NCBI RefSeq assembly: GCF_000724545.1
Contig: NZ_JHBV01000013.1
Span: 1 to 64,000 of the forward strand
DNA from: Aureispira sp. CCB-QB1
GTDB taxonomy: Bacteria; Bacteroidota; Bacteroidia; Chitinophagales; Saprospiraceae
DNA: 64,000 bases
Direction of reading: 5' to 3'
Shown here: positions 1-64,000 of the stretch, piece after piece
Numbering within the stretch: position 1 is the stretch's first letter
Layout: every line of letters begins with the position of its first letter
Notes under the pieces: model-generated
Database searches by the model: none
What the model saw: only the letters and a program-made list of their open reading frames with translations
Told to the model about the DNA's origin: nothing
Made by a program: the position numbers and the translations under genes

Positions 1-50
1 TTTTTGTGGTAATTAAATCTAGTAGATTCCTATCTTTTTTCCAAAAAAAA

Positions 51-78
51 AGTCATCGCCGAAAAATTCGGGATGACT
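51..78 (-). terminator. terminator-like hairpin, minus strand
   Basis: The arms AGTCATC/GATGACT and CCGAA/TTCGG pair perfectly around a three-base loop, with one bulged G. The A-run just to the left (43-51) reads as a U-tract on the minus strand, so this is an intrinsic terminator for leftward transcription. No convincing minus-strand gene lies immediately to its right. It may end a transcript that starts near the lipoprotein gene, or be the remains of a displaced gene end. Confidence 0.6.
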
Positions 79-318
79 CATGTTTATATTTTACACCTTA
101 GGTAGCGCGTAGAATGCTTTATTGAACATCGATAATTTATTCTTGATCTTTATCAAAAAAATTTAAAACCTTACTTTTGTTCTTGTATTTACGTATTATA
201 AATAAATTGGATGCAGATGGTATGCGTTGAAAAAAGCTGGAGATATAAAACTTCTTTTGCTCAATCTTTAAAACCAATGCGTTGTATAAATTTAGATTTA
301 AACTTTCAATAAAAATCA

Positions 319-627
319 ATGAAAAAAATAGCAATATTAGTATTTACCTTTTTAGCCCTTTCATTTAGTAGTTGTGATGATGGTGCTTCTTCAATTATTA
401 CAGGGCAAATCATAGGAAAAGATGTCGCTGCCTGTTCTTGCTGTGGTGGTTATCTAATTCTTATTAATAATTTTACGTATCGTTTTTTTGATGCAGATTT
501 ACCAGCAGGAACAACGTTTTTGAACAATGCAACATTCCCAATTACAGTAGAATTAGAGTTTGAAAACCAAAGTAATTTGTGCAATAATATTGATCGTATT
601 AGCATTAGCCGAATTGTAGAAAAATAG
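319..627 (+). CDS. small lipoprotein of unknown function
   Basis: This encodes a 102-residue protein with a typical lipoprotein signal: MKK followed by a hydrophobic stretch and the lipobox LSFSSC, which puts the lipidated cysteine at about residue 19. The mature part is short and contains a CSCC cluster near residue 40 and one further cysteine, which could bind metal or form disulfides. I recognise no domain. It stands alone between a minus-strand terminator on the left and convergent proC on the right. The start is the only reasonable ATG and the signal peptide supports it. It is probably an envelope lipoprotein; its function is unknown. Confidence 0.7.
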   Translation: MKKIAILVFTFLALSFSSCDDGASSIITGQIIGKDVAACSCCGGYLILINNFTYRFFDADLPAGTTFLNNATFPITVELEFENQSNLCNNIDRISISRIVEK

Positions 628-748
628 TTGCTTTATAACCTTTGTTAGACCTTTTTACTGCTTTTTTATTTTGTTATTAAGCACAAACTTAACGAAAGGA
701 TAAGACGAAGGTTTCCATAATCTATCATTGGAGAGGCAATATTTCTAT

Positions 749-1540
749 CTATTGTTCAATTTTTTGATAAGAATTTAAAATTCCTTTGATTAGAGAAGAA
801 CTAAACCCTCGATGCTCCATTTCGTTTAATCCCGAAATGGTACAACCCTTGGGCGTGGTTACTTTGTCAATTTCCTCTTCAGGGTGTTTTCCGCCTTTCA
901 AGAGTAGTTCTGCTGCACCTTTAACCGTTTGTTCTGCAATTGTACTTGCTGTGATGGCATCAAAGCCAATTTCAATACCTCCTTGCATCATGGCACGAAT
1001 AAAACGAAACACAAACGCAATTCCACAAGCACCTAGTACTGTAGCAGCCTCCATGAGTTCTTCTTGGATAGCAACCGAAGCACCTAGGAGGTTGAATAAA
1101 TCAGCAATCAAAGTATCTTGTTCTTTGGTAGCGTATTGCGAGCAAAAACAAGTAATGGATTCTTGAATCTCAATCGCAGTATTCGGCATTGCTCTAAAAG
1201 TTGGAATTTCAAATCCTATGGTTTTAATCATTGTTTGAATGGTAATTCCTGTTGCAACAGAAACTAAAATATGTTTCTGAGGATTTAAAGCTGGCCGGAT
1301 TTCTTGTAATACTTCAGCAACTTTGTAGGGTTTGACAGCAATAATGATAATATCTGCTTGTTGAACGGCTGCTGTATTGTCTTTCCCAACTTGAATACCT
1401 TCGGCTTTTAGATGCGCCAACCGTTCTACTTTATTTCGGGTAATAAAAATATTGCTTGGAGCATACTGCTTGCTTTTGTACAAACCTTGTGCGATGGCAC
1501 TCCCTAGATTTCCTCCTCCTAAAATGGCTATTTTTTGCAT
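749..1540 (-). CDS. proC: pyrroline-5-carboxylate reductase
   Basis: ProC catalyses the last step of proline synthesis, the NAD(P)H-dependent reduction of 1-pyrroline-5-carboxylate, in the cytosol. The 263-residue length is normal. The N-terminus is a Rossmann nucleotide-binding loop (ILGGGNLGSAIA, residues 6-17), followed by the AVKPYKV segment and the MPNTAIEI stretch typical of the family. The C-terminal signature VTTPKGCTISGL...GF (about 228-247) is the family's helical dimerisation and active-site region. No proA or proB is adjacent. It diverges from the SRPBCC gene across about 200 bp. Identification is secure. Confidence 0.95.
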   Translation of the reverse strand: MQKIAILGGGNLGSAIAQGLYKSKQYAPSNIFITRNKVERLAHLKAEGIQVGKDNTAAVQQADIIIIAVKPYKVAEVLQEIRPALNPQKHILVSVATGITIQTMIKTIGFEIPTFRAMPNTAIEIQESITCFCSQYATKEQDTLIADLFNLLGASVAIQEELMEAATVLGACGIAFVFRFIRAMMQGGIEIGFDAITASTIAEQTVKGAAELLLKGGKHPEEEIDKVTTPKGCTISGLNEMEHRGFSSSLIKGILNSYQKIEQ

Positions 1541-1745
1541 TGTGTTAAGAATTTAATACTTAGCCTACTGTGTACTAAGCTATTTTATACTATTTTATAA
1601 TGATAATAAGGTCAGTTTGCAATAAAGAAAAAAATAATAGAAAAATGATCAGAAGAGTAACAAAAAATAAGTTTTTGTCAATTGACAATGATATATTACA
1701 ATTTAGAATTGATCGTGCCACTTTATCATAAAAAATAACTTGCCT

Positions 1746-2198
1746 ATGCCTAAGCACTTAATTGAGTCCAAAATAATCATCAATGCTCCGATACAAAGCG
1801 TTTGGAAAGTGCTTTCTAATTTTGATAATTACCATCAATGGAATCCTTTTACGCCTAAAATTGATATACAAAATACAATAGGCAGTACCATAGGCTTACA
1901 CGTTCGGTTGAATCCTAAGTCAGCTAAAACTATTTTGCAAAAAGAGACCCTTTTGGCATGGGAAGAAGGACAACGTTTAGAATGGGGAATACAAAACTCA
2001 TGGTTCGTACAAACCATAAGAATACAACGTTTAACAGCAATAGATGCGCAAACGACAGAGTATTATACTTCCGATGCTTTTAAAGGTCCTTTAACAGGGG
2101 TGATTCTATTATTATATCGGCAAAAAATTCAAATTGGATTTGACGATGTTTGTATGGGATTAAAAAAAGAAACAGAAGGCTTACAAGGCAAAGCCTAG
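1746..2198 (+). CDS. SRPBCC-family (START-like) protein
   Basis: A protein of about 150 residues with the SRPBCC pattern: an N-terminal strand (SKIIINAPIQSVWKVLSNFDNYHQWNPF), then alternating strands and a C-terminal helix lining a hydrophobic pocket. The phrase VWxVLxNFxNYxxWNPF is characteristic of the polyketide-cyclase/dehydrase-like branch, which binds hydrophobic ligands. I chose the ATG at 1746; an in-frame TTG two codons upstream is the alternative. The 3' end overlaps the convergent SDR gene by 18 bp. The ligand is unknown. Confidence 0.75.
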   Translation: MPKHLIESKIIINAPIQSVWKVLSNFDNYHQWNPFTPKIDIQNTIGSTIGLHVRLNPKSAKTILQKETLLAWEEGQRLEWGIQNSWFVQTIRIQRLTAIDAQTTEYYTSDAFKGPLTGVILLLYRQKIQIGFDDVCMGLKKETEGLQGKA

Positions 2199-3170
2199 TT
2201 CTGCCAGCAGTTGTTCTGATGCCTTCCAGACTTCCCGACCATTTTCGGCGTCATAAGCAGGATCTGCCATCATTTTGTCTTGCATCATATGCAGATATAA
2301 ATTAGTTTTGCCTTCCATTTTAGGACTGCAAGCAAAGTACACAGCTGGGCGAGAGGCTTGAACAGGTGTTTGGAAAAAAGCTTTAAAAACCAACCATAAG
2401 ATGGGTTTTAATAGAGTAGGGGAGTGTCGAGAAATATTGCTATGTACTGCTCCTGGGCAAAGTGTAAAAATAGATAAGTCGTCGCCATTGTTGGCATATC
2501 TGCGATTAAGTTCTACAATAAAAATATTCAGAATTAATTTATAATAACCATAGAACTTGACCACTTTGGCGGCACTGTAAGGAATCGGTTTCCCAAACGT
2601 TTTATAATCAATAGGGACATCAACTCGATGCGATTCTGAAGAAACAAAAATTAACCTTGGACGAGGCGTGTTTTGAGGGCGTATAATTTCATGTTTTAGG
2701 AGCAGATTAACAAAATAAAATGTAGATAAGTAATTTACAGCAAACATCAAATCCAAGCCATTGGCTGCGACCTTGCTTCCAGCTGAAACCATTCCAGCAT
2801 TACAAACCAAGATGTCAATCGTTATGGCTTGTGCTTTGAGTCTTAAAACCAAATCTTGAATGGATTGTAGGTCAGATAGCTCTACAAATTCCATATGGAC
2901 ATTTTTATGCCCGCTTAACTGTTGGATTTCTTCTCCTTTTTCAGGAATCCCACTGCGAACAGCCATAATAATGTGACCACCTCGTTGAGCTAATTTGGTG
3001 GCAATGGCAAATCCTAATCCTGTATTTGAACCTGTAACTAAAACTGTTTTGCCATCAATTCGATCGTTTTCGGCAAGTATTTTATCTGTTTTTGGAGGAA
3101 ATAAAGCTTCTTTTATCCCTGTAATAGTTGCTTTGAAGGTGCTGTCAAATTTTTGATTATTCGAACTCAT
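2181..3170 (-). CDS. short-chain dehydrogenase/reductase, retinol-dehydrogenase-like
   Basis: A 329-residue classical SDR. After an unusual N-terminal extension of about 40 residues come the cofactor motif TGSNTGLG (46-53), the NAG motif (124-126), catalytic serine in FVSSES (about 178) and the YxxxK pair (Y207, K211). The overall pattern resembles eukaryotic-type retinol dehydrogenases and WW-domain oxidoreductases, which act on hydrophobic alcohols or ketones. It is the last gene of a minus-strand operon with a sulfotransferase (9-bp gap) and a DUF1214 protein, suggesting a shared lipid or steroid-like substrate. The substrate is not evident. Confidence 0.85.
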   Translation of the reverse strand: MSSNNQKFDSTFKATITGIKEALFPPKTDKILAENDRIDGKTVLVTGSNTGLGFAIATKLAQRGGHIIMAVRSGIPEKGEEIQQLSGHKNVHMEFVELSDLQSIQDLVLRLKAQAITIDILVCNAGMVSAGSKVAANGLDLMFAVNYLSTFYFVNLLLKHEIIRPQNTPRPRLIFVSSESHRVDVPIDYKTFGKPIPYSAAKVVKFYGYYKLILNIFIVELNRRYANNGDDLSIFTLCPGAVHSNISRHSPTLLKPILWLVFKAFFQTPVQASRPAVYFACSPKMEGKTNLYLHMMQDKMMADPAYDAENGREVWKASEQLLAELGFAL

Positions 3171-3179
3171 AGTACAAAT

Positions 3180-4385
3180 TTAGTTGGTTATTAGTTGAGG
3201 ATGTGCGTTTAGATAGAAAGAGAAATCTTGTTCGATGGAGTGATGGGTGAGTCCAAAGTCAGCCATCTTATATTGATGCTTGCCATACTTGTTTTTCTTG
3301 TTGTGAAGCATGGCCTTTTGGAGTTCCGCTTTTATTCTATCATTCCAAGGACGTCCAATTTGTTGGTAGATGGTTTGAATATAGGCAATCGGATTGTTAA
3401 TTAGATCTGCATAGTATAGATCAATGATCTTTAAATTGGGATGTTTTTTGCGAATTGCCATTGTGTGTTTTAACATGCCAATATTCTTACTTACCCAGTG
3501 TTGCGCAACAGCAATTGGGTCAACCGCTTTGCTAAAGATTTTTCGACTATGGTATACCATGCTACAAAAAGAAGGAATGCACTCTTTAGGATGGCGATGG
3601 GTATGTATGATAACCGCATTGGGAAATTTTTTTGCCACCACATCCATGTATTCTAAATGTTGAGGGGTTTTGAGAATCCAAGTTTTAGGAGCTTTTTGCC
3701 ACTCCAACACCTTCAACATTTTAATCATCCAATCGTAGGCAATACCATGATCTTGACGGGCAACCCATTGGCTAAAACTAGGAACATTTAAGGTCGCTTC
3801 AGGAATTGCACTCAACAAAGTCATGTCATTGAGCAAAATTTCTTCTTCGGGGCTATCAAATTCTACTGGGTGAATACTAAAGAAAATAGGAGACATATAG
3901 TGCAATGCCTTTTGGCTCGTTAAGGCTTGCTGAATGCGCTTCTTCTCCTCGTTCTTTCCTTTTAGAGGAATTGGATTGAGCGCCTCCCAAGATAATAAGG
4001 CTCGATTGTCACTATCAGCAGCTAGAAGACGCTGCAAAAAAGTGGTGCCCGTGCGCTGCAAACCTGCAATAATGATTGGCGGGTTTAGTTGCGTATCTAA
4101 AATTTCGGGCTGTTCTTTGAAGAGCTGAATGGCTCTCAAACGATTTTTTAAGACGCCTTTTAAACGCTCTTTGTTGGCAAAAGCTCCAAAAGGGTGCAAC
4201 TGAGCTTCAGTATTAATAGCATGACAGAGCTTTTGTAAACGATCTTGATAATCACTAGCGCCAAAATCTGTTAGTCCAACACTTTTTTGTGCGGCAAGAA
4301 TTAACTTTTGAGCATCAATTGTTGTATTGGAGAAGAAACGATTGTAAGCACGGATTAAAAAAGGATAGGAAGAATGTAAGCTCAT
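3180..4385 (-). CDS. sulfotransferase family protein
   Basis: A 401-residue protein with the 5'-phosphosulfate-binding loop of PAPS-dependent sulfotransferases (IIIAGLQRTGTTFLQRLL, about 104-121), followed by the catalytic-domain pattern of the Sulfotransfer_3 group, including WILKTPQHLEYM and IIHTHRHPKECIPSF, the 3'-phosphate-binding region. Such enzymes move sulfate from PAPS to a hydroxyl or amine acceptor. An N-terminal helical domain of about 90 residues precedes the loop. It sits between the DUF1214 gene (2-bp gap) and the SDR gene (9-bp gap), clearly co-transcribed. The acceptor is unknown. Confidence 0.85.
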   Translation of the reverse strand: MSLHSSYPFLIRAYNRFFSNTTIDAQKLILAAQKSVGLTDFGASDYQDRLQKLCHAINTEAQLHPFGAFANKERLKGVLKNRLRAIQLFKEQPEILDTQLNPPIIIAGLQRTGTTFLQRLLAADSDNRALLSWEALNPIPLKGKNEEKKRIQQALTSQKALHYMSPIFFSIHPVEFDSPEEEILLNDMTLLSAIPEATLNVPSFSQWVARQDHGIAYDWMIKMLKVLEWQKAPKTWILKTPQHLEYMDVVAKKFPNAVIIHTHRHPKECIPSFCSMVYHSRKIFSKAVDPIAVAQHWVSKNIGMLKHTMAIRKKHPNLKIIDLYYADLINNPIAYIQTIYQQIGRPWNDRIKAELQKAMLHNKKNKYGKHQYKMADFGLTHHSIEQDFSFYLNAHPQLITN

Positions 4386-4387
4386 TT

Positions 4388-5572
4388 TTATTGAATTATA
4401 TTAGCAATATCCGTAAATTGAATGACCTCGATGTTGGGCTGAGGGTTGCTTTCGGCATAAGCCCAACGAAGCAACATGGTGCCTTCGTTATGATGAACGG
4501 TATCAATCCAGTTGGGATGCGGAGGCTTTTGATGCGCAACAAATATTTTAACACTGCCATCCGGTTCAACATGGGCGGTATGCCTGTTGATATGGATATT
4601 AAAGTAACGATAATCTAAGGATTCCATCCAATAGTTGTTCAATTGAAAGTTCCAGTATTTGCATTTAGGAGGCGTAAAGTGGATATAAAGAGCTTCGTGG
4701 TCTGCTAATTTCCAATAACTATGATAATACCAAATATTATCATCACCTCCAGCTGCATTTGAGACCTCTGGTGGGAATAAGGGAAGTTGATTAGGGTGTT
4801 TGGTAAAACCTGTTGCCCATTTTGAGAATAAAAAAGAAGCGCCAGCAACAAAAGTTCCAGCCATATTTAAGCCATTATAAACCAATTCAGGGCTCAACGG
4901 GAGTGGCTTTTCGGAGCCGCCAATACATTCAATCTGAACGGCTGCTGCTACTTCGTTCTGGGTGTCCATAAATGTTTGACGAAGCATTAATAAAGTAGTT
5001 TCAGCTTCGATTTTTAGCCAATTTTTTCCCTTTTTTTCTTTGGTCACAAAAATTTCGAACGAACCATCTTCTTCAAAATACATTTCACCATCTTCTAAAA
5101 CGCCACAAGGGGATAATCCACCTGTACTTCCATAACTCCCATTTTGAGTAAAAAAGCCCATATAAAAAACAGAATTGCGATTGCCCCAAATGCGATATTC
5201 ATAGGCACCACTAATTTGGGCATTAGAATAATGATTGTCAGGATTATCGGCTCCTAACTTTACTGTTTCATGAACCATTCTTTTGAAACTTGGGAATTGT
5301 GGATCAGCGTGTTCGATAAAGGCATCCAAGCCAGCCCTTGTCAGCCTAGTGAGATAGCGAATTCCTTCTGCCTGTTGAAAAGGATCTAAAGGAGCGTTTC
5401 CATAGAGCAAAGATGTACCAGCAGTCTTTAAGGTATCGCAGAAATCTTCCCAAGCTTTACCCGTAACAATTTGCTGATGAATGACATCTTGTTCTGTCTT
5501 ACCCAATACTTTGTTTTTTAGGTTTTTTACTTTTTTATAGGTATTGGCAATTCCAAAAATTAGTTTTTTCAT
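4388..5572 (-). CDS. DUF1214-domain protein, first gene of sulfotransferase/SDR operon
   Basis: A 394-residue soluble protein without signal peptide. The C-terminal third (HEALYIHFTPPKCKYWNFQLNNYWMESLDYR and following) matches the DUF1214 pattern, a beta-rich domain often found with DUF1254. The N-terminal half is helical. No catalytic motif is recognisable. It is the promoter-proximal gene of a three-gene minus-strand operon with only 2 bp before the sulfotransferase. I know of similar DUF1214-sulfotransferase neighbourhoods only loosely. A role in modification of a hydrophobic compound is inference from the neighbours. Confidence 0.7.
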   Translation of the reverse strand: MKKLIFGIANTYKKVKNLKNKVLGKTEQDVIHQQIVTGKAWEDFCDTLKTAGTSLLYGNAPLDPFQQAEGIRYLTRLTRAGLDAFIEHADPQFPSFKRMVHETVKLGADNPDNHYSNAQISGAYEYRIWGNRNSVFYMGFFTQNGSYGSTGGLSPCGVLEDGEMYFEEDGSFEIFVTKEKKGKNWLKIEAETTLLMLRQTFMDTQNEVAAAVQIECIGGSEKPLPLSPELVYNGLNMAGTFVAGASFLFSKWATGFTKHPNQLPLFPPEVSNAAGGDDNIWYYHSYWKLADHEALYIHFTPPKCKYWNFQLNNYWMESLDYRYFNIHINRHTAHVEPDGSVKIFVAHQKPPHPNWIDTVHHNEGTMLLRWAYAESNPQPNIEVIQFTDIANIIQ

Positions 5573-5663
5573 ATGATTTTAATTGAAGGACACTTTATTT
5601 TGTGGGAATAATGTAGTGGCGCGATCTCACGACCGTAGGGAGTAACAAAGTAAACTAAGCAAA

Positions 5664-5690
5664 GCGACCTCACAAAGTGAGTCGTATTAG
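5664..5690. repeat. small hairpin and dispersed-repeat fragment
   Basis: Upstream of the DUF1214 operon, GAC(C)TCAC and GTGAGTC form a hairpin around AAA, followed by GAGTCGTATTAG. The same 12-mer recurs at 33178-33189 in another gene-free tract, and a variant of its left part (TAGGTAGC...TAGAA) occurs near 99-118. This looks like a degenerate dispersed intergenic repeat, possibly transcribed as a 5' leader structure. Confidence 0.4.
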
Positions 5691-5726
5691 TTTAATTGTA
5701 CCTATTTTGACCACTTATGTGTGATC

Positions 5727-5763
5727 TAAAAAAAGAAAGCCACTCCTAGATTAGGAATGGCTT
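5727..5763 (-). terminator. intrinsic terminator of mdh
   Basis: The stem AAGCCA-TCCTA / TAGGA-TGGCTT has one mismatch and a three-base loop (5737-5763). The A-rich stretch at 5727-5738 reads as a U-tract on the minus strand. It lies 30 bp beyond the mdh stop. Confidence 0.85.
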
Positions 5764-5793
5764 GGTATATATTTTTAGAGAAGAAATCGAGTA

Positions 5794-6723
5794 TTATAAT
5801 TCAAGATTTCCATTGTTAGTTTTAACGGCTTCAGCAGAAGCAGCCAAGTGTTCTTTTTCGGCATCATTTAATTCAATTTCAACAATTTTTTCGATACCAT
5901 CTTTTCCTAAAACAACAGGAACACCAATACAAAGGTCAGATAAACCATACTCGCCCTCTAATAAAGCAGAACAAGGGTAAATTTTCTTTTGATCGCATAG
6001 GATCGCTTGCACCAAACCAGATACAGCAGCACCAGGAGCATACCAAGCAGAAGTTCCTAATAATTTAGTTAGTGTTGCACCTCCAACTTTGGTATCTTCT
6101 TTTACTTGATTCAAGCGATCTTCTGAAATAAATTCCGAAACAGGAACAGAGTTGCGTGTTGCCAAACGAGTCAATGGTACCATACCTTTGTCAGAGTGAC
6201 CACCAATAACCATTCCATCAACATCAGAAATAGGAGCACCCAATGCTTCTGCTAAACGATACTTGAAACGAGCAGAGTCTAATGCTCCTCCCATACCAAT
6301 AATTCTATTCTTTGGCAAGCCAGTTGTTTTATGAACTAAATAAGTCATTGTGTCCATAGGATTAGAGACAACAATGATAATGGTATTTGGAGAATGCTCT
6401 ACTAAGCTCGCAGATACAGATTTAACGATACTTGCATTGATTCCCAATAATTCGTCACGAGACATTCCTGGTTTACGAGCAATACCAGAAGTAATCACAC
6501 AAACATCAGAACCTGCAGTTTTGGCATAATCATTTGTAACACCAGTAACTTTGGTGTCAAAACCATTCAAAGAAGCTGTTTGCATTAAATCCATTGCTTT
6601 TCCTTCAGCAAATCCTTCTTTGATATCAAGTAATACAACTTCTGCCGCAAAGTTTTTAATAGCGATGTACTCCGCACAACTAGCACCTACAGCACCAGCA
6701 CCAATAACCGTTACTTTTCTCAT
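5794..6723 (-). CDS. mdh: malate dehydrogenase
   Basis: NAD-dependent malate dehydrogenase of the TCA cycle, 309 residues, of the lactate-dehydrogenase-like type found in Bacteroidota and Chlorobi. Visible are the Rossmann loop VIGAGAVGAS (5-14), an acidic residue in VVLLDI that selects NAD over NADP, the substrate loop with ARKPGMSRDELL (two Arg contacting the dicarboxylate), VSNPMD, and the catalytic histidine in IGGHSD. It is monocistronic, with its own terminator 30 bp downstream and a 705-bp gene-free tract upstream. Confidence 0.95.
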   Translation of the reverse strand: MRKVTVIGAGAVGASCAEYIAIKNFAAEVVLLDIKEGFAEGKAMDLMQTASLNGFDTKVTGVTNDYAKTAGSDVCVITSGIARKPGMSRDELLGINASIVKSVSASLVEHSPNTIIIVVSNPMDTMTYLVHKTTGLPKNRIIGMGGALDSARFKYRLAEALGAPISDVDGMVIGGHSDKGMVPLTRLATRNSVPVSEFISEDRLNQVKEDTKVGGATLTKLLGTSAWYAPGAAVSGLVQAILCDQKKIYPCSALLEGEYGLSDLCIGVPVVLGKDGIEKIVEIELNDAEKEHLAASAEAVKTNNGNLEL

Positions 6724-7428
6724 GTCTAAATTTTGTTTTTCTATAAGATTAATTAGATAATCATTTTAATTCACTTGATGGACTTAATTTGTTGTTAATT
6801 AGTGGTTTAAGTCCTTGTGTTTGTGAATTGCAATCTATACTTTGTGTAAAAAGAAGGAATATGCAAAAAAAAACTGATTTATCCTTGTTCTTGCCACATA
6901 AATGTAAAAAAAAAGAGATTACAAGCTCTTTTTGTTTTAGATGTTTTTAAGTGTTAAAAAAAAAACTTATAATTGACTTATCACATTATACTCATCCAAC
7001 CAAACAGTTATAATTACTTTGTGTTTTATTGTTGATGTCAATAACCCCAACTATGTACACTGACTATAAAACACATTATAAAAATCTATTATTAGAAGCC
7101 TTCTCTAAAGACTTCGATTTTGATAGATAAATCCAAAGAATAATTTGTTTTAATTGACAGTTACTTGATAGAATCAATTGCTTCTGTCATACTATATTCA
7201 ATTCTGTAAAATTTTCGTGCTAAAAATTGCTATACCCAAAAGTTTTTGCTTTTTTTGAGGTTGATAAAGAGTAATGATTAAGTTGGTTTCATTGCTTTTG
7301 CGACCTTCAAAATTCATTATGTTGGTATTGTAAGAGGTTATAATATCTATAAACAAATGAGTTTAGGAAGGAGCAATCAAACGTATTGGTTATATATTTA
7401 TTAATTCATTTTAACTCAATCCAAGGTT
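6724..7428. other. gene-free tract upstream of mdh and the metalloprotease
   Basis: The tract is AT-rich. A bidirectional terminator-like hairpin (arms AAAAAGAG / CTCTTTTT, 6910-6933) sits in the middle. A 25-codon ORF from 7053 to 7130 (beginning MYTDYKTHYK) has a clean ATG and stop but no support beyond that. The tract must contain the promoters of mdh (leftward) and of the metalloprotease (rightward); I could not place a full promoter with confidence. Confidence 0.5.
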
Positions 7429-9699
7429 ATGGTTCGTTGTTTATTATATGTAATAGGAGTGATCTTGTTATTCGGAATACAAAGTTCTGATGTACAGGCT
7501 CAAATCCAAACTACTACTCACAATCATGCGCAATGTGGCGTAGGTCTAATTGAAGGTCAAGCCATCAAAAATCGTATGCTTGATAATAGAAGGAATAAGG
7601 TTCAATTACTAGAAAAATTTGAAAGAGGACGTGGAAACGACAGTACGGTATATGTTCCTATTCAATTTCATATTGTTAACAAAAGTGATGGAACAGGAGG
7701 AGAGAGCAATCAAGATATTTTCGACAACTTATGTCGTTTAAATCAAGATTATGCAGGTATTAATGTTGAATTTTACCTAGCAGGTCCAACCCGCGTTATC
7801 AATCAAGATTTGCTATATACCAATAGCTTTGATAACGGAATGGCAAATTATTTCATGGGATTATACCGTGTACCTGGTGTTGTTAATGTTTTCGTTGGTA
7901 ACGAAATTGTAAATGGTCAATCAGGTGGTACAACATTAGGATATTATACTAATGGTTTAGATATTGTTTATGCTATTCAAAGTGCTGTAAGAGGTACGGG
8001 TACCACTCTAACGCATGAGTTGGGGCACTTCTTTGGTTTGCCACACACCTTCTTTGGGTGGGAAAACAAAAACTATGGAGGTGTAATGGCAAATACAACA
8101 GGTCGTACACCAACTATCGTAACGTACAACAACCAACCTTATGATGTAGAGTTGATTGCTCGTAAAAATTCAGATGCACCAGAGAACTGTCAAGCAGCAG
8201 CAGATGGATTCTGTGATACAGATGCAAACTACTTGTTTGGTTTCTTTGGGTCACTTTACAACAATGGTTGTGAATATGCAGCTACCGCAATAGACCCTAG
8301 AGGATGGTTGTTCCGTCCAGAAGTTATCAATTCAACACCAAGTCGTTTCAAAATCCTAGAAGATGAAACGGCATTTGATGAATTGTGGTTGAAAAATAAC
8401 TCTACAAAAGATAAAATCTATCCTAAAACATTGATTGTTGTAGAAGCAGAGTATACATTGGGTGGTACAACGACTATGATGTGGCAAGATACAATTGGTG
8501 ATTCAGATACGACAGATATTTACTGTAACACAAATTCGGATGATAATATTATTGGTACAGGAGTATTGGACGTTAAAAAAGGTTTTATTAACCTAAACAA
8601 TCACCGTTTAGACGTAAACGTTACGGCTCCTTCTGCACCAAGTTTATCTTTTGCGGCGGCTCCTGCTGAGTATACCATTACTCCAGCAACTGGCAACCAC
8701 AGAACAGACATGGATAGTTTGAGAGTGATGAATACAAGTACAACGGTAACGGTTAATGCAGGAACAAATGTTATTGCTACGGATATTTTCTACAATGGTG
8801 GAACACAAGTATCTTCAAGCGATAGAACATACTCTTTGCCAGTTGCTTTGGCTCCAGGAGAAGCTTATACGTTCTCTCCAGTAGATTTGAGAGTAGATGC
8901 TATGCAACTAGCAGGTGTTACTTTTGGTATCAATACATATGCACCTCACAGAGATACATCTGGAACTACCTCTGAAAATGTGATGAGTTATTACGATGAT
9001 AACTGTGCTACTCAGTTTTCTGTAGAGCAAGGAGACGCAATGAAGATGGATATTGCATCTAGAGGGTTTGCAACACTTTATGCTAAACCATCTAACATTG
9101 TTATTACAGATACAGCTGTTGTATTGCATCCTGTAGATAACTCAATTGCTCCTCAACCATTAGTACATTTCGCATGGAATCCTGTTAATGGAGCGACAAT
9201 GTATCACGTATTCATTTACGAAATTAATGCGATTGGTGCACCTTTGTTGGGTGGTCAACAATTTGATGTAGTTGTTAATGGTACTGACTATTGGCAAACA
9301 CTTACAGCAAATAGCCGTTTTGAGTGGGTGGTTACGCCTATGAATGCAACTACTTTCTGTGATCGTGGTATTGCTTCTAAAAAAGCAAAATTCCGAGTAT
9401 TTAATTGGAATGTGGGAGTTGATAATGTAGAAGCTGAAATTCACTCTTCTAAGATTTATCCAAACCCATCTAACACTCGTCAAGATGTTATTTTGGAAGT
9501 AGAGTCGAAAGTAGCAGGAGATGCGCAAATTACAATCTTTAACGGTATTGGTCAAGAAGTAATGCCTACTCAAGCGATTAGCTTGATACCTGGTAATAAC
9601 ATTCAAAAATTGACAACTTCTACTTTGGCAGCAGGTTTGTACGTTATCAATGTTAAGACGCTTAATGGTACTACTAGTCACAAATTGTTGATCAAATAG
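7429..9699 (+). CDS. secreted M43-type zinc metalloprotease with T9SS sorting domain
   Basis: A 756-residue secreted protease. A signal peptide (residues 1-25, ending VQAQ) is followed by a pappalysin-like catalytic domain with the zinc site HELGHFFGLPH (H196, E197, H200, H206). The Met-turn methionine is in ENVMSYYDD at residue 519, over 300 residues after the zinc site; in ordinary family members this gap is far shorter, so a large domain appears inserted in the catalytic unit. It includes cysteine-containing segments and beta-sandwich-like sequence. A fibronectin-like region and a type A T9SS sorting domain (IYPNPSN... to the terminal HKLLIK) follow, so export by the Por system to the surface or medium is expected. 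It is monocistronic with a strong terminator. Confidence 0.9.
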   Translation: MVRCLLYVIGVILLFGIQSSDVQAQIQTTTHNHAQCGVGLIEGQAIKNRMLDNRRNKVQLLEKFERGRGNDSTVYVPIQFHIVNKSDGTGGESNQDIFDNLCRLNQDYAGINVEFYLAGPTRVINQDLLYTNSFDNGMANYFMGLYRVPGVVNVFVGNEIVNGQSGGTTLGYYTNGLDIVYAIQSAVRGTGTTLTHELGHFFGLPHTFFGWENKNYGGVMANTTGRTPTIVTYNNQPYDVELIARKNSDAPENCQAAADGFCDTDANYLFGFFGSLYNNGCEYAATAIDPRGWLFRPEVINSTPSRFKILEDETAFDELWLKNNSTKDKIYPKTLIVVEAEYTLGGTTTMMWQDTIGDSDTTDIYCNTNSDDNIIGTGVLDVKKGFINLNNHRLDVNVTAPSAPSLSFAAAPAEYTITPATGNHRTDMDSLRVMNTSTTVTVNAGTNVIATDIFYNGGTQVSSSDRTYSLPVALAPGEAYTFSPVDLRVDAMQLAGVTFGINTYAPHRDTSGTTSENVMSYYDDNCATQFSVEQGDAMKMDIASRGFATLYAKPSNIVITDTAVVLHPVDNSIAPQPLVHFAWNPVNGATMYHVFIYEINAIGAPLLGGQQFDVVVNGTDYWQTLTANSRFEWVVTPMNATTFCDRGIASKKAKFRVFNWNVGVDNVEAEIHSSKIYPNPSNTRQDVILEVESKVAGDAQITIFNGIGQEVMPTQAISLIPGNNIQKLTTSTLAAGLYVINVKTLNGTTSHKLLIK

Positions 9700-9740
9700 T
9701 ACTTTGAAAAATAAAAGATAGATCTTCTATCTTAAACTAT

Positions 9741-9775
9741 AAGAGGCAACCTTATCAATAAGGTTGCCTCTTTTT
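9741..9775 (+). terminator. intrinsic terminator of the metalloprotease gene
   Basis: A perfect 15-bp stem (AAGAGGCAACCTTAT / ATAAGGTTGCCTCTT) with a two-base loop is followed by a T-run. It begins 41 bp after the stop codon. Confidence 0.95.
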
Positions 9776-9807
9776 AGGTTTAATAAGAGACGGGTTCTTT
9801 GTATTCA

Positions 9808-9840
9808 ATAGTTAGCTACGTTGCTACTATGTATTATGAT
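9808..9840. repeat. dispersed repeat, partial copy
   Basis: The segment TAGTTAGCTACGTTGCTACT matches the core of the better copies at 17060-17115 and 27425-27490 with one or two differences in the core, but lacks their right half (the AACGAACTATT part). It lies between two convergent genes. Confidence 0.5.
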
Positions 9841-9861
9841 TACTTATCCTCTCTCAAAACA

Positions 9862-10938
9862 TTAAGAACAACTATAGGCATGGTAAAATGCTTTTCGAAT
9901 CGTTACCAGTATTTTTTCTATCTGTATTTTATCTGGTTTTGAAGGAAGTGTAGAATGTTGATACAGTTGCTCAATTTTTTTGACTTTCACTTCTGCCTTT
10001 TTCATCAATACCTCATATTCAAAAGTACCCTTTCGGATTTCTAGTAGCTCAGCTCGATTGGGACGATGTACTTGAATTTCACCAGTAGATAAAATTTCTT
10101 CTGCCATGTCCAACAGCCGAAACGTGTGCATAATATTTTTAGCATCATAATTTTTCCCATGCGCAATAGTATTGGCATAGCGACTATCATTGCGGTTGTT
10201 GACCCATTCCCAATACTGCTTATAGTCTTTACAATATTTTTTATAGCCATCCTTGTTAAAATAAAGAACAGCTAATTGTCGTACCTCTTTAGGAATACTA
10301 CTCAAAAGAATGGTATCAACCGTTTTAGGTTTGATAATGCCTTGAAAATTATATTGATTATCAAAGTCGTAATATAAGCCATAAAGGTCTTTCATATGAG
10401 GAATATTGACCAATCCACAACGTTCTTGTATCAAACCGTGTTCGTTTAGCCAATCTTGCACTCCAATAGCACCTTGTTTGTATTGTACATAACAAAAATC
10501 CAAAACCCCTTTTCGTTGCTTTTCCATTGGATTCATGATCTTTTTGTTCAATCCCCTTGCTTTTTTGATTTGAGACATTGCATAACCTGCAAATGTATCC
10601 TTACATTGTTTGGATAGAAAAAGAGCTGCATCCAATTGCTTGAATAAGGGGTGTTCGTATAAAATGCAATCCTTTGGAGTGTTTAGCAGTTCTAAAATAT
10701 TGGGATTGTTCTTGTATAATAATTCCACAAAGCGTCCTAGCTCATAATAAACTTGATCATTATTACGATCATTTACTTGAGGGATATAATTCAAACCATA
10801 AAAAATATCTTGAGGGAGCACAAAGACTCCTTTTATATCTGTATCGGAAGTAGGCAAGGATAAACCATAAGCCTTGCTGCCACTAATAGCTTCAAATAGA
10901 AGTAAATTTTGTGTTTTAAGGTCATTGATTGTCAACAT
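9862..10938 (-). CDS. RlaP-type nucleotidyltransferase, longer paralogue
   Basis: A 358-residue protein with the polymerase-beta-type nucleotidyltransferase signature GSKAYGLSLPTSDTDIKGVF (about 20-39), supplying the GS motif and two metal-binding aspartates (D32, D34). This matches the RlaP/YcgL group (RNA-ligase-associated nucleotidyltransferases, COG3541-like), proposed to act in RNA end processing. The rest is a helical substrate-binding region. Its start overlaps the end of the upstream paralogue by 17 bp, so the two are translationally coupled. No RNA ligase gene is visible nearby. The enzymatic substrate is unknown. Confidence 0.8.
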   Translation of the reverse strand: MLTINDLKTQNLLLFEAISGSKAYGLSLPTSDTDIKGVFVLPQDIFYGLNYIPQVNDRNNDQVYYELGRFVELLYKNNPNILELLNTPKDCILYEHPLFKQLDAALFLSKQCKDTFAGYAMSQIKKARGLNKKIMNPMEKQRKGVLDFCYVQYKQGAIGVQDWLNEHGLIQERCGLVNIPHMKDLYGLYYDFDNQYNFQGIIKPKTVDTILLSSIPKEVRQLAVLYFNKDGYKKYCKDYKQYWEWVNNRNDSRYANTIAHGKNYDAKNIMHTFRLLDMAEEILSTGEIQVHRPNRAELLEIRKGTFEYEVLMKKAEVKVKKIEQLYQHSTLPSKPDKIQIEKILVTIRKAFYHAYSCS

Positions 10939-11701
10939 AGGATAACTGAATAAATGCTCTAAATAAATGATTTAAAGGAGTACTAACAGCTTGCTCTGCG
11001 GATAAATCCTTAGCAAGAATAGCACATGCTGTCAACTGTTTTTGTATAAACGTTTGAATAATACGAACAGGTTCTGTTAGATCCCCTTCCAAAGCAGCTA
11101 CTTTTTTACGAACTAATGTTTGAATCGCTGCATACAATGCTTCTTCTGATTTTAATTGTTCTAACAAGGGGACAAACTCCATTGGAGGCACTGTTTTTTT
11201 ATGACAAATCCAGTAGGCAGCTAGAAGTGGTCGCAAGACATAGAAGTATTTCTTAATGTCCATCAATCCATCAACCAAGCCTTTTTTAGAAGAATTTTTT
11301 GCTAAGCCCAAGTAATGAAAAGTCATAGAACGTGGCTTGAAGTAAGTATTGGTCAATTGCCATAATTCGGATCTAAAATTATAAGGATCTAGATATACGA
11401 TAGGAGATTGCAACCATTCAAAAGGACTCGCATTAGACCCTCTAAATAAGCGAAGTGTTTTGCGCAATTCCCACCCCGTTAAATCTAGTTCGTGCTCGTC
11501 AATGGCAAAATCCAGCATATCTTTTGATTCATCTATAGAAAGGTACCAATCTTGAGAATGAACGTATATGAAACGGACATCCCAATCACTATTTGGCGAA
11601 GCAAATCCCCAAGCTCTGCTACCTGATTCACAAGCGTATAATATCGTGATGTTATGAATCGTTTCTAGTTCTTTTAAACGTTTTAGGATTAAATCTTTCA
11701 T
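10922..11701 (-). CDS. RlaP-type nucleotidyltransferase, shorter paralogue
   Basis: A 259-residue protein closely matching the bacterial YcgL/RlaP pattern: CESGSRAWGFASPNSDWDVRFIY (24-46), with GS at 27-28 and catalytic aspartates D39 and D41. The family is known for association with RNA ligases and presumed RNA repair; that role here is inference. It is the first gene of a two-gene minus-strand unit with the longer paralogue. The two share the catalytic motif but differ in length and C-terminal part, which suggests division of labour or a heteromer. Confidence 0.85.
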   Translation of the reverse strand: MKDLILKRLKELETIHNITILYACESGSRAWGFASPNSDWDVRFIYVHSQDWYLSIDESKDMLDFAIDEHELDLTGWELRKTLRLFRGSNASPFEWLQSPIVYLDPYNFRSELWQLTNTYFKPRSMTFHYLGLAKNSSKKGLVDGLMDIKKYFYVLRPLLAAYWICHKKTVPPMEFVPLLEQLKSEEALYAAIQTLVRKKVAALEGDLTEPVRIIQTFIQKQLTACAILAKDLSAEQAVSTPLNHLFRAFIQLSYVDNQ

Positions 11702-12116
11702 AAGTTTTTTTAGTTTTTAGCATACATTATTTTCCTGAATGATTGCGGAATAGTAATGCTGATGAATGGTTTATGTAACTCATAAACGTAAGGTATAGTT
11801 CCAGTACCTGAATAGTTTTGTTTGTTGAAACGATGTAGAAATAGCAGATAATAGCACAGTACTACTAGCTAAGTTTGTCAAGTAATGAAACTTTATCAGT
11901 TGATTATCGATACTTGGAATTTTTAAGTGTTTTAGGTGTATAATATTGGTAGTTAGGTTTTTATGGTTTTTAAAAAAGGAGTGTTGTACGGAACAGTTAC
12001 CCAATTTATGGATTATTTTGAATAAAAAAATAACTCCAAAACTTGCATTTTTAATTTTTAATGTACAGCTTTGTATTATCAAACCGACTAAAATGGTTTT
12101 TAATTAAAAGACAAAC
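11702..12116. other. gene-free tract and probable promoter of the sulfate-reduction operon
   Basis: No convincing gene. An inverted, degenerate match to the dispersed repeat family (TTGTTTGTTGAAACGATG...AGCAG) lies around 11816-11853. Upstream of the first leader ORF, TTG at 12043-12045 and CTTTG near 12069-12073 are spaced roughly as in Bacteroidota promoters, though the -7 box is imperfect, so the operon promoter probably lies here. Transcription from it would cross both attenuators. Confidence 0.45.
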
Positions 12117-12182
12117 ATGAAATTTATCATTACATATTCAATCAATACTTGTTGTTGTTCTTGTCAGAAAAAACTCTGGTAG
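12117..12182 (+). CDS. cysteine-rich leader peptide 1 (21 aa)
   Basis: A short ORF, ATG to TAG, starting MKFIITYSINT and then the run CCCSC (codons TGT TGT TGT TCT TGT) before ending QKKLW. It lies about 430 bp upstream of the sulfite reductase gene, on the same strand, and is followed 49 nt later by an intrinsic terminator. Regulatory codon runs just ahead of a terminator are the mark of amino-acid attenuation leaders such as trp, his and leu; here the sensed residue would be cysteine, which fits the sulfate-assimilation operon downstream. The peptide itself probably has no function. That it is translated is inference. Confidence 0.75.
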   Translation: MKFIITYSINTCCCSCQKKLW

Positions 12183-12242
12183 GAATGCGTTATCTTATAT
12201 GTAATCATAATTAAATAAAATATAACCAAGAACCTTCTAGAG
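12174..12242 (+). promoter_or_regulatory. candidate antiterminator pairing, attenuator 1
   Basis: Bases 12174-12183 (CTCTGGTAGG), overlapping the leader stop, can pair with 12233-12242 (CCTTCTAGAG): nine of ten positions, one of them G-U. This occupies the 5' arm of terminator 1. The segment begins 9 nt after the last Cys codon, so a ribosome stalled early in the Cys run would leave it free. The pairing was worked out by eye, not by folding software. Confidence 0.55.
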
Positions 12243-12268
12243 ATACTAATTTCTAGAAGGTTTTTTTT
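12231..12268 (+). terminator. attenuator terminator 1
   Basis: A perfect 11-bp stem AACCTTCTAGA / TCTAGAAGGTT with a 10-base loop is followed by a T-run through 12268. It lies between the first and second cysteine leader ORFs, not after any gene, so it must act as a conditional terminator for transcripts heading to the sulfite reductase gene. Confidence 0.9.
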
Positions 12269-12331
12269 ATTCTGTATCTATAAAATCCACGAAACGTTAA
12301 GAAATTGAGTGGAGTCAATCAATATCAATTT

Positions 12332-12433
12332 ATGTCTATTTATACTCTATATAACTGTTGTACCTGCTGTTGTTGTTGCTTCAAGATAATTTCTTGTAAG
12401 TGGATGTGCACGTTATGGATAAACCTATATTGA
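12332..12433 (+). CDS. cysteine-rich leader peptide 2 (33 aa)
   Basis: A 33-codon ORF, ATG to TGA, starting MSIYTLYN and then CCTCCCCC, with two more cysteines later (nine Cys in all). The Cys run mixes TGT and TGC codons, which argues that the encoded residue is selected, not a simple TGT repeat. The stop is 29 nt before a strong terminator, which itself ends about 45 nt before the sulfite reductase start. Same architecture as leader 1, arranged in series. The inferred role is to sense charged Cys-tRNA by ribosome stalling. Confidence 0.8.
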   Translation: MSIYTLYNCCTCCCCCFKIISCKWMCTLWINLY

Positions 12434-12480
12434 TAGACAAATAATAGTATTCATTTAATGCAAAAGCCCTTTCAGGAAAT
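12389..12480 (+). promoter_or_regulatory. candidate antiterminator pairing, attenuator 2
   Basis: Bases 12389-12402 can pair with 12467-12480: twelve of fourteen positions, one G-U. This would sequester the 5' arm of terminator 2. The left segment starts 9 nt after the main Cys run of leader 2, matching the geometry of attenuator 1. A ribosome paused on the Cys codons would leave it exposed and favour readthrough; a ribosome moving on would cover or pass it and favour termination. Confidence 0.55.
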
Positions 12481-12508
12481 ATTACTTCCTGAAAGGGCTT
12501 TCTCTTTT
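12463..12508 (+). terminator. attenuator terminator 2
   Basis: A perfect 16-bp stem AAAGCCCTTTCAGGAA / TTCCTGAAAGGGCTTT with a seven-base loop is followed by CTCTTTT. It stands between leader 2 and the ATG of the sulfite reductase gene, on the coding strand, so it can only serve as a conditional terminator of that operon. Confidence 0.9.
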
Positions 12509-12545
12509 ATTTCTTAACTGTGGATCACTAAAAAACTTATATGTC

Positions 12546-14675
12546 ATGGCAACTAAATTAAACTTAGAAGGTATTCAACCTGCTGATCAAAAAGACATTA
12601 CTGAATTAAAACAAAAGATAACAGATGTTCAATTGGGACGGATTGATGAGGAACGTTTTAAACATTATAGACTGACAAGAGGGGTATATGGACAACGTCA
12701 GTTGGGGGGGCAAATGTTTAGGACAAAAATTCCGTTTGGTCGTTTGACAACAGAGCAGTTGGATGCTTTGGCAGATGCTTCAGAACGATATAGTACGGGA
12801 AATTTACATTTGACGACGCGTCAAAATATACAGTTGCATTATGTGAAGCTCAAGGATACACCTGCTTTATGGGCTGACTTATCTAGAGTTGGAGTGACTG
12901 CAATGGGGGCTTGTGGCAATACGATTCGAAATATTACGGCTTCTGCAAAAGCGGGTATTCACCCTGACGAACTGTTTGATGTGTCTCCTTATGTACATGC
13001 TTTGTTTGAGTATTTTTTGAGAAATCCTATTGCGCAAGAAATGGGACGAAAAATCAAAATAGCCTTTTCTGCTACCAATGAAGATTCCGCTTTTGCTTAC
13101 TTCCATGATTTTGGATTTATACCTCGAATTAAAAATGGAGAACGAGGCTTTAAGGTATTGTTAGGAGGAGGCTTGGGGGCACAAGCGATGATAGCACCAA
13201 CTGTTTATGAATTTTTGCCGACGTATAAAGTCATTCCATTTGTAGAAGCTTCGATTCGAGTTTTTGATCGTTATGGAGAACGAGAAAAAAGAATGAAAGC
13301 TCGATTGAAATTTTTATTAAAAAAATATACAATCGCTGAGTTTTTAGAACTGGTAGAGCAAGAAACCCGTGCTTTAGCCAATGCTTCCATAGAAATTGAG
13401 GATAGTAATAATTGGCAACCAACGCCACCCGCTACGTTGGCAGAAGAAACTTCTATTAGCATTCAAAATCCTACTGCCTATCAATTATGGCGCTTAACAA
13501 ATGTTTTTGAACAAAAGCAAAAGGGGTATCATGGCGTACAACTGAAAATTCGACTCGGCAACTTAAGTGCATCTTTGGCTCGACAATTAAGTGGAATTGT
13601 TCGAAAGTATGCTGCTAATGAATTGCGTTTGACGATTAATCAAGGAATTCTACTAAAATACATTCCAACAGATTCTTTGCCTGCGATTTACAATGCCTTA
13701 GATGCTTTAGGCTTGGCAAACCCTGGCTTTGGTTCAATTGTAGACGTTACGGCTTGTCCTGGTACAGACACGTGTAATTTAGCGGTTAGTAATAGTACTG
13801 CTTTGGCGAATCAGTTAGAGCAAGTATTGTTAGAGAATTATGCGTATTGGATTGGAGATAAGGAGGTGAACATCAAAATTAGTGGTTGTATGAATGCATG
13901 TGGACAACATATGGCCGCTAATATTGGCTTTCATGGTAGTTCTATCAAAGTTGGAAAACAGGTGCTACCTGCCATGCAAATTGTTTTAGGGGGTGGGGTA
14001 GATGAAACGGGTAAGGGGTTTATTGCAGAGAAAATTATTAAAATTCCAACGAAGAGGACTCCAATTGCCTTGACTTGGCTGCTAGATGATTATGAAGAAA
14101 AAGAACTTGGAGGAGAGCGTTTTAATGATTATGTCCAACGTCAAGGAAAAATGTATTTCTACAACTTGCTGAAAGAACTAACAACAAAGGATGATCTACA
14201 TTCTAGTGATTTTTGGGACTGGGGACAAGAGACGATGTATAAAAAAGAAATTGGAGTTGGTGAGTGTGCAGGAGTCGCATTTGATATGGTAACTACGATT
14301 TTGAACGATGCCAAAGAAAAAGTTGAATTAGGCCGCCAAGCATTAGAAGAAGAGTTGTTTGGAGACAGTGTTTATCTGAGTTATGGAGCTTTTGTGGTTG
14401 CTGCCAAAGCCATTTTATTGGGTATTGATGTGAAGTGCAATACGCACATTGGGATTATCAAGGATTTTGATCAGCACTTGGTTGATACAGGTCTTTTTGA
14501 TTTGGAGGTGCCTTTTGCAGAGTTGGTTTTGCAAATCAATCAGAACCAGCCAGAACCAGCCTTTGCGGAGCAATATTGGCAACAAGCAGCTGCCTTTTTA
14601 GAACAAGTATTTGCTTATAGAGAAGCACGTTTGGATGGAAATAAAGAAGTTATTAATGCCCATTATAACGCCTAA
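12546..14675 (+). CDS. siroheme- and [4Fe-4S]-dependent sulfite/nitrite reductase with C-terminal extension
   Basis: A 709-residue assimilatory reductase of the ferredoxin-type sulfite/nitrite family. The two homologous halves are present; early Arg-rich segments (RQLGGQMFRTKIPFG, LTTRQNIQLHY) contact siroheme and anion. The cluster and siroheme cysteines are in CPGTDTC (C404, C410) and GCMNACGQH (C448, C452). After about residue 545 comes a helical extension of roughly 160 residues, not part of the classic enzyme; related Bacteroidota proteins carry a HEPN-like region there. The neighbours, siroheme genes and APS/PAPS reductase, indicate sulfite as substrate, giving sulfide for cysteine. It is the first structural gene behind two cysteine-leader attenuators. 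Confidence 0.9.
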   Translation: MATKLNLEGIQPADQKDITELKQKITDVQLGRIDEERFKHYRLTRGVYGQRQLGGQMFRTKIPFGRLTTEQLDALADASERYSTGNLHLTTRQNIQLHYVKLKDTPALWADLSRVGVTAMGACGNTIRNITASAKAGIHPDELFDVSPYVHALFEYFLRNPIAQEMGRKIKIAFSATNEDSAFAYFHDFGFIPRIKNGERGFKVLLGGGLGAQAMIAPTVYEFLPTYKVIPFVEASIRVFDRYGEREKRMKARLKFLLKKYTIAEFLELVEQETRALANASIEIEDSNNWQPTPPATLAEETSISIQNPTAYQLWRLTNVFEQKQKGYHGVQLKIRLGNLSASLARQLSGIVRKYAANELRLTINQGILLKYIPTDSLPAIYNALDALGLANPGFGSIVDVTACPGTDTCNLAVSNSTALANQLEQVLLENYAYWIGDKEVNIKISGCMNACGQHMAANIGFHGSSIKVGKQVLPAMQIVLGGGVDETGKGFIAEKIIKIPTKRTPIALTWLLDDYEEKELGGERFNDYVQRQGKMYFYNLLKELTTKDDLHSSDFWDWGQETMYKKEIGVGECAGVAFDMVTTILNDAKEKVELGRQALEEELFGDSVYLSYGAFVVAAKAILLGIDVKCNTHIGIIKDFDQHLVDTGLFDLEVPFAELVLQINQNQPEPAFAEQYWQQAAAFLEQVFAYREARLDGNKEVINAHYNA

Positions 14676-14703
14676 AATCATCATCTATAAAATATAAAAG
14701 ACA

Positions 14704-15468
14704 ATGAAAAAACAACCAAAGATAACGTTAATGGGCGCAGGTCCAGGAAGTGCAGACTTGATCACAATTAGAGGGCTAAGAGCCTTGAGAACAGCGGATG
14801 TCATTTTGTACGATGCTTTGGCAAATCCAGAACTGTTGCAGAATGTATCTGAGAATACACTAAAAATTAATGTAGGGAAACGAGCAAATAAACATCGCTT
14901 TAGCCAATCAGAGATCAATTTAATGACGGTAAGTTATGCCTTTTCACACGGACACGTGGTGCGATTGAAAGGAGGAGATCCTTTTATATTTGGAAGAGCA
15001 TACGAAGAGTTGCAATATGCGACTTCTTTTAATATAGAGACAACTATTGTACCTGGTGTGTCGAGTAGTACTGCGTTGGTAGGTTTGCAAGAAGTACCTT
15101 TGACACATAGGAATTATAGTCAAGGATTTTGGGTATTGACAGGAACAACCAAGCATGGTGTATTGCCCAAAGATTTTTATTTGGCAGCGCAATCAAATTC
15201 AACTCTGGTTATCCTAATGGGGCTTCGAAAATTGGCTGAAATAACAAGGGTTTTGCACCGCTACGGAAAAGGAAATACACCCGTCATGGTGATTCAAAAT
15301 GGCTCCTTACCCAATGAGCGTGTTGTATTGGGGACAGTAGATACAATTGTTGATATTGTAGAAAAAGAAGGGATTCAAACGCCTGCTGTTATTGTCGTTG
15401 GGCAAGTGGTTGCTTTACATCCCGACTTAGTGAAAAGTTATGCTATTACAGTCAATTCAAAAAATTAA
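14704..15468 (+). CDS. cobA: uroporphyrinogen-III C-methyltransferase
   Basis: An SAM-dependent methylase of 254 residues that converts uroporphyrinogen III to precorrin-2, the first step toward siroheme. It shows the family's N-terminal GAGPGSADLITIRG (about 11-24), the VRLKGGDPFIFGRA loop (about 83-96) and PGVSSSTA (about 119-126), all hallmark SUMT motifs. It lies 28 bp after the sulfite reductase gene, whose siroheme it helps make, and 5 bp before the precorrin-2 dehydrogenase gene; in enterobacteria both activities are fused in CysG. Identification is secure. Confidence 0.95.
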   Translation: MKKQPKITLMGAGPGSADLITIRGLRALRTADVILYDALANPELLQNVSENTLKINVGKRANKHRFSQSEINLMTVSYAFSHGHVVRLKGGDPFIFGRAYEELQYATSFNIETTIVPGVSSSTALVGLQEVPLTHRNYSQGFWVLTGTTKHGVLPKDFYLAAQSNSTLVILMGLRKLAEITRVLHRYGKGNTPVMVIQNGSLPNERVVLGTVDTIVDIVEKEGIQTPAVIVVGQVVALHPDLVKSYAITVNSKN

Positions 15469-15473
15469 AGAGT

Positions 15474-16055
15474 ATGAATACATTATATCCTGTTTTTCTA
15501 AAAGTTAATCAATTGCCTATCTTAATTGTTGGTGGTGGGCATGTAGGTTATGAAAAAATTAGTTTGATTCTAAAAAATAGCCCCGACGCAAGAATTATTT
15601 TGGTCGCTATAGAAATTTCTAAAAAAATTCGTTCGCTGCTGGTGGGGCGAGAACATCAAGTAACCTTAATAGAACGACCTTTTCAATTGTATGATTTGGA
15701 AAAGAAAAGTTTGGTCATTGTAGCAACCAACAATCGTTCGTTGAATAAATATATTTGGAGTGAAGCCAAGTCAAGAGGTACTATTGTTAATGTTGCCGAT
15801 ACACCTTTGTTGTGTGACTTTTATTTGGGGTCTGTTGTTACCAAAGGAGATTTAAAAATAGCTATTTCTACCAATGGGAAATCTCCAACTTTTGCCAAAA
15901 GGTTGAGGCAGTTGCTCGAGAATATATTGCCAGAAGAAATTGAGGGACTTTTGGAGAATATGTATGATTTTAGACAAACATTGGGAGTTGATTTTGAACG
16001 AAAGGTTAAAATTTTAAATGCTTTGACAGAAAGCTTATTGGATAAATCTGCTTAG
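15474..16055 (+). CDS. precorrin-2 dehydrogenase / sirohydrochlorin ferrochelatase (CysG N-terminal type)
   Basis: A 193-residue protein matching the N-terminal half of CysG, also seen as SirC or Met8p. An NAD-binding fold (LPILIVGGGHVGYEKI) leads to the VNVADTPLLCDFYLGSVVTKGDLKIAISTNGKSPTFAKRLR region typical of the family. It oxidises precorrin-2 to sirohydrochlorin, and some members also insert iron to give siroheme. No separate ferrochelatase is seen in the operon, so this protein may do both jobs. It starts 5 bp after cobA. Confidence 0.9.
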   Translation: MNTLYPVFLKVNQLPILIVGGGHVGYEKISLILKNSPDARIILVAIEISKKIRSLLVGREHQVTLIERPFQLYDLEKKSLVIVATNNRSLNKYIWSEAKSRGTIVNVADTPLLCDFYLGSVVTKGDLKIAISTNGKSPTFAKRLRQLLENILPEEIEGLLENMYDFRQTLGVDFERKVKILNALTESLLDKSA

Positions 16056-16110
16056 TAAGTAATCATTCAAAAAAATATACTTATAAGCTTCAAAATGATA
16101 CTTACTGATC

Positions 16111-16377
16111 ATGAAAAAAGAACAAAAACGAAGAAGCCTTGTCAAAGCATTGACCTATAGAGTCGGGGCAACAATTGCTACGTTTTCCATTACATTGGCA
16201 TTTACTGGCAATATTAAATTAGCAAGCACAATAGGTTTTTTAGATGGAATTGTAAAATTTCTATTGTTTTATATCAATGAACGAATTTGGATTAGAACCA
16301 ATTGGGGCTATCACACCAATCACCCTTCAATTTTATCAGATTATGAAAACCAAGAAGCCTTTTCCAAACTCAAATAG
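16111..16377 (+). CDS. DUF2061 membrane protein of the sulfate-reduction operon
   Basis: An 88-residue protein with two predicted membrane helices and the DUF2061 pattern: KRRSLVKALTYRVGATIATF, then GFLDGIVKFLLFYINERIW. DUF2061 proteins are often found beside or fused to sulfate-activation and reduction genes in Bacteroidota, but their function is not known; a role in sulfate handling is inferred from neighbourhood alone. The gene overlaps the start of the reductase that follows by 35 bp, so translation is probably coupled. Confidence 0.85.
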   Translation: MKKEQKRRSLVKALTYRVGATIATFSITLAFTGNIKLASTIGFLDGIVKFLLFYINERIWIRTNWGYHTNHPSILSDYENQEAFSKLK

Positions 16378-17047
16378 TCCTATTGATGATAAGGATATCG
16401 CAAGCCTAAACGAGCAGTTTAAACCATTGCCTCCTATAGAGCGCATCAAACTTTTGTACCATCTATTTGATGTGAAATCTATCTTATATACCTCTTCTTT
16501 TGGGACAAAGTCAGCCTTGTTGCTTTATTGGATTAGTAATCTTCAAGCTGCACAGAAAATTCATTTTCTGGATACTGGATACCATTTTGAGGAAACGCTA
16601 AGATACAAAGATGCATTGGTTCAGTCTTTAAATTTGGAAGTCGTTCATTTGAAACCAGAAACAACAGCCCATCAGGCAACTTTAGAGGCTGAAATGTGGA
16701 AGAATAATACTAGTAAGTGTTGTTATATTAATAAAGTAGTGCCACTAGAATTGGTGAAGTTAGATTATGATATTTGGATTTCAGGTCTGATGGCTTATCA
16801 AACCCCTTTTAGAAGAAACTTAGAGGTATTTGAGAAAAAGGATAATATCTTGAAATTTTATCCATTAATAGATCTTTCAGAATCAGATTTTAACACAGCC
16901 TACCAAGCAACGAATTTGCCCCCTCATCCATTAGAGGTATTAGGGTATCATTCAATAGGATGTTTGCATTGCACGCAAAGAGGCAAGGGGCGTAGTGGTC
17001 GTTGGAGTAGAAGCTCAAAAACAGAGTGCGGTCTGCATTTTAACTAA
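16343..17047 (+). CDS. cysH: adenylyl-sulfate/phosphoadenylyl-sulfate reductase (thioredoxin-dependent)
   Basis: An assimilatory reductase of about 234 residues. It has the PP-loop-like YTSSFGTKSALLLYW segment, the HFLDTGYHFEETL stretch, a CC pair (C126, C127), and near the end SIGCLHCTQRGKGRSGRW with the C-terminal catalytic cysteine in KTECGLH (C229). The CC...CxxC set (C126, C127, C207, C210) marks the [4Fe-4S] type, which normally favours APS over PAPS, so APS is the likelier substrate. I chose the ATG at 16343 because the longer reading would overlap the DUF2061 gene by about 100 bp. ATP sulfurylase genes are not in the window. Confidence 0.9.
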   Translation: MKTKKPFPNSNSPIDDKDIASLNEQFKPLPPIERIKLLYHLFDVKSILYTSSFGTKSALLLYWISNLQAAQKIHFLDTGYHFEETLRYKDALVQSLNLEVVHLKPETTAHQATLEAEMWKNNTSKCCYINKVVPLELVKLDYDIWISGLMAYQTPFRRNLEVFEKKDNILKFYPLIDLSESDFNTAYQATNLPPHPLEVLGYHSIGCLHCTQRGKGRSGRWSRSSKTECGLHFN

Positions 17048-17059
17048 AATATCTTATCG

Positions 17060-17115
17060 TAGTAGTTAGCTACGCTGCTACTGCATAGTTTTAACGAACT
17101 ATTATTATCGAAAAT
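17060..17115. repeat. dispersed intergenic repeat, copy A
   Basis: The core AGCTACGCTGCTACTGCATAG followed by TTTTAACGAACTATT is shared with 27446-27481 at about 32 of 36 positions. It is short, non-coding and contains partial dyads. It lies just past cysH and before its terminator. The type of element is unknown. Confidence 0.6.
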
Positions 17116-17196
17116 GAATAGAATAATAGAGTCAGTCTGCTAAAAGATTATCAAAGAAGCAATCAGTTTTAGGGGTAAAGCTGACGGTTATTGAAA

Positions 17197-17231
17197 AGGG
17201 AGGTGCTAGAAATGGCATCTCCCTAGTTTTT
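17197..17231 (+). terminator. terminator of the sulfate-reduction operon
   Basis: A ten-bp stem AGGGAGGTGC / GCATCTCCCT (one G-U) with an eight-base loop is followed by AGTTTTTA. It lies 150 bp beyond cysH, after the repeat copy. The 346-bp tract between cysH and rpsA otherwise holds only the repeat and the rpsA promoter. Confidence 0.85.
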
Positions 17232-17269
17232 ATGCATCAATCATTTTTATTTCGAATAAATTCAAAATG

Positions 17270-17301
17270 TTTGGTAAAAAACAGCTTTATTATTATCTTT
17301 G
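17270..17301 (+). promoter_or_regulatory. Bacteroidota-type promoter of rpsA
   Basis: A -33 box TTTG (17270-17273) and a -7 box TATCTTTG (17294-17301, TAnnTTTG) are separated by 20 bp, the textbook arrangement for the Bacteroidota primary sigma factor. Transcription would start just after 17301, giving a 5' leader of about 85 nt before the rpsA ATG. Confidence 0.75.
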
Positions 17302-17393
17302 CACTCGCTTTTTAAGCTCTTATACAAGTGTTTGAGCCTCAAAAGCTGATCGAAAAATTATTTCTTAACCTTTTAAAAACAAGTTTTTTCTAA

Positions 17394-19310
17394 ATGGAGA
17401 ATCTTGAAAACGAAAACAACGAAGAAAAAGTTGTTGAAAACAATCCAACAGTAGAATCAACTGTTGAAGAAACTGTAGAAACTAACGAAGAAGTGGTAGT
17501 AGAAGATACTAATCACGATGATTTTGACTGGGATAAAGGTCCTAAAGGAGTATTGAACTACGAGGACAATGTGATTGCAGAATATGAGGAGTTGTATGAA
17601 AATACGTTGAGTTCTATCAAAGAATTTGAAATCGTTGCTGGTAAAGTTGTATTTATTACAGCTAGTGATGTTGTTTTGGATTTGAATTGTAAGTCAGACG
17701 GGTTGGTATCTCGTACAGAATTCCGTGACATGCCTGATTTGGCTGTCGGTGATGTAGTAGAGGTATACGTAGAAACTCAAGAAGACAAACGTGGACAATT
17801 AGTTCTTTCTCGTCGTAAAGCTAAATTGTTGAATGCTTGGGCTAATATTGTTTCTTCTTTCGAAGAAGGAAAAGTAGTGACAGGTACTGTAATTAGCAAA
17901 ACGAAAGGAGGTCTTATTGTTGACATCGATGGATTGGAAACATTCCTTCCTGGATCTCAAATTGATATTCGTCCAATTATTGACTACGATGCATATGTTG
18001 GTAAAACAATGGAGTTCAAAGTAGTTAAAATTAACGAATCTATCAAAAACGCTGTTGTATCTCACAAAGCACTTATCGAAAGTGACTTGGAAGAGCAACG
18101 TCAAGCAATTATCTCTAAATTGGAGAAAGGACAAGTATTGGAAGGTACGGTTAAAAACCTTACTGACTTTGGTGCTTTCTTGGATTTGGGTGGTGTTGAC
18201 GGTTTGTTGTACATTACGGATATTTCTTGGGGACGTATCAAGCACCCAAGTGACGTATTGGAGAATGGTCAAAAACTAAACGTAGTAGTATTAGACTTTA
18301 ATGATGATAAAAAACGTATCTCTTTGGGTCTTAAGCAACTACAACCTCATCCATGGGATGTATTGGCAGAAAGCGTTGAGCCTGGTTCTATCGTAAAAGG
18401 TAAAATTGTTAACATCGAGGATTATGGTGCTTTCTTGGAAGTTACTCCTGGTGTTGAAGGTCTTATCCACGTTTCTGAAGTATCTTGGAGCAGTCAACCA
18501 ATCAACTCTCGCGAATTCTTTAAAGAAGGAGACGAATACGAAGCAAAAGTGGTTACTATCGACCGCGAAGACCGCAAAATGTCTTTGAGTTTAAGAAAAC
18601 TACAAGAAGATCCTTGGACAAACATCGAAGAGAAGTATCCTAAAGGTTCTCAGCACAAAGGAGAAGTTAAAAACTTGACTCCGTATGGTGTATTCATCGA
18701 GTTAGAAGAGGGAATTGGTGGAATGATTCACATTTCTGATCTTTCTTGGACAAAACGTTTTGCACACCCTGCTGAGTTTACAAAAGTAGGTGCTGAAATG
18801 GACGTTATTATTCTTGAAATCGACAAAGATAGCCGTAAATTATCTTTGGGACACAAACAATTAGAAGAGAATCCATGGGATACTTTTGCTGATGTGTTCC
18901 CAGAAGGTTCTACACATGAAGCTACTATTTTGCGTCGTGACGATAGAGGTGCAATCGTATTGTTGCCTTATGGTTTAGAAGCTTTCGCTCCTATCCGTCA
19001 TATCAAGAAAGAAGATGGAACATTGGCTGAGGTAGACGAGCAATTGCCATTCAAAGTAATTGAGTTTAACCGTGATGACAAGCGTATCTTAGTTTCTCAC
19101 TCTCGTTATTATTCTGATGCTAAGCGTAGTGCAGAGCAAGCAGAAAAAGACGCTGCTAAAGCAGAAAAACAAGCTGCTAAACAAGCTGTGAAGCAAGTAA
19201 ATTCTAATACAGAGAAAAGTACTTTTGGTGACTTAAGCGCATTCTCTGAATTGAAAGAGCAGTTGAAGAACGAAGAAAATGATTCTACTGAAAACAAAGA
19301 TGGCGAATAA
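17394..19310 (+). CDS. rpsA: 30S ribosomal protein S1
   Basis: A 638-residue S1 protein, which binds mRNA and helps load it on the 30S subunit. After an acidic N-terminal tail of about 60 residues, six S1-type OB domains follow one another; the third to fifth are clearest (GTVKNLTDFGAFLDLGGVDG, GKIVNIEDYGAFLEV, GEVKNLTPYGVFIEL). The C-terminus is a Lys/Ala-rich, probably helical tail. It has its own promoter and terminator. Confidence 0.95.
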   Translation: MENLENENNEEKVVENNPTVESTVEETVETNEEVVVEDTNHDDFDWDKGPKGVLNYEDNVIAEYEELYENTLSSIKEFEIVAGKVVFITASDVVLDLNCKSDGLVSRTEFRDMPDLAVGDVVEVYVETQEDKRGQLVLSRRKAKLLNAWANIVSSFEEGKVVTGTVISKTKGGLIVDIDGLETFLPGSQIDIRPIIDYDAYVGKTMEFKVVKINESIKNAVVSHKALIESDLEEQRQAIISKLEKGQVLEGTVKNLTDFGAFLDLGGVDGLLYITDISWGRIKHPSDVLENGQKLNVVVLDFNDDKKRISLGLKQLQPHPWDVLAESVEPGSIVKGKIVNIEDYGAFLEVTPGVEGLIHVSEVSWSSQPINSREFFKEGDEYEAKVVTIDREDRKMSLSLRKLQEDPWTNIEEKYPKGSQHKGEVKNLTPYGVFIELEEGIGGMIHISDLSWTKRFAHPAEFTKVGAEMDVIILEIDKDSRKLSLGHKQLEENPWDTFADVFPEGSTHEATILRRDDRGAIVLLPYGLEAFAPIRHIKKEDGTLAEVDEQLPFKVIEFNRDDKRILVSHSRYYSDAKRSAEQAEKDAAKAEKQAAKQAVKQVNSNTEKSTFGDLSAFSELKEQLKNEENDSTENKDGE

Positions 19311-19334
19311 GCAATCGATTGTTTTGAATAATAC

Positions 19335-19372
19335 AAACGGATGTACACTTGTTGTGCATCCGTTTTCTTTTT
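19335..19372 (+). terminator. intrinsic terminator of rpsA
   Basis: The stem AAACGGATG / CATCCGTTT, extended inside by CAC/GTG, is followed by a T-rich run (TTTTCTTTTT). It begins 25 bp after the rpsA stop. Confidence 0.9.
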
Positions 19373-19676
19373 ATAACTAGGTCTATTCTGTACATGGAAT
19401 TGAGAAAGAATGTTCTATTTATAAAATCGCTTTTTCTAATGAGGAAAAAAACGGAACTGCGAAAAACAAGAACCATCTTATCAATAACCCAATGTATGGT
19501 GAACTTAGGTAATAAATACAAAGAACACAACTAAGCTTATTAGAAGAGATAACATACGGCAGATTAAATCTGCTGATCATTTGTCGAAAGAGCCATAGAA
19601 ATTGGACTGAGTTTAGGCAATAAAAAAATGCAGACTAAAATAAAGTAGCCTGCATTTTTTGTGGTGTTATATTCAA
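19373..19676. other. intergenic tract between convergent transcripts
   Basis: No gene is supported. A second terminator at 19623-19660 (arms AAAAAATGCAG / CTGCATTTTTT, 11 bp, inner ACT/AGT) is symmetrical with A- and T-runs and can serve both strands; it most likely ends the leftward transcript of the TPR/PD40 gene. Confidence 0.7.
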
Positions 19677-20957
19677 TTAAGCACCAATTGTTTTTTTATA
19701 CTTTACGGTTTTTTCCTTTTTGTCCTTTCCTCTATCGGTAGAGAACGAACCTTTTCCTCGCCCTGTTTTTTTGAAATGAAAATCATTTCCTGTAGAATTG
19801 ATGGGGTTTTCCAAATGCTGTGCTTGGTTTTCTAGCCAACGCTTTTTCTCACCAGTCATTTTATAAACATCTAAGCCTCCGTAACCTGATGGTTTTTCAG
19901 AACTAAAGTATAGCTCTCCCGCATTTTGATAATAAAAAGGAGTGATCTCATCTCCTTGACCATTTATACGAGTCCCTAAGTTGTATGACATTGTAAAGGC
20001 ACCATCGGTTGTTTTTATGGCATACCAAATATCATAGCCGCCTTGGCTACCTGGGAGGGTAGAGGCAAAGTATAGAATTTCTTGTCCTTGTTCTGTGACA
20101 CCAATGGTTGGGTGTTTACTAGAATAGCCAACACGATTAACACTAGGACCGAGTTTTTGAATGTTTTCAATCTCACCAGTAGCCGTCATTTTACCAGAAA
20201 AAATACTGTATTCAGCTTTTCCCATTTCTTGTTGTGCAAAATAAACAGTTTCTCCATCTGGAGCAATGTGAGGCGAAGCGGAATTGAATATAGGATTGCC
20301 TACTGATCCTTGCAACGTTTCGATTGTATTGTCAGGATAAACCTTTTTTAAACAAGTTCCTTTAGAAGTTTGGCACTCGATTAAGCCAATTTTGTATTTA
20401 CTAGCCTGTGTCAATGCTCGATATATGGTTCCTTCTTCAGCACTTTCATCTGTTAAATCATCTAAGAACCAAGCAGATGTATTTTCTTTTTCTTTTAAAA
20501 CCTTTTGACATGTTTTGAGGTGCGTTTGAGCCAACTTTACATAATCGTTGTTGGCATCGTGTTGATTCGCATTTAAGTAGGACTGAAAATGTTGGGTAGC
20601 CAAAACGTATTGCCCTGTATATTTTAAGGCAGAGGCATATTCATAATGAATAAGTGGGTAGCGTTTGGCTTTAGGGAGCAAAGGACCTAGTACATCTTGT
20701 GTCGTTTGATAATCCTTGGCAGCTAAAGCGGTTTTTCCCAAGCGATAAAGTTCTTCTTGGGACATTTTTTTCTTCATTTCGCTGAGTGCTTTGTAATAAT
20801 AATAAGCATCTTCATAGACCGCTTCTCCATATAGTTTTTCAGCTTCAGCAATAACTACTTTAATTGGTTGTTGTTTTATTTCTGATATATCAGGTGTTGT
20901 TGCATATAAAGCAACGACCTGTAACATTAGAACTGTAAATAGTGTTAAGAATTTCAT
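19677..20957 (-). CDS. secreted TPR / PD40 beta-propeller protein
   Basis: A 426-residue protein with a signal peptide (residues 1-19, ending LYA). The first part (about 30-150) is TPR-like helical repeats. From about 195 to 370 there are PD40/WD40-like propeller blades (SPHIAPDGETVYFAQQ, SKHPTIGVTEQGQEILYFAS, ITPFYYQNAGELYFSSEKPSGYGGLDVYKM). This is the arrangement of Bacteroidota envelope proteins such as PorE, but the usual C-terminal OmpA peptidoglycan-binding domain is absent and replaced by a basic tail. A periplasmic scaffold role is inference. It may be co-transcribed with the LUD gene 30 bp upstream. Confidence 0.75.
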   Translation of the reverse strand: MKFLTLFTVLMLQVVALYATTPDISEIKQQPIKVVIAEAEKLYGEAVYEDAYYYYKALSEMKKKMSQEELYRLGKTALAAKDYQTTQDVLGPLLPKAKRYPLIHYEYASALKYTGQYVLATQHFQSYLNANQHDANNDYVKLAQTHLKTCQKVLKEKENTSAWFLDDLTDESAEEGTIYRALTQASKYKIGLIECQTSKGTCLKKVYPDNTIETLQGSVGNPIFNSASPHIAPDGETVYFAQQEMGKAEYSIFSGKMTATGEIENIQKLGPSVNRVGYSSKHPTIGVTEQGQEILYFASTLPGSQGGYDIWYAIKTTDGAFTMSYNLGTRINGQGDEITPFYYQNAGELYFSSEKPSGYGGLDVYKMTGEKKRWLENQAQHLENPINSTGNDFHFKKTGRGKGSFSTDRGKDKKEKTVKYKKTIGA

Positions 20958-20987
20958 TGAATAGATGATTGAAGAGGGGGTGAGTGA

Positions 20988-21620
20988 TCAAATTTCTAAA
21001 AAGAAAACGTAAAGTTCTTTAGGACCATGAGCTCCATTAACAAGCGTTTTCTCAATATCTGCAGTACGGCTATTGGTTGAGGTAAAACAAAGCATAGAAG
21101 GCCAATGGTCTTCGCGAGCCGTTTGTAGATTTAGAACTTCTTTTAAGTTATAAATAACCTGATTAGATGTTGCTATAACAATATGAACTGGTGGAACAAT
21201 AGATAGGCTGCGTCCAGAGGCAGCATTACTACTTAATAAGATAGAACCAGTTCGAGCGATTAATGCTTCGCAAGTAGTGAGGCTTGCATCTGCATGTATT
21301 AAGGACTCTTTTTGTGTTTGATAAGAAAAATTTTGTTGGTTTAGTAGTTGTTGCAATTCCTTTTCCCAACAATATACCTTTGTCCATTTTTTTTGCTGAG
21401 TTAGCAAATGGAGGTTTGTTATCAACTCTTTTTGAGATTCACAAAAAACAAATTTGCCACCATTATTTTGAAAATTTTGAGCAAATAGGACATCCAAAGC
21501 CTCTGTTGGTTTAGGATAAATAGATATCGTTTCCTTTTCCAAATTAGGGTAAGGAAGTGTTGGAGTGTGGTTTTTTATATTTTTTAATCGACCTAATATG
21601 TTGTCTTTTGCTGTCTGCAC
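20988..21620 (-). CDS. LUD-domain protein (LutC/YkgG family)
   Basis: A 210-residue cytosolic protein of the LUD family, whose best-known members (LutB, LutC) work in lactate oxidation. The diagnostic C-terminal segment STNSRTADIEKTLVNGAHGPKEL is present, as is the central SNAASGRSLSIVPPVHIVIA stretch. LutA and LutB are absent here. The gene follows ftsH on the same strand, an order (rsfS, ftsH, LUD) I recall as common in Bacteroidota, where the LUD protein's role is not established. A terminator separates it from ftsH, so it is probably transcribed separately. Confidence 0.85.
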   Translation of the reverse strand: MQTAKDNILGRLKNIKNHTPTLPYPNLEKETISIYPKPTEALDVLFAQNFQNNGGKFVFCESQKELITNLHLLTQQKKWTKVYCWEKELQQLLNQQNFSYQTQKESLIHADASLTTCEALIARTGSILLSSNAASGRSLSIVPPVHIVIATSNQVIYNLKEVLNLQTAREDHWPSMLCFTSTNSRTADIEKTLVNGAHGPKELYVFFLEI

Positions 21621-21706
21621 AAAAATAGGATTGTTTTAAGAAATTCAATAGAATAGATAACTGCACAAGATAAGTATTTTTAAAATTTAAAGCAGTAGTT
21701 TAACAT

Positions 21707-21741
21707 AAAAAAAGCTCGAACTGCTTTAGTTCGAGCTTTTT
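21707..21741 (-). terminator. terminator of ftsH (bidirectional shape)
   Basis: The stem AAAAAAGCTCGAA / TTCGAGCTTTTT has a nine-base loop, with an A-run on the left and T-run on the right. It lies just past the ftsH stop and serves leftward transcription. Confidence 0.85.
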
Positions 21742-21762
21742 AGGTTTGATATTGTATCTATT

Positions 21763-23772
21763 TTAGTGAATTTCTGGCTGATCGTCTGGGTCTAACAATG
21801 TATCAACACCATTATTTTCTCCAGCAGCCTTTTCACCGTTTTTTTCATCTGGAACATCATCATAAATTCGTTTTCCAATCAGATGTTCTACATCAGCTCT
21901 TAACAAGACTTCTTTGTTTAACAATTCATTAGCCAATAATTCTAATTCTTTGCGCTTTTCTTTCAACAATTGAAGTGCTCTTGCATATTGCTCATCAATG
22001 ATTTTGCGAATTTCTTGATCAATCAATTGAGCCGTAGCTTCTGAATAGGGTTTGGCAAATTGGTTGTTTTTCATCATTTCATAATAAGAAACATTGCCTA
22101 CTTTGCTATTCATACCATAAATCATGACTAAGTTATAGGCATGTTGCGTAACACGGTCTAAGTCATTTTGTGCACCAGTAGATACCTGTCCAAAGATAAT
22201 GTCCTCCGCAGCACGTCCAGCCAATAGACCACAGATTTGATCTAGTAGATGTTGTTGAGGGACAATATGTTTTTCTTTTGGCAAGTATTGAGCATAACCC
22301 AATGCCGTCAATCCACGAGGAACGATGGTTACTTTTACCAAAGGATGTGCGTGCTCCAAGAACCAGCCACTAATAGCATGCCCAGCTTCATGATAGGCAA
22401 TTACTCTCTTTTCTTCTGGAGAGATTAGCTTGTTTTTCTTTTCCAAACCACCAATAACACGATCAATAGCTTTGTTGAAATCTTCCATATCTACCTCTGA
22501 CTTATCGTGTCTAGCGGCGATTAAGGCAGCTTCATTACAAATATTAGAAATCTCAGCCCCTGCAAAACCAGGTGTTTGCATCGCCAACGTTTTGGCATCA
22601 ACATTATCACTGATTTTGATAGGTTTTAGATGTACTTTGAAAATTTGCTCCCGACCAACTAAGTCTGGTTTACCAATTCCAATTTGGCGGTCAAATCGAC
22701 CAGGACGCAACAAGGCTGTATCTAAAATATCAGGGCGGTTGGTTGCTGCAACAAGAATAACCCCTTTATCGGTGCTAAAACCATCCATTTCTACCAACAA
22801 TTGGTTCAAAGTATTTTCACGCTCGTCATTTCCTTGCATCGAATTTCTTCCTCTTGCACGACCAATAGCGTCAATCTCATCAATAAAGATGATACAAGGT
22901 GCTTTTTCTCTAGCTTGGCGGAACAAGTCACGAACTCTTGATGCTCCTACTCCCACAAACATTTCAACGAAGTCAGAACCAGAAATACTAAAGAAAGGAA
23001 CATCTGCTTCTCCTGCTACTGCTTTTGCCAATAATGTTTTACCCGTACCTGGAGGGCCTACTAACAAAACCCCTTTTGGAATTTTACCCCCTAAGACAGT
23101 ATATTTTTTAGGATTGCGCAAGAAGTCAACCACTTCCATGACCTCTTCTTTGGCTTCGTCCAAACCAGCAACATCTTTAAAGGTTACATTTACCTTTGTA
23201 TCTTTGTCAAATAGAGTGGCTTTAGAGCGACCAATATTAAATATTTGACCACCAGCGCCACCACCACCGCCACCAACGCGGCGCATGAAGAAGACCCAAA
23301 TTCCAATGAGCAAAATAAAAGGAAATAGCCACATAATAATCCCAGCTAATGTACCTTTAGTTTCGGTACCAAAGGTTATTTCTTCCGCATTAGGATTAGC
23401 TGCCAAATATTCTTTTTGTACCTCTTTTACTTCTTTCATAAAGGTCTCAACAACGATAACCGTATGTTTGTAGTGAGGACCAGGATTGGCGGTACCAATC
23501 GTAGATTTGGATACTTTTTCGTATGCTTCATTCGATAGTTTTTCCTTGTCGATGTAAATGTCTGCATACTTACTCTGTTCTCCCGTACTTACAATGACAA
23601 TCTTATCAACATCCCCCTTTTTTATGAGTTTTGTCAATTCCGTCATTGATATATCAGGAGTAGAACCTGTAAGGTTGAATAAGTTAAGCGAAATTAGAAT
23701 CACCGCAATGATGGCATAAAACCAATAAGCATTAAATTTTGGTTTGTTGCCAGGTGAATTTTTTTGTTCCAT
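21763..23772 (-). CDS. ftsH: ATP-dependent zinc metalloprotease FtsH
   Basis: A membrane-anchored AAA+ protease that degrades membrane and short-lived cytosolic proteins. The 669 residues comprise a first membrane helix (about 16-35), an extracytoplasmic domain, a second helix (about 142-163), a glycine-rich linker, Walker A GPPGTGKT (239-246), Walker B IIFIDEID (294-301), the second region of homology ATNRPDILDTALLRPGRFDR (343-362), and the zinc site HEAGH (461-465). All catalytic residues are intact. It is 143 bp downstream of rsfS on the same strand. Confidence 0.97.
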   Translation of the reverse strand: MEQKNSPGNKPKFNAYWFYAIIAVILISLNLFNLTGSTPDISMTELTKLIKKGDVDKIVIVSTGEQSKYADIYIDKEKLSNEAYEKVSKSTIGTANPGPHYKHTVIVVETFMKEVKEVQKEYLAANPNAEEITFGTETKGTLAGIIMWLFPFILLIGIWVFFMRRVGGGGGGAGGQIFNIGRSKATLFDKDTKVNVTFKDVAGLDEAKEEVMEVVDFLRNPKKYTVLGGKIPKGVLLVGPPGTGKTLLAKAVAGEADVPFFSISGSDFVEMFVGVGASRVRDLFRQAREKAPCIIFIDEIDAIGRARGRNSMQGNDERENTLNQLLVEMDGFSTDKGVILVAATNRPDILDTALLRPGRFDRQIGIGKPDLVGREQIFKVHLKPIKISDNVDAKTLAMQTPGFAGAEISNICNEAALIAARHDKSEVDMEDFNKAIDRVIGGLEKKNKLISPEEKRVIAYHEAGHAISGWFLEHAHPLVKVTIVPRGLTALGYAQYLPKEKHIVPQQHLLDQICGLLAGRAAEDIIFGQVSTGAQNDLDRVTQHAYNLVMIYGMNSKVGNVSYYEMMKNNQFAKPYSEATAQLIDQEIRKIIDEQYARALQLLKEKRKELELLANELLNKEVLLRADVEHLIGKRIYDDVPDEKNGEKAAGENNGVDTLLDPDDQPEIH

Positions 23773-23915
23773 ATTTATTGATATCTATAATTGTTTCTGT
23801 TTAGTCTTATCCTTTTAAACTAAAAAGAAAATAAAAAGTTGCATTAAGAATGTCAGAAAAGCGCAACATTGAGTTAAGAAAAAATTAATGTTCGCACAAA
23901 TATTTCCCTGTCATT

Positions 23916-24305
23916 TTAATCTTGATTATCGTATTTAGTTACTTTAGCATCACTCCACAAGTCATCTAAGTTATAAAAAGCTCTTTTTTCACTTGAAAAA
24001 ACATGTATAACCACCGAAAAATAATCTAGTAACATCCAATTGGCTTCTTGTCCTTCTGAGTGATCAGGTCGAATTCCAAATTCTTCATAAACTCGTCGCT
24101 CAATGTTTTTGATGATACCTAAAATTTGTGTTTTTGAATTTCCATTGCAAAGAATGAAAAAATCACTACTAGCTTCTTCTAATTCACGCATATCAAACAA
24201 AGCAATTTCTTTCCCTTTGTTATCTTGAATAGCATCAATAATAAGAGTTGTCAAAGCACGAGTATCTTGTGCATCTTGTTGGAAGGCAATATTTTTGTTG
24301 CTCAA
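23916..24305 (-). CDS. rsfS: ribosomal silencing factor RsfS
   Basis: A 129-residue protein that binds ribosomal protein L14 and blocks subunit joining when nutrients are low. The family pattern is clear: ALTTLIIDAIQDNKGKEIALFDM, then FFILCNGNSKTQILGI and the C-terminal SVVIHVFSSEKRAFYNLDDLW. It lies upstream of ftsH on the same strand and diverges from birA. Confidence 0.93.
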   Translation of the reverse strand: MSNKNIAFQQDAQDTRALTTLIIDAIQDNKGKEIALFDMRELEEASSDFFILCNGNSKTQILGIIKNIERRVYEEFGIRPDHSEGQEANWMLLDYFSVVIHVFSSEKRAFYNLDDLWSDAKVTKYDNQD

Positions 24306-24507
24306 TACAGTAAGAGTTTTACTACGCAGTACACTGTTTTATAGTCAGTAGAGTACTTTTCAGTTGCGTTATGATAAATAATAGTTTTTTGGTTTCTTTA
24401 TAAACTTTAATAGTAACTTGAAATAAAATTATATTTTTGAAAAAATCTGAACAAACAGATTCTAAAATTTATTGGGTAAAAATAACGAAAAAAAATTGGT
24501 CTTAGGC

Positions 24508-25281
24508 ATGAAACCTGTATCTTCTAACAGCCTTTTCATTGGAAAAGTTGCAAATTATCTTGCAAGTGTAGATTCTACCAATATTTTTGCTAATACTCTA
24601 CTGGCAAAAAGCACTCCAATCGAAGGAACTGTCATTTATACCGATAACCAGTATGCAGGAAGAGGACAGATTGGCAGTAAATGGGAAAGTGCCAAAGGTG
24701 AGAATATCACCTTGTCGGTTATTTTGTATCCAAAATTTTTGCCCATCCAATCCCAATTTAAGCTAAACCAAGTTGTTGCGCTTGCCGTCTATGATTTGCT
24801 CAAAAATTATATTGTTCCTCTTGATGAATTGTCTGTCAAATGGCCCAACGATATTTATATCAATGACAAAAAAATAGGAGGGATATTAATAGAAAATAAA
24901 CTAAAAGGGCATGTATTGGCAAGTACAATAATTGGTGTGGGGTTAAATATCAATCAAACGTATTTTTCGCCAGAGTTACCCAATCCTACTTCTTTGTTCT
25001 TAGAAACAAACATTCGTCAAGATACTTATCAACTGATAGGTCTATTCTGTGAATATTTAGAACAACGCTATTTGCAATTAAAAGCAGAACAGCACGATCT
25101 TTTAAATCAAGATTATTTGCAAACATTGTACGCTTATCAAGAATGGCGTACTTATCAAGATGCTAAAACAAAGGCTACTTTTCAAGGAAAAATCGTAGGC
25201 ATATCTCCCGAAGGTCGACTACAAATCCAAACAAATCAGCAGATTGTGGCGTATTCTTTTAAAGAAGTTGTTTTTATGTAA
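24508..25281 (+). CDS. birA: biotin--[acetyl-CoA-carboxylase] ligase
   Basis: The enzyme that activates biotin with ATP and attaches it to the carrier lysine of acyl-CoA carboxylases. About 257 residues: DSTN near the start, the biotinoyl-AMP loop GRGQIGSKWES, the KWPNDIYINDKKIGGILIENK core with its key lysine, and GVGLNINQ. There is no N-terminal DNA-binding domain, so it is the monofunctional type. I chose the ATG at 24508; a TTG start at 24472 would add 12 residues that are not conserved in the family. Divergent from rsfS, convergent with the CapA-like gene with only 8 bp between stops. Confidence 0.93.
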   Translation: MKPVSSNSLFIGKVANYLASVDSTNIFANTLLAKSTPIEGTVIYTDNQYAGRGQIGSKWESAKGENITLSVILYPKFLPIQSQFKLNQVVALAVYDLLKNYIVPLDELSVKWPNDIYINDKKIGGILIENKLKGHVLASTIIGVGLNINQTYFSPELPNPTSLFLETNIRQDTYQLIGLFCEYLEQRYLQLKAEQHDLLNQDYLQTLYAYQEWRTYQDAKTKATFQGKIVGISPEGRLQIQTNQQIVAYSFKEVVFM

Positions 25282-25289
25282 TAAATCTA

Positions 25290-26492
25290 CTAATGTTCGG
25301 ATTTATTTTGACTACTATTATCTATGGCAATGCTATCGATAGCGGTAGGAGTTGCTTCTAATGTAATCGGAAGAATACTTCCTTCTTCTAAAGAAAATTC
25401 TACTGGTGATTCTGGAAAATCTTCTAACGACAAATCAATGAGTTGTTTCCAAGCTTGTTGCGCCTCGTCATATACAGGAATCCCTTCTCCCAATTGTTTG
25501 GTTGGAATAACTTTTCCACCAAGAAACTTTCCTTCTTTATTGACTTGTATATGTAAAATTGGACCAACACCCTTGGGACCTTTTAAGCTAAATTTTTCGT
25601 AGGTACAAAAATTACCCATACTGTAAGTTATAAAACGATTTTTGTACACTTCCACTGCACGAGTTACATGGGGACCGTGTCCTAGTAAAATATCTGCTCC
25701 TGCATCAATGCAACCATGAGCAAATTTATAGACATTACCACGATTGTAACCCAAGAAAATCTCATCTTTGCGAGGCGTATGTATGGCACCAGCACCTTCC
25801 GCCCCAGCATGAAAAGAAACAATGACAATGTCACAAAGACTATCTAGCATCTGCACAATTTCAGCCGCTTCTTTGTACTTTTTCATACTAAAACACCCAC
25901 TGTTAGGTGCTGTAGCCAAAAATCCATATTTGATGCTGTCTTTTTCAAAAATAGTGTACGGTTTGTTTTCGGAACCTGCATAAAAAAGACCAGATGTGTC
26001 TAAGACTGCTGCACTAGCTTTTCTCCCACCTGCACCAAAGTCATTAGCATGATTATTGGCAATACTAACAACATCAAAGCCTGCTTTTTTTAGATGGTTG
26101 GTATAGTGGGCTGGCATTCGGAAGGTATAACAATATTGTGGTTGATTACAAGATTTAGCAACACCGCCACGCCCAATAACTCCTTCTAAATTTCCAAATG
26201 TTAGATCAAAAGGTTCCAAATATTGTTGAACATCCTTAAATAAGGTGGCGCCATCTTTGGGAGGGAGGGTTCTAGTGTTGGGATAATCTGTTCCCATCAT
26301 AATATCACCAACCGCAGCAATCGTAATAGTGTCTTCTTTTGGGATGAGAACAGTATCGACACTTTCTAACTGAAGGGGTTGAGGTTCTTGATCGATTGGA
26401 GTTTCTGCAATTTCACTTCCCAAAGAACAGCTAATTGTATAAACAATAAGTAAAGCAAAAGCAAGTAAACGAAGCATGTATGTTTTTTTCAT
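25290..26492 (-). CDS. CapA-family lipoprotein (metallophosphatase-like)
   Basis: About 400 residues. The chosen start (ATG at 26492) gives MKKTYMLRLLAFALLIVY followed by lipobox TISC; a start seven codons upstream is the alternative. The body has the poly-gamma-glutamate-synthesis CapA pattern of the calcineurin-like fold: AAVGDIMMGTDYP, FGNLEGVIG, SIANNHANDFG, VSFHAGAE and DILLGHGPHVTRAVEVY. CapA-like proteins are metal-dependent and envelope-located; most have no proven substrate. No capB or capC is nearby, so capsule synthesis should not be assumed. Confidence 0.85.
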   Translation of the reverse strand: MKKTYMLRLLAFALLIVYTISCSLGSEIAETPIDQEPQPLQLESVDTVLIPKEDTITIAAVGDIMMGTDYPNTRTLPPKDGATLFKDVQQYLEPFDLTFGNLEGVIGRGGVAKSCNQPQYCYTFRMPAHYTNHLKKAGFDVVSIANNHANDFGAGGRKASAAVLDTSGLFYAGSENKPYTIFEKDSIKYGFLATAPNSGCFSMKKYKEAAEIVQMLDSLCDIVIVSFHAGAEGAGAIHTPRKDEIFLGYNRGNVYKFAHGCIDAGADILLGHGPHVTRAVEVYKNRFITYSMGNFCTYEKFSLKGPKGVGPILHIQVNKEGKFLGGKVIPTKQLGEGIPVYDEAQQAWKQLIDLSLEDFPESPVEFSLEEGSILPITLEATPTAIDSIAIDNSSQNKSEH

Positions 26493-26829
26493 AATAATCA
26501 ATCTAAACCTCAAAGTGTTATCAAGTGTTTTGGAGGCACAAAAATAATGATTTTTATACGATCGGCATAGTCTATTGATAATCTTACTACAATTTTTAGT
26601 TTAGAATAATCTATTATCATAAAGTTGATTTGTATCTTAAAGTATAATTGTAGTTGTGTTAAGGTAATTAGTCTGCTGATTATCAATGATGGAAATGTAT
26701 GTATTGTTGAGGATTGGTTTATAGTTAGCAAGACATTCCTTTCTAGAAAATTCTACAGAGCATTCTAAAAAGAACAGAACGACTATTTGGTAGCGCAATC
26801 TAATTTTTTATACATAAAACACCCAAACA
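26493..26829. other. gene-free tract between divergent genes
   Basis: AT-rich sequence between the divergent CapA-like and NUDIX genes. It should hold both promoters. TATTTTTG on the minus strand (26539-26546) matches the -7 consensus for the CapA-like gene, but no -33 box is evident. Nothing else stands out. Confidence 0.4.
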
Positions 26830-27228
26830 ATGAAAAACCGAATGAGAGTCACTTGTGGCGTTATAGAGAAATCTGGAAAATACCTTATTGTACAACGAGG
26901 AGAAGATACTAGTCATGCTTTGAAGTGGGAATTTCCTGGCGGAAAAATTGACCCTGGAGAGACAGAAGCGGAATGTATGGCACGAGAGTTAAAAGAAGAA
27001 TTGGACATAGAGGTGATGGTAAAAGAGCAGTTGGTATCTATAGAAAGAGAGGAAACCAATATGATTATTGAGCTGATTCCTTTTCGATGCACGATTGTAG
27101 GAGGAGAAATTACATTGTTAGAACATCTTCAGTTGGCATGGATTGATATTCGAGAACCTATCGAGTACGATTTGTGTATTGGCGATTATGGAATTGTAGA
27201 TCAACTAAAAGCACAAATAAGTATCTAA
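26830..27228 (+). CDS. MutT-type NUDIX hydrolase
   Basis: A 132-residue NUDIX enzyme with the full box GGKIDPGETEAECMARELKEEL (about 38-59), which fits GX5EX7REUXEEXGU. The small size, the N-terminal VTCGVIEKSGKYLIVQRGE and the WEFPGGK lead-in are those of MutT / 8-oxo-dGTP or CTP pyrophosphohydrolases that clean the nucleotide pool. The precise substrate cannot be read from the sequence. Monocistronic. Confidence 0.88.
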   Translation: MKNRMRVTCGVIEKSGKYLIVQRGEDTSHALKWEFPGGKIDPGETEAECMARELKEELDIEVMVKEQLVSIEREETNMIIELIPFRCTIVGGEITLLEHLQLAWIDIREPIEYDLCIGDYGIVDQLKAQISI

Positions 27229-27642
27229 ATTGGAATAGCACAGTCTAGCAAAAAATGTTAGCATACTATTAATTTAATTATGCTATAAGCTTCCAATAAT
27301 TTGCTAAATTTGAAACGTCTACTCTTTGTAGAGTTAGATTGTATTATGAAACATTTCACAAAGAAAGTTTGTTATTCTTTATTCTTATAAAAAAGCTTTT
27401 TTATGAAGAGTTATGTAATTTGAAAATAGTAGTTTGTTGATAAGCTTCGCTGCTACTGCGTGGTTTCAACGAACTATTGTTGAAAACAAAATAACAATTA
27501 TTACAATAATAAATAATAAGTAAATTTAAAACATAATTTGTCGATTTGCCTAATTTGATTCTAAAATGAACCCCAAATATCGCTGCAAATTTTTGACAAC
27601 TTATTTTTACCTTTGCTAAAATCAAAAATCAAATAATAAAAA
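27229..27642. other. gene-free tract upstream of trxB with repeat copy
   Basis: It contains a weak dyad (TAGCATA...TATGCTA, about 27261-27285), the dispersed repeat copy at 27425-27490, and a -7-like TACCTTTG at 27608-27615 that probably belongs to the trxB promoter. No gene was found. Confidence 0.5.
27425..27490. repeat. dispersed intergenic repeat, copy B
   Basis: The core AGCTTCGCTGCTACTGCGTGG and TTTCAACGAACTATT are about 32/36 identical to copy A at 17060-17115. The left part TAGTAGTTTGTTGATAAGC resembles AGTAGTTTGTT segments in the tract at 30024-30098. Confidence 0.6.
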
Positions 27643-28584
27643 ATGGCTAGAAAAGAGACGTGCGTCATCATTGGGTCAGGACCTGCTGGATATACAGCAG
27701 CAATTTACGCAGCTAGAGCAAATATGAAACCTGTTTTGTTTACAGGAAGTGAACCTGGAGGACAATTAATGATTACCAACGATGTAGAAAATTTTCCTGG
27801 TTACCCCAAAGGCATCATGGGCCCAGAAATGATGGAGGATTTGAAGCAACAAGCAATGCGTTTTGATACAGAGGTGAATGTTGGCGTTATGATAGAAAAA
27901 GTGGATTTCTCAGGTCCCGTACACAAACTTTGGACTGATGGTGGTGAAGAAATTCATGCAGATTCTGTTATTATTGCGACAGGGGCTTCTGCTAGGTACT
28001 TGGGCTTGGAGTCTGAGAAAAAATATATGAATAAAGGAGTTTCTGCTTGTGCCGTTTGTGATGGTTTTTTCTATAAAGGAAAAGAAGTTTGTATCGTAGG
28101 TGGTGGAGATAGTGCTTGTGAAGAAGCAAGTTATTTGTCTAAGTTATGCCCAAAGGTACATATGTTTGTTCGTAGAGATGAGTTGCGTGCTTCCAAAATT
28201 ATGCAAGAGCGTGTTCTTAATAACGATAAAATTCAAATCTATTGGAATACAGAAGTAGATGAAGTTTTGGGCGATGAGGAAGGTGTAACTGGTGTTCGTC
28301 TGGTTAATAATAAAACGAACGAAAAGCAAGAAATTAGCTTATGGGGATTTTTTGTAGCAATCGGGCACGTGCCGAATACGAAAATTTTTGAAGGTTGGTT
28401 AGAAATGGACAATACTGGATATTTGTTGACCAAAGCAGGTAGTACACATACCAACATAGATGGTGTATTTGCAAGTGGTGATGCTCAAGATAAAGATTAT
28501 CGTCAAGCAGTGACTGCTGCAGGAACAGGTTGTATGGCTGCTTTAGATGCAGAGCGTTATTTAGCGGCAAAGGGATTGATATAA
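27643..28584 (+). CDS. trxB: thioredoxin-disulfide reductase
   Basis: A flavoprotein of 313 residues that passes NADPH electrons to thioredoxin. FAD-binding GSGPAGYTAA (11-20), the redox pair in SACAVCDG (C136, C139), the NADPH-binding GGGDSACEEA, and the C-terminal FASGDAQDKDYRQAVTAAGTGCMAA are all present. Its thioredoxin would also be needed by the sulfate-reduction reductase encoded about 10 kb upstream. It is followed by a terminator. Confidence 0.96.
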   Translation: MARKETCVIIGSGPAGYTAAIYAARANMKPVLFTGSEPGGQLMITNDVENFPGYPKGIMGPEMMEDLKQQAMRFDTEVNVGVMIEKVDFSGPVHKLWTDGGEEIHADSVIIATGASARYLGLESEKKYMNKGVSACAVCDGFFYKGKEVCIVGGGDSACEEASYLSKLCPKVHMFVRRDELRASKIMQERVLNNDKIQIYWNTEVDEVLGDEEGVTGVRLVNNKTNEKQEISLWGFFVAIGHVPNTKIFEGWLEMDNTGYLLTKAGSTHTNIDGVFASGDAQDKDYRQAVTAAGTGCMAALDAERYLAAKGLI

Positions 28585-28640
28585 TACAACTCGCATAGAT
28601 TTTATACAAAAAAAAGAAGCTATAGAGAATAGCTATAGAG

Positions 28641-28675
28641 AGGCTTCCAAAATTATTTTTTGGAGGTCTTTTTTT
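28641..28675 (+). terminator. intrinsic terminator of trxB
   Basis: A twelve-bp stem AGGCTTCCAAAA / TTTTGGAGGTCT (two G-U pairs) is followed by eight T. A further dyad, CTATAG...CTATAG, lies just upstream. Confidence 0.85.
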
Positions 28676-28834
28676 GTTGGGTTGGTTTTAAAGATATGCT
28701 TTACAGTTGGTTATGTAGAAGTAACTGATGAGAAAATTAGCAAGCAATTTATTTTTTGCGTATCATTGTGTCGTAATTAATCAAAATCCCAATGATAACC
28801 TTTATCATTATAATCCTCCAATGTTTAAATTTCA

Positions 28835-29245
28835 ATGAAAGTCTTTAAATTTAGTTTGTTAGAGTGTTTTAAAGTGCGTAACCGAATTGCAGAAAATATT
28901 CTGTGGATGCTTTGTTTTGCTTTATGTAGTACTATTTGTTCATTTTCTACAATCGCATCGGATACAGGTGGAAATAAATTTGCTCAATTTCAAATTGATG
29001 ATGCATCTTCTGCTGCTGCGTACAAAAAAATAGAACATTATATTCGAGCGCAACCAGAAATTTTGAAAGTAAGTATTGACATAGAGACAGGAATTGTATT
29101 TTGTTTGTTTGATGGAAATACTACTGTAGATGAAACTTCTTTTGCGCATTGGTTAACTCAAAAGCATTATACATTATCGTGTTATCGAGAAGGTGTCATT
29201 GGTGTTGACCCTATTCTAACTAAAGAAGAATTTGAATGTATGTAA
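28835..29245 (+). CDS. exported small protein, possibly HMA-like fold
   Basis: A 136-residue protein with an N-terminal hydrophobic segment (about 22-42) that looks like a signal peptide or anchor, ending near STIAS. The remaining part (AYKKIEHYIRAQPEILKVSIDIETGIVFCLF... LTQKHYTLSCYREGVIG) alternates helix and strand like a heavy-metal-associated domain, but the metal-binding CxxC is missing. I do not recognise the family with confidence. It follows trxB after 250 bp and is followed by about 1 kb without genes. Confidence 0.6.
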   Translation: MKVFKFSLLECFKVRNRIAENILWMLCFALCSTICSFSTIASDTGGNKFAQFQIDDASSAAAYKKIEHYIRAQPEILKVSIDIETGIVFCLFDGNTTVDETSFAHWLTQKHYTLSCYREGVIGVDPILTKEEFECM

Positions 29246-29803
29246 TGTTGTTGGGTGTATAGTTTAATATGTAATAAATTATTTGTCAGATAATATAGTA
29301 TGAAATCGTAAAAACATATTAGAGTTTTATAACATTTTATTTTTTTTAAAAAAAACAAAATAAATGAAACAAATATGAACCTATTTATCGTATAAATAAA
29401 AAAGCACACTAATAAAGGAGTTTCATTTTTTACTTCAAAACTTCAATGGGATGAAGTTTTGTTGGCACACAAATTACACAATTACACACACACACGTAAC
29501 ATACAGCCTCTTTTACTGTAACAAAGTCACTATCTATCTACTTATTAGCCATTAGAGTTTTATACTATTACAAAGTATTTTTGTTTTATACCACCATTCC
29601 ATTACAAAACAAAAACTACGAAATTTTATAGAAATAACATCAAAAACAATTTAGCCGAATTATTGAAACATTAAGGTGTTGAACACAACTTTATTTAAGT
29701 AAGCTCCACATCTTTATGTTAAGAATAAACCAAAATCTCGCTGCAAATGTATATGGCTATAAATGGTCATATACGTCAAAAATTAATCAATTAGAGGTGT
29801 GCG
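29246..29803. other. gene-free tract, left part
   Basis: AT-rich non-coding sequence with a perfect 10-bp hairpin CAAAACTTCA / TGAAGTTTTG (29436-29461) and a short CA-repeat (29481-29494). There are no tRNA-like features. A TATTTTTG at 29576-29583 fits a -7 box but lacks a clear -33 partner. Confidence 0.5.
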
Positions 29804-30303
29804 TTGGGTGACAAATAAACTACCTTGGCTATAGTGAAATAGTATATATTTAGGAGTAGTTTATTTGTCCCCAATACCTACGAGAAAATAATTCATATCC
29901 TTGTTTAAGGACATATATCAATACACAATAGTTCATTTAGGAGGAGGGATGCAGGGAGAGAGCAAGGGCTGATCTTGGGGAGGATTAGGATAACTTGCTC
30001 ATTTTCTCATCCCTCAATGAAGCCATCAGTAGTTTGTTTAACCAATTTTAACCTGTTTAAGCAGACGATTTATATATATTGTTACATCAGTAGTTTGTAT
30101 TCATCATCCATAGTATTGCACGGTATCTTTTGAAATAGAACGATACCAGTGACAAACTACTAATTTGAGGAGAGGTTTTTTGTGAAAATCCATAACCAAT
30201 AAGAGATTTTACCTCCCTCAAGCAGCAAGAAACAGCTCTATCTGTCAGCTGTTTCAAGATTTCTTTCGACACTCAGGCTTCTCAGTTGCCTGAGTGTTTT
30301 TTT
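29804..30303 (+). ncRNA. candidate structured non-coding RNA(s)
   Basis: A 500-bp tract without genes contains nested inverted repeats in series. (1) TTGGG-GACAAATAAACTAC (29804-29823) pairs with GTAGTTTATTTGTCCCCAA (29856-29874) over 19 bp with one bulge. (2) GAGGGATG (29944-29951) pairs with CATCCCTC (30008-30015), and inside it GAGCAAG (29960-29966) with CTTGCTC (29994-30000). (3) AGTAGTTTGT (30089-30098) pairs with ACAAACTACT (30152-30161), with GGTATC/GATACC inside. (4) GAAACAGCT / AGCTGTTTC forms at about 30229-30256. (5) A plus-strand terminator follows at 30269-30303. A rightward terminator with no upstream gene implies a non-coding transcript. Motifs of RNase P, tmRNA and SRP RNA were not found; 6S RNA cannot be excluded. 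The extent and number of RNAs are unknown. Confidence 0.5.
30269..30303 (+). terminator. plus-strand terminator of the candidate ncRNA
   Basis: The perfect stem ACACTCAGGC / GCCTGAGTGT with a nine-base loop is followed by seven T or more. On the minus strand no U-tract follows, so it serves rightward transcription only. Its T-run touches the stop codon of the convergent HNH gene. Confidence 0.9.
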
Positions 30304-31189
30304 ATAGCCATTCCAAAGTTTCTGGCACCTGCTGAAATAGGTTATCAAGGACTGTAATGGTTGTTGCTTGTCGTTGCATTTCTCGCCAAACGGTAGGATG
30401 TGCTTGATTGATAAGTTGCTGTTGCAAATTTAAACTGGCACAACTTTTTTGCGCCTCCAACGAAAAGGTTTGAAAATATTTGGAAGGAGTAAATAGTTGA
30501 TAGAGTTGCTCAAGAGAAGAACAAGATTGAATATCTATATATTGTTGTAGCAAGGTTTGGTAATTTTGATAAGCCTGCAATCGGTTTTTTACTAATCCGT
30601 CTCGGGTGTTAAGTTGCAATGTCTCAATAGTATAAGCAGCGCGCTTGTAAGCTCTGGTTTGTTTGTTTGTAGCTTTGGGATAGAACAAACCACTGTGTAA
30701 GTCCAATTGTAAATAATCTAAGGGATTCTCTGTTCTAGGATTAATAAAAACGGCATCCTCATTAGGAGGGGGAATAAATTGGTAGTCTTTGACTAAGTTG
30801 ATGACTTTGGCAGAATCAGGTGTTTTGAAGATTTTAAATTGTGAAACTTTGTGCTTGCCATTGCATTGTTTGCAAGTCCATAGGTAGTTTTCCCACACAA
30901 ATGTTTTGTTAGGATACAAGCCTCTAGGGTAAATATGCTCAATAGTAGTTCCTATATTGGCTTCACAGTAATTGCAATAATTATTAGTGCCAATAGCAAT
31001 TTTTTGAAGCTCCTTTTCTACTCGATTAAAAGCTGCTTTTTGAGCATTGGTCTTTTTTTTATTTTGCCAAAGTACTTTAGCTTGTTTTACTTTTGTTTTG
31101 TAATCAGGTAAGGCATCAATATCTTTTTGTAATTTTTGTAGATGATTGAGGATACCTTTGCGTATGGTAGTTGGATTGGTTTTTATCAT
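30302..31189 (-). CDS. HNH endonuclease-like protein
   Basis: A 295-residue protein with an HNH zinc-supported nuclease fold: CNYC (C72, C75), EHIYPRG (E84, H85), WENYLW (N101) and CKQCNGKHK (C106, C109, N110). The remainder is helical. The pattern resembles the TIGR02646/PtuB group, HNH partners in Septu and some retron defence systems, but no PtuA-type ATPase and no reverse transcriptase are adjacent, so a defence role is only a possibility. It converges on the structured non-coding tract. A stand-alone nuclease is the safest description. Confidence 0.75.
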   Translation of the reverse strand: MIKTNPTTIRKGILNHLQKLQKDIDALPDYKTKVKQAKVLWQNKKKTNAQKAAFNRVEKELQKIAIGTNNYCNYCEANIGTTIEHIYPRGLYPNKTFVWENYLWTCKQCNGKHKVSQFKIFKTPDSAKVINLVKDYQFIPPPNEDAVFINPRTENPLDYLQLDLHSGLFYPKATNKQTRAYKRAAYTIETLQLNTRDGLVKNRLQAYQNYQTLLQQYIDIQSCSSLEQLYQLFTPSKYFQTFSLEAQKSCASLNLQQQLINQAHPTVWREMQRQATTITVLDNLFQQVPETLEWL

Positions 31190-31222
31190 AGAATAAGAAA
31201 TGACAGCTTGAAGTTACTGCGC

Positions 31223-31259
31223 AAAAAAACAAAAGGAGTAGCTTTTGCCACTCCTTTTG
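31223..31259 (-). terminator. terminator of the carboxylase gene
   Basis: The stem CAAAAGGAGT / ACTCCTTTTG with inner GC/GC pairing is preceded by an A-run at 31223-31229 that reads as a U-tract on the minus strand. It lies just past the stop of the carboxylase gene and before the start of the HNH gene. Confidence 0.8.
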
Positions 31260-31273
31260 GTAATATGTATAGC

Positions 31274-32815
31274 TTACAAAGGCAAATTACCATGTTTTTT
31301 ACGAGGCAATTGATCTACTTTGTTTTCTAACATCTTGAAGGCTCGAATTAATTTTTGTCTAGTTTGGTTGGGCTCGATCACCTCATCCACAAAGCCACGG
31401 AAAGCAGCGCGATAAGGATCTGCAAATTTGTCTGCATATTCAGCTTCTTTTTCTGCTAGTTTAGCCTCAGGATCGGCAGCATTTTTAATCTCATTTCTGA
31501 AAATAATTTCACTAGCTCCTTTGGCTCCCATCACGGCAATTTCCGCAGAAGGCCAAGCATAATTCATGTCTGCTCCAATGTGTTTAGAGTTCATTACGTC
31601 ATAAGCACCACCATACGCTTTTCTTGTGATAACCGTAATTCTTGGAACAGTCGCTTCACAGAATGCATACAATAACTTGGCTCCATTCGTAATAATGCCA
31701 TTCCATTCTTGGTCGGTACCAGGCAAGAAACCAGGAACATCTTCCAAAACTAATAGAGGAATGTTAAAGCTATCACAGAAACGGACAAAACGTCCGCCTT
31801 TTCTAGAGCAATCTACATCCAAACAACCTGCTAAAATCATTGGATTGTTGGCAACAACTCCAATTGATCGACCTCCTAAGCGAGCGAAACCAACAATAAT
31901 ATTTTCGGCATAGTCTTTATTAACCTCGTAAAAGGAATCTCCATCTACAATTTCGTGAATGACTGAACGCATATCATAAGGTACGTTGGCACTATCAGGA
32001 AGAATCGTATCTAGGGCTGTACGCGTTTCATCACTAGGCGTGTAGGCTAAGCGAGGCGTTTCCTCTTCACAGTTTTGAGGAATATAAGAAAGCAACTTTT
32101 TTAATTGATTGATGCAGTCAATATCATTGGCAGCTGTAAAATGGGTCACTCCAGATTTTGTAGCATGAGTCATGGCTCCTCCTAACTCTTCAGAAGTAAC
32201 ATCTTCATTTGTTACAGTCTTAACAACATTAGGACCTGTAATAAACATATAAGAGGTGTTCTCTACCATATAAATAAAATCTGTAATGGCAGGAGAATAA
32301 ACAGCACCACCAGCACAAGGTCCCATGATGGCTGAAATTTGAGGAATAACACCCGATGCTCTTGTATTTCTATAAAAAATATCAGCATAGCCTCCAAGAG
32401 ACTGAACACCTTCTTGAATACGAGCTCCGCCAGAGTCATTCAAGCCAATTATTGGCGCTCCATTACGCAAGGCCATGTCCATTAATTTGCATATTTTTTC
32501 TGCATGGGTTTCGGACAATGATCCTCCAAAAACAGTAAAGTCTTGTGCAAATACATAAATCAATCGACCATTTACAGTCCCGTATCCTGTTACTACACCA
32601 TCGCCATAATATTTTTGTTTTTCCATTCCAAAATCGACACAACGATGGGTAACTAGCATACCAATTTCTTCAAAAGAACCTTCATCTAACAAGAAGTGAA
32701 TACGCTCTCTAGCGGTCAACTTCCCTTTTTCATGTTGTTTTTCTATTCTTTTTTCGCCACCACCTAATTTGGCTTCGGCTACTTTATTAGCTAGTTTCTC
32801 AAACTTATCTTGCAT
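31274..32815 (-). CDS. pccB: acyl-CoA carboxylase beta subunit (propionyl-CoA type)
   Basis: A 513-residue carboxyltransferase that moves the carboxyl group from carboxybiotin to acyl-CoA, yielding methylmalonyl-CoA if the substrate is propionyl-CoA. Visible are the acyl-CoA oxyanion region ([24 protein letters not shown]) and the C-terminal carboxybiotin region ([15 protein letters not shown]). The Asp in GGAYDVM is at the position known to favour propionyl-CoA. Biotin carboxylase and carrier subunits are not adjacent, so they are encoded elsewhere; birA lies about 6 kb away. Monocistronic. Confidence 0.9.
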
Positions 32816-33561
32816 GTTTAGAATGATTATAACGTGTCGAAATATTTTGTGATTTTACACCAACAAAGTTTGATTTTTTATAGCAAAAAACCAAAGCAAT
32901 TTAGCAATAAATATAACGCAAGATAATTATTTATCTCAAAATAAAATACTAATCTACATGAGTTGAATAGAATATGTTGAACGTTTGACTCATGCTGGAG
33001 TGATTGTAATGTTATCTGTTAGTTAGAAGAATGGCTTCTATAATCGTTTGGGAATCTCTAAACCTCTTGGAGTTCTATGGTATTAATAGTTCGTTGAAAG
33101 TAAAAATAATACAAAAGTTATCGGTCACAATGCTAAGGGAATCAATAAGAAATAGTGCTCTAGGTAGCATATAGAACGAGTCGTATTAGAGCAAACTACG
33201 AATCAAAATTTCAAACGTTTTTATTTACTTCGTGTCATAAATACTTCCTTTTTTCTCTTTTTTTCTTACCTTAATATGGTCTTCCCTTGTTAAATTTCAA
33301 ATTTATGACCATTTGCTATTACCCAAACACAAACAAAGATATAGTAAGGTCTATTACTACCACATTCTAAGCTTACTTCTTTGTACTCCTGTTGCATCTT
33401 GATTATGACAAAAATATGCATTCTTATAAAGCTCAAAACCTAAATTCAGAAACATCGTTACTGTGGTTTTTTAGGTTGTTAGAACTACATAATAGAATGG
33501 TTTTTTGAATCAGAAAAAAGAACAATGAGCAAACAAAGGAAGTAATAAATTTAATAGCAAT
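32816..33561. other. gene-free tract with repeat fragments
   Basis: No supported gene. It contains an inverted, partial match to the dispersed repeat (AATAGTTCGTTGAAA near 33085-33100), the 12-mer GAGTCGTATTAG at 33178-33189 shared with 5679-5690, and CATGAGT / ACTCATG separated by about 35 bp near 32957-33003. The LRR gene promoter should lie at its right end. Confidence 0.5.
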
Positions 33562-35109
33562 ATGAAAGTTATAGGTATCATTTGCCTGCTTTTTGTTAGC
33601 ACTACTATATGGGCTCAATATGAAAATAAAGAGCAAGGTTCTAGGATTTTTTACAACCTAGAAGAAGCGCTGCAAACACCTAAAAAGGTGTTCAAATTAT
33701 ATTTGGAGCATGATAACTTAGAGGAATTACCTGAAAGAATTGTTGAGTTAACAGAGTTGAGAGAATTACAACTTGGGGGCAATCCAGATCTAAATTGGGA
33801 ATTTACGTTTCGTTTGCTAGGACAGTTGCCTCAATTAGAGAAGTTAAGTCTTAGTGAAAATAAAATCAAGAACCTCCCTGCTGCTGTTGTTAAACTTCAA
33901 GCATTAAAGACGCTTATTCTGGTCGATAATCCAGATTTAGAGTGGCAGCAAGTTTTTAATTACTTGGGACAGTTGCCTCAATTAGAAACATTGGATATTG
34001 GTAATAATAAGATCAAAGATTTGCCCCCCAATGTCAAAAAATTGCTTGCTATAAAGAAGTTGTTTTTATGGAATAATCAAATGATTAATTTACCTCCAAC
34101 GATTGGAAGTTTAACAACCTTAGAAGAACTAGATTTATCCAACAATCAACTAAGACGTTTAACTTCTACCATCAATCAACTAAAAAACCTTCAGCGACTT
34201 TATCTTTGGAACAATCATTTGACAGAGCTTCCAGATGAATTAGGAAAGCTGAAAAACTTAGAAATGTTGAATTTGGGTGGGAATAATTTGACAACTCTAC
34301 CAACAACTATATACCAACTAAGAAAACTGAAAAACCTAGGGTTAGCATACAATGATTTGCTATATTTTCCTAAAAAATTCTCCAAATTAAAAAACTTGCG
34401 AAGTTTGGATTTGGAAGGAAATCCGAACTTAAATTGGGTATCTGTTTTTGCTAAGCCTGAGCAGCTAAAAGAATTGGCGGTATTAAATTTAATTAATAAC
34501 CAACTGATTGATCTACCCCTCAATATAGATCGTTTGCCTAATCTACAAGTGCTTGATATAAAACAGAATCCAGATATTAACTGGCGTTCAGCCTTTATAC
34601 AATTGGCTGCTGTAGAGAGTTTACAGCAATTGGATATTTCTAATAATAACATACAGGATTTGCCGTCAGAAATTACTTCTATCAAAAATTTAAAATACTT
34701 GCATTTGGGGTCCAATCCAAGCTTGAAGTGGAAGGAAGCTTTTTATAGTATTTCCAAGCTTAAAAGCTTAGAGACTCTAATTTTGAGTAGCAACGAATTA
34801 AAAGAATTGGCAAGAGAAATCAACCAACTAACCAATTTAAAAGAGCTTGAATTGGGAAATAACCCTGCTTTAGATTTAGACGATTTGTTTGAAACGCTTT
34901 CATCCATGCATAATCTAGAAACACTTAGTTTGATAGACAACAAAATTTCTCAAGTTTCTTTATCTATTGGAAAATTAAAACATTTAAAAGTACTCCATTT
35001 TTGGATGAATGAGATTCATTTAAATTCATCGGAGCATAAGAGTATACAAAGCTTGTTGCCTAAAACAAGCATTATTTATATGCCTCGATATTTGTCAACT
35101 GTGCGCTAA
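33562..35109 (+). CDS. exported leucine-rich-repeat protein
   Basis: A 515-residue protein with a signal peptide (residues 1-19, MKVIGIICLLFVSTTIWA) followed by about 20 leucine-rich repeats of 23-27 residues from about residue 50 to the end (for example LEELDLSNNQLRRLTSTINQLKNL, quoted in part). Two repeat lengths alternate: short ones with NNQI and longer ones containing NPDLNW. No enzymatic domain or T9SS sorting tail is visible, so it is probably periplasmic. LRR arrays mediate protein binding; the partner is unknown. 35 bp separate it from the HD hydrolase. Confidence 0.85.
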   Translation: MKVIGIICLLFVSTTIWAQYENKEQGSRIFYNLEEALQTPKKVFKLYLEHDNLEELPERIVELTELRELQLGGNPDLNWEFTFRLLGQLPQLEKLSLSENKIKNLPAAVVKLQALKTLILVDNPDLEWQQVFNYLGQLPQLETLDIGNNKIKDLPPNVKKLLAIKKLFLWNNQMINLPPTIGSLTTLEELDLSNNQLRRLTSTINQLKNLQRLYLWNNHLTELPDELGKLKNLEMLNLGGNNLTTLPTTIYQLRKLKNLGLAYNDLLYFPKKFSKLKNLRSLDLEGNPNLNWVSVFAKPEQLKELAVLNLINNQLIDLPLNIDRLPNLQVLDIKQNPDINWRSAFIQLAAVESLQQLDISNNNIQDLPSEITSIKNLKYLHLGSNPSLKWKEAFYSISKLKSLETLILSSNELKELAREINQLTNLKELELGNNPALDLDDLFETLSSMHNLETLSLIDNKISQVSLSIGKLKHLKVLHFWMNEIHLNSSEHKSIQSLLPKTSIIYMPRYLSTVR

Positions 35110-35144
35110 CTTTTCTGAACAATTATAAATACAAACCATATCTT

Positions 35145-35687
35145 ATGTGGAATCAAGATATTTATCTTCAAACATTGTTATTTGCAGGGCATGCACACCG
35201 AAAGCAAAAAGTACCTGCCTCTGAAATGTCTTATGTAGTGCACATCACGAATGTAGCCATGGAAGTAGCCAATGCATTGGTTCAACATCCGAGTGACGAT
35301 TGGGATGGAACTTTTGCCATACAGTGTGCGTTATTGCATGATACTATTGAAGATACCGAAGTAGAATACGAAGATTTAGTAGCAGAGTTTGGTTCTCAAA
35401 TTGCGGCAGGTGTTTTGGCCTTAACCAAAAATCAGAAATTACCAAAAGAGGTTCAAATGGCAGATAGTTTGGCTCGAATTGTAGCACAAGGAAAAGAAGT
35501 TCGAATCGTTAAAATGGCAGACCGAATCAATAATTTGCAAAAACCTCCCAAGCATTGGGATACTGCCAAAATGAAACGTTACCAGAAAGAAGCAGTGTTG
35601 ATTTTAGAGCAGCTGGGAGGCATACACCCTTATATTGAAGCTCGTTTAAAACAAAAAATTGACGACTATAAACAATATTTTGAATAA
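35145..35687 (+). CDS. HD-domain hydrolase, small alarmone hydrolase type
   Basis: A 180-residue protein carrying only the HD hydrolase domain related to RelA/SpoT: HAHRKQKVPASEMSYVVH, then ALLHDTIEDTEVEYEDL (His-Asp pair and the ED following it), and VRIVKMADRINNL. This set is that of MESH1-like small alarmone hydrolases, which remove pyrophosphate from (p)ppGpp; no synthetase or regulatory domain is present. It lies 35 bp after the LRR gene and 66 bp before the sirtuin gene, possibly one transcript. Substrate assignment is by family. Confidence 0.8.
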   Translation: MWNQDIYLQTLLFAGHAHRKQKVPASEMSYVVHITNVAMEVANALVQHPSDDWDGTFAIQCALLHDTIEDTEVEYEDLVAEFGSQIAAGVLALTKNQKLPKEVQMADSLARIVAQGKEVRIVKMADRINNLQKPPKHWDTAKMKRYQKEAVLILEQLGGIHPYIEARLKQKIDDYKQYFE

Positions 35688-35752
35688 GAGATTTTGGAAT
35701 AAGCGGTTCTATTTTAGGTAACTATTACAACGTAAAATATAGCGAAAAAGCA

Positions 35753-36436
35753 ATGAAAAAGAAAAAAATAGTGGTTCTGACAGGAGCAGGAATTAGTGCT
35801 GAAAGTGGTATCCAAACCTTTAGAGATGCAGATGGTTTGTGGGAAGGACACGATGTAATGGAAGTGGCATCTCCACAAGGATGGAACAAAAACCAAGAGT
35901 TGGTATTAAATTTTTACAATCAACGCCGTGCGCAGTTGCATACTGTGAAACCGAATGAGGCGCACAAGGCTTTGGCAGAGTTAGAGCAAAAATATGAGGT
36001 GTGTATTATTACACAAAATGTTGATGATTTACACGAACGTGGTGGTTCTTCTAGAGTGGTGCATCTGCATGGAGAACTCAAAAAAGTACGCAGTACTTTA
36101 GACGAAAACTTGGTGTATGATTGGGAAAAGGATGTACGCTTAGGCGATAAATGCGATAAAGGAGGGCAATTAAGACCACACATTGTATGGTTTGGTGAAG
36201 CCGTACCTTTAATCGAGGTGGCTACTCAAATTTGTGGGATTGCAGATATTTTTATCATTGTTGGCACATCCATGCAAGTTTATCCCGCTGCTGGTTTGGT
36301 GAATTTTGTAGACGATGAGGTGCCAAAGTATTTTATTGATCCCAATCCTGCTGCTGTCAATGTGCCTAATTTAAGAGTCATTGCAGATAAAGCATCTACT
36401 GGAGTACGAAATTTGGTGAATGAATTGATGCAGTAA
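35753..36436 (+). CDS. Sir2-family NAD-dependent protein deacylase
   Basis: A 227-residue class III sirtuin. NAD-binding GAGISAESGIQTFR (11-24), TQNVDDLH (87-94), catalytic histidine in HLHGEL (H106), and GTSMQVYPAAGL are all present. The FYNQRR motif (Y55, R58) is the one that lets CobB/SIRT5 bind succinyl or malonyl lysine. The segment between HGEL and LRPHIVWFGE, where four zinc cysteines normally sit, has only one cysteine, so the structural zinc is probably absent. It is likely an acyl-lysine deacylase. Confidence 0.88.
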   Translation: MKKKKIVVLTGAGISAESGIQTFRDADGLWEGHDVMEVASPQGWNKNQELVLNFYNQRRAQLHTVKPNEAHKALAELEQKYEVCIITQNVDDLHERGGSSRVVHLHGELKKVRSTLDENLVYDWEKDVRLGDKCDKGGQLRPHIVWFGEAVPLIEVATQICGIADIFIIVGTSMQVYPAAGLVNFVDDEVPKYFIDPNPAAVNVPNLRVIADKASTGVRNLVNELMQ

Positions 36437-36559
36437 GGTAAGTTAAAAAGCAATCAATGTATATGCTGTTTTGTAGTTGTTTGACTTTATCTAATGATTG
36501 GCTTAAAAATGAAAAGAACTTCGCCATCTCTGGATTTTATTTTCTTATGTTTGTAGAAC

Positions 36560-36581
36560 TAGTTAGCCATATAGCTAACTA
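36560..36581. repeat. short perfect inverted repeat
   Basis: TAGTTAGC and GCTAACTA flank CATATA, just upstream of the NUDIX gene. The TAGTTAGC arm is shared with the dispersed repeat copies at 9809 and 17064. It could be an operator or a repeat remnant. Confidence 0.4.
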
Positions 36582-36635
36582 TGAGATAATATTAGAGAGA
36601 CTAATATAGACTTATTGGACTGTTTAAACATTCTT

Positions 36636-37202
36636 ATGAAAGAAAATGAGACAAAAAATCCTTGGACAACGCTGGAACGTACAGAGATTTACGAAAACCC
36701 TTGGATCAAAGTAACCGAGCATCAAGTACTTAATCCTGCTGGAAATGAGGGGATTTATGGTTTGGTACATTTTAAGAATATTGCGATTGGAATTGTTCCT
36801 TTAGATGAAGATCACAATACTTGGTTGGTAGGGCAGTATCGCTATGCTCTGGGGCGTTATAGTTGGGAAATTCCCGAAGGGGGCTGCCTGATTGGCAAAG
36901 AAACCAAATTAGAAGCTGCACAACGAGAGTTAAAAGAGGAAACAGGATTGGAAGCAAAAGAGTGGACTGAAATCATGGAAATGCATCTTTCAAATTCTGT
37001 AACGGATGAAGTAGGGTATGTTTTTGTTGCTAAAAACTTGACCAAAGGAATTGCTCAGCCAGAAGACACCGAAGAATTGAAGTTAAAAAAAATACCGTTT
37101 GAAACAGCATTGGAAATGTGTATGCGTGGAGAAATTACAGATAGCTTGACGTTGTTGGCACTGTTTAAAACCAAACTGTTAATGGAGCAGGGGGTGTTGT
37201 AA
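36636..37202 (+). CDS. NUDIX hydrolase, ADP-ribose pyrophosphatase-like
   Basis: About 188 residues. The NUDIX box is GCLIGKETKLEAAQRELKEETG, which fits GX5EX7REUXEEXG. The N-terminal part (YENPWIKVTEHQV, VGQYRYALGRYSWEIPEGG) is the dimerisation and substrate region of ADP-ribose or nucleoside-diphosphate-sugar pyrophosphatases. ADP-ribose cleavage would fit a neighbouring sirtuin, which produces O-acyl-ADP-ribose. That link is inference. I chose the ATG at 36636 over a TTG seven codons upstream. Confidence 0.85.
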   Translation: MKENETKNPWTTLERTEIYENPWIKVTEHQVLNPAGNEGIYGLVHFKNIAIGIVPLDEDHNTWLVGQYRYALGRYSWEIPEGGCLIGKETKLEAAQRELKEETGLEAKEWTEIMEMHLSNSVTDEVGYVFVAKNLTKGIAQPEDTEELKLKKIPFETALEMCMRGEITDSLTLLALFKTKLLMEQGVL

Positions 37203-37223
37203 AACCTTTTGCACCATAGAAAT

Positions 37224-37250
37224 GCCTCTTTTTGTCGAACAAAAAGGGGC
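37224..37250 (+). terminator. terminator-like hairpin after the NUDIX gene
   Basis: The stem GCCTCTTTTTGT / ACAAAAAGGGGC (one G-U) has a three-base loop and is followed by GTTTGT, a weak U-tract. It probably ends the NUDIX transcript before the ABC transporter genes. Confidence 0.6.
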
Positions 37251-37357
37251 GTTTGTATAAGTATCTTGATGCTAATATAGCAACCTGAACTTTTTGAGAG
37301 AGGTAGAGGTTAAAAAAAGAATAGACGGACAATCAATTATCACGAAAAATAATCCAA

Positions 37358-38128
37358 ATGATACAAGTTGAACAGCTTAGTAAACAATATAAATTGACCA
37401 AGAAGCAGCAACAAGAACTGCAAGCAAAAACCAATTCGATATATGCCGTTAATGACATCAGTTTTGTGTGTCAACCTGGACGTGTCTTCTCTTTGTTGGG
37501 ACCGAATGGGGCAGGTAAAACGACTACTTTGAGAATGATTGCGACAATTTTGAAGCCTTCCAAAGGAGATGTTCTAGTTAGTGGTCATAGTGTGGTGCAT
37601 GAATCGGAAGCCGTGCGCCGAAAGATTGGTTTTTTGACAGGTTCTACTAATTTGTACGACCGTTTGACACCTGAAGAGATTGTTCGATATTTTGCCGATT
37701 TATATGGAATGTCTAAATCAGACTTTAAAACTCGAAAAGAGGAGCTATTCGAGCAGTTAGGGATTAATGATTTTTTGAAAAAACGGATTGGGCAATTGTC
37801 TACTGGTATGAAGCAAAAAGTTTCTATTGCAAGAAGTATGATTCACAATCCTGATGTTGTTATTTTTGATGAACCTACTTCGGGTTTGGATGTTATCACG
37901 GCTAATAATATTATTGAGTTGATTCGAAATTGTAAGAAGGAAGGAAAAACGGTAATTTTTTCATCGCATATTATGAGTGAGGTAGACTTGCTTTGCGATG
38001 ATTTGGCAATTATCAATAAGGGGCAATTAATTTATAGCAATACCATGGAAGCTTATCGCCAACTTTCCGCCAACCAGTCGCTTACAGAGACATTTATTCA
38101 ATTAGTTCAACAAAATCAAGCTCAATAG
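37358..38128 (+). CDS. ABC transporter ATP-binding protein, NatA-like
   Basis: A 256-residue ATPase subunit of an ABC-2-type exporter. Walker A GPNGAGKT (48-55), signature LSTGMKQK (about 147-154), Walker B VVIFDEP (about 167-173) and the H-loop in IFSSHIMSEV are intact. With the permease gene 5 bp downstream it resembles the NatAB sodium-exporter group, but this group is broad and the cargo cannot be read. Confidence 0.9.
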   Translation: MIQVEQLSKQYKLTKKQQQELQAKTNSIYAVNDISFVCQPGRVFSLLGPNGAGKTTTLRMIATILKPSKGDVLVSGHSVVHESEAVRRKIGFLTGSTNLYDRLTPEEIVRYFADLYGMSKSDFKTRKEELFEQLGINDFLKKRIGQLSTGMKQKVSIARSMIHNPDVVIFDEPTSGLDVITANNIIELIRNCKKEGKTVIFSSHIMSEVDLLCDDLAIINKGQLIYSNTMEAYRQLSANQSLTETFIQLVQQNQAQ

Positions 38129-38133
38129 TTCCT

Positions 38134-39309
38134 ATGCATACAATTATAACCGTTATAAAGAAAGAATTAAAAGATACCTTACGAGATAAGAAAACATTAT
38201 TTTCTGCTATTATTCTCCCTGCTTTAGCCATCCCTTTGTTGTTGATGGGGGTATCCTCGCTACAAAAAGATCTAATTAAGAAAGAAAAGGCTAAGGAATT
38301 AAAGGTGGTTTTGATGAATGCCCCTGAAGCTGTTGCGCAGCAATTTGAGGATGAATCAATCAATCTATTAACTAGCGCTGATTTGGAGCATGCAAAAGAT
38401 TCGGTAGCCAGTGAAGTGTTTGATGCTGTTCTCGTTTTTGATCCTAGTTTTAAAGAACAAATAGATAGTCTCGAAACAGGAGTTGTAGAGTTTTATTACA
38501 AATCAACCAATATAATGGTGCAGCGTAGAATTGAGGAGAAACTGAATGCGTACAAAGCCGTTGTCTTGGATGAAAGAATGGAGCGTTTAAATATTTCTGC
38601 TGCTGTCTTGCAACCTATAAAAATAGAAACAGTCAATGTAGCCTCAGTCAAAGAACAGGTTGGGGAAACTATTGGAGGATTGATTCCTTATATTTTCATT
38701 CTATTCTGTTTTATGGGATGTATGTACCCCGCACTGGATTTGATTACAGGAGAAAAAGAACGTGGAACAATCGAAACATTATTAACTGTTCCTGCTTCAC
38801 GGTTTAGTATTTTAATCGGAAAAACAATTACCATTGCTCTGGTTGGTGTTGTTGCTGCTGTGATGACTATAGGGGGAATGGTGGCTGCTTTAAATTTAGG
38901 AACAGGAATTCCCGCAGGATTGATGACATCAATAGGGGATATGTTGAACCTAAAATTTATATTCATGCTTTTTGCCATGTTATTGCCTTTGAGTTTCTTT
39001 TTTGCGGGTGTTTTGTCTGCTATGGTTGTACGAACAAGCTCTTTCAAGGAAGCTCAAAGTTATGTAACACCAATGACTTTTGTTGTTATTGTACCTGCTA
39101 TGGTGGCAATGATGCCTGGCGTGGAATTAAATTGGCAAATGGCATTTATTCCTATCCTAAATGTTGCATTGGCTACCAAAGAAATTATTGGAGGAACAAT
39201 GGATTTAGGATTATTTGCTATTATTGTTCTTTCGTTGATTGCTTTTGCAACCTTGGCTGTGTTTGTAAGTTATCAGCAGTTTTCGCAAGAGAAAAATGTG
39301 TTGAAATAG
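38134..39309 (+). CDS. ABC-2 type permease, NatB-like
   Basis: A 391-residue membrane protein. One N-terminal helix (about 21-40) is followed by an extracytoplasmic domain of about 140 residues, then five or six helices with the typical DLITGEKERGTIETLLTVPASRFSILIGKT coupling segment (quoted in part: EKERGTIETLL). This is the architecture of NatB/CcmB-like ABC-2 exporters. It pairs with the ATPase gene 5 bp upstream. Sodium export is a possibility, not shown. Confidence 0.88.
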   Translation: MHTIITVIKKELKDTLRDKKTLFSAIILPALAIPLLLMGVSSLQKDLIKKEKAKELKVVLMNAPEAVAQQFEDESINLLTSADLEHAKDSVASEVFDAVLVFDPSFKEQIDSLETGVVEFYYKSTNIMVQRRIEEKLNAYKAVVLDERMERLNISAAVLQPIKIETVNVASVKEQVGETIGGLIPYIFILFCFMGCMYPALDLITGEKERGTIETLLTVPASRFSILIGKTITIALVGVVAAVMTIGGMVAALNLGTGIPAGLMTSIGDMLNLKFIFMLFAMLLPLSFFFAGVLSAMVVRTSSFKEAQSYVTPMTFVVIVPAMVAMMPGVELNWQMAFIPILNVALATKEIIGGTMDLGLFAIIVLSLIAFATLAVFVSYQQFSQEKNVLK

Positions 39310-39429
39310 AAGTATCTAAAGTATGAAAAATCTCTCTGTGTAATAGCTAGATTATATTAAAGGTTGAGTCAATGTTCTTTTGCCAAGAAGTAACGTAATA
39401 CAAAGTATATGATAGGTTTAGGTTGGCTA

Positions 39430-40521
39430 CTATTTAGGAGTGGGACGAAATAACCATTCTACAGGTATCCAATCTTTTTTCTTTTCTTCAATTGTAAGAA
39501 CTTCAAATACTCTATTGATACGATTGTTGGCTAAATCGCAGACCATTTTTTCAAAAACCACTTTATAAGAAGCATTTTCCCAAGCTTTATTTGGGATGAA
39601 TTTAAAATTTTGGTCAGAGACAACTCTGAAATTACCATGTACAACTTTTTGAGTTTGCGTATTAATCACCTTGACACCATCAATTATAGAACCATAGTCC
39701 ATTTTTTCAGAAAATAATAAAGATAGTGGTGCCTTGCTTGCTATTGTAGGAGGCGTTAGCTTGTCAAATAAAATACTAGGCGACTGGCGATCGGGTGGAG
39801 TAATTTTAAAGGTTTTTTTGATACGATTTTTGAGCGGACAATTATAGCTACTTTTTAAGTTTGTATCTATTAATAGGGTATATTCTTCTCCCTCTTTAAA
39901 GGGAATTTCCCAATCAATACCTCGTTTTAAACGACCAGGATGCACCATTAAAACTAAGCTAGTTTTGTTGTTCAGCCAATAGGCTTGAACACGCCATAGT
40001 TGATCTATGCGATTTCCCTTCTGATCTAGCATTTTTATAACTTCGTTAGGTTTGAAGTTTTGCATAGGTTGGTCAAATTGAACATGGAAAAAACAAGTGT
40101 TTTGGGGAATTTCATAGCTTTGAGGATAAATTTGGAGTACATGGCAGAATTGACCAATTTGCTTTCTTCTAGGAGTAGAAAAAACTTTTGAACTGGTACC
40201 ATTAGTGTGATGATATATCACTTTAAACGAACTCTCCATTTGTAAAGCATAAATAGGTTCAAATACCAAGCGGTTGCCACGGATCGTATATGTACCAAAA
40301 AGTGGTGTAGAAAGAGGATGACCTTGGTTGATTAAATGAATTGTGAGTATTTTTTGTGCTGTAGAAATACTTAATTCGCCTTGATCAGTAGCTTCAATTG
40401 GAACACTTATTAGTGGCCTTAAGGGAGTTGACAAGTCAATAAGAATAGAATCATTTCCTTTTGCATTAGTACCTAAAAGCATAAAAAGGAAGAGTAGTTT
40501 ATAGCAAAAAATCCAACGCAT
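39430..40521 (-). CDS. secreted protein with Ig-like (SbsA-type) domains
   Basis: About 363 residues from the preferred ATG at 40521, which begins MRWIFCYKLLFLFMLLG and gives a proper signal peptide; an upstream start would add 18 polar residues. The rest is beta-rich with repeated patterns of bacterial Ig-like Big_5/SbsA domains, such as FDQPMQNFKP and LFSEKMDYGSI followed by FIPNKAWENASYKVVF. No sorting tail is seen. It may be an envelope or surface protein; its function is unknown. Confidence 0.7.
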   Translation of the reverse strand: MRWIFCYKLLFLFMLLGTNAKGNDSILIDLSTPLRPLISVPIEATDQGELSISTAQKILTIHLINQGHPLSTPLFGTYTIRGNRLVFEPIYALQMESSFKVIYHHTNGTSSKVFSTPRRKQIGQFCHVLQIYPQSYEIPQNTCFFHVQFDQPMQNFKPNEVIKMLDQKGNRIDQLWRVQAYWLNNKTSLVLMVHPGRLKRGIDWEIPFKEGEEYTLLIDTNLKSSYNCPLKNRIKKTFKITPPDRQSPSILFDKLTPPTIASKAPLSLLFSEKMDYGSIIDGVKVINTQTQKVVHGNFRVVSDQNFKFIPNKAWENASYKVVFEKMVCDLANNRINRVFEVLTIEEKKKDWIPVEWLFRPTPK

Positions 40522-40944
40522 TTTGTATAATCTTAAGATATGAATAAAAAATGGAGAATGGTTTCTAGCCACCAATTAGAAAACCATCCTCCAAGAAAAA
40601 ATGCTTAAATCCATCGCTAGTGTGATGAAAATAATTAAAATCAAGTGACGCAACACCTCTTATTATCTAACTGTCCCCACATTAGTTAATAAAGTCTATA
40701 CAGGTGTTTACATTCCCTCTATTGTAAAACATGGATTAGGTAAAGTTTTCATTATTCAATTAAACTACCAACTAGCAAAACATAGGTTTAGGATTTAGAA
40801 TTCAATGAACTAAATAAAGCTACTCCCTTGGTTTCTATAACTACTGGTGATGTAATCATAATTTAAAGGGGTACTAACTGAATAAAAGAACTACTTGATT
40901 TTTAGTATAAAGTTTGAAGAAATAAAGAGGATTTGAAAAAAGTC
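40522..40944. other. gene-free tract between two secreted-protein genes
   Basis: Non-coding AT-rich sequence. No clear terminator or repeat was seen. It should hold the promoter of the Ig-like protein gene (leftward). Confidence 0.4.
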
Positions 40945-42363
40945 TTAATCCGTGATTAGTAATTTTTCATGAAAAAGAACTTTTTCATCTTGTTTTATAA
41001 TTACTATATATTTACCAGGAGGAATGGTTTTTATGTTAATAGTAGAATGTTCACTAGATAGTTCCTTCTGAAAGATTTCTTGACCATTAACGGTATAAAT
41101 CTTGACCACAGGGCGGTTGTATGAACTAGCAAAACCTAAATTTTCTGATTTTAAATGAAGTTGTAAAAAATCTTGGGCTGGATTAGGAGAACAGGTTATG
41201 TTCATCTCTTTTGAATTTGTTACTTGAGTATTAGTAAGATTAATTCCTGTTGCAAACAATTTTAGTGTATCTGATTCTAGCACCACCATGTTGTAATGGT
41301 CAAAAAAAGCAATCATTTCAAAAGAATGATTATTATAGATTTTAAAATCTGCATCTGTTAACCCTGCCGAAACACCTGTGGCGGGGAAGTTTCTTAAATG
41401 AACCGTATTGTTATTGAAAGTGTTGGTTGTTTCTGGTGTTCCATCAATATAGTGTTCTCCAATACGCATAAAGAGAGCCCCAAAGTTGAAGTCATCATGT
41501 AAGTTGAATAAATAGCTTGTACCATTTTGTTGTTGGTGAATTACTTTTATAGGAGGATCATAACGAACATTGAACACTTCCTTAACAGCTAAAACTCCAG
41601 TGCCTGGAACATCGGACGTTTTTATGGAAAAACCAGGAGCGCAAAGCGTTACTCCCATCAAACGCTTGACACCGTTAACTACCCCAAAGTCTAATTTTTC
41701 TAAGGGAGCATCTGTTAAATAAACACTGCCCTGATTTGTCTTAAACATGGAAGTAGCTCGTTCAGTTGCTAGTGTGCCATTGACAAAAGGTGTGCTAATA
41801 CTGACCAATTCTCCATCTAAACTCCATCCTCCAGAAGTAACATACAGCGTATCATCTCCGTAAGTCATGTCTTGATAATTAAATCTTGAACTAGATAACT
41901 TAATTTTGGAATATATTAAGTTATTGGTATTTAAAACAGAAACATTTGCTCCATTATTCTTTATAAGAACAATTTGGGATTGTGTAGCTGCTTGATTGCG
42001 AACTAAAACATAAATGGATTTGGAAATAGGGTTAACTTCTATATTTGCGACAACGATATCCGAGGCATTGAGTCCTGTCACGCCACTCAATACATTCGTG
42101 AAATCAGGAATAGCAGTGAGGGTGTTATTGATCGCATCCAAACTATTGTTATCTGCAATATCAATGGCATACAAAGCCGTATCGTTAGAGGAGGTGGCAA
42201 CCAATACAACATCGGTACCATTCGAGACAAGCTCCAAACCATCAATATAAGAGGTTAAACTTGCGGTTGCTGGCGCTTGTAGTAGTGAATTCTGCCCTTT
42301 TAGGAGCGGTGTATTGAATAGAAGTAGACAGGTAACTAAATTTAAAAGTAATATATCTTTCAT
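40945..42363 (-). CDS. secreted beta-propeller-like protein with T9SS sorting domain
   Basis: A 472-residue protein with a signal peptide (1-23, ending LLKGQ). The body is a run of beta-strand segments with the rhythm of a propeller (DGLELVSNGTDVVLVATSS, IEVNPISKSIYVLVRN, YGDDTLYVTSGGW). The last 80 residues (CSPNPAQDFLQLHL, KIYTVNGQEIF, PPGKYIVIIK... KLLITD) are a type A T9SS sorting domain, so it is secreted or anchored at the surface by the Por machinery. No catalytic residues are recognised. Confidence 0.82.
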   Translation of the reverse strand: MKDILLLNLVTCLLLFNTPLLKGQNSLLQAPATASLTSYIDGLELVSNGTDVVLVATSSNDTALYAIDIADNNSLDAINNTLTAIPDFTNVLSGVTGLNASDIVVANIEVNPISKSIYVLVRNQAATQSQIVLIKNNGANVSVLNTNNLIYSKIKLSSSRFNYQDMTYGDDTLYVTSGGWSLDGELVSISTPFVNGTLATERATSMFKTNQGSVYLTDAPLEKLDFGVVNGVKRLMGVTLCAPGFSIKTSDVPGTGVLAVKEVFNVRYDPPIKVIHQQQNGTSYLFNLHDDFNFGALFMRIGEHYIDGTPETTNTFNNNTVHLRNFPATGVSAGLTDADFKIYNNHSFEMIAFFDHYNMVVLESDTLKLFATGINLTNTQVTNSKEMNITCSPNPAQDFLQLHLKSENLGFASSYNRPVVKIYTVNGQEIFQKELSSEHSTINIKTIPPGKYIVIIKQDEKVLFHEKLLITD

Positions 42364-42578
42364 AAAATGGAACGTTTACAGAATTAATAGAAATAAGTTT
42401 ATTACATTTTAAAGGTACTGTACAACCAATCGAAACTTATTGCTTCAAGTCTTATCGACTGGTGATGTAAAGGTATAGGGGAATTTGGGGGATTAAAAAC
42501 AAAAAAAAACAGAAATGTAAAAGCCTAAGTTGTATCTTTAAATGCTTAAAAGGTCAGGCAATTTCATAAAGTTAGGTT

Positions 42579-44651
42579 ATGGATAAACTATTAGAACTAA
42601 TACACTCTTTAACACCTAGTGAAAAAAGGTATTTTAAGTTATTTGCTAAAAATCAGTCAGGTAAAAGTGTGAATAATTACATATATTTATTTGATTTTTT
42701 AAATAAGCAGGATAAATACGATGAAAAGAAAGTGCATCTTCATTTTAAAGGAGCCAAATTTTTGAAGCAACTACATGTCACTAAATACCATTTGTATCAA
42801 CTTATACTTAAAAGTTTGAGAGCTTTTAGAGCAGGAAAATCGGTGGATAGTCAAGTGTTTTTATTTTTTGAGAATATCGAATTGTTATTCGAAAAGGGAT
42901 TACTTTTACAATGTCGCCAAGAAATTGACAAAGCGGAAGCTTTTATGCAAACGCATAACAAATACTTAGATTTGTTAAGATTATCAAGGTGGAAACGAGA
43001 AGTACATGTGAAAATAGATAAAAACTTGCCTTATGAAGCTATAGAAAAATCTTTGGAAGAGGAGCGTTATTTGTTAAAATTAGTGGATAACTTGATGCAA
43101 TACACGCATCTCACAGACAAGTTGCGGTATCAAGTAACGCGAAATGGATTTAAGCATTTAAGAGAAGATTTTAAAAAACATCCTTTATTGCAGGATGAGA
43201 AAACGGCATTAACTTTGCCTGCTAAAAGAGATTTTCATAAAGCTAGAACAGTTTGTTTATGGTATTCTAGTACTGTTGAGGAACTGGTGCCTTTGGTGCG
43301 AAAGGAATTAGATTTATTTGAAGAAAATCCTGTTTTCCTTCAGAATAATTTACTTAGTTATGCACTAAGCCTAAACCTATACTGTGTTGTAACGCACGAG
43401 TTAGGTAATATGCCCTTATTTTTAGAGGCATTAGACAAGCTTCGAAATATAAAAACTACTAAAGTTCCTGTTGCTCTGCACTCCAAAACCTTGTATTTTA
43501 TATGTGGAGCAAGGTATTATGGTGAGAAAAAAGAAGAAAATGGGGATATTAGCCGATTCCTAAAAGAGATGGTAGAGTGGTTCCATGCTTCTTCTGAACA
43601 GTTGAGTAAAGCTTATCAGCTAGTTTTGTTGACCAATATAATTCACATTTATTTTGTGCTGGAAGATTATGAAGCAGCTTTGGATTATTCAAATCAATTC
43701 CTCGCTCAAGGAAATACTTTTATTCGGGCAGATACACACCGTTTAGCTCGGTTGCGTATATTGCTTATTCATATAGATTTAGGAAACCTAGAGTTACTAG
43801 AGTATCTTACTCGATCCCATCTTAGATTTATACAAAAAGAAAAAGAAACAAAAACAATAGATATACAAACGGATATAGCCTTCATTCATTTTATTCAGAA
43901 AAAGATTTTGGAATTAAATTCTAAGAAGAAGTTACAAGAAGCTTATGTTGCATTCTTTGAGGAAGTTAAAAGACTTGCCTTTAATAGTAACCGAGTAGAG
44001 GAGTATCATTTTCTTTTAATGTGGGTAAAGAGCAAAGCATTAGGTGTTTCTTTTCAAGATACATTTGAATATAAAGATAACATTAAGCAATCACCTAATG
44101 ATAAAAATCAAAAAAACATGAAATACATAGCACTACTAAGGGGAATTAATGTCAGTGGGCAAAAAAAAATAAAAATGTTGGACTTGCGTAATATGTGTGA
44201 AAAAATGGGCTGGCATGACGTTCAAACTTATATTCAAAGTGGGAATATTATCTTTGAAAGCAACGAAGAAGATAAAAGTGTTTTGGAAACGAATTTGAAA
44301 GAAGCCATTCAAACGACTTTTGGCTACGAGGTACCGGTGATGATCATGACACAGGCTTATTTGAAACAGGTGGCAGATCAAAATCCTTTTTTGAAGAAAG
44401 ATCCAAGCATTGATATAAAGTTACTACACGTTACCTTTTTAGGGGCTAAGCCAGCAGACGATTTGGTCGTGGCACTGCAAGAAAAAGATTATGGAACGGA
44501 TGAGTTTGAGGTGCTTGAAGATAAGGTTTATTTGTATTTTCCAAATGGGTATGGTCGTACAAAGTTGACCAATAATATTTTTGAAAAAAAATTAAAAGTA
44601 GATGCAACTACACGCAATTGGCGAACAGTATTAAAATTAAAAGATTTTTAA
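42579..44651 (+). CDS. TPR-like helical protein fused to DUF1697
   Basis: One uninterrupted 690-codon reading frame with two parts. Residues 1-513 are all-helical, begin MDKLLELIHSLTPSEKRYFKLFA, and have TPR-like pairs later; I recall similar stand-alone proteins of about 500 residues in Saprospiraceae. Residues 514-690 start exactly at an internal ATG (44118) and form a complete DUF1697 protein (MKYIALLRGINVSGQKKI... IQSGNIIFES... TRNWRTVLKL). DUF1697 is usually a stand-alone protein of about 180 residues. Either this is a true fusion or a stop codon was lost between two genes; the internal ATG could also still be used alone. Confidence 0.75.
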   Translation: MDKLLELIHSLTPSEKRYFKLFAKNQSGKSVNNYIYLFDFLNKQDKYDEKKVHLHFKGAKFLKQLHVTKYHLYQLILKSLRAFRAGKSVDSQVFLFFENIELLFEKGLLLQCRQEIDKAEAFMQTHNKYLDLLRLSRWKREVHVKIDKNLPYEAIEKSLEEERYLLKLVDNLMQYTHLTDKLRYQVTRNGFKHLREDFKKHPLLQDEKTALTLPAKRDFHKARTVCLWYSSTVEELVPLVRKELDLFEENPVFLQNNLLSYALSLNLYCVVTHELGNMPLFLEALDKLRNIKTTKVPVALHSKTLYFICGARYYGEKKEENGDISRFLKEMVEWFHASSEQLSKAYQLVLLTNIIHIYFVLEDYEAALDYSNQFLAQGNTFIRADTHRLARLRILLIHIDLGNLELLEYLTRSHLRFIQKEKETKTIDIQTDIAFIHFIQKKILELNSKKKLQEAYVAFFEEVKRLAFNSNRVEEYHFLLMWVKSKALGVSFQDTFEYKDNIKQSPNDKNQKNMKYIALLRGINVSGQKKIKMLDLRNMCEKMGWHDVQTYIQSGNIIFESNEEDKSVLETNLKEAIQTTFGYEVPVMIMTQAYLKQVADQNPFLKKDPSIDIKLLHVTFLGAKPADDLVVALQEKDYGTDEFEVLEDKVYLYFPNGYGRTKLTNNIFEKKLKVDATTRNWRTVLKLKDF

Positions 44652-44732
44652 GATCTTTCTAGTGGCTATTTTTCAAAAGGATTAACAACTAGTTTGTACT
44701 TAAAGTAATTTTTTCTTTCAAAATACTTTGTT

Positions 44733-44752
44733 ATATCGGTATTTGTCGATAT
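44733..44752 (+). promoter_or_regulatory. candidate operator of the ArsR-type regulator
   Basis: The dyad ATATCG-N8-CGATAT ends 9 bp before the ATG of the regulator gene. ArsR-family repressors commonly bind imperfect 12-2-12-type dyads overlapping their own promoter, so this is a plausible autoregulatory site. No binding data exist for it. Confidence 0.5.
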
Positions 44753-44761
44753 GTTTGCAGT

Positions 44762-45064
44762 ATGGATAAAGAAACAGTAATAGAAATTAGTAGATTATTA
44801 GCAAACCCTACACGATTGGAAATTTTAGAATGGTTGAGAGAGCCTGAGAAAAATTTTCCACCACACGAAGTTGTCCAACATTTTGATGATGGAGTTTGTT
44901 TGACCTATATTCAAAAAAAAGCAGGTTTATCACAGTCTACAATTTCAACTTATTTGGCTAATATGAAAAAGTGTGGCTTATTGACCTTAACAAGGCATGG
45001 AAAATGGTCTTATTTTAAGCGAAATGAAGCAACACTAAAAGCGTATGCAGCTTATATTTTATAA
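44762..45064 (+). CDS. ArsR-family winged-helix transcriptional regulator
   Basis: A 100-residue regulator with the ArsR winged-helix pattern: LLANPTRLEILEWLREPEK, then GVCLTYIQKKAGLSQSTISTYLANMKKCGLLTLTRHGKWSYFKRNE, with the recognition helix in SQSTISTYLANM. Lone cysteines (for example in GVCLTY and KKCGLL) might respond to metals or oxidation, but the classic ELCVC metal motif is absent. A dyad lies just upstream. It probably controls the two genes that follow on the same strand. Confidence 0.88.
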   Translation: MDKETVIEISRLLANPTRLEILEWLREPEKNFPPHEVVQHFDDGVCLTYIQKKAGLSQSTISTYLANMKKCGLLTLTRHGKWSYFKRNEATLKAYAAYIL

Positions 45065-45114
45065 AAAAATTTAGATAATTATATCTATATATATCAATAT
45101 AACAATGTAATATT

Positions 45115-45387
45115 ATGAGCACATTTATGATCGAAGTTATTGGCTGGTTGGGATCAGCCTTTATTCTTATCGCTTACGGAACAACTTTAACAGAAGGCAA
45201 CAAATATGTTAAACTTAATACGATATTTAATCTAATTGGAGGTATTTTGATTGCTACAAATTGTTATTACAATGGCGCCATTCCATCTTTAGTAACCAAT
45301 TTAATTTGGAGTGTTATTGCGGTAGGAACAATTATGAAAGCAAGAGCAACAGAAATAAAAATGAAAAAACAATATCAAAAGGTCTGA
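45115..45387 (+). CDS. small membrane protein, CBU_0592-like
   Basis: A 90-residue protein with three predicted membrane helices: IEVIGWLGSAFILIAYGTTL, IFNLIGGILIATNCYYN and LVTNLIWSVIAVGTIM. The GWLGSAFILIAYG start matches a family of small membrane proteins named after Coxiella CBU_0592, with no known function. It lies 50 bp after the ArsR-type regulator and may be in its regulon. Confidence 0.75.
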   Translation: MSTFMIEVIGWLGSAFILIAYGTTLTEGNKYVKLNTIFNLIGGILIATNCYYNGAIPSLVTNLIWSVIAVGTIMKARATEIKMKKQYQKV

Positions 45388-45473
45388 TGTTCCATCTAAG
45401 TACTATACATTGATCCGTAAAGCGCCCCCAAATTATGCGTAAGTAGTTTTTTAATAAGTTAAAATAATAGAAG

Positions 45474-46076
45474 ATGAAAATTCTTATCATTGGAGGAAAT
45501 GGAACAGTTGGGCAGTCTTTAGCAGCACATTTTGCTACCCAAGATGAGGTTATTATTGCAGGAAGAACAAGTGGTTCTATACAAGTTGATATTGAAGATA
45601 GTAATTCTATAAGAGCCATGTTTGAAAACATAGGAAAAGTAGATGCTATTATTTGTGTTGCAGGAGAAGCAAAATGGGCTGATTTTGATTCTTTATCAGA
45701 ATCTGATTATTACATTGGCTTAAGGAGTAAATTGATGGGGCAAGTGAATTTGGTTCGCCTAGGAAAATCTTATTTAAACAAACAGGGGTCTATTACTCTT
45801 TCGACTGGGATTTTGGCAGACGATCCAGTAGCTCAAACGGCTAGTGCGGCTATGGTAAATGGGGCACTTCATAGTTTTGTAAAAGCTGCGGTACTTGATT
45901 TGAAAGAAGCAATTCGTGTTAATGTTGTTTCGCTAGGTGTTGTAGAGGCTGCTTATGACAAATATAAAGAGTACTTTCCAGGACACCATCCGATTTCTAC
46001 GACCAAGGTAATTAATGCCTATGTTCGAAGCGTAAAAGATAGAGGAAATGGAGAAATCATCCGTGTTTACCATTAA
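45474..46076 (+). CDS. short-chain dehydrogenase-like protein without YxxxK
   Basis: A 200-residue single-domain Rossmann protein with GGNGTVGQSLAAHF (about 7-20) and CVAGEAKW in place of the NAG motif. The usual SDR catalytic YxxxK is absent; the corresponding region reads AQTASAAMVNGALHSFVKAA, which is typical of a known SDR subgroup with NGALxxF. It may still be an oxidoreductase or only bind the nucleotide. It is the third gene behind the ArsR-type regulator. Members are often under such regulators, but the substrate is unknown. Confidence 0.8.
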   Translation: MKILIIGGNGTVGQSLAAHFATQDEVIIAGRTSGSIQVDIEDSNSIRAMFENIGKVDAIICVAGEAKWADFDSLSESDYYIGLRSKLMGQVNLVRLGKSYLNKQGSITLSTGILADDPVAQTASAAMVNGALHSFVKAAVLDLKEAIRVNVVSLGVVEAAYDKYKEYFPGHHPISTTKVINAYVRSVKDRGNGEIIRVYH

Positions 46077-46148
46077 GAATTAGATTGAAGGAAATCTTAG
46101 GCATTGACTAGCTAATCAAGGTAGCTATGTGTTTCAAAACCACTTATA

Positions 46149-47120
46149 TTAAGGTAAATAGTCAAATTTGTAGACACGTGCCTTGTTTTTTAGTCCCTCA
46201 GAAGCGATGAATAAGTCACCTCTAGAATTAAAGGTAATGCCTTCGGGTTGCTCAAATCGTTTGGCATCCAATCGCTTTAAATGTTTGATATTAAAACTTC
46301 GATCTAGTACGACCAAACTATTGCTAACAGCTGATAATAAATAAAATTCGTTCGTAACAGGATGGATTGCAATGGCAGAAGGCTCTAACAACATACTTTT
46401 TTTAGCCTTTTTGATTTCTTTCAAATAAACTTTATAAGAAGGATACTCTTCTAAATTTTCTTTGATATACTTTTTAAATGCTTTTCGCGATAATAAGAAC
46501 GTAGGGTCGAGTTCAAACTTATTTTTCTTTAAATCATAGGTATAGATAGCCCGTACATCCGTGACTTTATCCCCAATAGCAGCCGATGCTTTGCAAGCAA
46601 TTAACAACCTATTCTTGACAGGGTCAAAGGCAAGTCCTTCTGTATCGTTTACTTCTCCTAAGTTGGTATCAATAACTTTTGTTCGCACTCGCTTTTGTTT
46701 TCCTTTCCAATGTTTAATTTGAAATAGTACACCATCTGCTCGAAGCGTATAAAACGTCTCTTTAACGCAAGCGATTCCTTCATAGTCTCCATCTGCGGCA
46801 AATTCAATAATGTCCTCTGTATCTCCTGTCTGCATATCAATAAGATAGATTGCCCCTTTTTCATCTTGAACCGCTGCCAACCATTTGTCTTTATAACAAG
46901 TCAAACCCGAAATTTCTTTCAGTTCTTTGGAGAGTTTAAATTTGTCATTAGGGGCTTCTAAGTTATACGCAAATTTCGAGTCATACGGCATAGTAAGTAT
47001 AGAATCGGAGGATGAAAGCTTCTTATTAGAGGTATTAGAGCTGTTTGGGTTTCTACAACCCAACAACACAATCAGAAAAAGAAATTTTAGAATGAAAGAT
47101 TTAGCATACAAATATAACAT
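46149..47120 (-). CDS. SdiA-regulated-domain lipoprotein
   Basis: A 323-residue lipoprotein (lipobox VLLGC at about residue 22) with a six-bladed-propeller-like body: LKEISGLTCYKDKWLAAVQDEKGAIYLIDMQ, DYEGIACVKETFYTLRADGVL, EPSAIAIHPVTNEFYLLSA and QPEGITFNSRGDLFIASEG (each quoted in short pieces). This is the SdiA-regulated / esterase-like-phytase type propeller. Function in Bacteroidota is not established. It is 7 bp downstream of the acyltransferase gene, so co-transcribed. Confidence 0.82.
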   Translation of the reverse strand: MLYLYAKSFILKFLFLIVLLGCRNPNSSNTSNKKLSSSDSILTMPYDSKFAYNLEAPNDKFKLSKELKEISGLTCYKDKWLAAVQDEKGAIYLIDMQTGDTEDIIEFAADGDYEGIACVKETFYTLRADGVLFQIKHWKGKQKRVRTKVIDTNLGEVNDTEGLAFDPVKNRLLIACKASAAIGDKVTDVRAIYTYDLKKNKFELDPTFLLSRKAFKKYIKENLEEYPSYKVYLKEIKKAKKSMLLEPSAIAIHPVTNEFYLLSAVSNSLVVLDRSFNIKHLKRLDAKRFEQPEGITFNSRGDLFIASEGLKNKARVYKFDYLP

Positions 47121-47127
47121 GACTGCT

Positions 47128-47745
47128 TTATTTTTGACCAGAAGCTGTTTCAGAAGATTTGGTAGGCTTCAAAAAACGATGATCCACACTAAAGTTGGCA
47201 GGTTTTTTAGCCGTTTTATCCTTAAAGAAATCCATGATTACAGCCATGTCAGCATGTAAGTCACCTGTTGGATAAACTACTTTTCCAAAACCACCCGTTT
47301 TTGTTTTATAATCCAAATACCCCAAACAAATAGGAACATTAGCTTGTAGAGCAATATAATAAAAACCCGTTTTCCATTCTGTTTGCAAGGAACGTGTACC
47401 TTCTGCTGCAATCATTAAGCAAAGTTTATCTTCTTTAGAAAATAGGTTGGCAATAGCTTGTACGGTACTTTCTCTCTTTTCGCCATCCTTTTTGGGTTTT
47501 CTGTTAATGGCAATCCCACCAAGAGATCGCAACAAAGGACCAAAGGGAAAGCCCATGAGTTCTTTTTTGATAGCATATCGAGCTTTTACATTTAGCATAC
47601 TCATAATAGCTAATGTAATAGGAAAATCCCAGTTAGAAGTATGTGGAGCACAAATCATAACACATTTTTCGTGCAATTCTTTAGGAGGGTTCGGTTCAAC
47701 TTTCCAACCTGTTAATTTTAAATAAGCTTTACTTAATAATTTCAT
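47128..47745 (-). CDS. PlsC-like acyltransferase
   Basis: A 205-residue membrane-associated acyltransferase of the lysophosphatidic-acid acyltransferase family. The HX4D motif is in APHTSNWDF and the acceptor motif region includes AAEGTRS. The size and sequence fit a short PlsC-like enzyme that acylates a lysolipid or another acceptor. It lies upstream of the SdiA-regulated-type lipoprotein gene, and a small lipoprotein gene lies 41 bp upstream on the same strand. Confidence 0.85.
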   Translation of the reverse strand: MKLLSKAYLKLTGWKVEPNPPKELHEKCVMICAPHTSNWDFPITLAIMSMLNVKARYAIKKELMGFPFGPLLRSLGGIAINRKPKKDGEKRESTVQAIANLFSKEDKLCLMIAAEGTRSLQTEWKTGFYYIALQANVPICLGYLDYKTKTGGFGKVVYPTGDLHADMAVIMDFFKDKTAKKPANFSVDHRFLKPTKSSETASGQK

Positions 47746-47786
47746 TTGATGAAGTATGTTTTTTTAGAAGTAAGCAAAAGCAGGGA

Positions 47787-48131
47787 TTAATACCCCATAT
47801 TACGAGCTATCTCTGGACATTGATTTTCTAAAGCATTAATAAATTCTGCTTTGAATTGAACCAATGCTTCAGGGTCATCTTTGAGCTTTTCTAAAGGATC
47901 ATCCTCTCCCATACATGCAAGGTGTTCGGTTTTTAGTTGCTCAAAAGTAGCTTGATTAATCGTGCCTGCTTTGAGTTGTATCGTCGCTTTAGAAAAAGCA
48001 TCGGAGCAGTCACAGAGTTTTTGTGCATAGTCCTTGCCAGAAGGTCCACCACAGCTTGCAACCAATAAACAAGCAATAAGAAGGATGCTGAATGGTTGCC
48101 AATATTGAGTGCTATTAACTATTGTTTTCAT
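47787..48131 (-). CDS. small cysteine-containing lipoprotein
   Basis: About 114 residues from the ATG at 48131, which directly precedes a good signal and lipobox (LLVASCGG); the longer reading would add 22 residues. The mature part has CDCSDAF and two further cysteines (HLACMGE, NQCPEI), a spacing that allows two disulfides. It is helical, acidic, and unrecognised; similar short Cys-containing lipoproteins are common in this phylum. First gene of a possible three-gene unit with the acyltransferase and propeller lipoprotein. Confidence 0.68.
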   Translation of the reverse strand: MKTIVNSTQYWQPFSILLIACLLVASCGGPSGKDYAQKLCDCSDAFSKATIQLKAGTINQATFEQLKTEHLACMGEDDPLEKLKDDPEALVQFKAEFINALENQCPEIARNMGY

Positions 48132-48346
48132 GCATATATATTTAGTGGTCTGTTTGAAGATGATTAACAGAGCTAGACATAACAATTTTACTTTCATTAA
48201 GTGTTCGGGGCTAGTGATTGTTGGTCTACTTTTACAACAACTAGCATAGCTTGTAGCAGACTATCGTAAAATCCATTGAATAATAGCTTTAGAAACAAGC
48301 GTACTATTTGTTAGTTTATTTGGGAAAAATATTATGTATTAGTCAG

Positions 48347-48607
48347 CTAAGGAACAGGGTCGTGCCCATGTCCACCCCAAGGATTACAACGCAAGATACG
48401 ACGAAAAGCCAAATAACCACCTTTAAAGGGACCATATTTTTTGATAGCTTCTAAGCTGTATTGCGAGCAAGTGGGCGTATATCGACAAGATGCGGGCAAA
48501 ATAGGAGAGATAGCCAGTTGATAAAAACGGATCAAACCTATAAAAAGCAGCCCAATAAGTTGGAGGGGAAAATAGAGAATTGCTAATAGTATTTTCATAG
48601 TAATCAA
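48347..48607 (-). CDS. yidD: membrane protein insertion efficiency factor YidD
   Basis: An 86-residue protein with the invariant pattern [23 protein letters not shown]... [17 protein letters not shown] after a short hydrophobic N-terminus. YidD assists YidC-dependent membrane insertion. It lies 3 bp after rnpA, the classic rnpA-yidD order; rpmH and yidC are not in the immediate neighbourhood. A start at 48598 is also possible. Confidence 0.95.
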
Positions 48608-48610
48608 TTA

Positions 48611-49003
48611 TTATAATTCAAGTTGGGGTAGCAATTTGTCCATTAATTTAAGATATTTTTTTTCAACAGTTGCAAAATCAGAAGGCTCTTTACCGACATA
48701 AATCAGCATTAAGTTGAGTTGTTTGTTGCCTGAGTTAAGGTGTTGGTACAGTTCCTGTTTGTGCAAACGGAATGCTTCTCGCATCAATCGCTTGTGTCGA
48801 TTCCGTTTGACTGCTTGTTTAAAGATCTTTTTGGAAACACTAAAACTAATGCTAACGGGATGAGAGGCATTTGAGCACTCTTTTTCTGCCCAAAAAATAC
48901 GCAAAGGATAAGCACCAACACTTTGGCGTTTTTTGAATAAAAGCCCAATTTGTTTTCTACTTTTCAGCCGTTCTTCTTTGCTGAATGTATTGGATTTTGA
49001 CAT
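48611..49003 (-). CDS. rnpA: ribonuclease P protein component
   Basis: The 130-residue protein cofactor of RNase P. N-terminal FSKEERLKSRKQIGLLF and the RNA-binding RNR motif VKRNRHKRLMREAFR (about 66-80) are diagnostic. It is followed by yidD with 3 bp between. Upstream lies a long inverted-repeat element instead of rpmH. Confidence 0.93.
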   Translation of the reverse strand: MSKSNTFSKEERLKSRKQIGLLFKKRQSVGAYPLRIFWAEKECSNASHPVSISFSVSKKIFKQAVKRNRHKRLMREAFRLHKQELYQHLNSGNKQLNLMLIYVGKEPSDFATVEKKYLKLMDKLLPQLEL

Positions 49004-49027
49004 GTATGCTACTTTAATTATATGTTA

Positions 49028-49186
49028 GAGGTACTAATACTCCGTTGATTTTTTAGTTTTCCTACGAAAAACGTAAAAAAGCATCTTGCATTAGTTTGAT
49101 TATCAGCCTTTTAGCATAAAAGTCAACAAAAGCGCATCTTACTGATAATCAAACTAATACGATTTTTCAACGGAGTAATGAGGTAC
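49028..49186. repeat. nested inverted-repeat element (MITE-like)
   Basis: Outer arms TACTCCGTTGA (49038-49048) and TCAACGGAGTA (49167-49177) and inner arms ATTAGTTTGATTATCAG (49090-49106) and CTGATAATCAAACTAAT (49142-49158) are each perfect inverted repeats. GAGGTAC occurs as a direct copy just outside each end (49028-49034, 49180-49186). A non-coding element of about 140 bp with terminal inverted repeats suggests a MITE; a structured RNA is the alternative. Confidence 0.6.
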
Positions 49187-49266
49187 AAAATTACATATTT
49201 AACCTCTAATGTCTGCGGTAATGTTCCCTTAACTTAAAAAAATTGAATTTTTAGAGAAAAAGAGAC

Positions 49267-50121
49267 TCAAGAAACATTGTTTTTTGCAGGACATTTTATA
49301 AACAGAGGCATGCCTTGCTGATGTGTTTCTACGGATGGCAAAATATCACAATTGTCCCAAATGCCTGTTCTTAGAGTATGGGCATAAGCTTGGGGCAAAT
49401 GATTGTCTTCCATCAGTTGAGCAGTTTTTAAATGATCGTAGGCAAATTTATTAAATTCAAAACTCAAAAACCCTTGTTGATCGCAGAATTCTAAATACCA
49501 GACAGAGGTAGCACCATCGTTTGCAGGCATTCCAATAACCCCCGCGTTGAGCCAGTATTGACCATTTTTATTATCGTGAAATGGAATGCCACAATGCCCT
49601 GCTAGAATAACATCTACATTGAGTTGTTGAAATTGCTTTGCTTTTACTGTCCAAGGAGTCGATTTAAAAATAAATTCTGAGGTGTTTTGATAAGAACCAT
49701 GCAAGACAAAACACTCTTTTTCTGCATAATTGAATTGAATAAATTCGGGCAAGGTTTGTAACCATGCTAAAGAAGTGGCACTAACTTTCGATTTGGCAAA
49801 GGGATACCAATTTTTGGAAAAAAGATCACAACGAGTACTTTCTTCAAAATTACAGCCACAGTCATCTTCATTGTTGATCAATTGAAGCTCTACATTACCT
49901 GTAATACAATGAATGCCCCAATCTTGTATGGTTTGCAAACAAGCTTCTGGCTCTGCACAATAAGCAACAATATCTCCCGTACAAATAATATTAGATGGCG
50001 GAATTTTTTTTGCTTTGGCAATACTTATGAGTTGCTCCAAAGCTTGTAAATTACTATACACACCTCCAAAAATAAGTAAAGGTCCATTTAGTGTTCCGAT
50101 ATGTTGAATGTTATTTCTCAT
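49267..50121 (-). CDS. metallophosphoesterase-family protein with altered motif I
   Basis: A 284-residue calcineurin-like protein. Motif II GDIVAY, motif III as GNVE, HGSYQN and a late GHCG replace the usual GD, GNHD, H and GHTH. Motif I, normally DxH, reads FGGVYSNLQAL and lacks both metal ligands. The GGxYSN variant together with DCGC (residues about 86-89) is, as far as I recall, shared by a distinct bacterial subfamily, so it is not a random decay. Activity is therefore uncertain; it may bind one metal or have another role. It stands upstream of the inverted-repeat element and downstream of the symporter gene. Confidence 0.75.
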   Translation of the reverse strand: MRNNIQHIGTLNGPLLIFGGVYSNLQALEQLISIAKAKKIPPSNIICTGDIVAYCAEPEACLQTIQDWGIHCITGNVELQLINNEDDCGCNFEESTRCDLFSKNWYPFAKSKVSATSLAWLQTLPEFIQFNYAEKECFVLHGSYQNTSEFIFKSTPWTVKAKQFQQLNVDVILAGHCGIPFHDNKNGQYWLNAGVIGMPANDGATSVWYLEFCDQQGFLSFEFNKFAYDHLKTAQLMEDNHLPQAYAHTLRTGIWDNCDILPSVETHQQGMPLFIKCPAKNNVS

Positions 50122-50245
50122 AATAAAAAAATATTAATACTTATAGCTTCTTGTATTCAGTCATTGAGTGCTTTATATATTTGGTCGTGTGTTCTTGCTC
50201 CAACTGACAAAATTGTTCTAATAATTGATAGGTGATTATGTGGTA

Positions 50246-51604
50246 TTATGTTTTTGCCAATAAGGTCTGGACGCCTTTAGGGATTATAAAAGCTAGAAAA
50301 CAAGCAATTGAACCTAAAATATTTAGCGATAGATAATCTCCGTATTTTCCATCAAAAAACAACAAAGCATTCGGACAACCTATAATTAGGATAATACCTG
50401 TTAAAATTCCGATAGCAACCGAAAGGTGGAATGATAGTTTAGGTACTGTCCAATTCCAAAGCAAAAAAACAGGTGCCAAGCCAATGACCATAGTACCACT
50501 AACTGTCGTTGCGGATAGTATTTCGGGATTAAAAAAAACAGGAATCGTTCCAACAATAGCCAAAACAGCCATAGTCAAACGCCCTTTTTGAACTGTAATT
50601 TCATTCACCCATCCCAGATCAATAGTGACTAATTTGGAGAAAGATGAAAATGTTGAATCTAGTGTTGATGCTGCGGAGGTAATCATAATGAAGTTCATAA
50701 TTAACATCATAACCACACCTAATGTTTTACTAACGACAACAGGTGCTTCTCCTTCTAGTCCATTTATTCGAGCATAGATACCTACAAAGCTGAATAAAAG
50801 AATACAAATAGCTCCAATTAGCCCCGCCCACAAAAAACTCTTTAAAGTTGTTTTGGGAGCGGCAATAAAACCTCTGTCTGTCATGACAGGATCATGGAAT
50901 GGATAACTAAACGATTGTATAATGGCAACAAACAACAGATTTAATCCCATTGTCATCGACCAAGTGCCTTCCTGAAGATAGGTGTTAATCCCCCCATCTG
51001 TTTGCGGAATGATTTGCCCTAGAATGATGGCTAACAAAACTCCAAACAAAGCCATTTGAATCAGATCAGTAAACAAGGAACTGCGCATTCCCCCTTTGAG
51101 ACTATACACTAAAGTTAAACCTGTGAAGACTAAAATAGAGGCATAGTAAGCACTGCTGCCAGCTGCGCCAAAATAACTACCGATGACCATCGTATTAGAC
51201 CAAATTTCATTAAATAATCGAATGGCAATTAAAATAGAAAACAGCCACAAGGCACTTCGACCGTATTTTTGATGTAGAAATTGGTGAATGCTTTTAAACC
51301 CTCCTTGGGTGCGCAGTCGATAAATAATAATGCCCGCTACACAAAAGGAGAGGTAGTACCCTGCATAGGCTAATCCTCCGACCAATCCAAAACTCAACCC
51401 AAGATTAGCTGCGTTGGTGATGGACTTGGCAAAAATCCATGAGATGACTAAACTACTGGTCAATAAAACAAAATTGGGAGCTTGTCCACTTTTATTTTCT
51501 GCCTTGAAAAACTGTTGTGCGTTTTTAGCAATAGGAGAAAAAAGAATTAAAATCAAACTACTTAGAATAACTAATCCCCATTGCCAAACGATGGTATTGT
51601 CCAT
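50246..51604 (-). CDS. sodium:solute symporter family transporter
   Basis: A 452-residue membrane protein with about twelve predicted helices and the pattern of the SSS family, including the YPFHDPVMTDRGFIAA loop and the SAASTLDSTFSSFSKLVTIDL segment near the sodium site. It would import a small solute driven by sodium. Its neighbours SusD and SusC upstream suggest that the solute is delivered by that outer-membrane system. The substrate is not evident. Confidence 0.85.
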   Translation of the reverse strand: MDNTIVWQWGLVILSSLILILFSPIAKNAQQFFKAENKSGQAPNFVLLTSSLVISWIFAKSITNAANLGLSFGLVGGLAYAGYYLSFCVAGIIIYRLRTQGGFKSIHQFLHQKYGRSALWLFSILIAIRLFNEIWSNTMVIGSYFGAAGSSAYYASILVFTGLTLVYSLKGGMRSSLFTDLIQMALFGVLLAIILGQIIPQTDGGINTYLQEGTWSMTMGLNLLFVAIIQSFSYPFHDPVMTDRGFIAAPKTTLKSFLWAGLIGAICILLFSFVGIYARINGLEGEAPVVVSKTLGVVMMLIMNFIMITSAASTLDSTFSSFSKLVTIDLGWVNEITVQKGRLTMAVLAIVGTIPVFFNPEILSATTVSGTMVIGLAPVFLLWNWTVPKLSFHLSVAIGILTGIILIIGCPNALLFFDGKYGDYLSLNILGSIACFLAFIIPKGVQTLLAKT

Positions 51605-51731
51605 ATAATCTGTGTTAGATTGTAATGATGAGACTGGAAAATTGGAAGGTTGTCAATTTGAAGCCTTTAAATGATTTTTATTTTTTTTAAACCATTACTT
51701 ACTTCAAATTGACAACTTTTTATAACAGGAA

Positions 51732-53165
51732 CTAAGGCTTATCCCACCAAACTTTGATGTTGTACGTGTCGCCACCAATTCGACTGACAGCAGCATTGTA
51801 ATTATTCGGGTTGACGGCCTTTTCTGTATCAGGATAACGATAACGTACAGGAACCATATCATTATTGACATTGTCAACTGCTTGTTTCAAAACAGGAAAA
51901 CCTGTACGGCGATAATTAAACCAACCTTCGTAACCAACTAGCATAGAAGCCAACCACTTTTGAGTGATGATTTTGCTCAAAGAGCCATCCCAAGCGACTT
52001 CAGATTGTACTAAATAGTTTGAAGGCATCGTAGTGTTATAATAATCAAAAGAAGCTTGAATGCCATTCTCATAATACATTTGAGCAGAGCCACCAATCAA
52101 TCCCCTTTGAGCAGCTTCGGCTAAGGCAAATTGCAATTCGCTATATAGCATAAGCACGGCATTGACACCAGCTGGTTGGTCTCTAAAAATAGCTCCTAAA
52201 GTGGATACATCGGCTAAGTCGTATTGTCCAATACTGGCAGGACCTAAACCATTAGGAATGCTTTTGTAGACAGGCATTCCCATACCGACACTAGCACTAG
52301 TTGGCTTAAACCAAACTTGCAAACGAGGATCATTTAAGTTGGTGAGCACAGAATCAATCATACTCGACATACGCACACCGCTGTAATCCCCCTCTCTGAT
52401 GGTATGCACAAACCATTGACTTGGAGCCGTTGCTAAGTAAGGAACCAAGCTATTATCCATATTGCTTTGCATCAATAAATTGCTGCTAACAATGGTTTGT
52501 ATTTCAGACGCTACATTGATTTTATTAGATACTCGCAATAGATACCTAACTCGCAAGGAATTGGCAAAGCGAATCCATTGGTCGACATTGCCATTATAAA
52601 TAAGATCTCCTTTGATAGGCAAGTTGTTGCGACTACCATCTAAAATTGTTACTGCATCACGAAGCGTTTGCAAAATGCCTTCATTTCCCGTATAAATTTC
52701 TTCTTGCGTATCGTACTTAGGACTGAAGTTGTTATCAGAAGTCCCTTTTATAGCTTCAGAATAGGGAACATCTCCCCACAAGTCAGTTAACGTAGCAAAT
52801 AAAAAGGCACGCATGACCAAGGCAACTCCTTTGTAAGTTTGGTTGCCATTTTCGGCTAATGTTTCTAATGATTTGACATCATTAAGCAACAAGTAAGTTT
52901 TGTTCCACAATTCTGTATTGGTACGAATGTCATACCGATCAATTTCATTAAAATTGTGTTTTGCTGTTAACTGTGCTAAAAAGTTTCCTGCATTCCAAGC
53001 ATCTACCGCGTTGTTGTTGGCTGCATTCCAAAGAATATTAGATAGTAAAAATTGTGCATCTACTTGCTCAGGAGCATTAGGGTTGGTGTTTATCTTTTCG
53101 AATTCCTTAGAGCAGCTCCCAAAACTAAGGCAAGCCAAAAGGAGTATATATATTTTATAATTCAT
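51732..53165 (-). CDS. SusD/RagB-type outer-membrane lipoprotein
   Basis: A 477-residue lipoprotein (LACLSFGSCSKEFEKINTNPNAPE; lipobox at about residue 19) of the SusD-like_2 type: the INTNPN start, ATLTDLWGDVPYSEA and the YRYPDTEKAVNPNNYNAA end. It forms the lid of a SusC channel and binds the imported nutrient. It directly follows the SusC gene. No glycoside hydrolase or peptidase lies nearby, so the nutrient class is unknown; SusD-like_2 members include non-glycan importers. Confidence 0.93.
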   Translation of the reverse strand: MNYKIYILLLACLSFGSCSKEFEKINTNPNAPEQVDAQFLLSNILWNAANNNAVDAWNAGNFLAQLTAKHNFNEIDRYDIRTNTELWNKTYLLLNDVKSLETLAENGNQTYKGVALVMRAFLFATLTDLWGDVPYSEAIKGTSDNNFSPKYDTQEEIYTGNEGILQTLRDAVTILDGSRNNLPIKGDLIYNGNVDQWIRFANSLRVRYLLRVSNKINVASEIQTIVSSNLLMQSNMDNSLVPYLATAPSQWFVHTIREGDYSGVRMSSMIDSVLTNLNDPRLQVWFKPTSASVGMGMPVYKSIPNGLGPASIGQYDLADVSTLGAIFRDQPAGVNAVLMLYSELQFALAEAAQRGLIGGSAQMYYENGIQASFDYYNTTMPSNYLVQSEVAWDGSLSKIITQKWLASMLVGYEGWFNYRRTGFPVLKQAVDNVNNDMVPVRYRYPDTEKAVNPNNYNAAVSRIGGDTYNIKVWWDKP

Positions 53166-53223
53166 TGTTGTTATATAGTTTTTTCTGAAGGATTACTTAA
53201 ACCCTCCATCGTATTAGAACCGT

Positions 53224-56200
53224 TTATAAAGTCAAATTAATGCTGAAACCGAAACTTCGGCTAGATGGATAAGACATATCTTCTACTCCAAATGTAAAGT
53301 TGCGTCCTTGCATGGCAGCCAATTCTGGATCAAAATGCGGATTTTCTGTAACGACAGCTAGGTTTTTAGCAATGAAAGAAAATTTAATGCCTGTAAAGTG
53401 AATTTTCTGAACCAACTGTTGTGGCAAACTATAGCTCAAGCGAACTTCACGCAATTTTAAGTATGAAGCATCGTACAAAGCATTGGCTTCATTGTCTCTA
53501 TCGTAGAACTGATTGTAATAATCTTGGGCAGGAATAGCCGTTGTGTTGTCTACATAAACAGGTGTTTGATCGGTGCCTACATTAACAACACCTGTTCCAA
53601 CAATACCTGTTTCTCGACCTTCTAGGGTACTAGCTAAAGCTCCTGATGTACTAGCAATTGCCAACGTACGAGAAACAATAGTACCCCCTTGTCGCCAGTC
53701 AAATAAAACACCAAGACTGATGCCTTTCCAAGACAACTCTGTTCCAAAACCTAAGATAAAGTCAGGATTATAATTGCCCAATAGACGCAAATTAGGATCT
53801 TTGACGGGATTTCCATTCGCATCATACACGTGCTTGCCATCTACTTCCAATAAGCCTGTTCCGTACATGTCTCCAATTCTACCCCCTTCTGTAGCAATAT
53901 AAAATACGCTTCTATCAGAGCGATCATAAACACGAGCTGCTCCTGTGACATACTGTTCTACGCCTTCTGGCAATTCGATAACTGTACTTACATTTCTACT
54001 AAAATTAGCAAATAAGTTCCACTGAAAATCTTTTGTACGCACTGGTGTGGCGGTTAAGATAGCTTCCACGCCTGTACTTTGAATTTTACCACCATTCGCA
54101 ATTTTAGAAGTATAGCCACTTGCGGTAGAAGTGGGTAGTTCGATAATTTGGTTGGAACTAATGTTATTATAATAAGTAAAATCCAAACCTAAGCGACCTT
54201 GGAAAAATCGAAAATCTCCTCCAAATTCATAAGCCGTAGAACGTTCTGGTTGTAATTGGCTGTTGAGCAATGTGCTGGAGTTGGTGACGGTAGGATTAGA
54301 GCCATACAACTGCCCAAAAGCAAAGGTATTGTTTAGATTATAAGGATCGGTATCATTTCCAACACTAGCAACGCTTGCTCGTACTTTGATTAAACTAATT
54401 GCCTTTGGCATTTTAATCAAATCAGAAATAATAGCACTCAAGGAGAAAGCGTAATAGGCATAAGAATTATTGGCTGTTGGAAGTGTACTAGACCAATCGT
54501 TGCGAACTGTTACATCTAGAAAAATACTGCTTCTAAAGGCAATTTGACCTAAGGCATAAACACTCATAATTTGCTTTTGCTGGCGGTACTGAATATTGCT
54601 TAAAGGTACTCTAGAGTTGCCAAAATTATAAATACCAGGAACCGATAATTCCTTAGCCGAGGTACTCAAATAACTAAATTGCTGATTCATCAAATTGCCA
54701 CCCAACGCAACTGAAAATTGCCAATCGTCATTAATCGTTTTGTCATAACTCAACAAAAAGTCGGTATTTACTTCCGAGAAAGTAACTTCGTCCTCTCGAT
54801 AAGCACCATTGCGGAAACGTTGCGAACTGAAGGCACGTTGCGAAGTGCGTAAATCGTTGTAAAAATCAATGCCATTTCGCAAACGAATTTTTAACCCATC
54901 CATTAATTGATAAGCAACAGAGGTATTGTTGATAATGCGGTTCTTGTTAAAACCATTGCGATTTTCTAACATAGCCAAATAAGGATTGTCCATCCACGCA
55001 TAGTTATAATTAAATTGTGCTAATCCCTCTTGACCACGTTGCCAATAATCCTTTAGTGCCGCTACATCAACTTGTCTACCCATCCAAGTAAAGAGATACA
55101 TGATATTTTCAGAACCATACCCACTTGCAGGTCGATTGCTACTATTAGAATTGATAAAATTAATATAGGTTCTTGCTGATAACTTAGGCGTTAATTGATA
55201 GCCTCCACTAACGGCAAAACTGTGTCGCTTTAAGTCCGTGCCAGGAATAATTCCTTGGTTATCAATGTTGGTATAGGATATTCTAAAATAGCCCTTATCA
55301 TTAGCACCAGTTAAGGCAACATTATTGGTGAACGTTAGACCAGTTCTAAAAAAACTTCGAATATTATCTGGACGAGCGATCCAAGGGGTTGGCGTAATGG
55401 CATTGCCATTTCGACCAATAATATCACCACCACGAATGGCTTCCCCCGCTACGCTAGTAGAAGGACCATCAAACTGAGGTAATAGGCGACCATCTAAACG
55501 TGGTCCAAAGCTAACAATTTGTCCACCACCACTAGACGTACCATCGACATATTCAAAATTACCATTGGTTCCTTGACCGTATTCATTCTGATATTGTGGT
55601 AGGCGAAATAAAGACTCGGCAGTAAAACTACTGTTGATCGAAACGCCAATGCCTTTTTTTCCTTTTCCTGTTTTGGTGGTGATAACGACCACTCCATTGG
55701 CTGCTCTAGAACCATACAAGGCAGTCGCACTAGGTCCTTTTAGAATATTGATGGACTCAATATCGTCTGAACTAATTTCTCCCGCACCATTTCCATAATC
55801 AACTTCTTGAAAACCTGTTGCATCATTTTCGGTTTGGTTGGTAATCAATTCATTGCTGATAGGAACGCCATCAACGACAAATAAAGCTTGGTTTTGTCCT
55901 GAAAGAGACGATTGCCCTCGAATAAAAATATGAGACGAAGAACCGACACCAGATGAACCATTGGTAATTTGTACACCAGCGACACGTCCAGCCAAACTAT
56001 TGACAACATTTTCTTGGCGAACTTCTTGCAAAACAGCTCCATCAATTTCTTGTGTGGCATAGCCCAACGCTTTTTTCTCGCGTTCGATTCCTAGTGCTGT
56101 CACTACAATTTCTTTGAGGTTTTCGGTATCAAAACCTAAGGTTATTGTCAAAGGGCGGTTGCCTTCTGTTTTTACCTCTTTGGTAACCATTCCAATGTAG

Positions 56201-56421
56201 GATATGATTAAAGTGGCCGTATCTGTGCTGAGGGTTAGTTCAAATGCTCCTGTTTCGGAGGTGACGGTGTTGTTGTTGCTTGAGTTTTTTTCGTAAACCA
56301 AAGCTCCAATTAAAGGTTCTTGTGATTCTTGATCAATTACTTTGCCCTTGACAGTCTGTTGTGCTATACTGTTTAAAGAAAGTAATACCAATAGAAATCC
56401 CAGAAGAAATCCCTGTCTCAT
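53224..56421 (-). CDS. SusC/RagA-type TonB-linked outer-membrane protein
   Basis: About 1065 residues from the ATG at 56421, which gives signal peptide MRQGFLLGFLLVLLSLN; a start 14 codons upstream is less likely. The mature protein begins with a carboxypeptidase-regulatory-like beta-sandwich (GKVIDQESQEPLIGALV) and then the TonB plug (EIVVTALGIEREKKALGYA; GANGVVVITTK-like NGVVVITTKTGKGKKG) and a long beta-barrel. It forms the import channel with SusD encoded 58 bp downstream; energy comes from TonB. Confidence 0.95.
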   Translation of the reverse strand: MRQGFLLGFLLVLLSLNSIAQQTVKGKVIDQESQEPLIGALVYEKNSSNNNTVTSETGAFELTLSTDTATLIISYIGMVTKEVKTEGNRPLTITLGFDTENLKEIVVTALGIEREKKALGYATQEIDGAVLQEVRQENVVNSLAGRVAGVQITNGSSGVGSSSHIFIRGQSSLSGQNQALFVVDGVPISNELITNQTENDATGFQEVDYGNGAGEISSDDIESINILKGPSATALYGSRAANGVVVITTKTGKGKKGIGVSINSSFTAESLFRLPQYQNEYGQGTNGNFEYVDGTSSGGGQIVSFGPRLDGRLLPQFDGPSTSVAGEAIRGGDIIGRNGNAITPTPWIARPDNIRSFFRTGLTFTNNVALTGANDKGYFRISYTNIDNQGIIPGTDLKRHSFAVSGGYQLTPKLSARTYINFINSNSSNRPASGYGSENIMYLFTWMGRQVDVAALKDYWQRGQEGLAQFNYNYAWMDNPYLAMLENRNGFNKNRIINNTSVAYQLMDGLKIRLRNGIDFYNDLRTSQRAFSSQRFRNGAYREDEVTFSEVNTDFLLSYDKTINDDWQFSVALGGNLMNQQFSYLSTSAKELSVPGIYNFGNSRVPLSNIQYRQQKQIMSVYALGQIAFRSSIFLDVTVRNDWSSTLPTANNSYAYYAFSLSAIISDLIKMPKAISLIKVRASVASVGNDTDPYNLNNTFAFGQLYGSNPTVTNSSTLLNSQLQPERSTAYEFGGDFRFFQGRLGLDFTYYNNISSNQIIELPTSTASGYTSKIANGGKIQSTGVEAILTATPVRTKDFQWNLFANFSRNVSTVIELPEGVEQYVTGAARVYDRSDRSVFYIATEGGRIGDMYGTGLLEVDGKHVYDANGNPVKDPNLRLLGNYNPDFILGFGTELSWKGISLGVLFDWRQGGTIVSRTLAIASTSGALASTLEGRETGIVGTGVVNVGTDQTPVYVDNTTAIPAQDYYNQFYDRDNEANALYDASYLKLREVRLSYSLPQQLVQKIHFTGIKFSFIAKNLAVVTENPHFDPELAAMQGRNFTFGVEDMSYPSSRSFGFSINLTL

Positions 56422-56562
56422 AAACTTAATTTTTAGTAATAGTAATAGAATGGTAATAACCAAGTAGTTGGAGATGGTATACCAATACTTAGCATTAATT
56501 TTTTTTTCAGAAAGAGGGGGATCTATCTTATAACAATGAAAATGAAAGAGAATGTATGTCCG

Positions 56563-57258
56563 TTAGACATGGAAGGGCGGAGGACGATTGTAGTGATAGA
56601 TGTAATAATTGATAGTACCTTGTAAGCGATTCTGAAAACAGGGCAAGAAAGTATGAGAACTATTAATCAGTTGCTTTAATCGAAAATTAAAGTTATAGTT
56701 GGTACCTGATTTTAAGAACTGCATTAAGTCGTAAAACGAGTCAATGTCTTGTAGTTTTTGAGTCGAATAGATCGTTGCATCTCGATTCAAAAAATAGTTT
56801 TTTAGGTGCTCAAAGATAGCCTCCGATTCCCATTCAAGATTGGCAAATATAGTTTTGTCAAACTGCGCCCGATGAAAACCAATTAGGTAAACACCGCCAT
56901 CGTTTGAGGCACCTAATGTAGCTTGTGTCGTGCTAATTTGTTGTGCCGCATTTTGCAGCAATCTACTAGAGATATCTGGTGTGTCTGTTCCTATAACCAG
57001 TACTTGGTTAAAACCTGCTTGAAAAACAGTAGCAACAGAATTGCTTAAACGTTCTCCTAAGTTGTCCCCAACTTGTTGATTGGAGTTGATTTCAATAACT
57101 GAAAAGCTAGTTTGTTGAGCCGCACGACGAGTTTTTGCAATCAATTCTGCACATATCTTTTGGTTGGTTCCATAAGATAACCGATCTCCCGAAAGCTTGT
57201 GTTTGGCTTCGGCACCAGAGGTTCTGGTAAAGATGAGTATGGCAGTTTGTTGGTGCAT
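56563..57258 (-). CDS. DUF2064/TIGR04282-type glycosyltransferase-like protein
   Basis: A 231-residue protein matching the DUF2064 (TIGR04282) pattern: AILIFTRTSGAEAKHK, then LGERLSNSVATVF, VIGTDTPDIS, ASNDGGVYLIGF and the W-E-S-E region. The fold is that of nucleotide-sugar transferases with a DTP metal site; some members are linked to arsenosugar biosynthesis in other bacteria, but no partner genes are here. It is upstream of SusC on the same strand; co-transcription across 140 bp is uncertain. Confidence 0.78.
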   Translation of the reverse strand: MHQQTAILIFTRTSGAEAKHKLSGDRLSYGTNQKICAELIAKTRRAAQQTSFSVIEINSNQQVGDNLGERLSNSVATVFQAGFNQVLVIGTDTPDISSRLLQNAAQQISTTQATLGASNDGGVYLIGFHRAQFDKTIFANLEWESEAIFEHLKNYFLNRDATIYSTQKLQDIDSFYDLMQFLKSGTNYNFNFRLKQLINSSHTFLPCFQNRLQGTINYYIYHYNRPPPFHV

Positions 57259-57537
57259 AAATCTATTTCGTGTGAGCTAATTCACTCATTTGGGGACTTC
57301 TATCAATGTCTAAATGTATAGATTCATTTTCAAGAAAAAAAGATATTGAGAAATAAATGTTAAAAAAGGATGTTTTTATGACAGAGAGCTGGCATTTGAT
57401 TGAGCATAAGTTTTTTAGTGGCAAAGTGAGTAGAAAGTATTTGGAAGAATGGCTGTTTGTAAATAAAAATGTATTTTGAACCACTTTAATAATTTCTTAG
57501 TATACTACTTTATAATAACGAATTACTAAACAACAAT

Positions 57538-58281
57538 ATGAACCACGAGTTGTCCCCTGAAGATTTAGATCAAATCAAAGCACTTCTTTCCAGCAATCAA
57601 CTAGAAAATAATGAAATTGTCTTTTCTATTTTAGAAGGTTATGGTTTAATCCCAAGTGGAGTCCGAAACTTTTTTAACAATAGATATAAATATAAAATAG
57701 GAGAGCAGAAATTTCGATACCAAGGAGGCGAGAATATCCTAGACATTCGAGTAAAAAGGAATAATATTTACTTTTATTTGAACTTGAATGATTTGAAATT
57801 AAAAGAAATTCCAGCAGAAATTGGACTTATTCAAAATCTAAAAGAAATCAATTTAAGCCAAAATAACTTGACCAGTATCCCCGAAGAGTTGACGAATTTA
57901 AAATATGTCGAAAAATTAAGTATAGCGTATAATAAGAATATTCATACAGATTGTTTTCAAATTATTCAAAAATTCAGACAACTCAAAGTGCTGAATATAA
58001 GTGGGTGTAGTTTGACCTCATTTCCCGAAGAATTATTAGATATGAAGGGGCTAGAGGTGATTTATTTAGAATCTAATATGTTAACTACATTGCCGTCTGA
58101 AATTTCTCAATTAGAGAATTTATACTATTTGGATTTAAGCAGAAATTGCTTTTCAAAATTTCCCTATCAGTTGTATAATACCCCAAGTCTAGAGACACTA
58201 TTGATGGAATATAATCGATTCACACCAGCCCAAATCGTAGCTTTAAAAAGAAGCAAAAAGAAAATTAAAATTAAATTTTGA
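57538..58281 (+). CDS. cytoplasmic leucine-rich-repeat protein
   Basis: A 247-residue protein without signal peptide. The first 80 residues are a helical region (LSPEDLDQIKALLSSNQLENNE...). Then about seven LRRs of 23 residues follow (LKEIPAEIGLIQNLKEINLSQNNLTSIPEEL, quoted in short pieces), ending KKIKIKF. Similar N-terminal regions precede LRRs in other Saprospiraceae proteins, as far as I recall. It is a binding protein without visible catalytic part. Confidence 0.8.
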   Translation: MNHELSPEDLDQIKALLSSNQLENNEIVFSILEGYGLIPSGVRNFFNNRYKYKIGEQKFRYQGGENILDIRVKRNNIYFYLNLNDLKLKEIPAEIGLIQNLKEINLSQNNLTSIPEELTNLKYVEKLSIAYNKNIHTDCFQIIQKFRQLKVLNISGCSLTSFPEELLDMKGLEVIYLESNMLTTLPSEISQLENLYYLDLSRNCFSKFPYQLYNTPSLETLLMEYNRFTPAQIVALKRSKKKIKIKF

Positions 58282-58925
58282 TAGTTTTTGTTATGGTTAT
58301 TTTGTGTGTTTATATTGGAAGATATGTTGTGCAGAAGAGTTGTATAAAATGAGCCACATGGAAAATGAAAAATTATAACTTTTAACTGTACAGATTATAA
58401 AGTGAAGGTGCGTGAAATAAATTATTTGTTTTATGTATTTTAAATATTTTTAAATTGTATTTACTTGTTAGCTAGGTTGTTTTGTAGTGTTTTTTATTTA
58501 TTTAATTTGTTGTGTTTGTGAAGAGATAAGCTTGATTATCAAAAGTTAAAGACTAGACACAACTAAATAGTAAGAATGCGGATAAGTATTAATCCAAAAT
58601 GGCAAAAAAATAAATCACAATGGCAAGAATGTGCCCTTGTATTTGTCATAAAAAAATGTATATTGCAACTCGATTACAATATGTAGAACATTAAAATAGT
58701 AATATCTTTGTAAGATATACAATGCCTTCCCTCGAACATTCTAACTATATTAAAATCTTCTATGGTTAAATCGTAATATTCCCAATATTCCTTTTAATGT
58801 AAAACTCTTCCAAATTGCAATCCAAATTTATCTATTGCAAAAAAATTAAGGCATGAAAATGTCAAACCGCACATAATTTAAATTTAATAATATTAATTAT
58901 TTTATAAAATTGAATGCACGTAATT
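58282..58925. other. gene-free tract upstream of the giant surface protein
   Basis: AT-rich. A TATCTTTG at 58703-58710 matches the Bacteroidota -7 box and is also the left half of the palindrome TATCTTTGTAAGATA; no good -33 partner was found. A 24-codon ORF at 58620-58694 has no support. The giant-protein promoter must lie here, giving an unusually long 5' leader of about 200 nt if the -7 box is used. Confidence 0.45.
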
Positions 58926-61900
58926 ATGAAGAGAAAAATACACGCTTATCAGATAACCTTTATCCGATTATTACTAGTGGTATTGATTTCGTCCCATCTT
59001 CCTTTTAAAGCGGACAGTCAAACGACAATTTCAGGTGTAGTAAATAGCTATACCAATGTAACAAGTGTCAACGTAGCACCTTGTGAAAGCTCTATCACAG
59101 TAGGAGATGCTTCGTTATTTTCACCAGGAGACAAAGCACTTATTATTCAAATGAAAGGAGCAGATGTAGATTTAACCAATACGGCTGCATTTGGCTCTAT
59201 TACCAATTACAACAGTGCGGGGTTGTACGAGTTTTTTACAATTATTGATGTGAATGTAGGTGCCAATACAATTGTAACAGGTAGTTTTAACAATACTTAC
59301 GATCCTGCAGGGTTGGTTCAGTTAGTTAGAGTACCTAGTTATGATAATGTCACCATCAATGGAAACTTAACTGGTCAAGCATGGAATGGTACTACTGGAG
59401 GAGTGATTGCAGTATATGCGACCAATACGGTTGATTTGGCAGCAGATATTGATGCTTCTCAACTTGGTTTTAGAGGGATCACAACACCTAGTTCAGCATC
59501 CAACTGTTTGGCAACAGACTATTCTTTTAACAATACTAGCCCTGATGGGGCAGACAAAGGAGAAGGAATTGCTATTACAAATGCCAATTTTGCAAGAGGT
59601 CGAGGGGCATGGGCTAATGCTGGAGGAGGTGCCAATATCCACAATGCCGGTGGCGGTGGTGGTGGAAATGGCGGTGCTGGTGGTCGTGGTGGAGAGCAGT
59701 GGCAAGGCTGTGGAAATACCTTAGCTGCTGGACCTAACCAATTTGCAACAGGAGGTGTTGGTGGACACGCCATGCCTATAGGACCTTCTTTTAACCGTTT
59801 GTTTTTAGGTGGAACAGGAGGATCAGGAGATTCTAATAATGGTTTCGCTTCTAATAATACAGAAGGAGGAGGAATTGTAATTATTCGTGCTAGTCATTTA
59901 AATGGTAACGGTTTTACGATTAGAGCAATCGGAGGAACGGTTCCTGTTAGTGCCAATGGGGCAATTGACGGTGGTTCTGGTGGTGGCGCTGGAGGAAGTG
60001 TTTGTTTGGATTTGCAAACAATTGGAGCATCTGCTTTAACAGTAGATGTTCATGGTGGAGATGGTCAAGATATTGATTATCGTGGAGATGATGCACACGG
60101 TCCTGGTGGCGGTGGCGGTGGTGGTATTTTGTGGCATAACTTACCAACCTTGCCTGCCAATGTAGTGGTGGTTAATAATGGAGGAAGAGAAGGTCGTATG
60201 TTACAAGCTCCTAACGCTGGTACGCCTAATGGTGCTCTTGCTGGAGCCTCAGGAAGAGTAATTACTAGTTTAGTTTTACAAGAAATAGATGATAGAGACA
60301 ACGATGGTTTAAGTGCCAGTTGTGATATTGATGATGATAACGATGGTATTCCAGATGTTGTAGAAATTTGTGGTTTGGGAGCAACTGATTTTACTTGTGT
60401 AGGTGGAACAGATCCTGGATTAGATGATGACGGCGATGGTATTATTAATTACAGAGATCCTGATTATTGTGTTTTGAATGCTAATGGTGTGTGTGCCTCA
60501 ATGGACACCGATGGTGATGGCGTGCCCAACCATTTGGATTTAGATGCGGATAATGATGGTATAGCAGATATTATAGAAGCTGGCGGTGTTGATACTGATG
60601 GAGATGGAGTTATTGATAATGTTGTTGATCAAAGAATTCCAGGAGGATATTCAGAAAATAGTTGTAGTGCTACCCCTCTAACGATCACAAGTCCAACGAC
60701 AATACCAGGCGCAGATGATGGTACTTCAACAATACCCCTTCCTTTTCCTTTTGACTTTTTTGGGAATACTTTTAATGGCAATCTAACAGTCAATCTTAAT
60801 GGCTGGGTTAGCTTTGATGCAATAGCTCCAGGAAATACCTTTAATAATGTTACTTTTCCCAATGCTGCATATACCAATACTATTGCCATGAACTGGACTG
60901 ATATTGCTTCTCATAATGGGGGGATTGTACGTCATGGTACAAATGGAACTGCACCCAATCGTATTTTTATTCTAGAATATGTAAATGTGCCTTTCTTCTC
61001 TGGAACAGGAACAACAACAACACAATTGCAACTACACGAAGGAACAAATGAAATAAGAATTGTAACAACTAATTTTAATCCTTCTACAGGAACAAATACA
61101 ATGGGGCTAAACCAAAATGGTACAACAGCCTATACGATTACAGGAAGAAATAATGTAGCTTATACGATTACAACACCAGAATGCCGAGGGTTTACCTACA
61201 CTGTAGGAGCTATCCCAAATGGATTAGCGGATATTTATGACGCAAATCCGCTACCTATTTTCGATACAGATGGTGATGGCATTCCTAACTTCTTAGATTT
61301 AGATGCGGATAATGATGGCATTCCAGATATCGTAGAGGCAGGTGGAACAGATGCGAATGGCGATGGACGTGCCGATAATTACACAGACGAAGATAACGAT
61401 GGTTTTAACGATGTAGTAGATGGTGATGTAGGGAATAATGGTACAGCAGAAAATACATCTAATGCATTGGTACTAACAGGTGCCGATGGTAATAATGACG
61501 GTCTTCCTGATAGTTATCCAGCGAATGATACAGATGGTGATGGCATTTTAGATTATCTAGACTTAGATGCAGATAACGATGGCATTCCAGATGTAGTGGA
61601 AGCAGGAGGAACGGATGTAAATGGCGATGGACGTGCGGATAATTATGCTGATGCGGATGGAGATGGTTTTAACGATGTAGTAGATGGTGACCCAACGAAT
61701 GCATTGGCAGCAGGAACAGATACGAATGGAGCGAATACATCAGATGCACTGATAGTAACAGGTGCAGATACCAATGGTGACGGTGCTCCGAATAGCTATC
61801 CAGAAGGTGATACGGATGGAGATGGTGTTTTAGATTATCTAGACTTAGACGCAGATAACGATGGCATTCCAGATGTAGTGGAAGTAGGTGGAACGGATGT

Positions 61901-64000
61901 AAATGGCGATGGACGTGCGGATAATTATGCTGATGCGGATGGCGATGGTTTTAACGATGTAGTAGATGGCGATCCAACAAATGCTTTAGCGGCAGGAACA
62001 GATACGAATGGAGCGAATACATCGGATGCCTTACAATTGACAGGAACAGATACGAATGGCGATGGTGCGCCGAATAGCTATCCAGAAGGAGACATAGACG
62101 GTGATGGAGTGTTAGATCAATTAGATTTAGACGCAGATAACGATGGCATTCCAGATGTAGTAGAAGCAGGAGGAACGGATGCAAATGGCGATGGACGTGC
62201 GGATAATTATGCTGATGCGGATGGAGATGGTTTTAACGATGTGGTAGATGGCGACCCAACGAATGCATTGGCAGCAGGAACAGATACGAATGGGGCGAAT
62301 ACATCGGATGCCTTGCAATTGACAGGAACAGATACGAATGGCGATGGTGCGCCGAATAGCTATCCAGAAGGCGATACAGATGGCGATGGTGTTTTAGATC
62401 AATTAGATTTAGATGCAGATAACGATGGCATTCCAGATGTAGTAGAAGCAGGAGGAACGGATGTAAATGGCGATGGACGTGCGGATAATTATGCTGATGC
62501 GGATGGCGATGGTTTTAACGATGTGGTAGATGGCGACCCAACAAATGCTTTAGCAGTAGGAACAGATACGAATGGAGCGAATACATCGGATGCCTTGCAA
62601 TTGACGGGAACAGACACGAATGGCGATGGTGCGCCAAATAGTTATCCAGAAGGGGATGCGGATAGAGATGGTGTTCTAGATTACTTAGACTTAGATGCAG
62701 ATAACGATGGCATTCCAGATGTAGTGGAAGCAGGAGGAACGGATGTAAATGGCGATGGACGTGCGGATAATTATGCTGATGGGGATGGAGATGGTTTTAA
62801 CGATGTAGTAGATGGTGACCCAACCAATGCGTTGGCAGCAGGAACAGATACGAATGGAGCGAATACATCGGATGCCTTGCAGTTGACAGGTGAAGATATC
62901 AATGGTGATGGTGCGCCAAATAGCTATCCAGAAGGTGATACGGATGGAGATGGTGTTTTGGATCAATTAGATTTAGATGCAGATAACGACGGGATTCCAG
63001 ATGTAGTGGAAGTAGGTGGAACGGATGCAAATGGCGATGGACGTGCAGATAATTATGCTGATGCGGATGGAGATGGTTTTAACGATGTAGTAGATGGCGA
63101 TCCAACAAATGCTTTAGCGGCAGGAACGGATACGAATGGAGCGAATACATCAGATGCCTTGTTATTAACAGGGGCAGATACCAATGGTGATGGGAAACCA
63201 AACAGTATGCCTAACGGTGATTTGGATGGTGATAATGTATACAATCATTTGGATTTGGATGCCGACAACGATGGTATTTTGGATATCGAAGAAGCAGGCG
63301 GAACGGATGCGAATAGAGATGGTCAAGAAGATGCTTATGTGGATGCGGATGGAGATGGCTTTAATGATGTAGTTGATGGCGATCCAACGAATGCATTGGC
63401 AGCAGGAACAGATACAAACGGAGCGAATAGTGCCAATGCGACTACTCGAACAGGAGCTGATACGGATGGTGACGGTGCACCGAATAGCTATCCAAATGAC
63501 AACCAAGATGGTGATAACAATTATAACTTCTTGGATATAGATGCAGACAACGATGGTATTGTTGATAATACAGAAGGACAAGCAACTAGTGCTTACATCG
63601 CACCCGATAATAACGATGCGGATGGAGATGGAATAGACGATGCTTATGATAATGACGATGCTAATTTTGGTGGATCGGATTCAGGTATTATACCAAATAA
63701 TCAAGATGGCGCAGCAGATAATCCAGATTATCTAGATTTGGATACCGACAACGATGGTATCGCGGATGCTATTGAAGGGCATGATACAAATGGTGATGGT
63801 GTTGTAAATGGTGCCGATAGTCCAAATGCCAATACAGGCTTATCAGGTGGTACAACTGACGCGGATGGTGATGGTTTGTTGGATGGTTATGATAACAATA
63901 CAGCAAGTACCAATGCAACTAATACAGGATTGAATCCGAATGCTCATCCAGATGCTAAAAATGAGATTACAGTTGAGCGTGATTGGAGAGAGGGCAATAC
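58926..64000 (+). CDS. giant secreted repeat protein, 3' end beyond window
   Basis: An open frame of at least 1691 codons running off the window end. It begins with a signal peptide (MKRKIHAYQITFIRLLLVV... SQ, about 32 residues). Residues about 219-445 form a glycine-rich region with runs of GGGGGG. From about 455, dense DxDxDG-type calcium-binding (thrombospondin-type-3-like) motifs appear. A separate domain at about 578-758 (PFPFDFFGNTF, LNLNGWVSF-like NLNGWVSFD, TTTQLQLHEGTNEIRIV) has the pattern of a nidogen/GEVED-like sandwich. From 61314 the DxDxDG region turns into the 94-residue tandem array. A T9SS or type I tail would be expected beyond the window. Likely a calcium-stiffened adhesin or surface filament. 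Confidence 0.88.
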   Translation, partial: MKRKIHAYQITFIRLLLVVLISSHLPFKADSQTTISGVVNSYTNVTSVNVAPCESSITVGDASLFSPGDKALIIQMKGADVDLTNTAAFGSITNYNSAGLYEFFTIIDVNVGANTIVTGSFNNTYDPAGLVQLVRVPSYDNVTINGNLTGQAWNGTTGGVIAVYATNTVDLAADIDASQLGFRGITTPSSASNCLATDYSFNNTSPDGADKGEGIAITNANFARGRGAWANAGGGANIHNAGGGGGGNGGAGGRGGEQWQGCGNTLAAGPNQFATGGVGGHAMPIGPSFNRLFLGGTGGSGDSNNGFASNNTEGGGIVIIRASHLNGNGFTIRAIGGTVPVSANGAIDGGSGGGAGGSVCLDLQTIGASALTVDVHGGDGQDIDYRGDDAHGPGGGGGGGILWHNLPTLPANVVVVNNGGREGRMLQAPNAGTPNGALAGASGRVITSLVLQEIDDRDNDGLSASCDIDDDNDGIPDVVEICGLGATDFTCVGGTDPGLDDDGDGIINYRDPDYCVLNANGVCASMDTDGDGVPNHLDLDADNDGIADIIEAGGVDTDGDGVIDNVVDQRIPGGYSENSCSATPLTITSPTTIPGADDGTSTIPLPFPFDFFGNTFNGNLTVNLNGWVSFDAIAPGNTFNNVTFPNAAYTNTIAMNWTDIASHNGGIVRHGTNGTAPNRIFILEYVNVPFFSGTGTTTTQLQLHEGTNEIRIVTTNFNPSTGTNTMGLNQNGTTAYTITGRNNVAYTITTPECRGFTYTVGAIPNGLADIYDANPLPIFDTDGDGIPNFLDLDADNDGIPDIVEAGGTDANGDGRADNYTDEDNDGFNDVVDGDVGNNGTAENTSNALVLTGADGNNDGLPDSYPANDTDGDGILDYLDLDADNDGIPDVVEAGGTDVNGDGRADNYADADGDGFNDVVDGDPTNALAAGTDTNGANTSDALIVTGADTNGDGAPNSYPEGDTDGDGVLDYLDLDADNDGIPDVVEVGGTDVNGDGRADNYADADGDGFNDVVDGDPTNALAAGTDTNGANTSDALQLTGTDTNGDGAPNSYPEGDIDGDGVLDQLDLDADNDGIPDVVEAGGTDANGDGRADNYADADGDGFNDVVDGDPTNALAAGTDTNGANTSDALQLTGTDTNGDGAPNSYPEGDTDGDGVLDQLDLDADNDGIPDVVEAGGTDVNGDGRADNYADADGDGFNDVVDGDPTNALAVGTDTNGANTSDALQLTGTDTNGDGAPNSYPEGDADRDGVLDYLDLDADNDGIPDVVEAGGTDVNGDGRADNYADGDGDGFNDVVDGDPTNALAAGTDTNGANTSDALQLTGEDINGDGAPNSYPEGDTDGDGVLDQLDLDADNDGIPDVVEVGGTDANGDGRADNYADADGDGFNDVVDGDPTNALAAGTDTNGANTSDALLLTGADTNGDGKPNSMPNGDLDGDNVYNHLDLDADNDGILDIEEAGGTDANRDGQEDAYVDADGDGFNDVVDGDPTNALAAGTDTNGANSANATTRTGADTDGDGAPNSYPNDNQDGDNNYNFLDIDADNDGIVDNTEGQATSAYIAPDNNDADGDGIDDAYDNDDANFGGSDSGIIPNNQDGAADNPDYLDLDTDNDGIADAIEGHDTNGDGVVNGADSPNANTGLSGGTTDADGDGLLDGYDNNTASTNATNTGLNPNAHPDAKNEITVERDWREGN
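61578..63551 (+). repeat. 282-bp tandem repeat array (94-residue unit)
   Basis: The anchor encoding DNDGI recurs at 61578, 61860, 62142, 62424, 62706, 62988, 63270 and 63552, each exactly 282 bp apart, giving seven full units; the unit before (from 61314) is 264 bp. Each unit reads DGIPDVVEAGGTD, NGDGRADNYADADGDGFND, GDPTNALAAGTDTNGANTSDAL, GDGAPNSYPEGD (in short pieces). The five middle units are nearly identical at DNA level; the outer ones diverge. Differences are largely synonymous or conservative. Confidence 0.95.

Follow-up and report, generated by a model that had tools for sequence, protein, structure and literature searches.

Putative tandem cysteine-codon attenuators upstream of a sulfite-reductase operon in the Bacteroidota

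Transcription attenuators of the trp/his type, known from Proteobacteria, combine a leader ORF carrying codons for the product of the pathway with an intrinsic terminator and a competing segment past the control codons. Leaders with runs of cysteine codons are also in print. An earlier reading of the present DNA, made from its sequence only, had noted them for actinobacteria, and indeed polycysteine leaders lie upstream of mycobacterial, P. acnes and B. longum cys/cbs genes, where the accessible part of the report finds no terminators (PMC1262725). Those of M. smegmatis have been tied to cysteine supply, and the mycobacterial leaders are described as leaderless ORFs with a translational mechanism (Canestrari 2020), both as cited in the available sections of PMC9031893 and PMC13236596. 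In Rhodobacterales, the uORFC-8-2 motif of the cysS leader joins a predicted uORF with two Cys codons to an intrinsic terminator, and cysteine attenuation was proposed for it (PMC8632094, available portion). The Salmonella mgtCBR transcript contains two leader ORFs with attenuators, and tandem riboswitches and tandem T-boxes place two sensors of the same signal in series, with a pseudo-cooperative response expected for the riboswitches (PMC3641672 and PMC12452182, in the extracts available). For the Bacteroidota, the accessible text of PMC9723704 hints at leader-peptide attenuation of amino-acid operons in Flavobacterium psychrophilum, and that of PMC7366714 contains leader-like sORFs of Bacteroides thetaiotaomicron.

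Here we describe two putative cysteine attenuators in a 64,000-nt window (the whole stretch of DNA that was analysed, contig C13 of the 7.37-Mb genome G000). They possess sequence features of a trp/his-type attenuator, namely an end-product codon run, an intrinsic terminator and a competing antiterminator segment just past the codons. They differ from that type in carrying cysteine instead of Trp or His codons, in standing in series for the same signal, in belonging to the Bacteroidota and in that a protector hairpin is not general in their family. With the mycobacterial leaders they share Cys codon runs before sulfur-assimilation genes, but they have the intrinsic terminators that were not found there (PMC1262725, accessible part). 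In contrast, uORFC-8-2 has only two Cys codons, precedes a cysteinyl-tRNA synthetase gene in alphaproteobacteria and is not mentioned as doubled in the available portion of PMC8632094; the first gene behind the leaders of the window is a siroheme reductase and not cysS. Moreover, mgtCBR senses two signals, ATP and proline (PMC3641672, extract), whereas one signal would be read twice here, and the tandem riboswitches and T-boxes are ligand- or tRNA-binding RNAs without a leader peptide (PMC12452182, extract). The sequence-only reading knew of no tandem cysteine attenuator in Bacteroidota, and this claim of novelty survives in part. A literature search that left out most subscription papers and supplements gave no description of Bacteroidota poly-Cys attenuators with terminators, of two attenuators for one amino acid, or of a composite with a SAM riboswitch, and the word cysteine is absent from the main text of the RNA-discovery papers PMC11109978 and PMC6429828. 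The combination of a Cys-codon leader with an intrinsic terminator, however, had already been printed for the Rhodobacterales cysS. What is new is hence the poly-Cys form, doubled for one signal, in Bacteroidota; Cys leaders themselves are not.

The coordinates of all features are collected in Table 1. The leaders precede a four-gene operon of a siroheme-type reductase, two siroheme-synthesis enzymes and the PAPS reductase cysH, with a hairpin behind cysH as the probable operon end. The best NCBIfam match of the reductase, PRK09567, stays below its cut-off, and we here read the protein as an assimilatory sulfite reductase; its best-matching named relatives come from Saprospiraceae MAGs, and the family of the window is inferred from these. 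No Rfam match with E ≤ 1 was obtained in 11600–17400 and none at gathering level in the whole window, which also gave no match to a known Rfam riboswitch or T-box covariance model.

Table 1. Positions of the leader elements and operon genes in the window, and of the composite loci in other genomes.
Feature	Position	Strand	Basis
Promoter-like site, Bacteroidota type (TTG, 18 nt, TA-N4-TTTG), weak	12043..12073	+	read from sequence
Leader ORF 1, MKFIITYSINTCCCSCQKKLW	12117..12182	+	ORF reading; kept in relatives
Cys codon run 1 (CCCSC)	12150..12164	+	ORF reading
Possible protector (1:2) hairpin, leader 1	12157..12186	+	-10.6 kcal/mol
Antiterminator segment 1 (partner: terminator 1, 5' arm)	12174..12183	+	9/10 positions
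Intrinsic terminator 1	12228..12265	+	-19.9 kcal/mol plus T run
Leader ORF 2, MSIYTLYNCCTCCCCCFKIISCKWMCTLWINLY	12332..12433	+	ORF reading
Cys codon run 2 (CCTCCCCC)	12356..12379	+	ORF reading
Antiterminator segment 2 (partner: terminator 2, 5' arm)	12389..12403	+	13/15 positions
Intrinsic terminator 2	12463..12501	+	16 pairs, -25.0 kcal/mol plus T run
Siroheme/4Fe-4S nitrite/sulfite reductase (NirA-like)	12546..14675	+	Pfam PF01077, PF03460 above cut-off
Uroporphyrinogen-III C-methyltransferase (siroheme synthesis)	14704..15468	+	TIGR01469 above cut-off
Siroheme synthase N-terminal domain (precorrin-2 dehydrogenase)	15474..16055	+	TIGR01470 above cut-off
Phosphoadenylyl-sulfate reductase (cysH)	16277..17047	+	PRK02090 above cut-off
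Terminator-like hairpin 3' of cysH	17197..17224	+	hairpin scan
SAM riboswitch plus poly-Cys composite	L059:3865-4125		
SAM riboswitch plus poly-Cys composite	L060:4032-4279		
SAM riboswitch plus poly-Cys composite	L066:3641-3850		
SAM riboswitch plus poly-Cys composite	L058:110-406		
SAM riboswitch plus poly-Cys composite	L070:5343-5566		
SAM riboswitch plus poly-Cys composite	L077:5395-5612		
SAM riboswitch plus poly-Cys composite	L078:5492-5717		
SAM riboswitch plus poly-Cys composite	L088:1297-1557		
SAM riboswitch plus poly-Cys composite	L117:2089-2349		

It had been proposed that two short Cys-run ORFs stand in tandem before the reductase gene, each followed by its own intrinsic terminator with a stem of 11 or 16 bp, and each with a segment, starting 9 nt past the Cys run, that pairs with the 5' arm of that terminator. 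We recovered all of these elements. Leader 2 has two further Cys after its run, both pairing segments begin 9 nt past the last Cys of their run, and segment 1 includes the stop codon of leader 1. The core of terminator 1 consists of 11 perfect pairs, or 17 in a scan that allows G-T pairs. The count changed only for leader 2, where 13 of 15 positions pair instead of the 12 of 14 first given. In 20,000 dinucleotide shuffles of 12083–12545, at least one Cys leader (3-in-6) appeared in 400 and two or more in 8. When the region of each leader was shuffled 100 times, 3 shuffles paired as well, for leader 1 and leader 2 alike; when the arms were swapped, foreign arms paired as well in 20% of cases for leader 1, which is weak, and in 5% for leader 2, which is better. 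Leader ORF 1 was also found in a genome of the same species (G544) and, with a 3-nt indel that keeps the frame, in one of the same genus (G003). Compared to G003, the stretches containing segment 1 (12173–12184) and segment 2 (12388–12404) are identical at 12/12 and 15/17 positions and the two terminators at 29/36 and 35/39. The 43 nt between segment 1 and terminator 1 agree at only 17/43 positions and the stretch from terminator 1 to leader 2 at 19/66; the contrast is smaller behind segment 2 (17/29 and 19/29 identical).

A comparison of the regions upstream of orthologous reductase genes had been suggested as a check, and its outcome is favourable. The reductase search over 398 family genomes gave 131 with a match, and the upstream regions of 117 were scanned in the main set; eight of the remaining 14 were scanned later, while six were left out because their reductase match is partial or truncated at the end of a contig. 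Of the 117 regions, 81 have one or more Cys-run ORFs, and 45 of these have two or more. When a terminator is counted in as well, two leaders are found in 44 genomes, one in 27 and none in 46, so that 71/117 genomes and 37/48 genera have a leader with terminator and 22/48 genera the tandem form. The tandem state is common and looks old. Among the 46 genomes without, at least four have less than 310 nt of upstream sequence (G477, G565, G568, G694), and in some of the 11 genera without, it is also cut. Five of the eight later regions contain a leader with terminator (one tandem) and three do not; these eight do not enter the terminator, pairing, shuffle, promoter, codon and hairpin statistics. 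Genus g7 has kept the reductase, but 19 of its 20 genomes have no Cys leader with terminator. At locus L013 no Cys leader was found upstream of the reductase; the gene that precedes it on the reverse strand is presumably, as judged by eye, an Rrf2-type regulator.

Cysteine is the specific residue of the leader runs. In a scan for all 20 amino acids (4-in-6), Cys runs occurred in 76/114 regions, where shuffles gave 0.2 and the reverse strand gave 0, and only Cys stood out. The next-highest residue, Leu (22/114 regions against 11.2 in shuffles), probably reflects TGY repeats read in another frame. Met is slightly raised in these regions (14/114 against 3.8 in shuffles, 3-in-6). The runs are written with 453 TGT and 227 TGC codons, and both kinds occur in 106 of 115 leaders; because TGT and TGC are mixed within runs, the codon meaning is conserved and not the letters. 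Outside the run the residues vary widely between genera, as judged by eye. Among the best 80 named reductase loci, three of which were too short and some of which share contigs with the family set, a Cys ORF (4-in-7) lies within 800 nt upstream in 23 and only further upstream in 9 more. The reverse strands of the same regions gave 5 such ORFs, and a few of the forward matches are weak.

The decisive result is the register of the pairing. A terminator with a dG below -10 kcal/mol, located -5 to 60 nt from the leader stop, follows 115 of 127 leaders (median 28 nt past the stop), and the pairing statistics were computed for these 115. We slid a 14-nt window along 62 leaders, with each genus and position represented once, and paired it with the 5' arm and loop of each leader's own terminator. 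Counted from the last Cys codon, the mean energy peaks at +12 nt with -9.4 kcal/mol; it amounts to -2.3 to -3.0 at -72 to -39, -4.8 at 0 and -2.8 kcal/mol at +30. In 94/115 leaders the best window falls at +5 to +20, where a uniform distribution would place about 18. Additionally, the own arm ranks among the best 10% when compared with foreign arms for 73/115 leaders (36/60 at one per genus and position), and own-arm pairing is better than in shuffles at P ≤ 0.05 for 79/115. This preference is not universal, since 42/115 leaders lie outside the best 10% and 36/115 fail the shuffle comparison. A segment at a fixed distance that pairs with its own terminator, whatever the sequence of the latter, is expected if a stalled ribosome frees the antiterminator. 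The phase-locked segment fits ribosome-mediated attenuation by charged tRNA-Cys. As Cys runs, terminators and pairing segments also occur together in the family and track one another, the trp/his-type interpretation first put forward for the window is supported at the level of predicted elements.

Folding calculations had likewise been suggested at the outset. In nascent folds of the window leaders up to the terminator loop, the antiterminator forms, in part or as a whole, with the ribosome held at the Cys run, and it is absent from the best fold of both leaders with the ribosome at the stop codon. In this last state, segment 2 is uncovered and pairs with the sequence just 5' of itself. On the other side, the antiterminator forms without any ribosome too, an outcome not expected under a strict protector-hairpin model. 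When the full leader is folded, the terminator prevails in all computed states, including those with a stalled ribosome. Because the complete terminator always wins, kinetics must decide between the two structures, which is also the case in classical attenuators. In leader 2, 54 nt separate the Cys run from the end of the stop codon, which lies some 30 nt farther on than the pairing segment; a ribosome waiting at this stop would therefore leave the segment uncovered. A protector (1:2) hairpin is plausible in leader 1 from the folding model, with z values of -3.5 in the window genome and -1.8 for the identical stretch in G544, both rough because only 40 shuffles were made each. In leader 2 the hairpin does not rise above shuffles. 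Across the family it reaches P ≤ 0.05 in 9/62 leaders against 2/62 control segments, so that a general protector hairpin is unsupported.

We are rather confident, though on sequence evidence and without expression data, that the sulfite-reductase operon is controlled by two transcription attenuators in series, both ribosome-mediated and responsive to cysteine. In each leader ORF a ribosome would trail the RNA polymerase. With plentiful charged tRNA-Cys it would clear the Cys run and cover or disrupt the segment behind, whereupon the terminator would fold and transcription would stop. If charged tRNA-Cys is scarce, the ribosome is predicted to stall within the run, so that its leading edge stops just short of the segment that lies about 12 nt after the final Cys codon; this segment could then pair with the 5' arm of the terminator and the polymerase would continue. 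Since the polymerase would have to get past both attenuators, a multiplication of basal leakage and a steeper response are to be expected. Translation of the ORFs, stalling, the response to cysteine and its steepness are inferred in this account, which builds on putative elements that can be read from the DNA: the ORFs, the terminators, the phase-locked and arm-specific pairing, the conservation, the Cys specificity, the serial order and the lack of an inter-leader promoter motif above chance. By all this evidence, and with no bench data to confirm it, sulfide would be made only when cysteine runs out.

The serial part of this reading has the strongest rival. One attenuator alone may matter, or the two may serve different transcripts from separate promoters; single-leader genomes do exist (the 27 of 117 with terminator), and the promoter-like site of the window matches neither the strict nor the loose Bacteroidota-type promoter pattern, its spacing being off by one base. 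The G003 stretch aligned to this site does match the loose pattern. Against this alternative, which we consider unlikely, stands the tandem form in 22 of the 48 genera, and no promoter motif above chance was seen between the leaders. Indeed, of the 44 tandem genomes 31 have the loose motif upstream of leader 1, against 4.5 in shuffles, and 1 has it in the gap from terminator 1 to leader 2, against 1.3 in shuffles; the strict motif gave 13/44 and 0/44. The two leaders therefore probably act in series, although the comparison is limited by the shortness of this gap (median 42.5 nt). In the printed relatives the promoter-like motif ends 25–55 nt before leader 1, which is a motif position and not a mapped start site. 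Moreover, first and second terminators differ in sequence type, which suggests that both attenuators were kept: with one leader per genus, 20/22 first leaders have arms of the CCT type, and CCC-type terminators follow 1/22 first but 13/23 second leaders (Fisher p 0.0002, with classes set after the sequences had been seen). The simplest reading of these predicted elements is one promoter followed by two old, separately kept attenuators.

It is a good deal less probable that attenuation by the Cys-run ORFs is translational or Rho-dependent, in the manner proposed for mycobacteria, with the hairpins being incidental. The mycobacterial cys operons have poly-Cys leaders without terminators (PMC1262725, accessible part) and are cited as translationally controlled, and seven of nine composite leaders behind SAM riboswitches (see below) have no terminator within 80 nt; in the family, however, a strong terminator follows 115 of the 127 leaders, and it is the arm of this terminator with which the segment pairs. 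That the ORFs encode functional Cys-rich peptides for metal or redox sensing or binding, followed by ordinary terminators, is conceivable given that Cys runs could bind metal and that copper sensing has been attributed to some Cys-rich uORFs elsewhere, but it can hardly be maintained when the residues outside the run differ so widely between genera while the RNA pairing persists and the target genes fit cysteine supply.

Beyond series attenuation in the window, we lean, with distinctly less assurance, toward the view that Bacteroidota hold old and widespread leader RNAs sensing tRNA-Cys, with same-amino-acid attenuators in series, two kept terminator types and a multiplicative switch, plus a SAM/cysteine two-input gate in Fulvivirga, Cesiribacter, Pontibacter and kin. 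If true, it would mean that a large bacterial phylum regulates its sulfide production through ribosomes that stall at cysteine codons, and would also offer a natural test bed for what two same-signal attenuators in series do beyond one. The sharp +12 nt register would furnish a sequence-only ruler for the ribosome edge in the Bacteroidota, where initiation is unusual and transcription–translation coupling has been little studied.

The possible two-input (SAM and cysteine) leader was seen at nine loci (Table 1), two from Fulvivirga, one from Cesiribacter, two from Pontibacter and one each from Botryobacter and a Flammeovirgaceae MAG, with two from other MAGs. A SAM riboswitch (RF00162) is followed there after 7–14 nt by the start codon of a poly-Cys leader, which has its run at or near the stop codon and precedes a ferredoxin, sulfite reductase or metX-like gene. 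Because a strong terminator within 80 nt is missing in seven of the nine, the composite form may work otherwise. The Rfam scan of 20 loci yielded ten with a SAM riboswitch, nine of these with a Cys leader behind; this is not a rate, as the loci were picked mostly for having Cys leaders. As a phylum-wide rule the composite was rejected: in a phylum sample with a SAM riboswitch match in 127/148 genomes, none occurred among the best-scoring 30 loci, which were those examined. Two of the composites contain mixed Met/Cys leaders (MMACCMCCCCCMC and MMACCMCCCWSAC, at L088:1438-1557 and L117:2230-2349) before a gene that is metX-like by eye; Pfam gave an alpha/beta hydrolase for that of L117. Four genomes of family f24 (G083:C1, G187:C2, G191:C1, G175:C1) have two SAM riboswitches each, some 1.4 to 12 kb from the reductase gene, as if the SAM switch stood in for the Cys attenuators.

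For other loci we used a covariance model built from alignment A2 (48 leaders of at most 125 nt, one per genus and position, with leader 1 of the window but not leader 2). It replaced the bare pattern TGYTGYTGYTGY, which was unusable in a search of the window's own genome, with 240 matches against 69 for the reversed control. The two leaders of the window are the best matches in their genome (4.9e-8 and 3.7e-6); the third-best (G000:C37, 1.6e-4) has no Cys run and is false, as are the matches after a ribosomal protein gene (G004:C74) and after a thioredoxin-like gene (G045:C138). The model also matches bare terminators: 35/36 genomes have a match with E ≤ 0.1, and the window genome has 24 such places, mostly uninspected. 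A Cys leader directly before cysD was absent in 9 loci, where only weak 3-in-6 ORFs that do not adjoin cysD were seen (L328 and L331); in the window genome the 1.5 kb upstream of cysD has no Cys leader. Genome G018, for which the reductase search gave no match, has tandem Cys leaders (G018:C129, L276:1270-2981); they are followed by a peroxiredoxin-like fragment and a PLP enzyme of the cysteine-synthase type. A CCC leader with a terminator whose 5' arm is matched by a complementary segment (G045:C107, L275:1451-1620) sits between a cysN-like gene, recognised by eye, and a cysteine-synthase-type gene. Finally, a leader with seven Cys (G041:C180, L271:1465-2671) precedes a gene, possibly for thiol synthesis, whose product has no Pfam match and by eye resembles an ATP-grasp protein.
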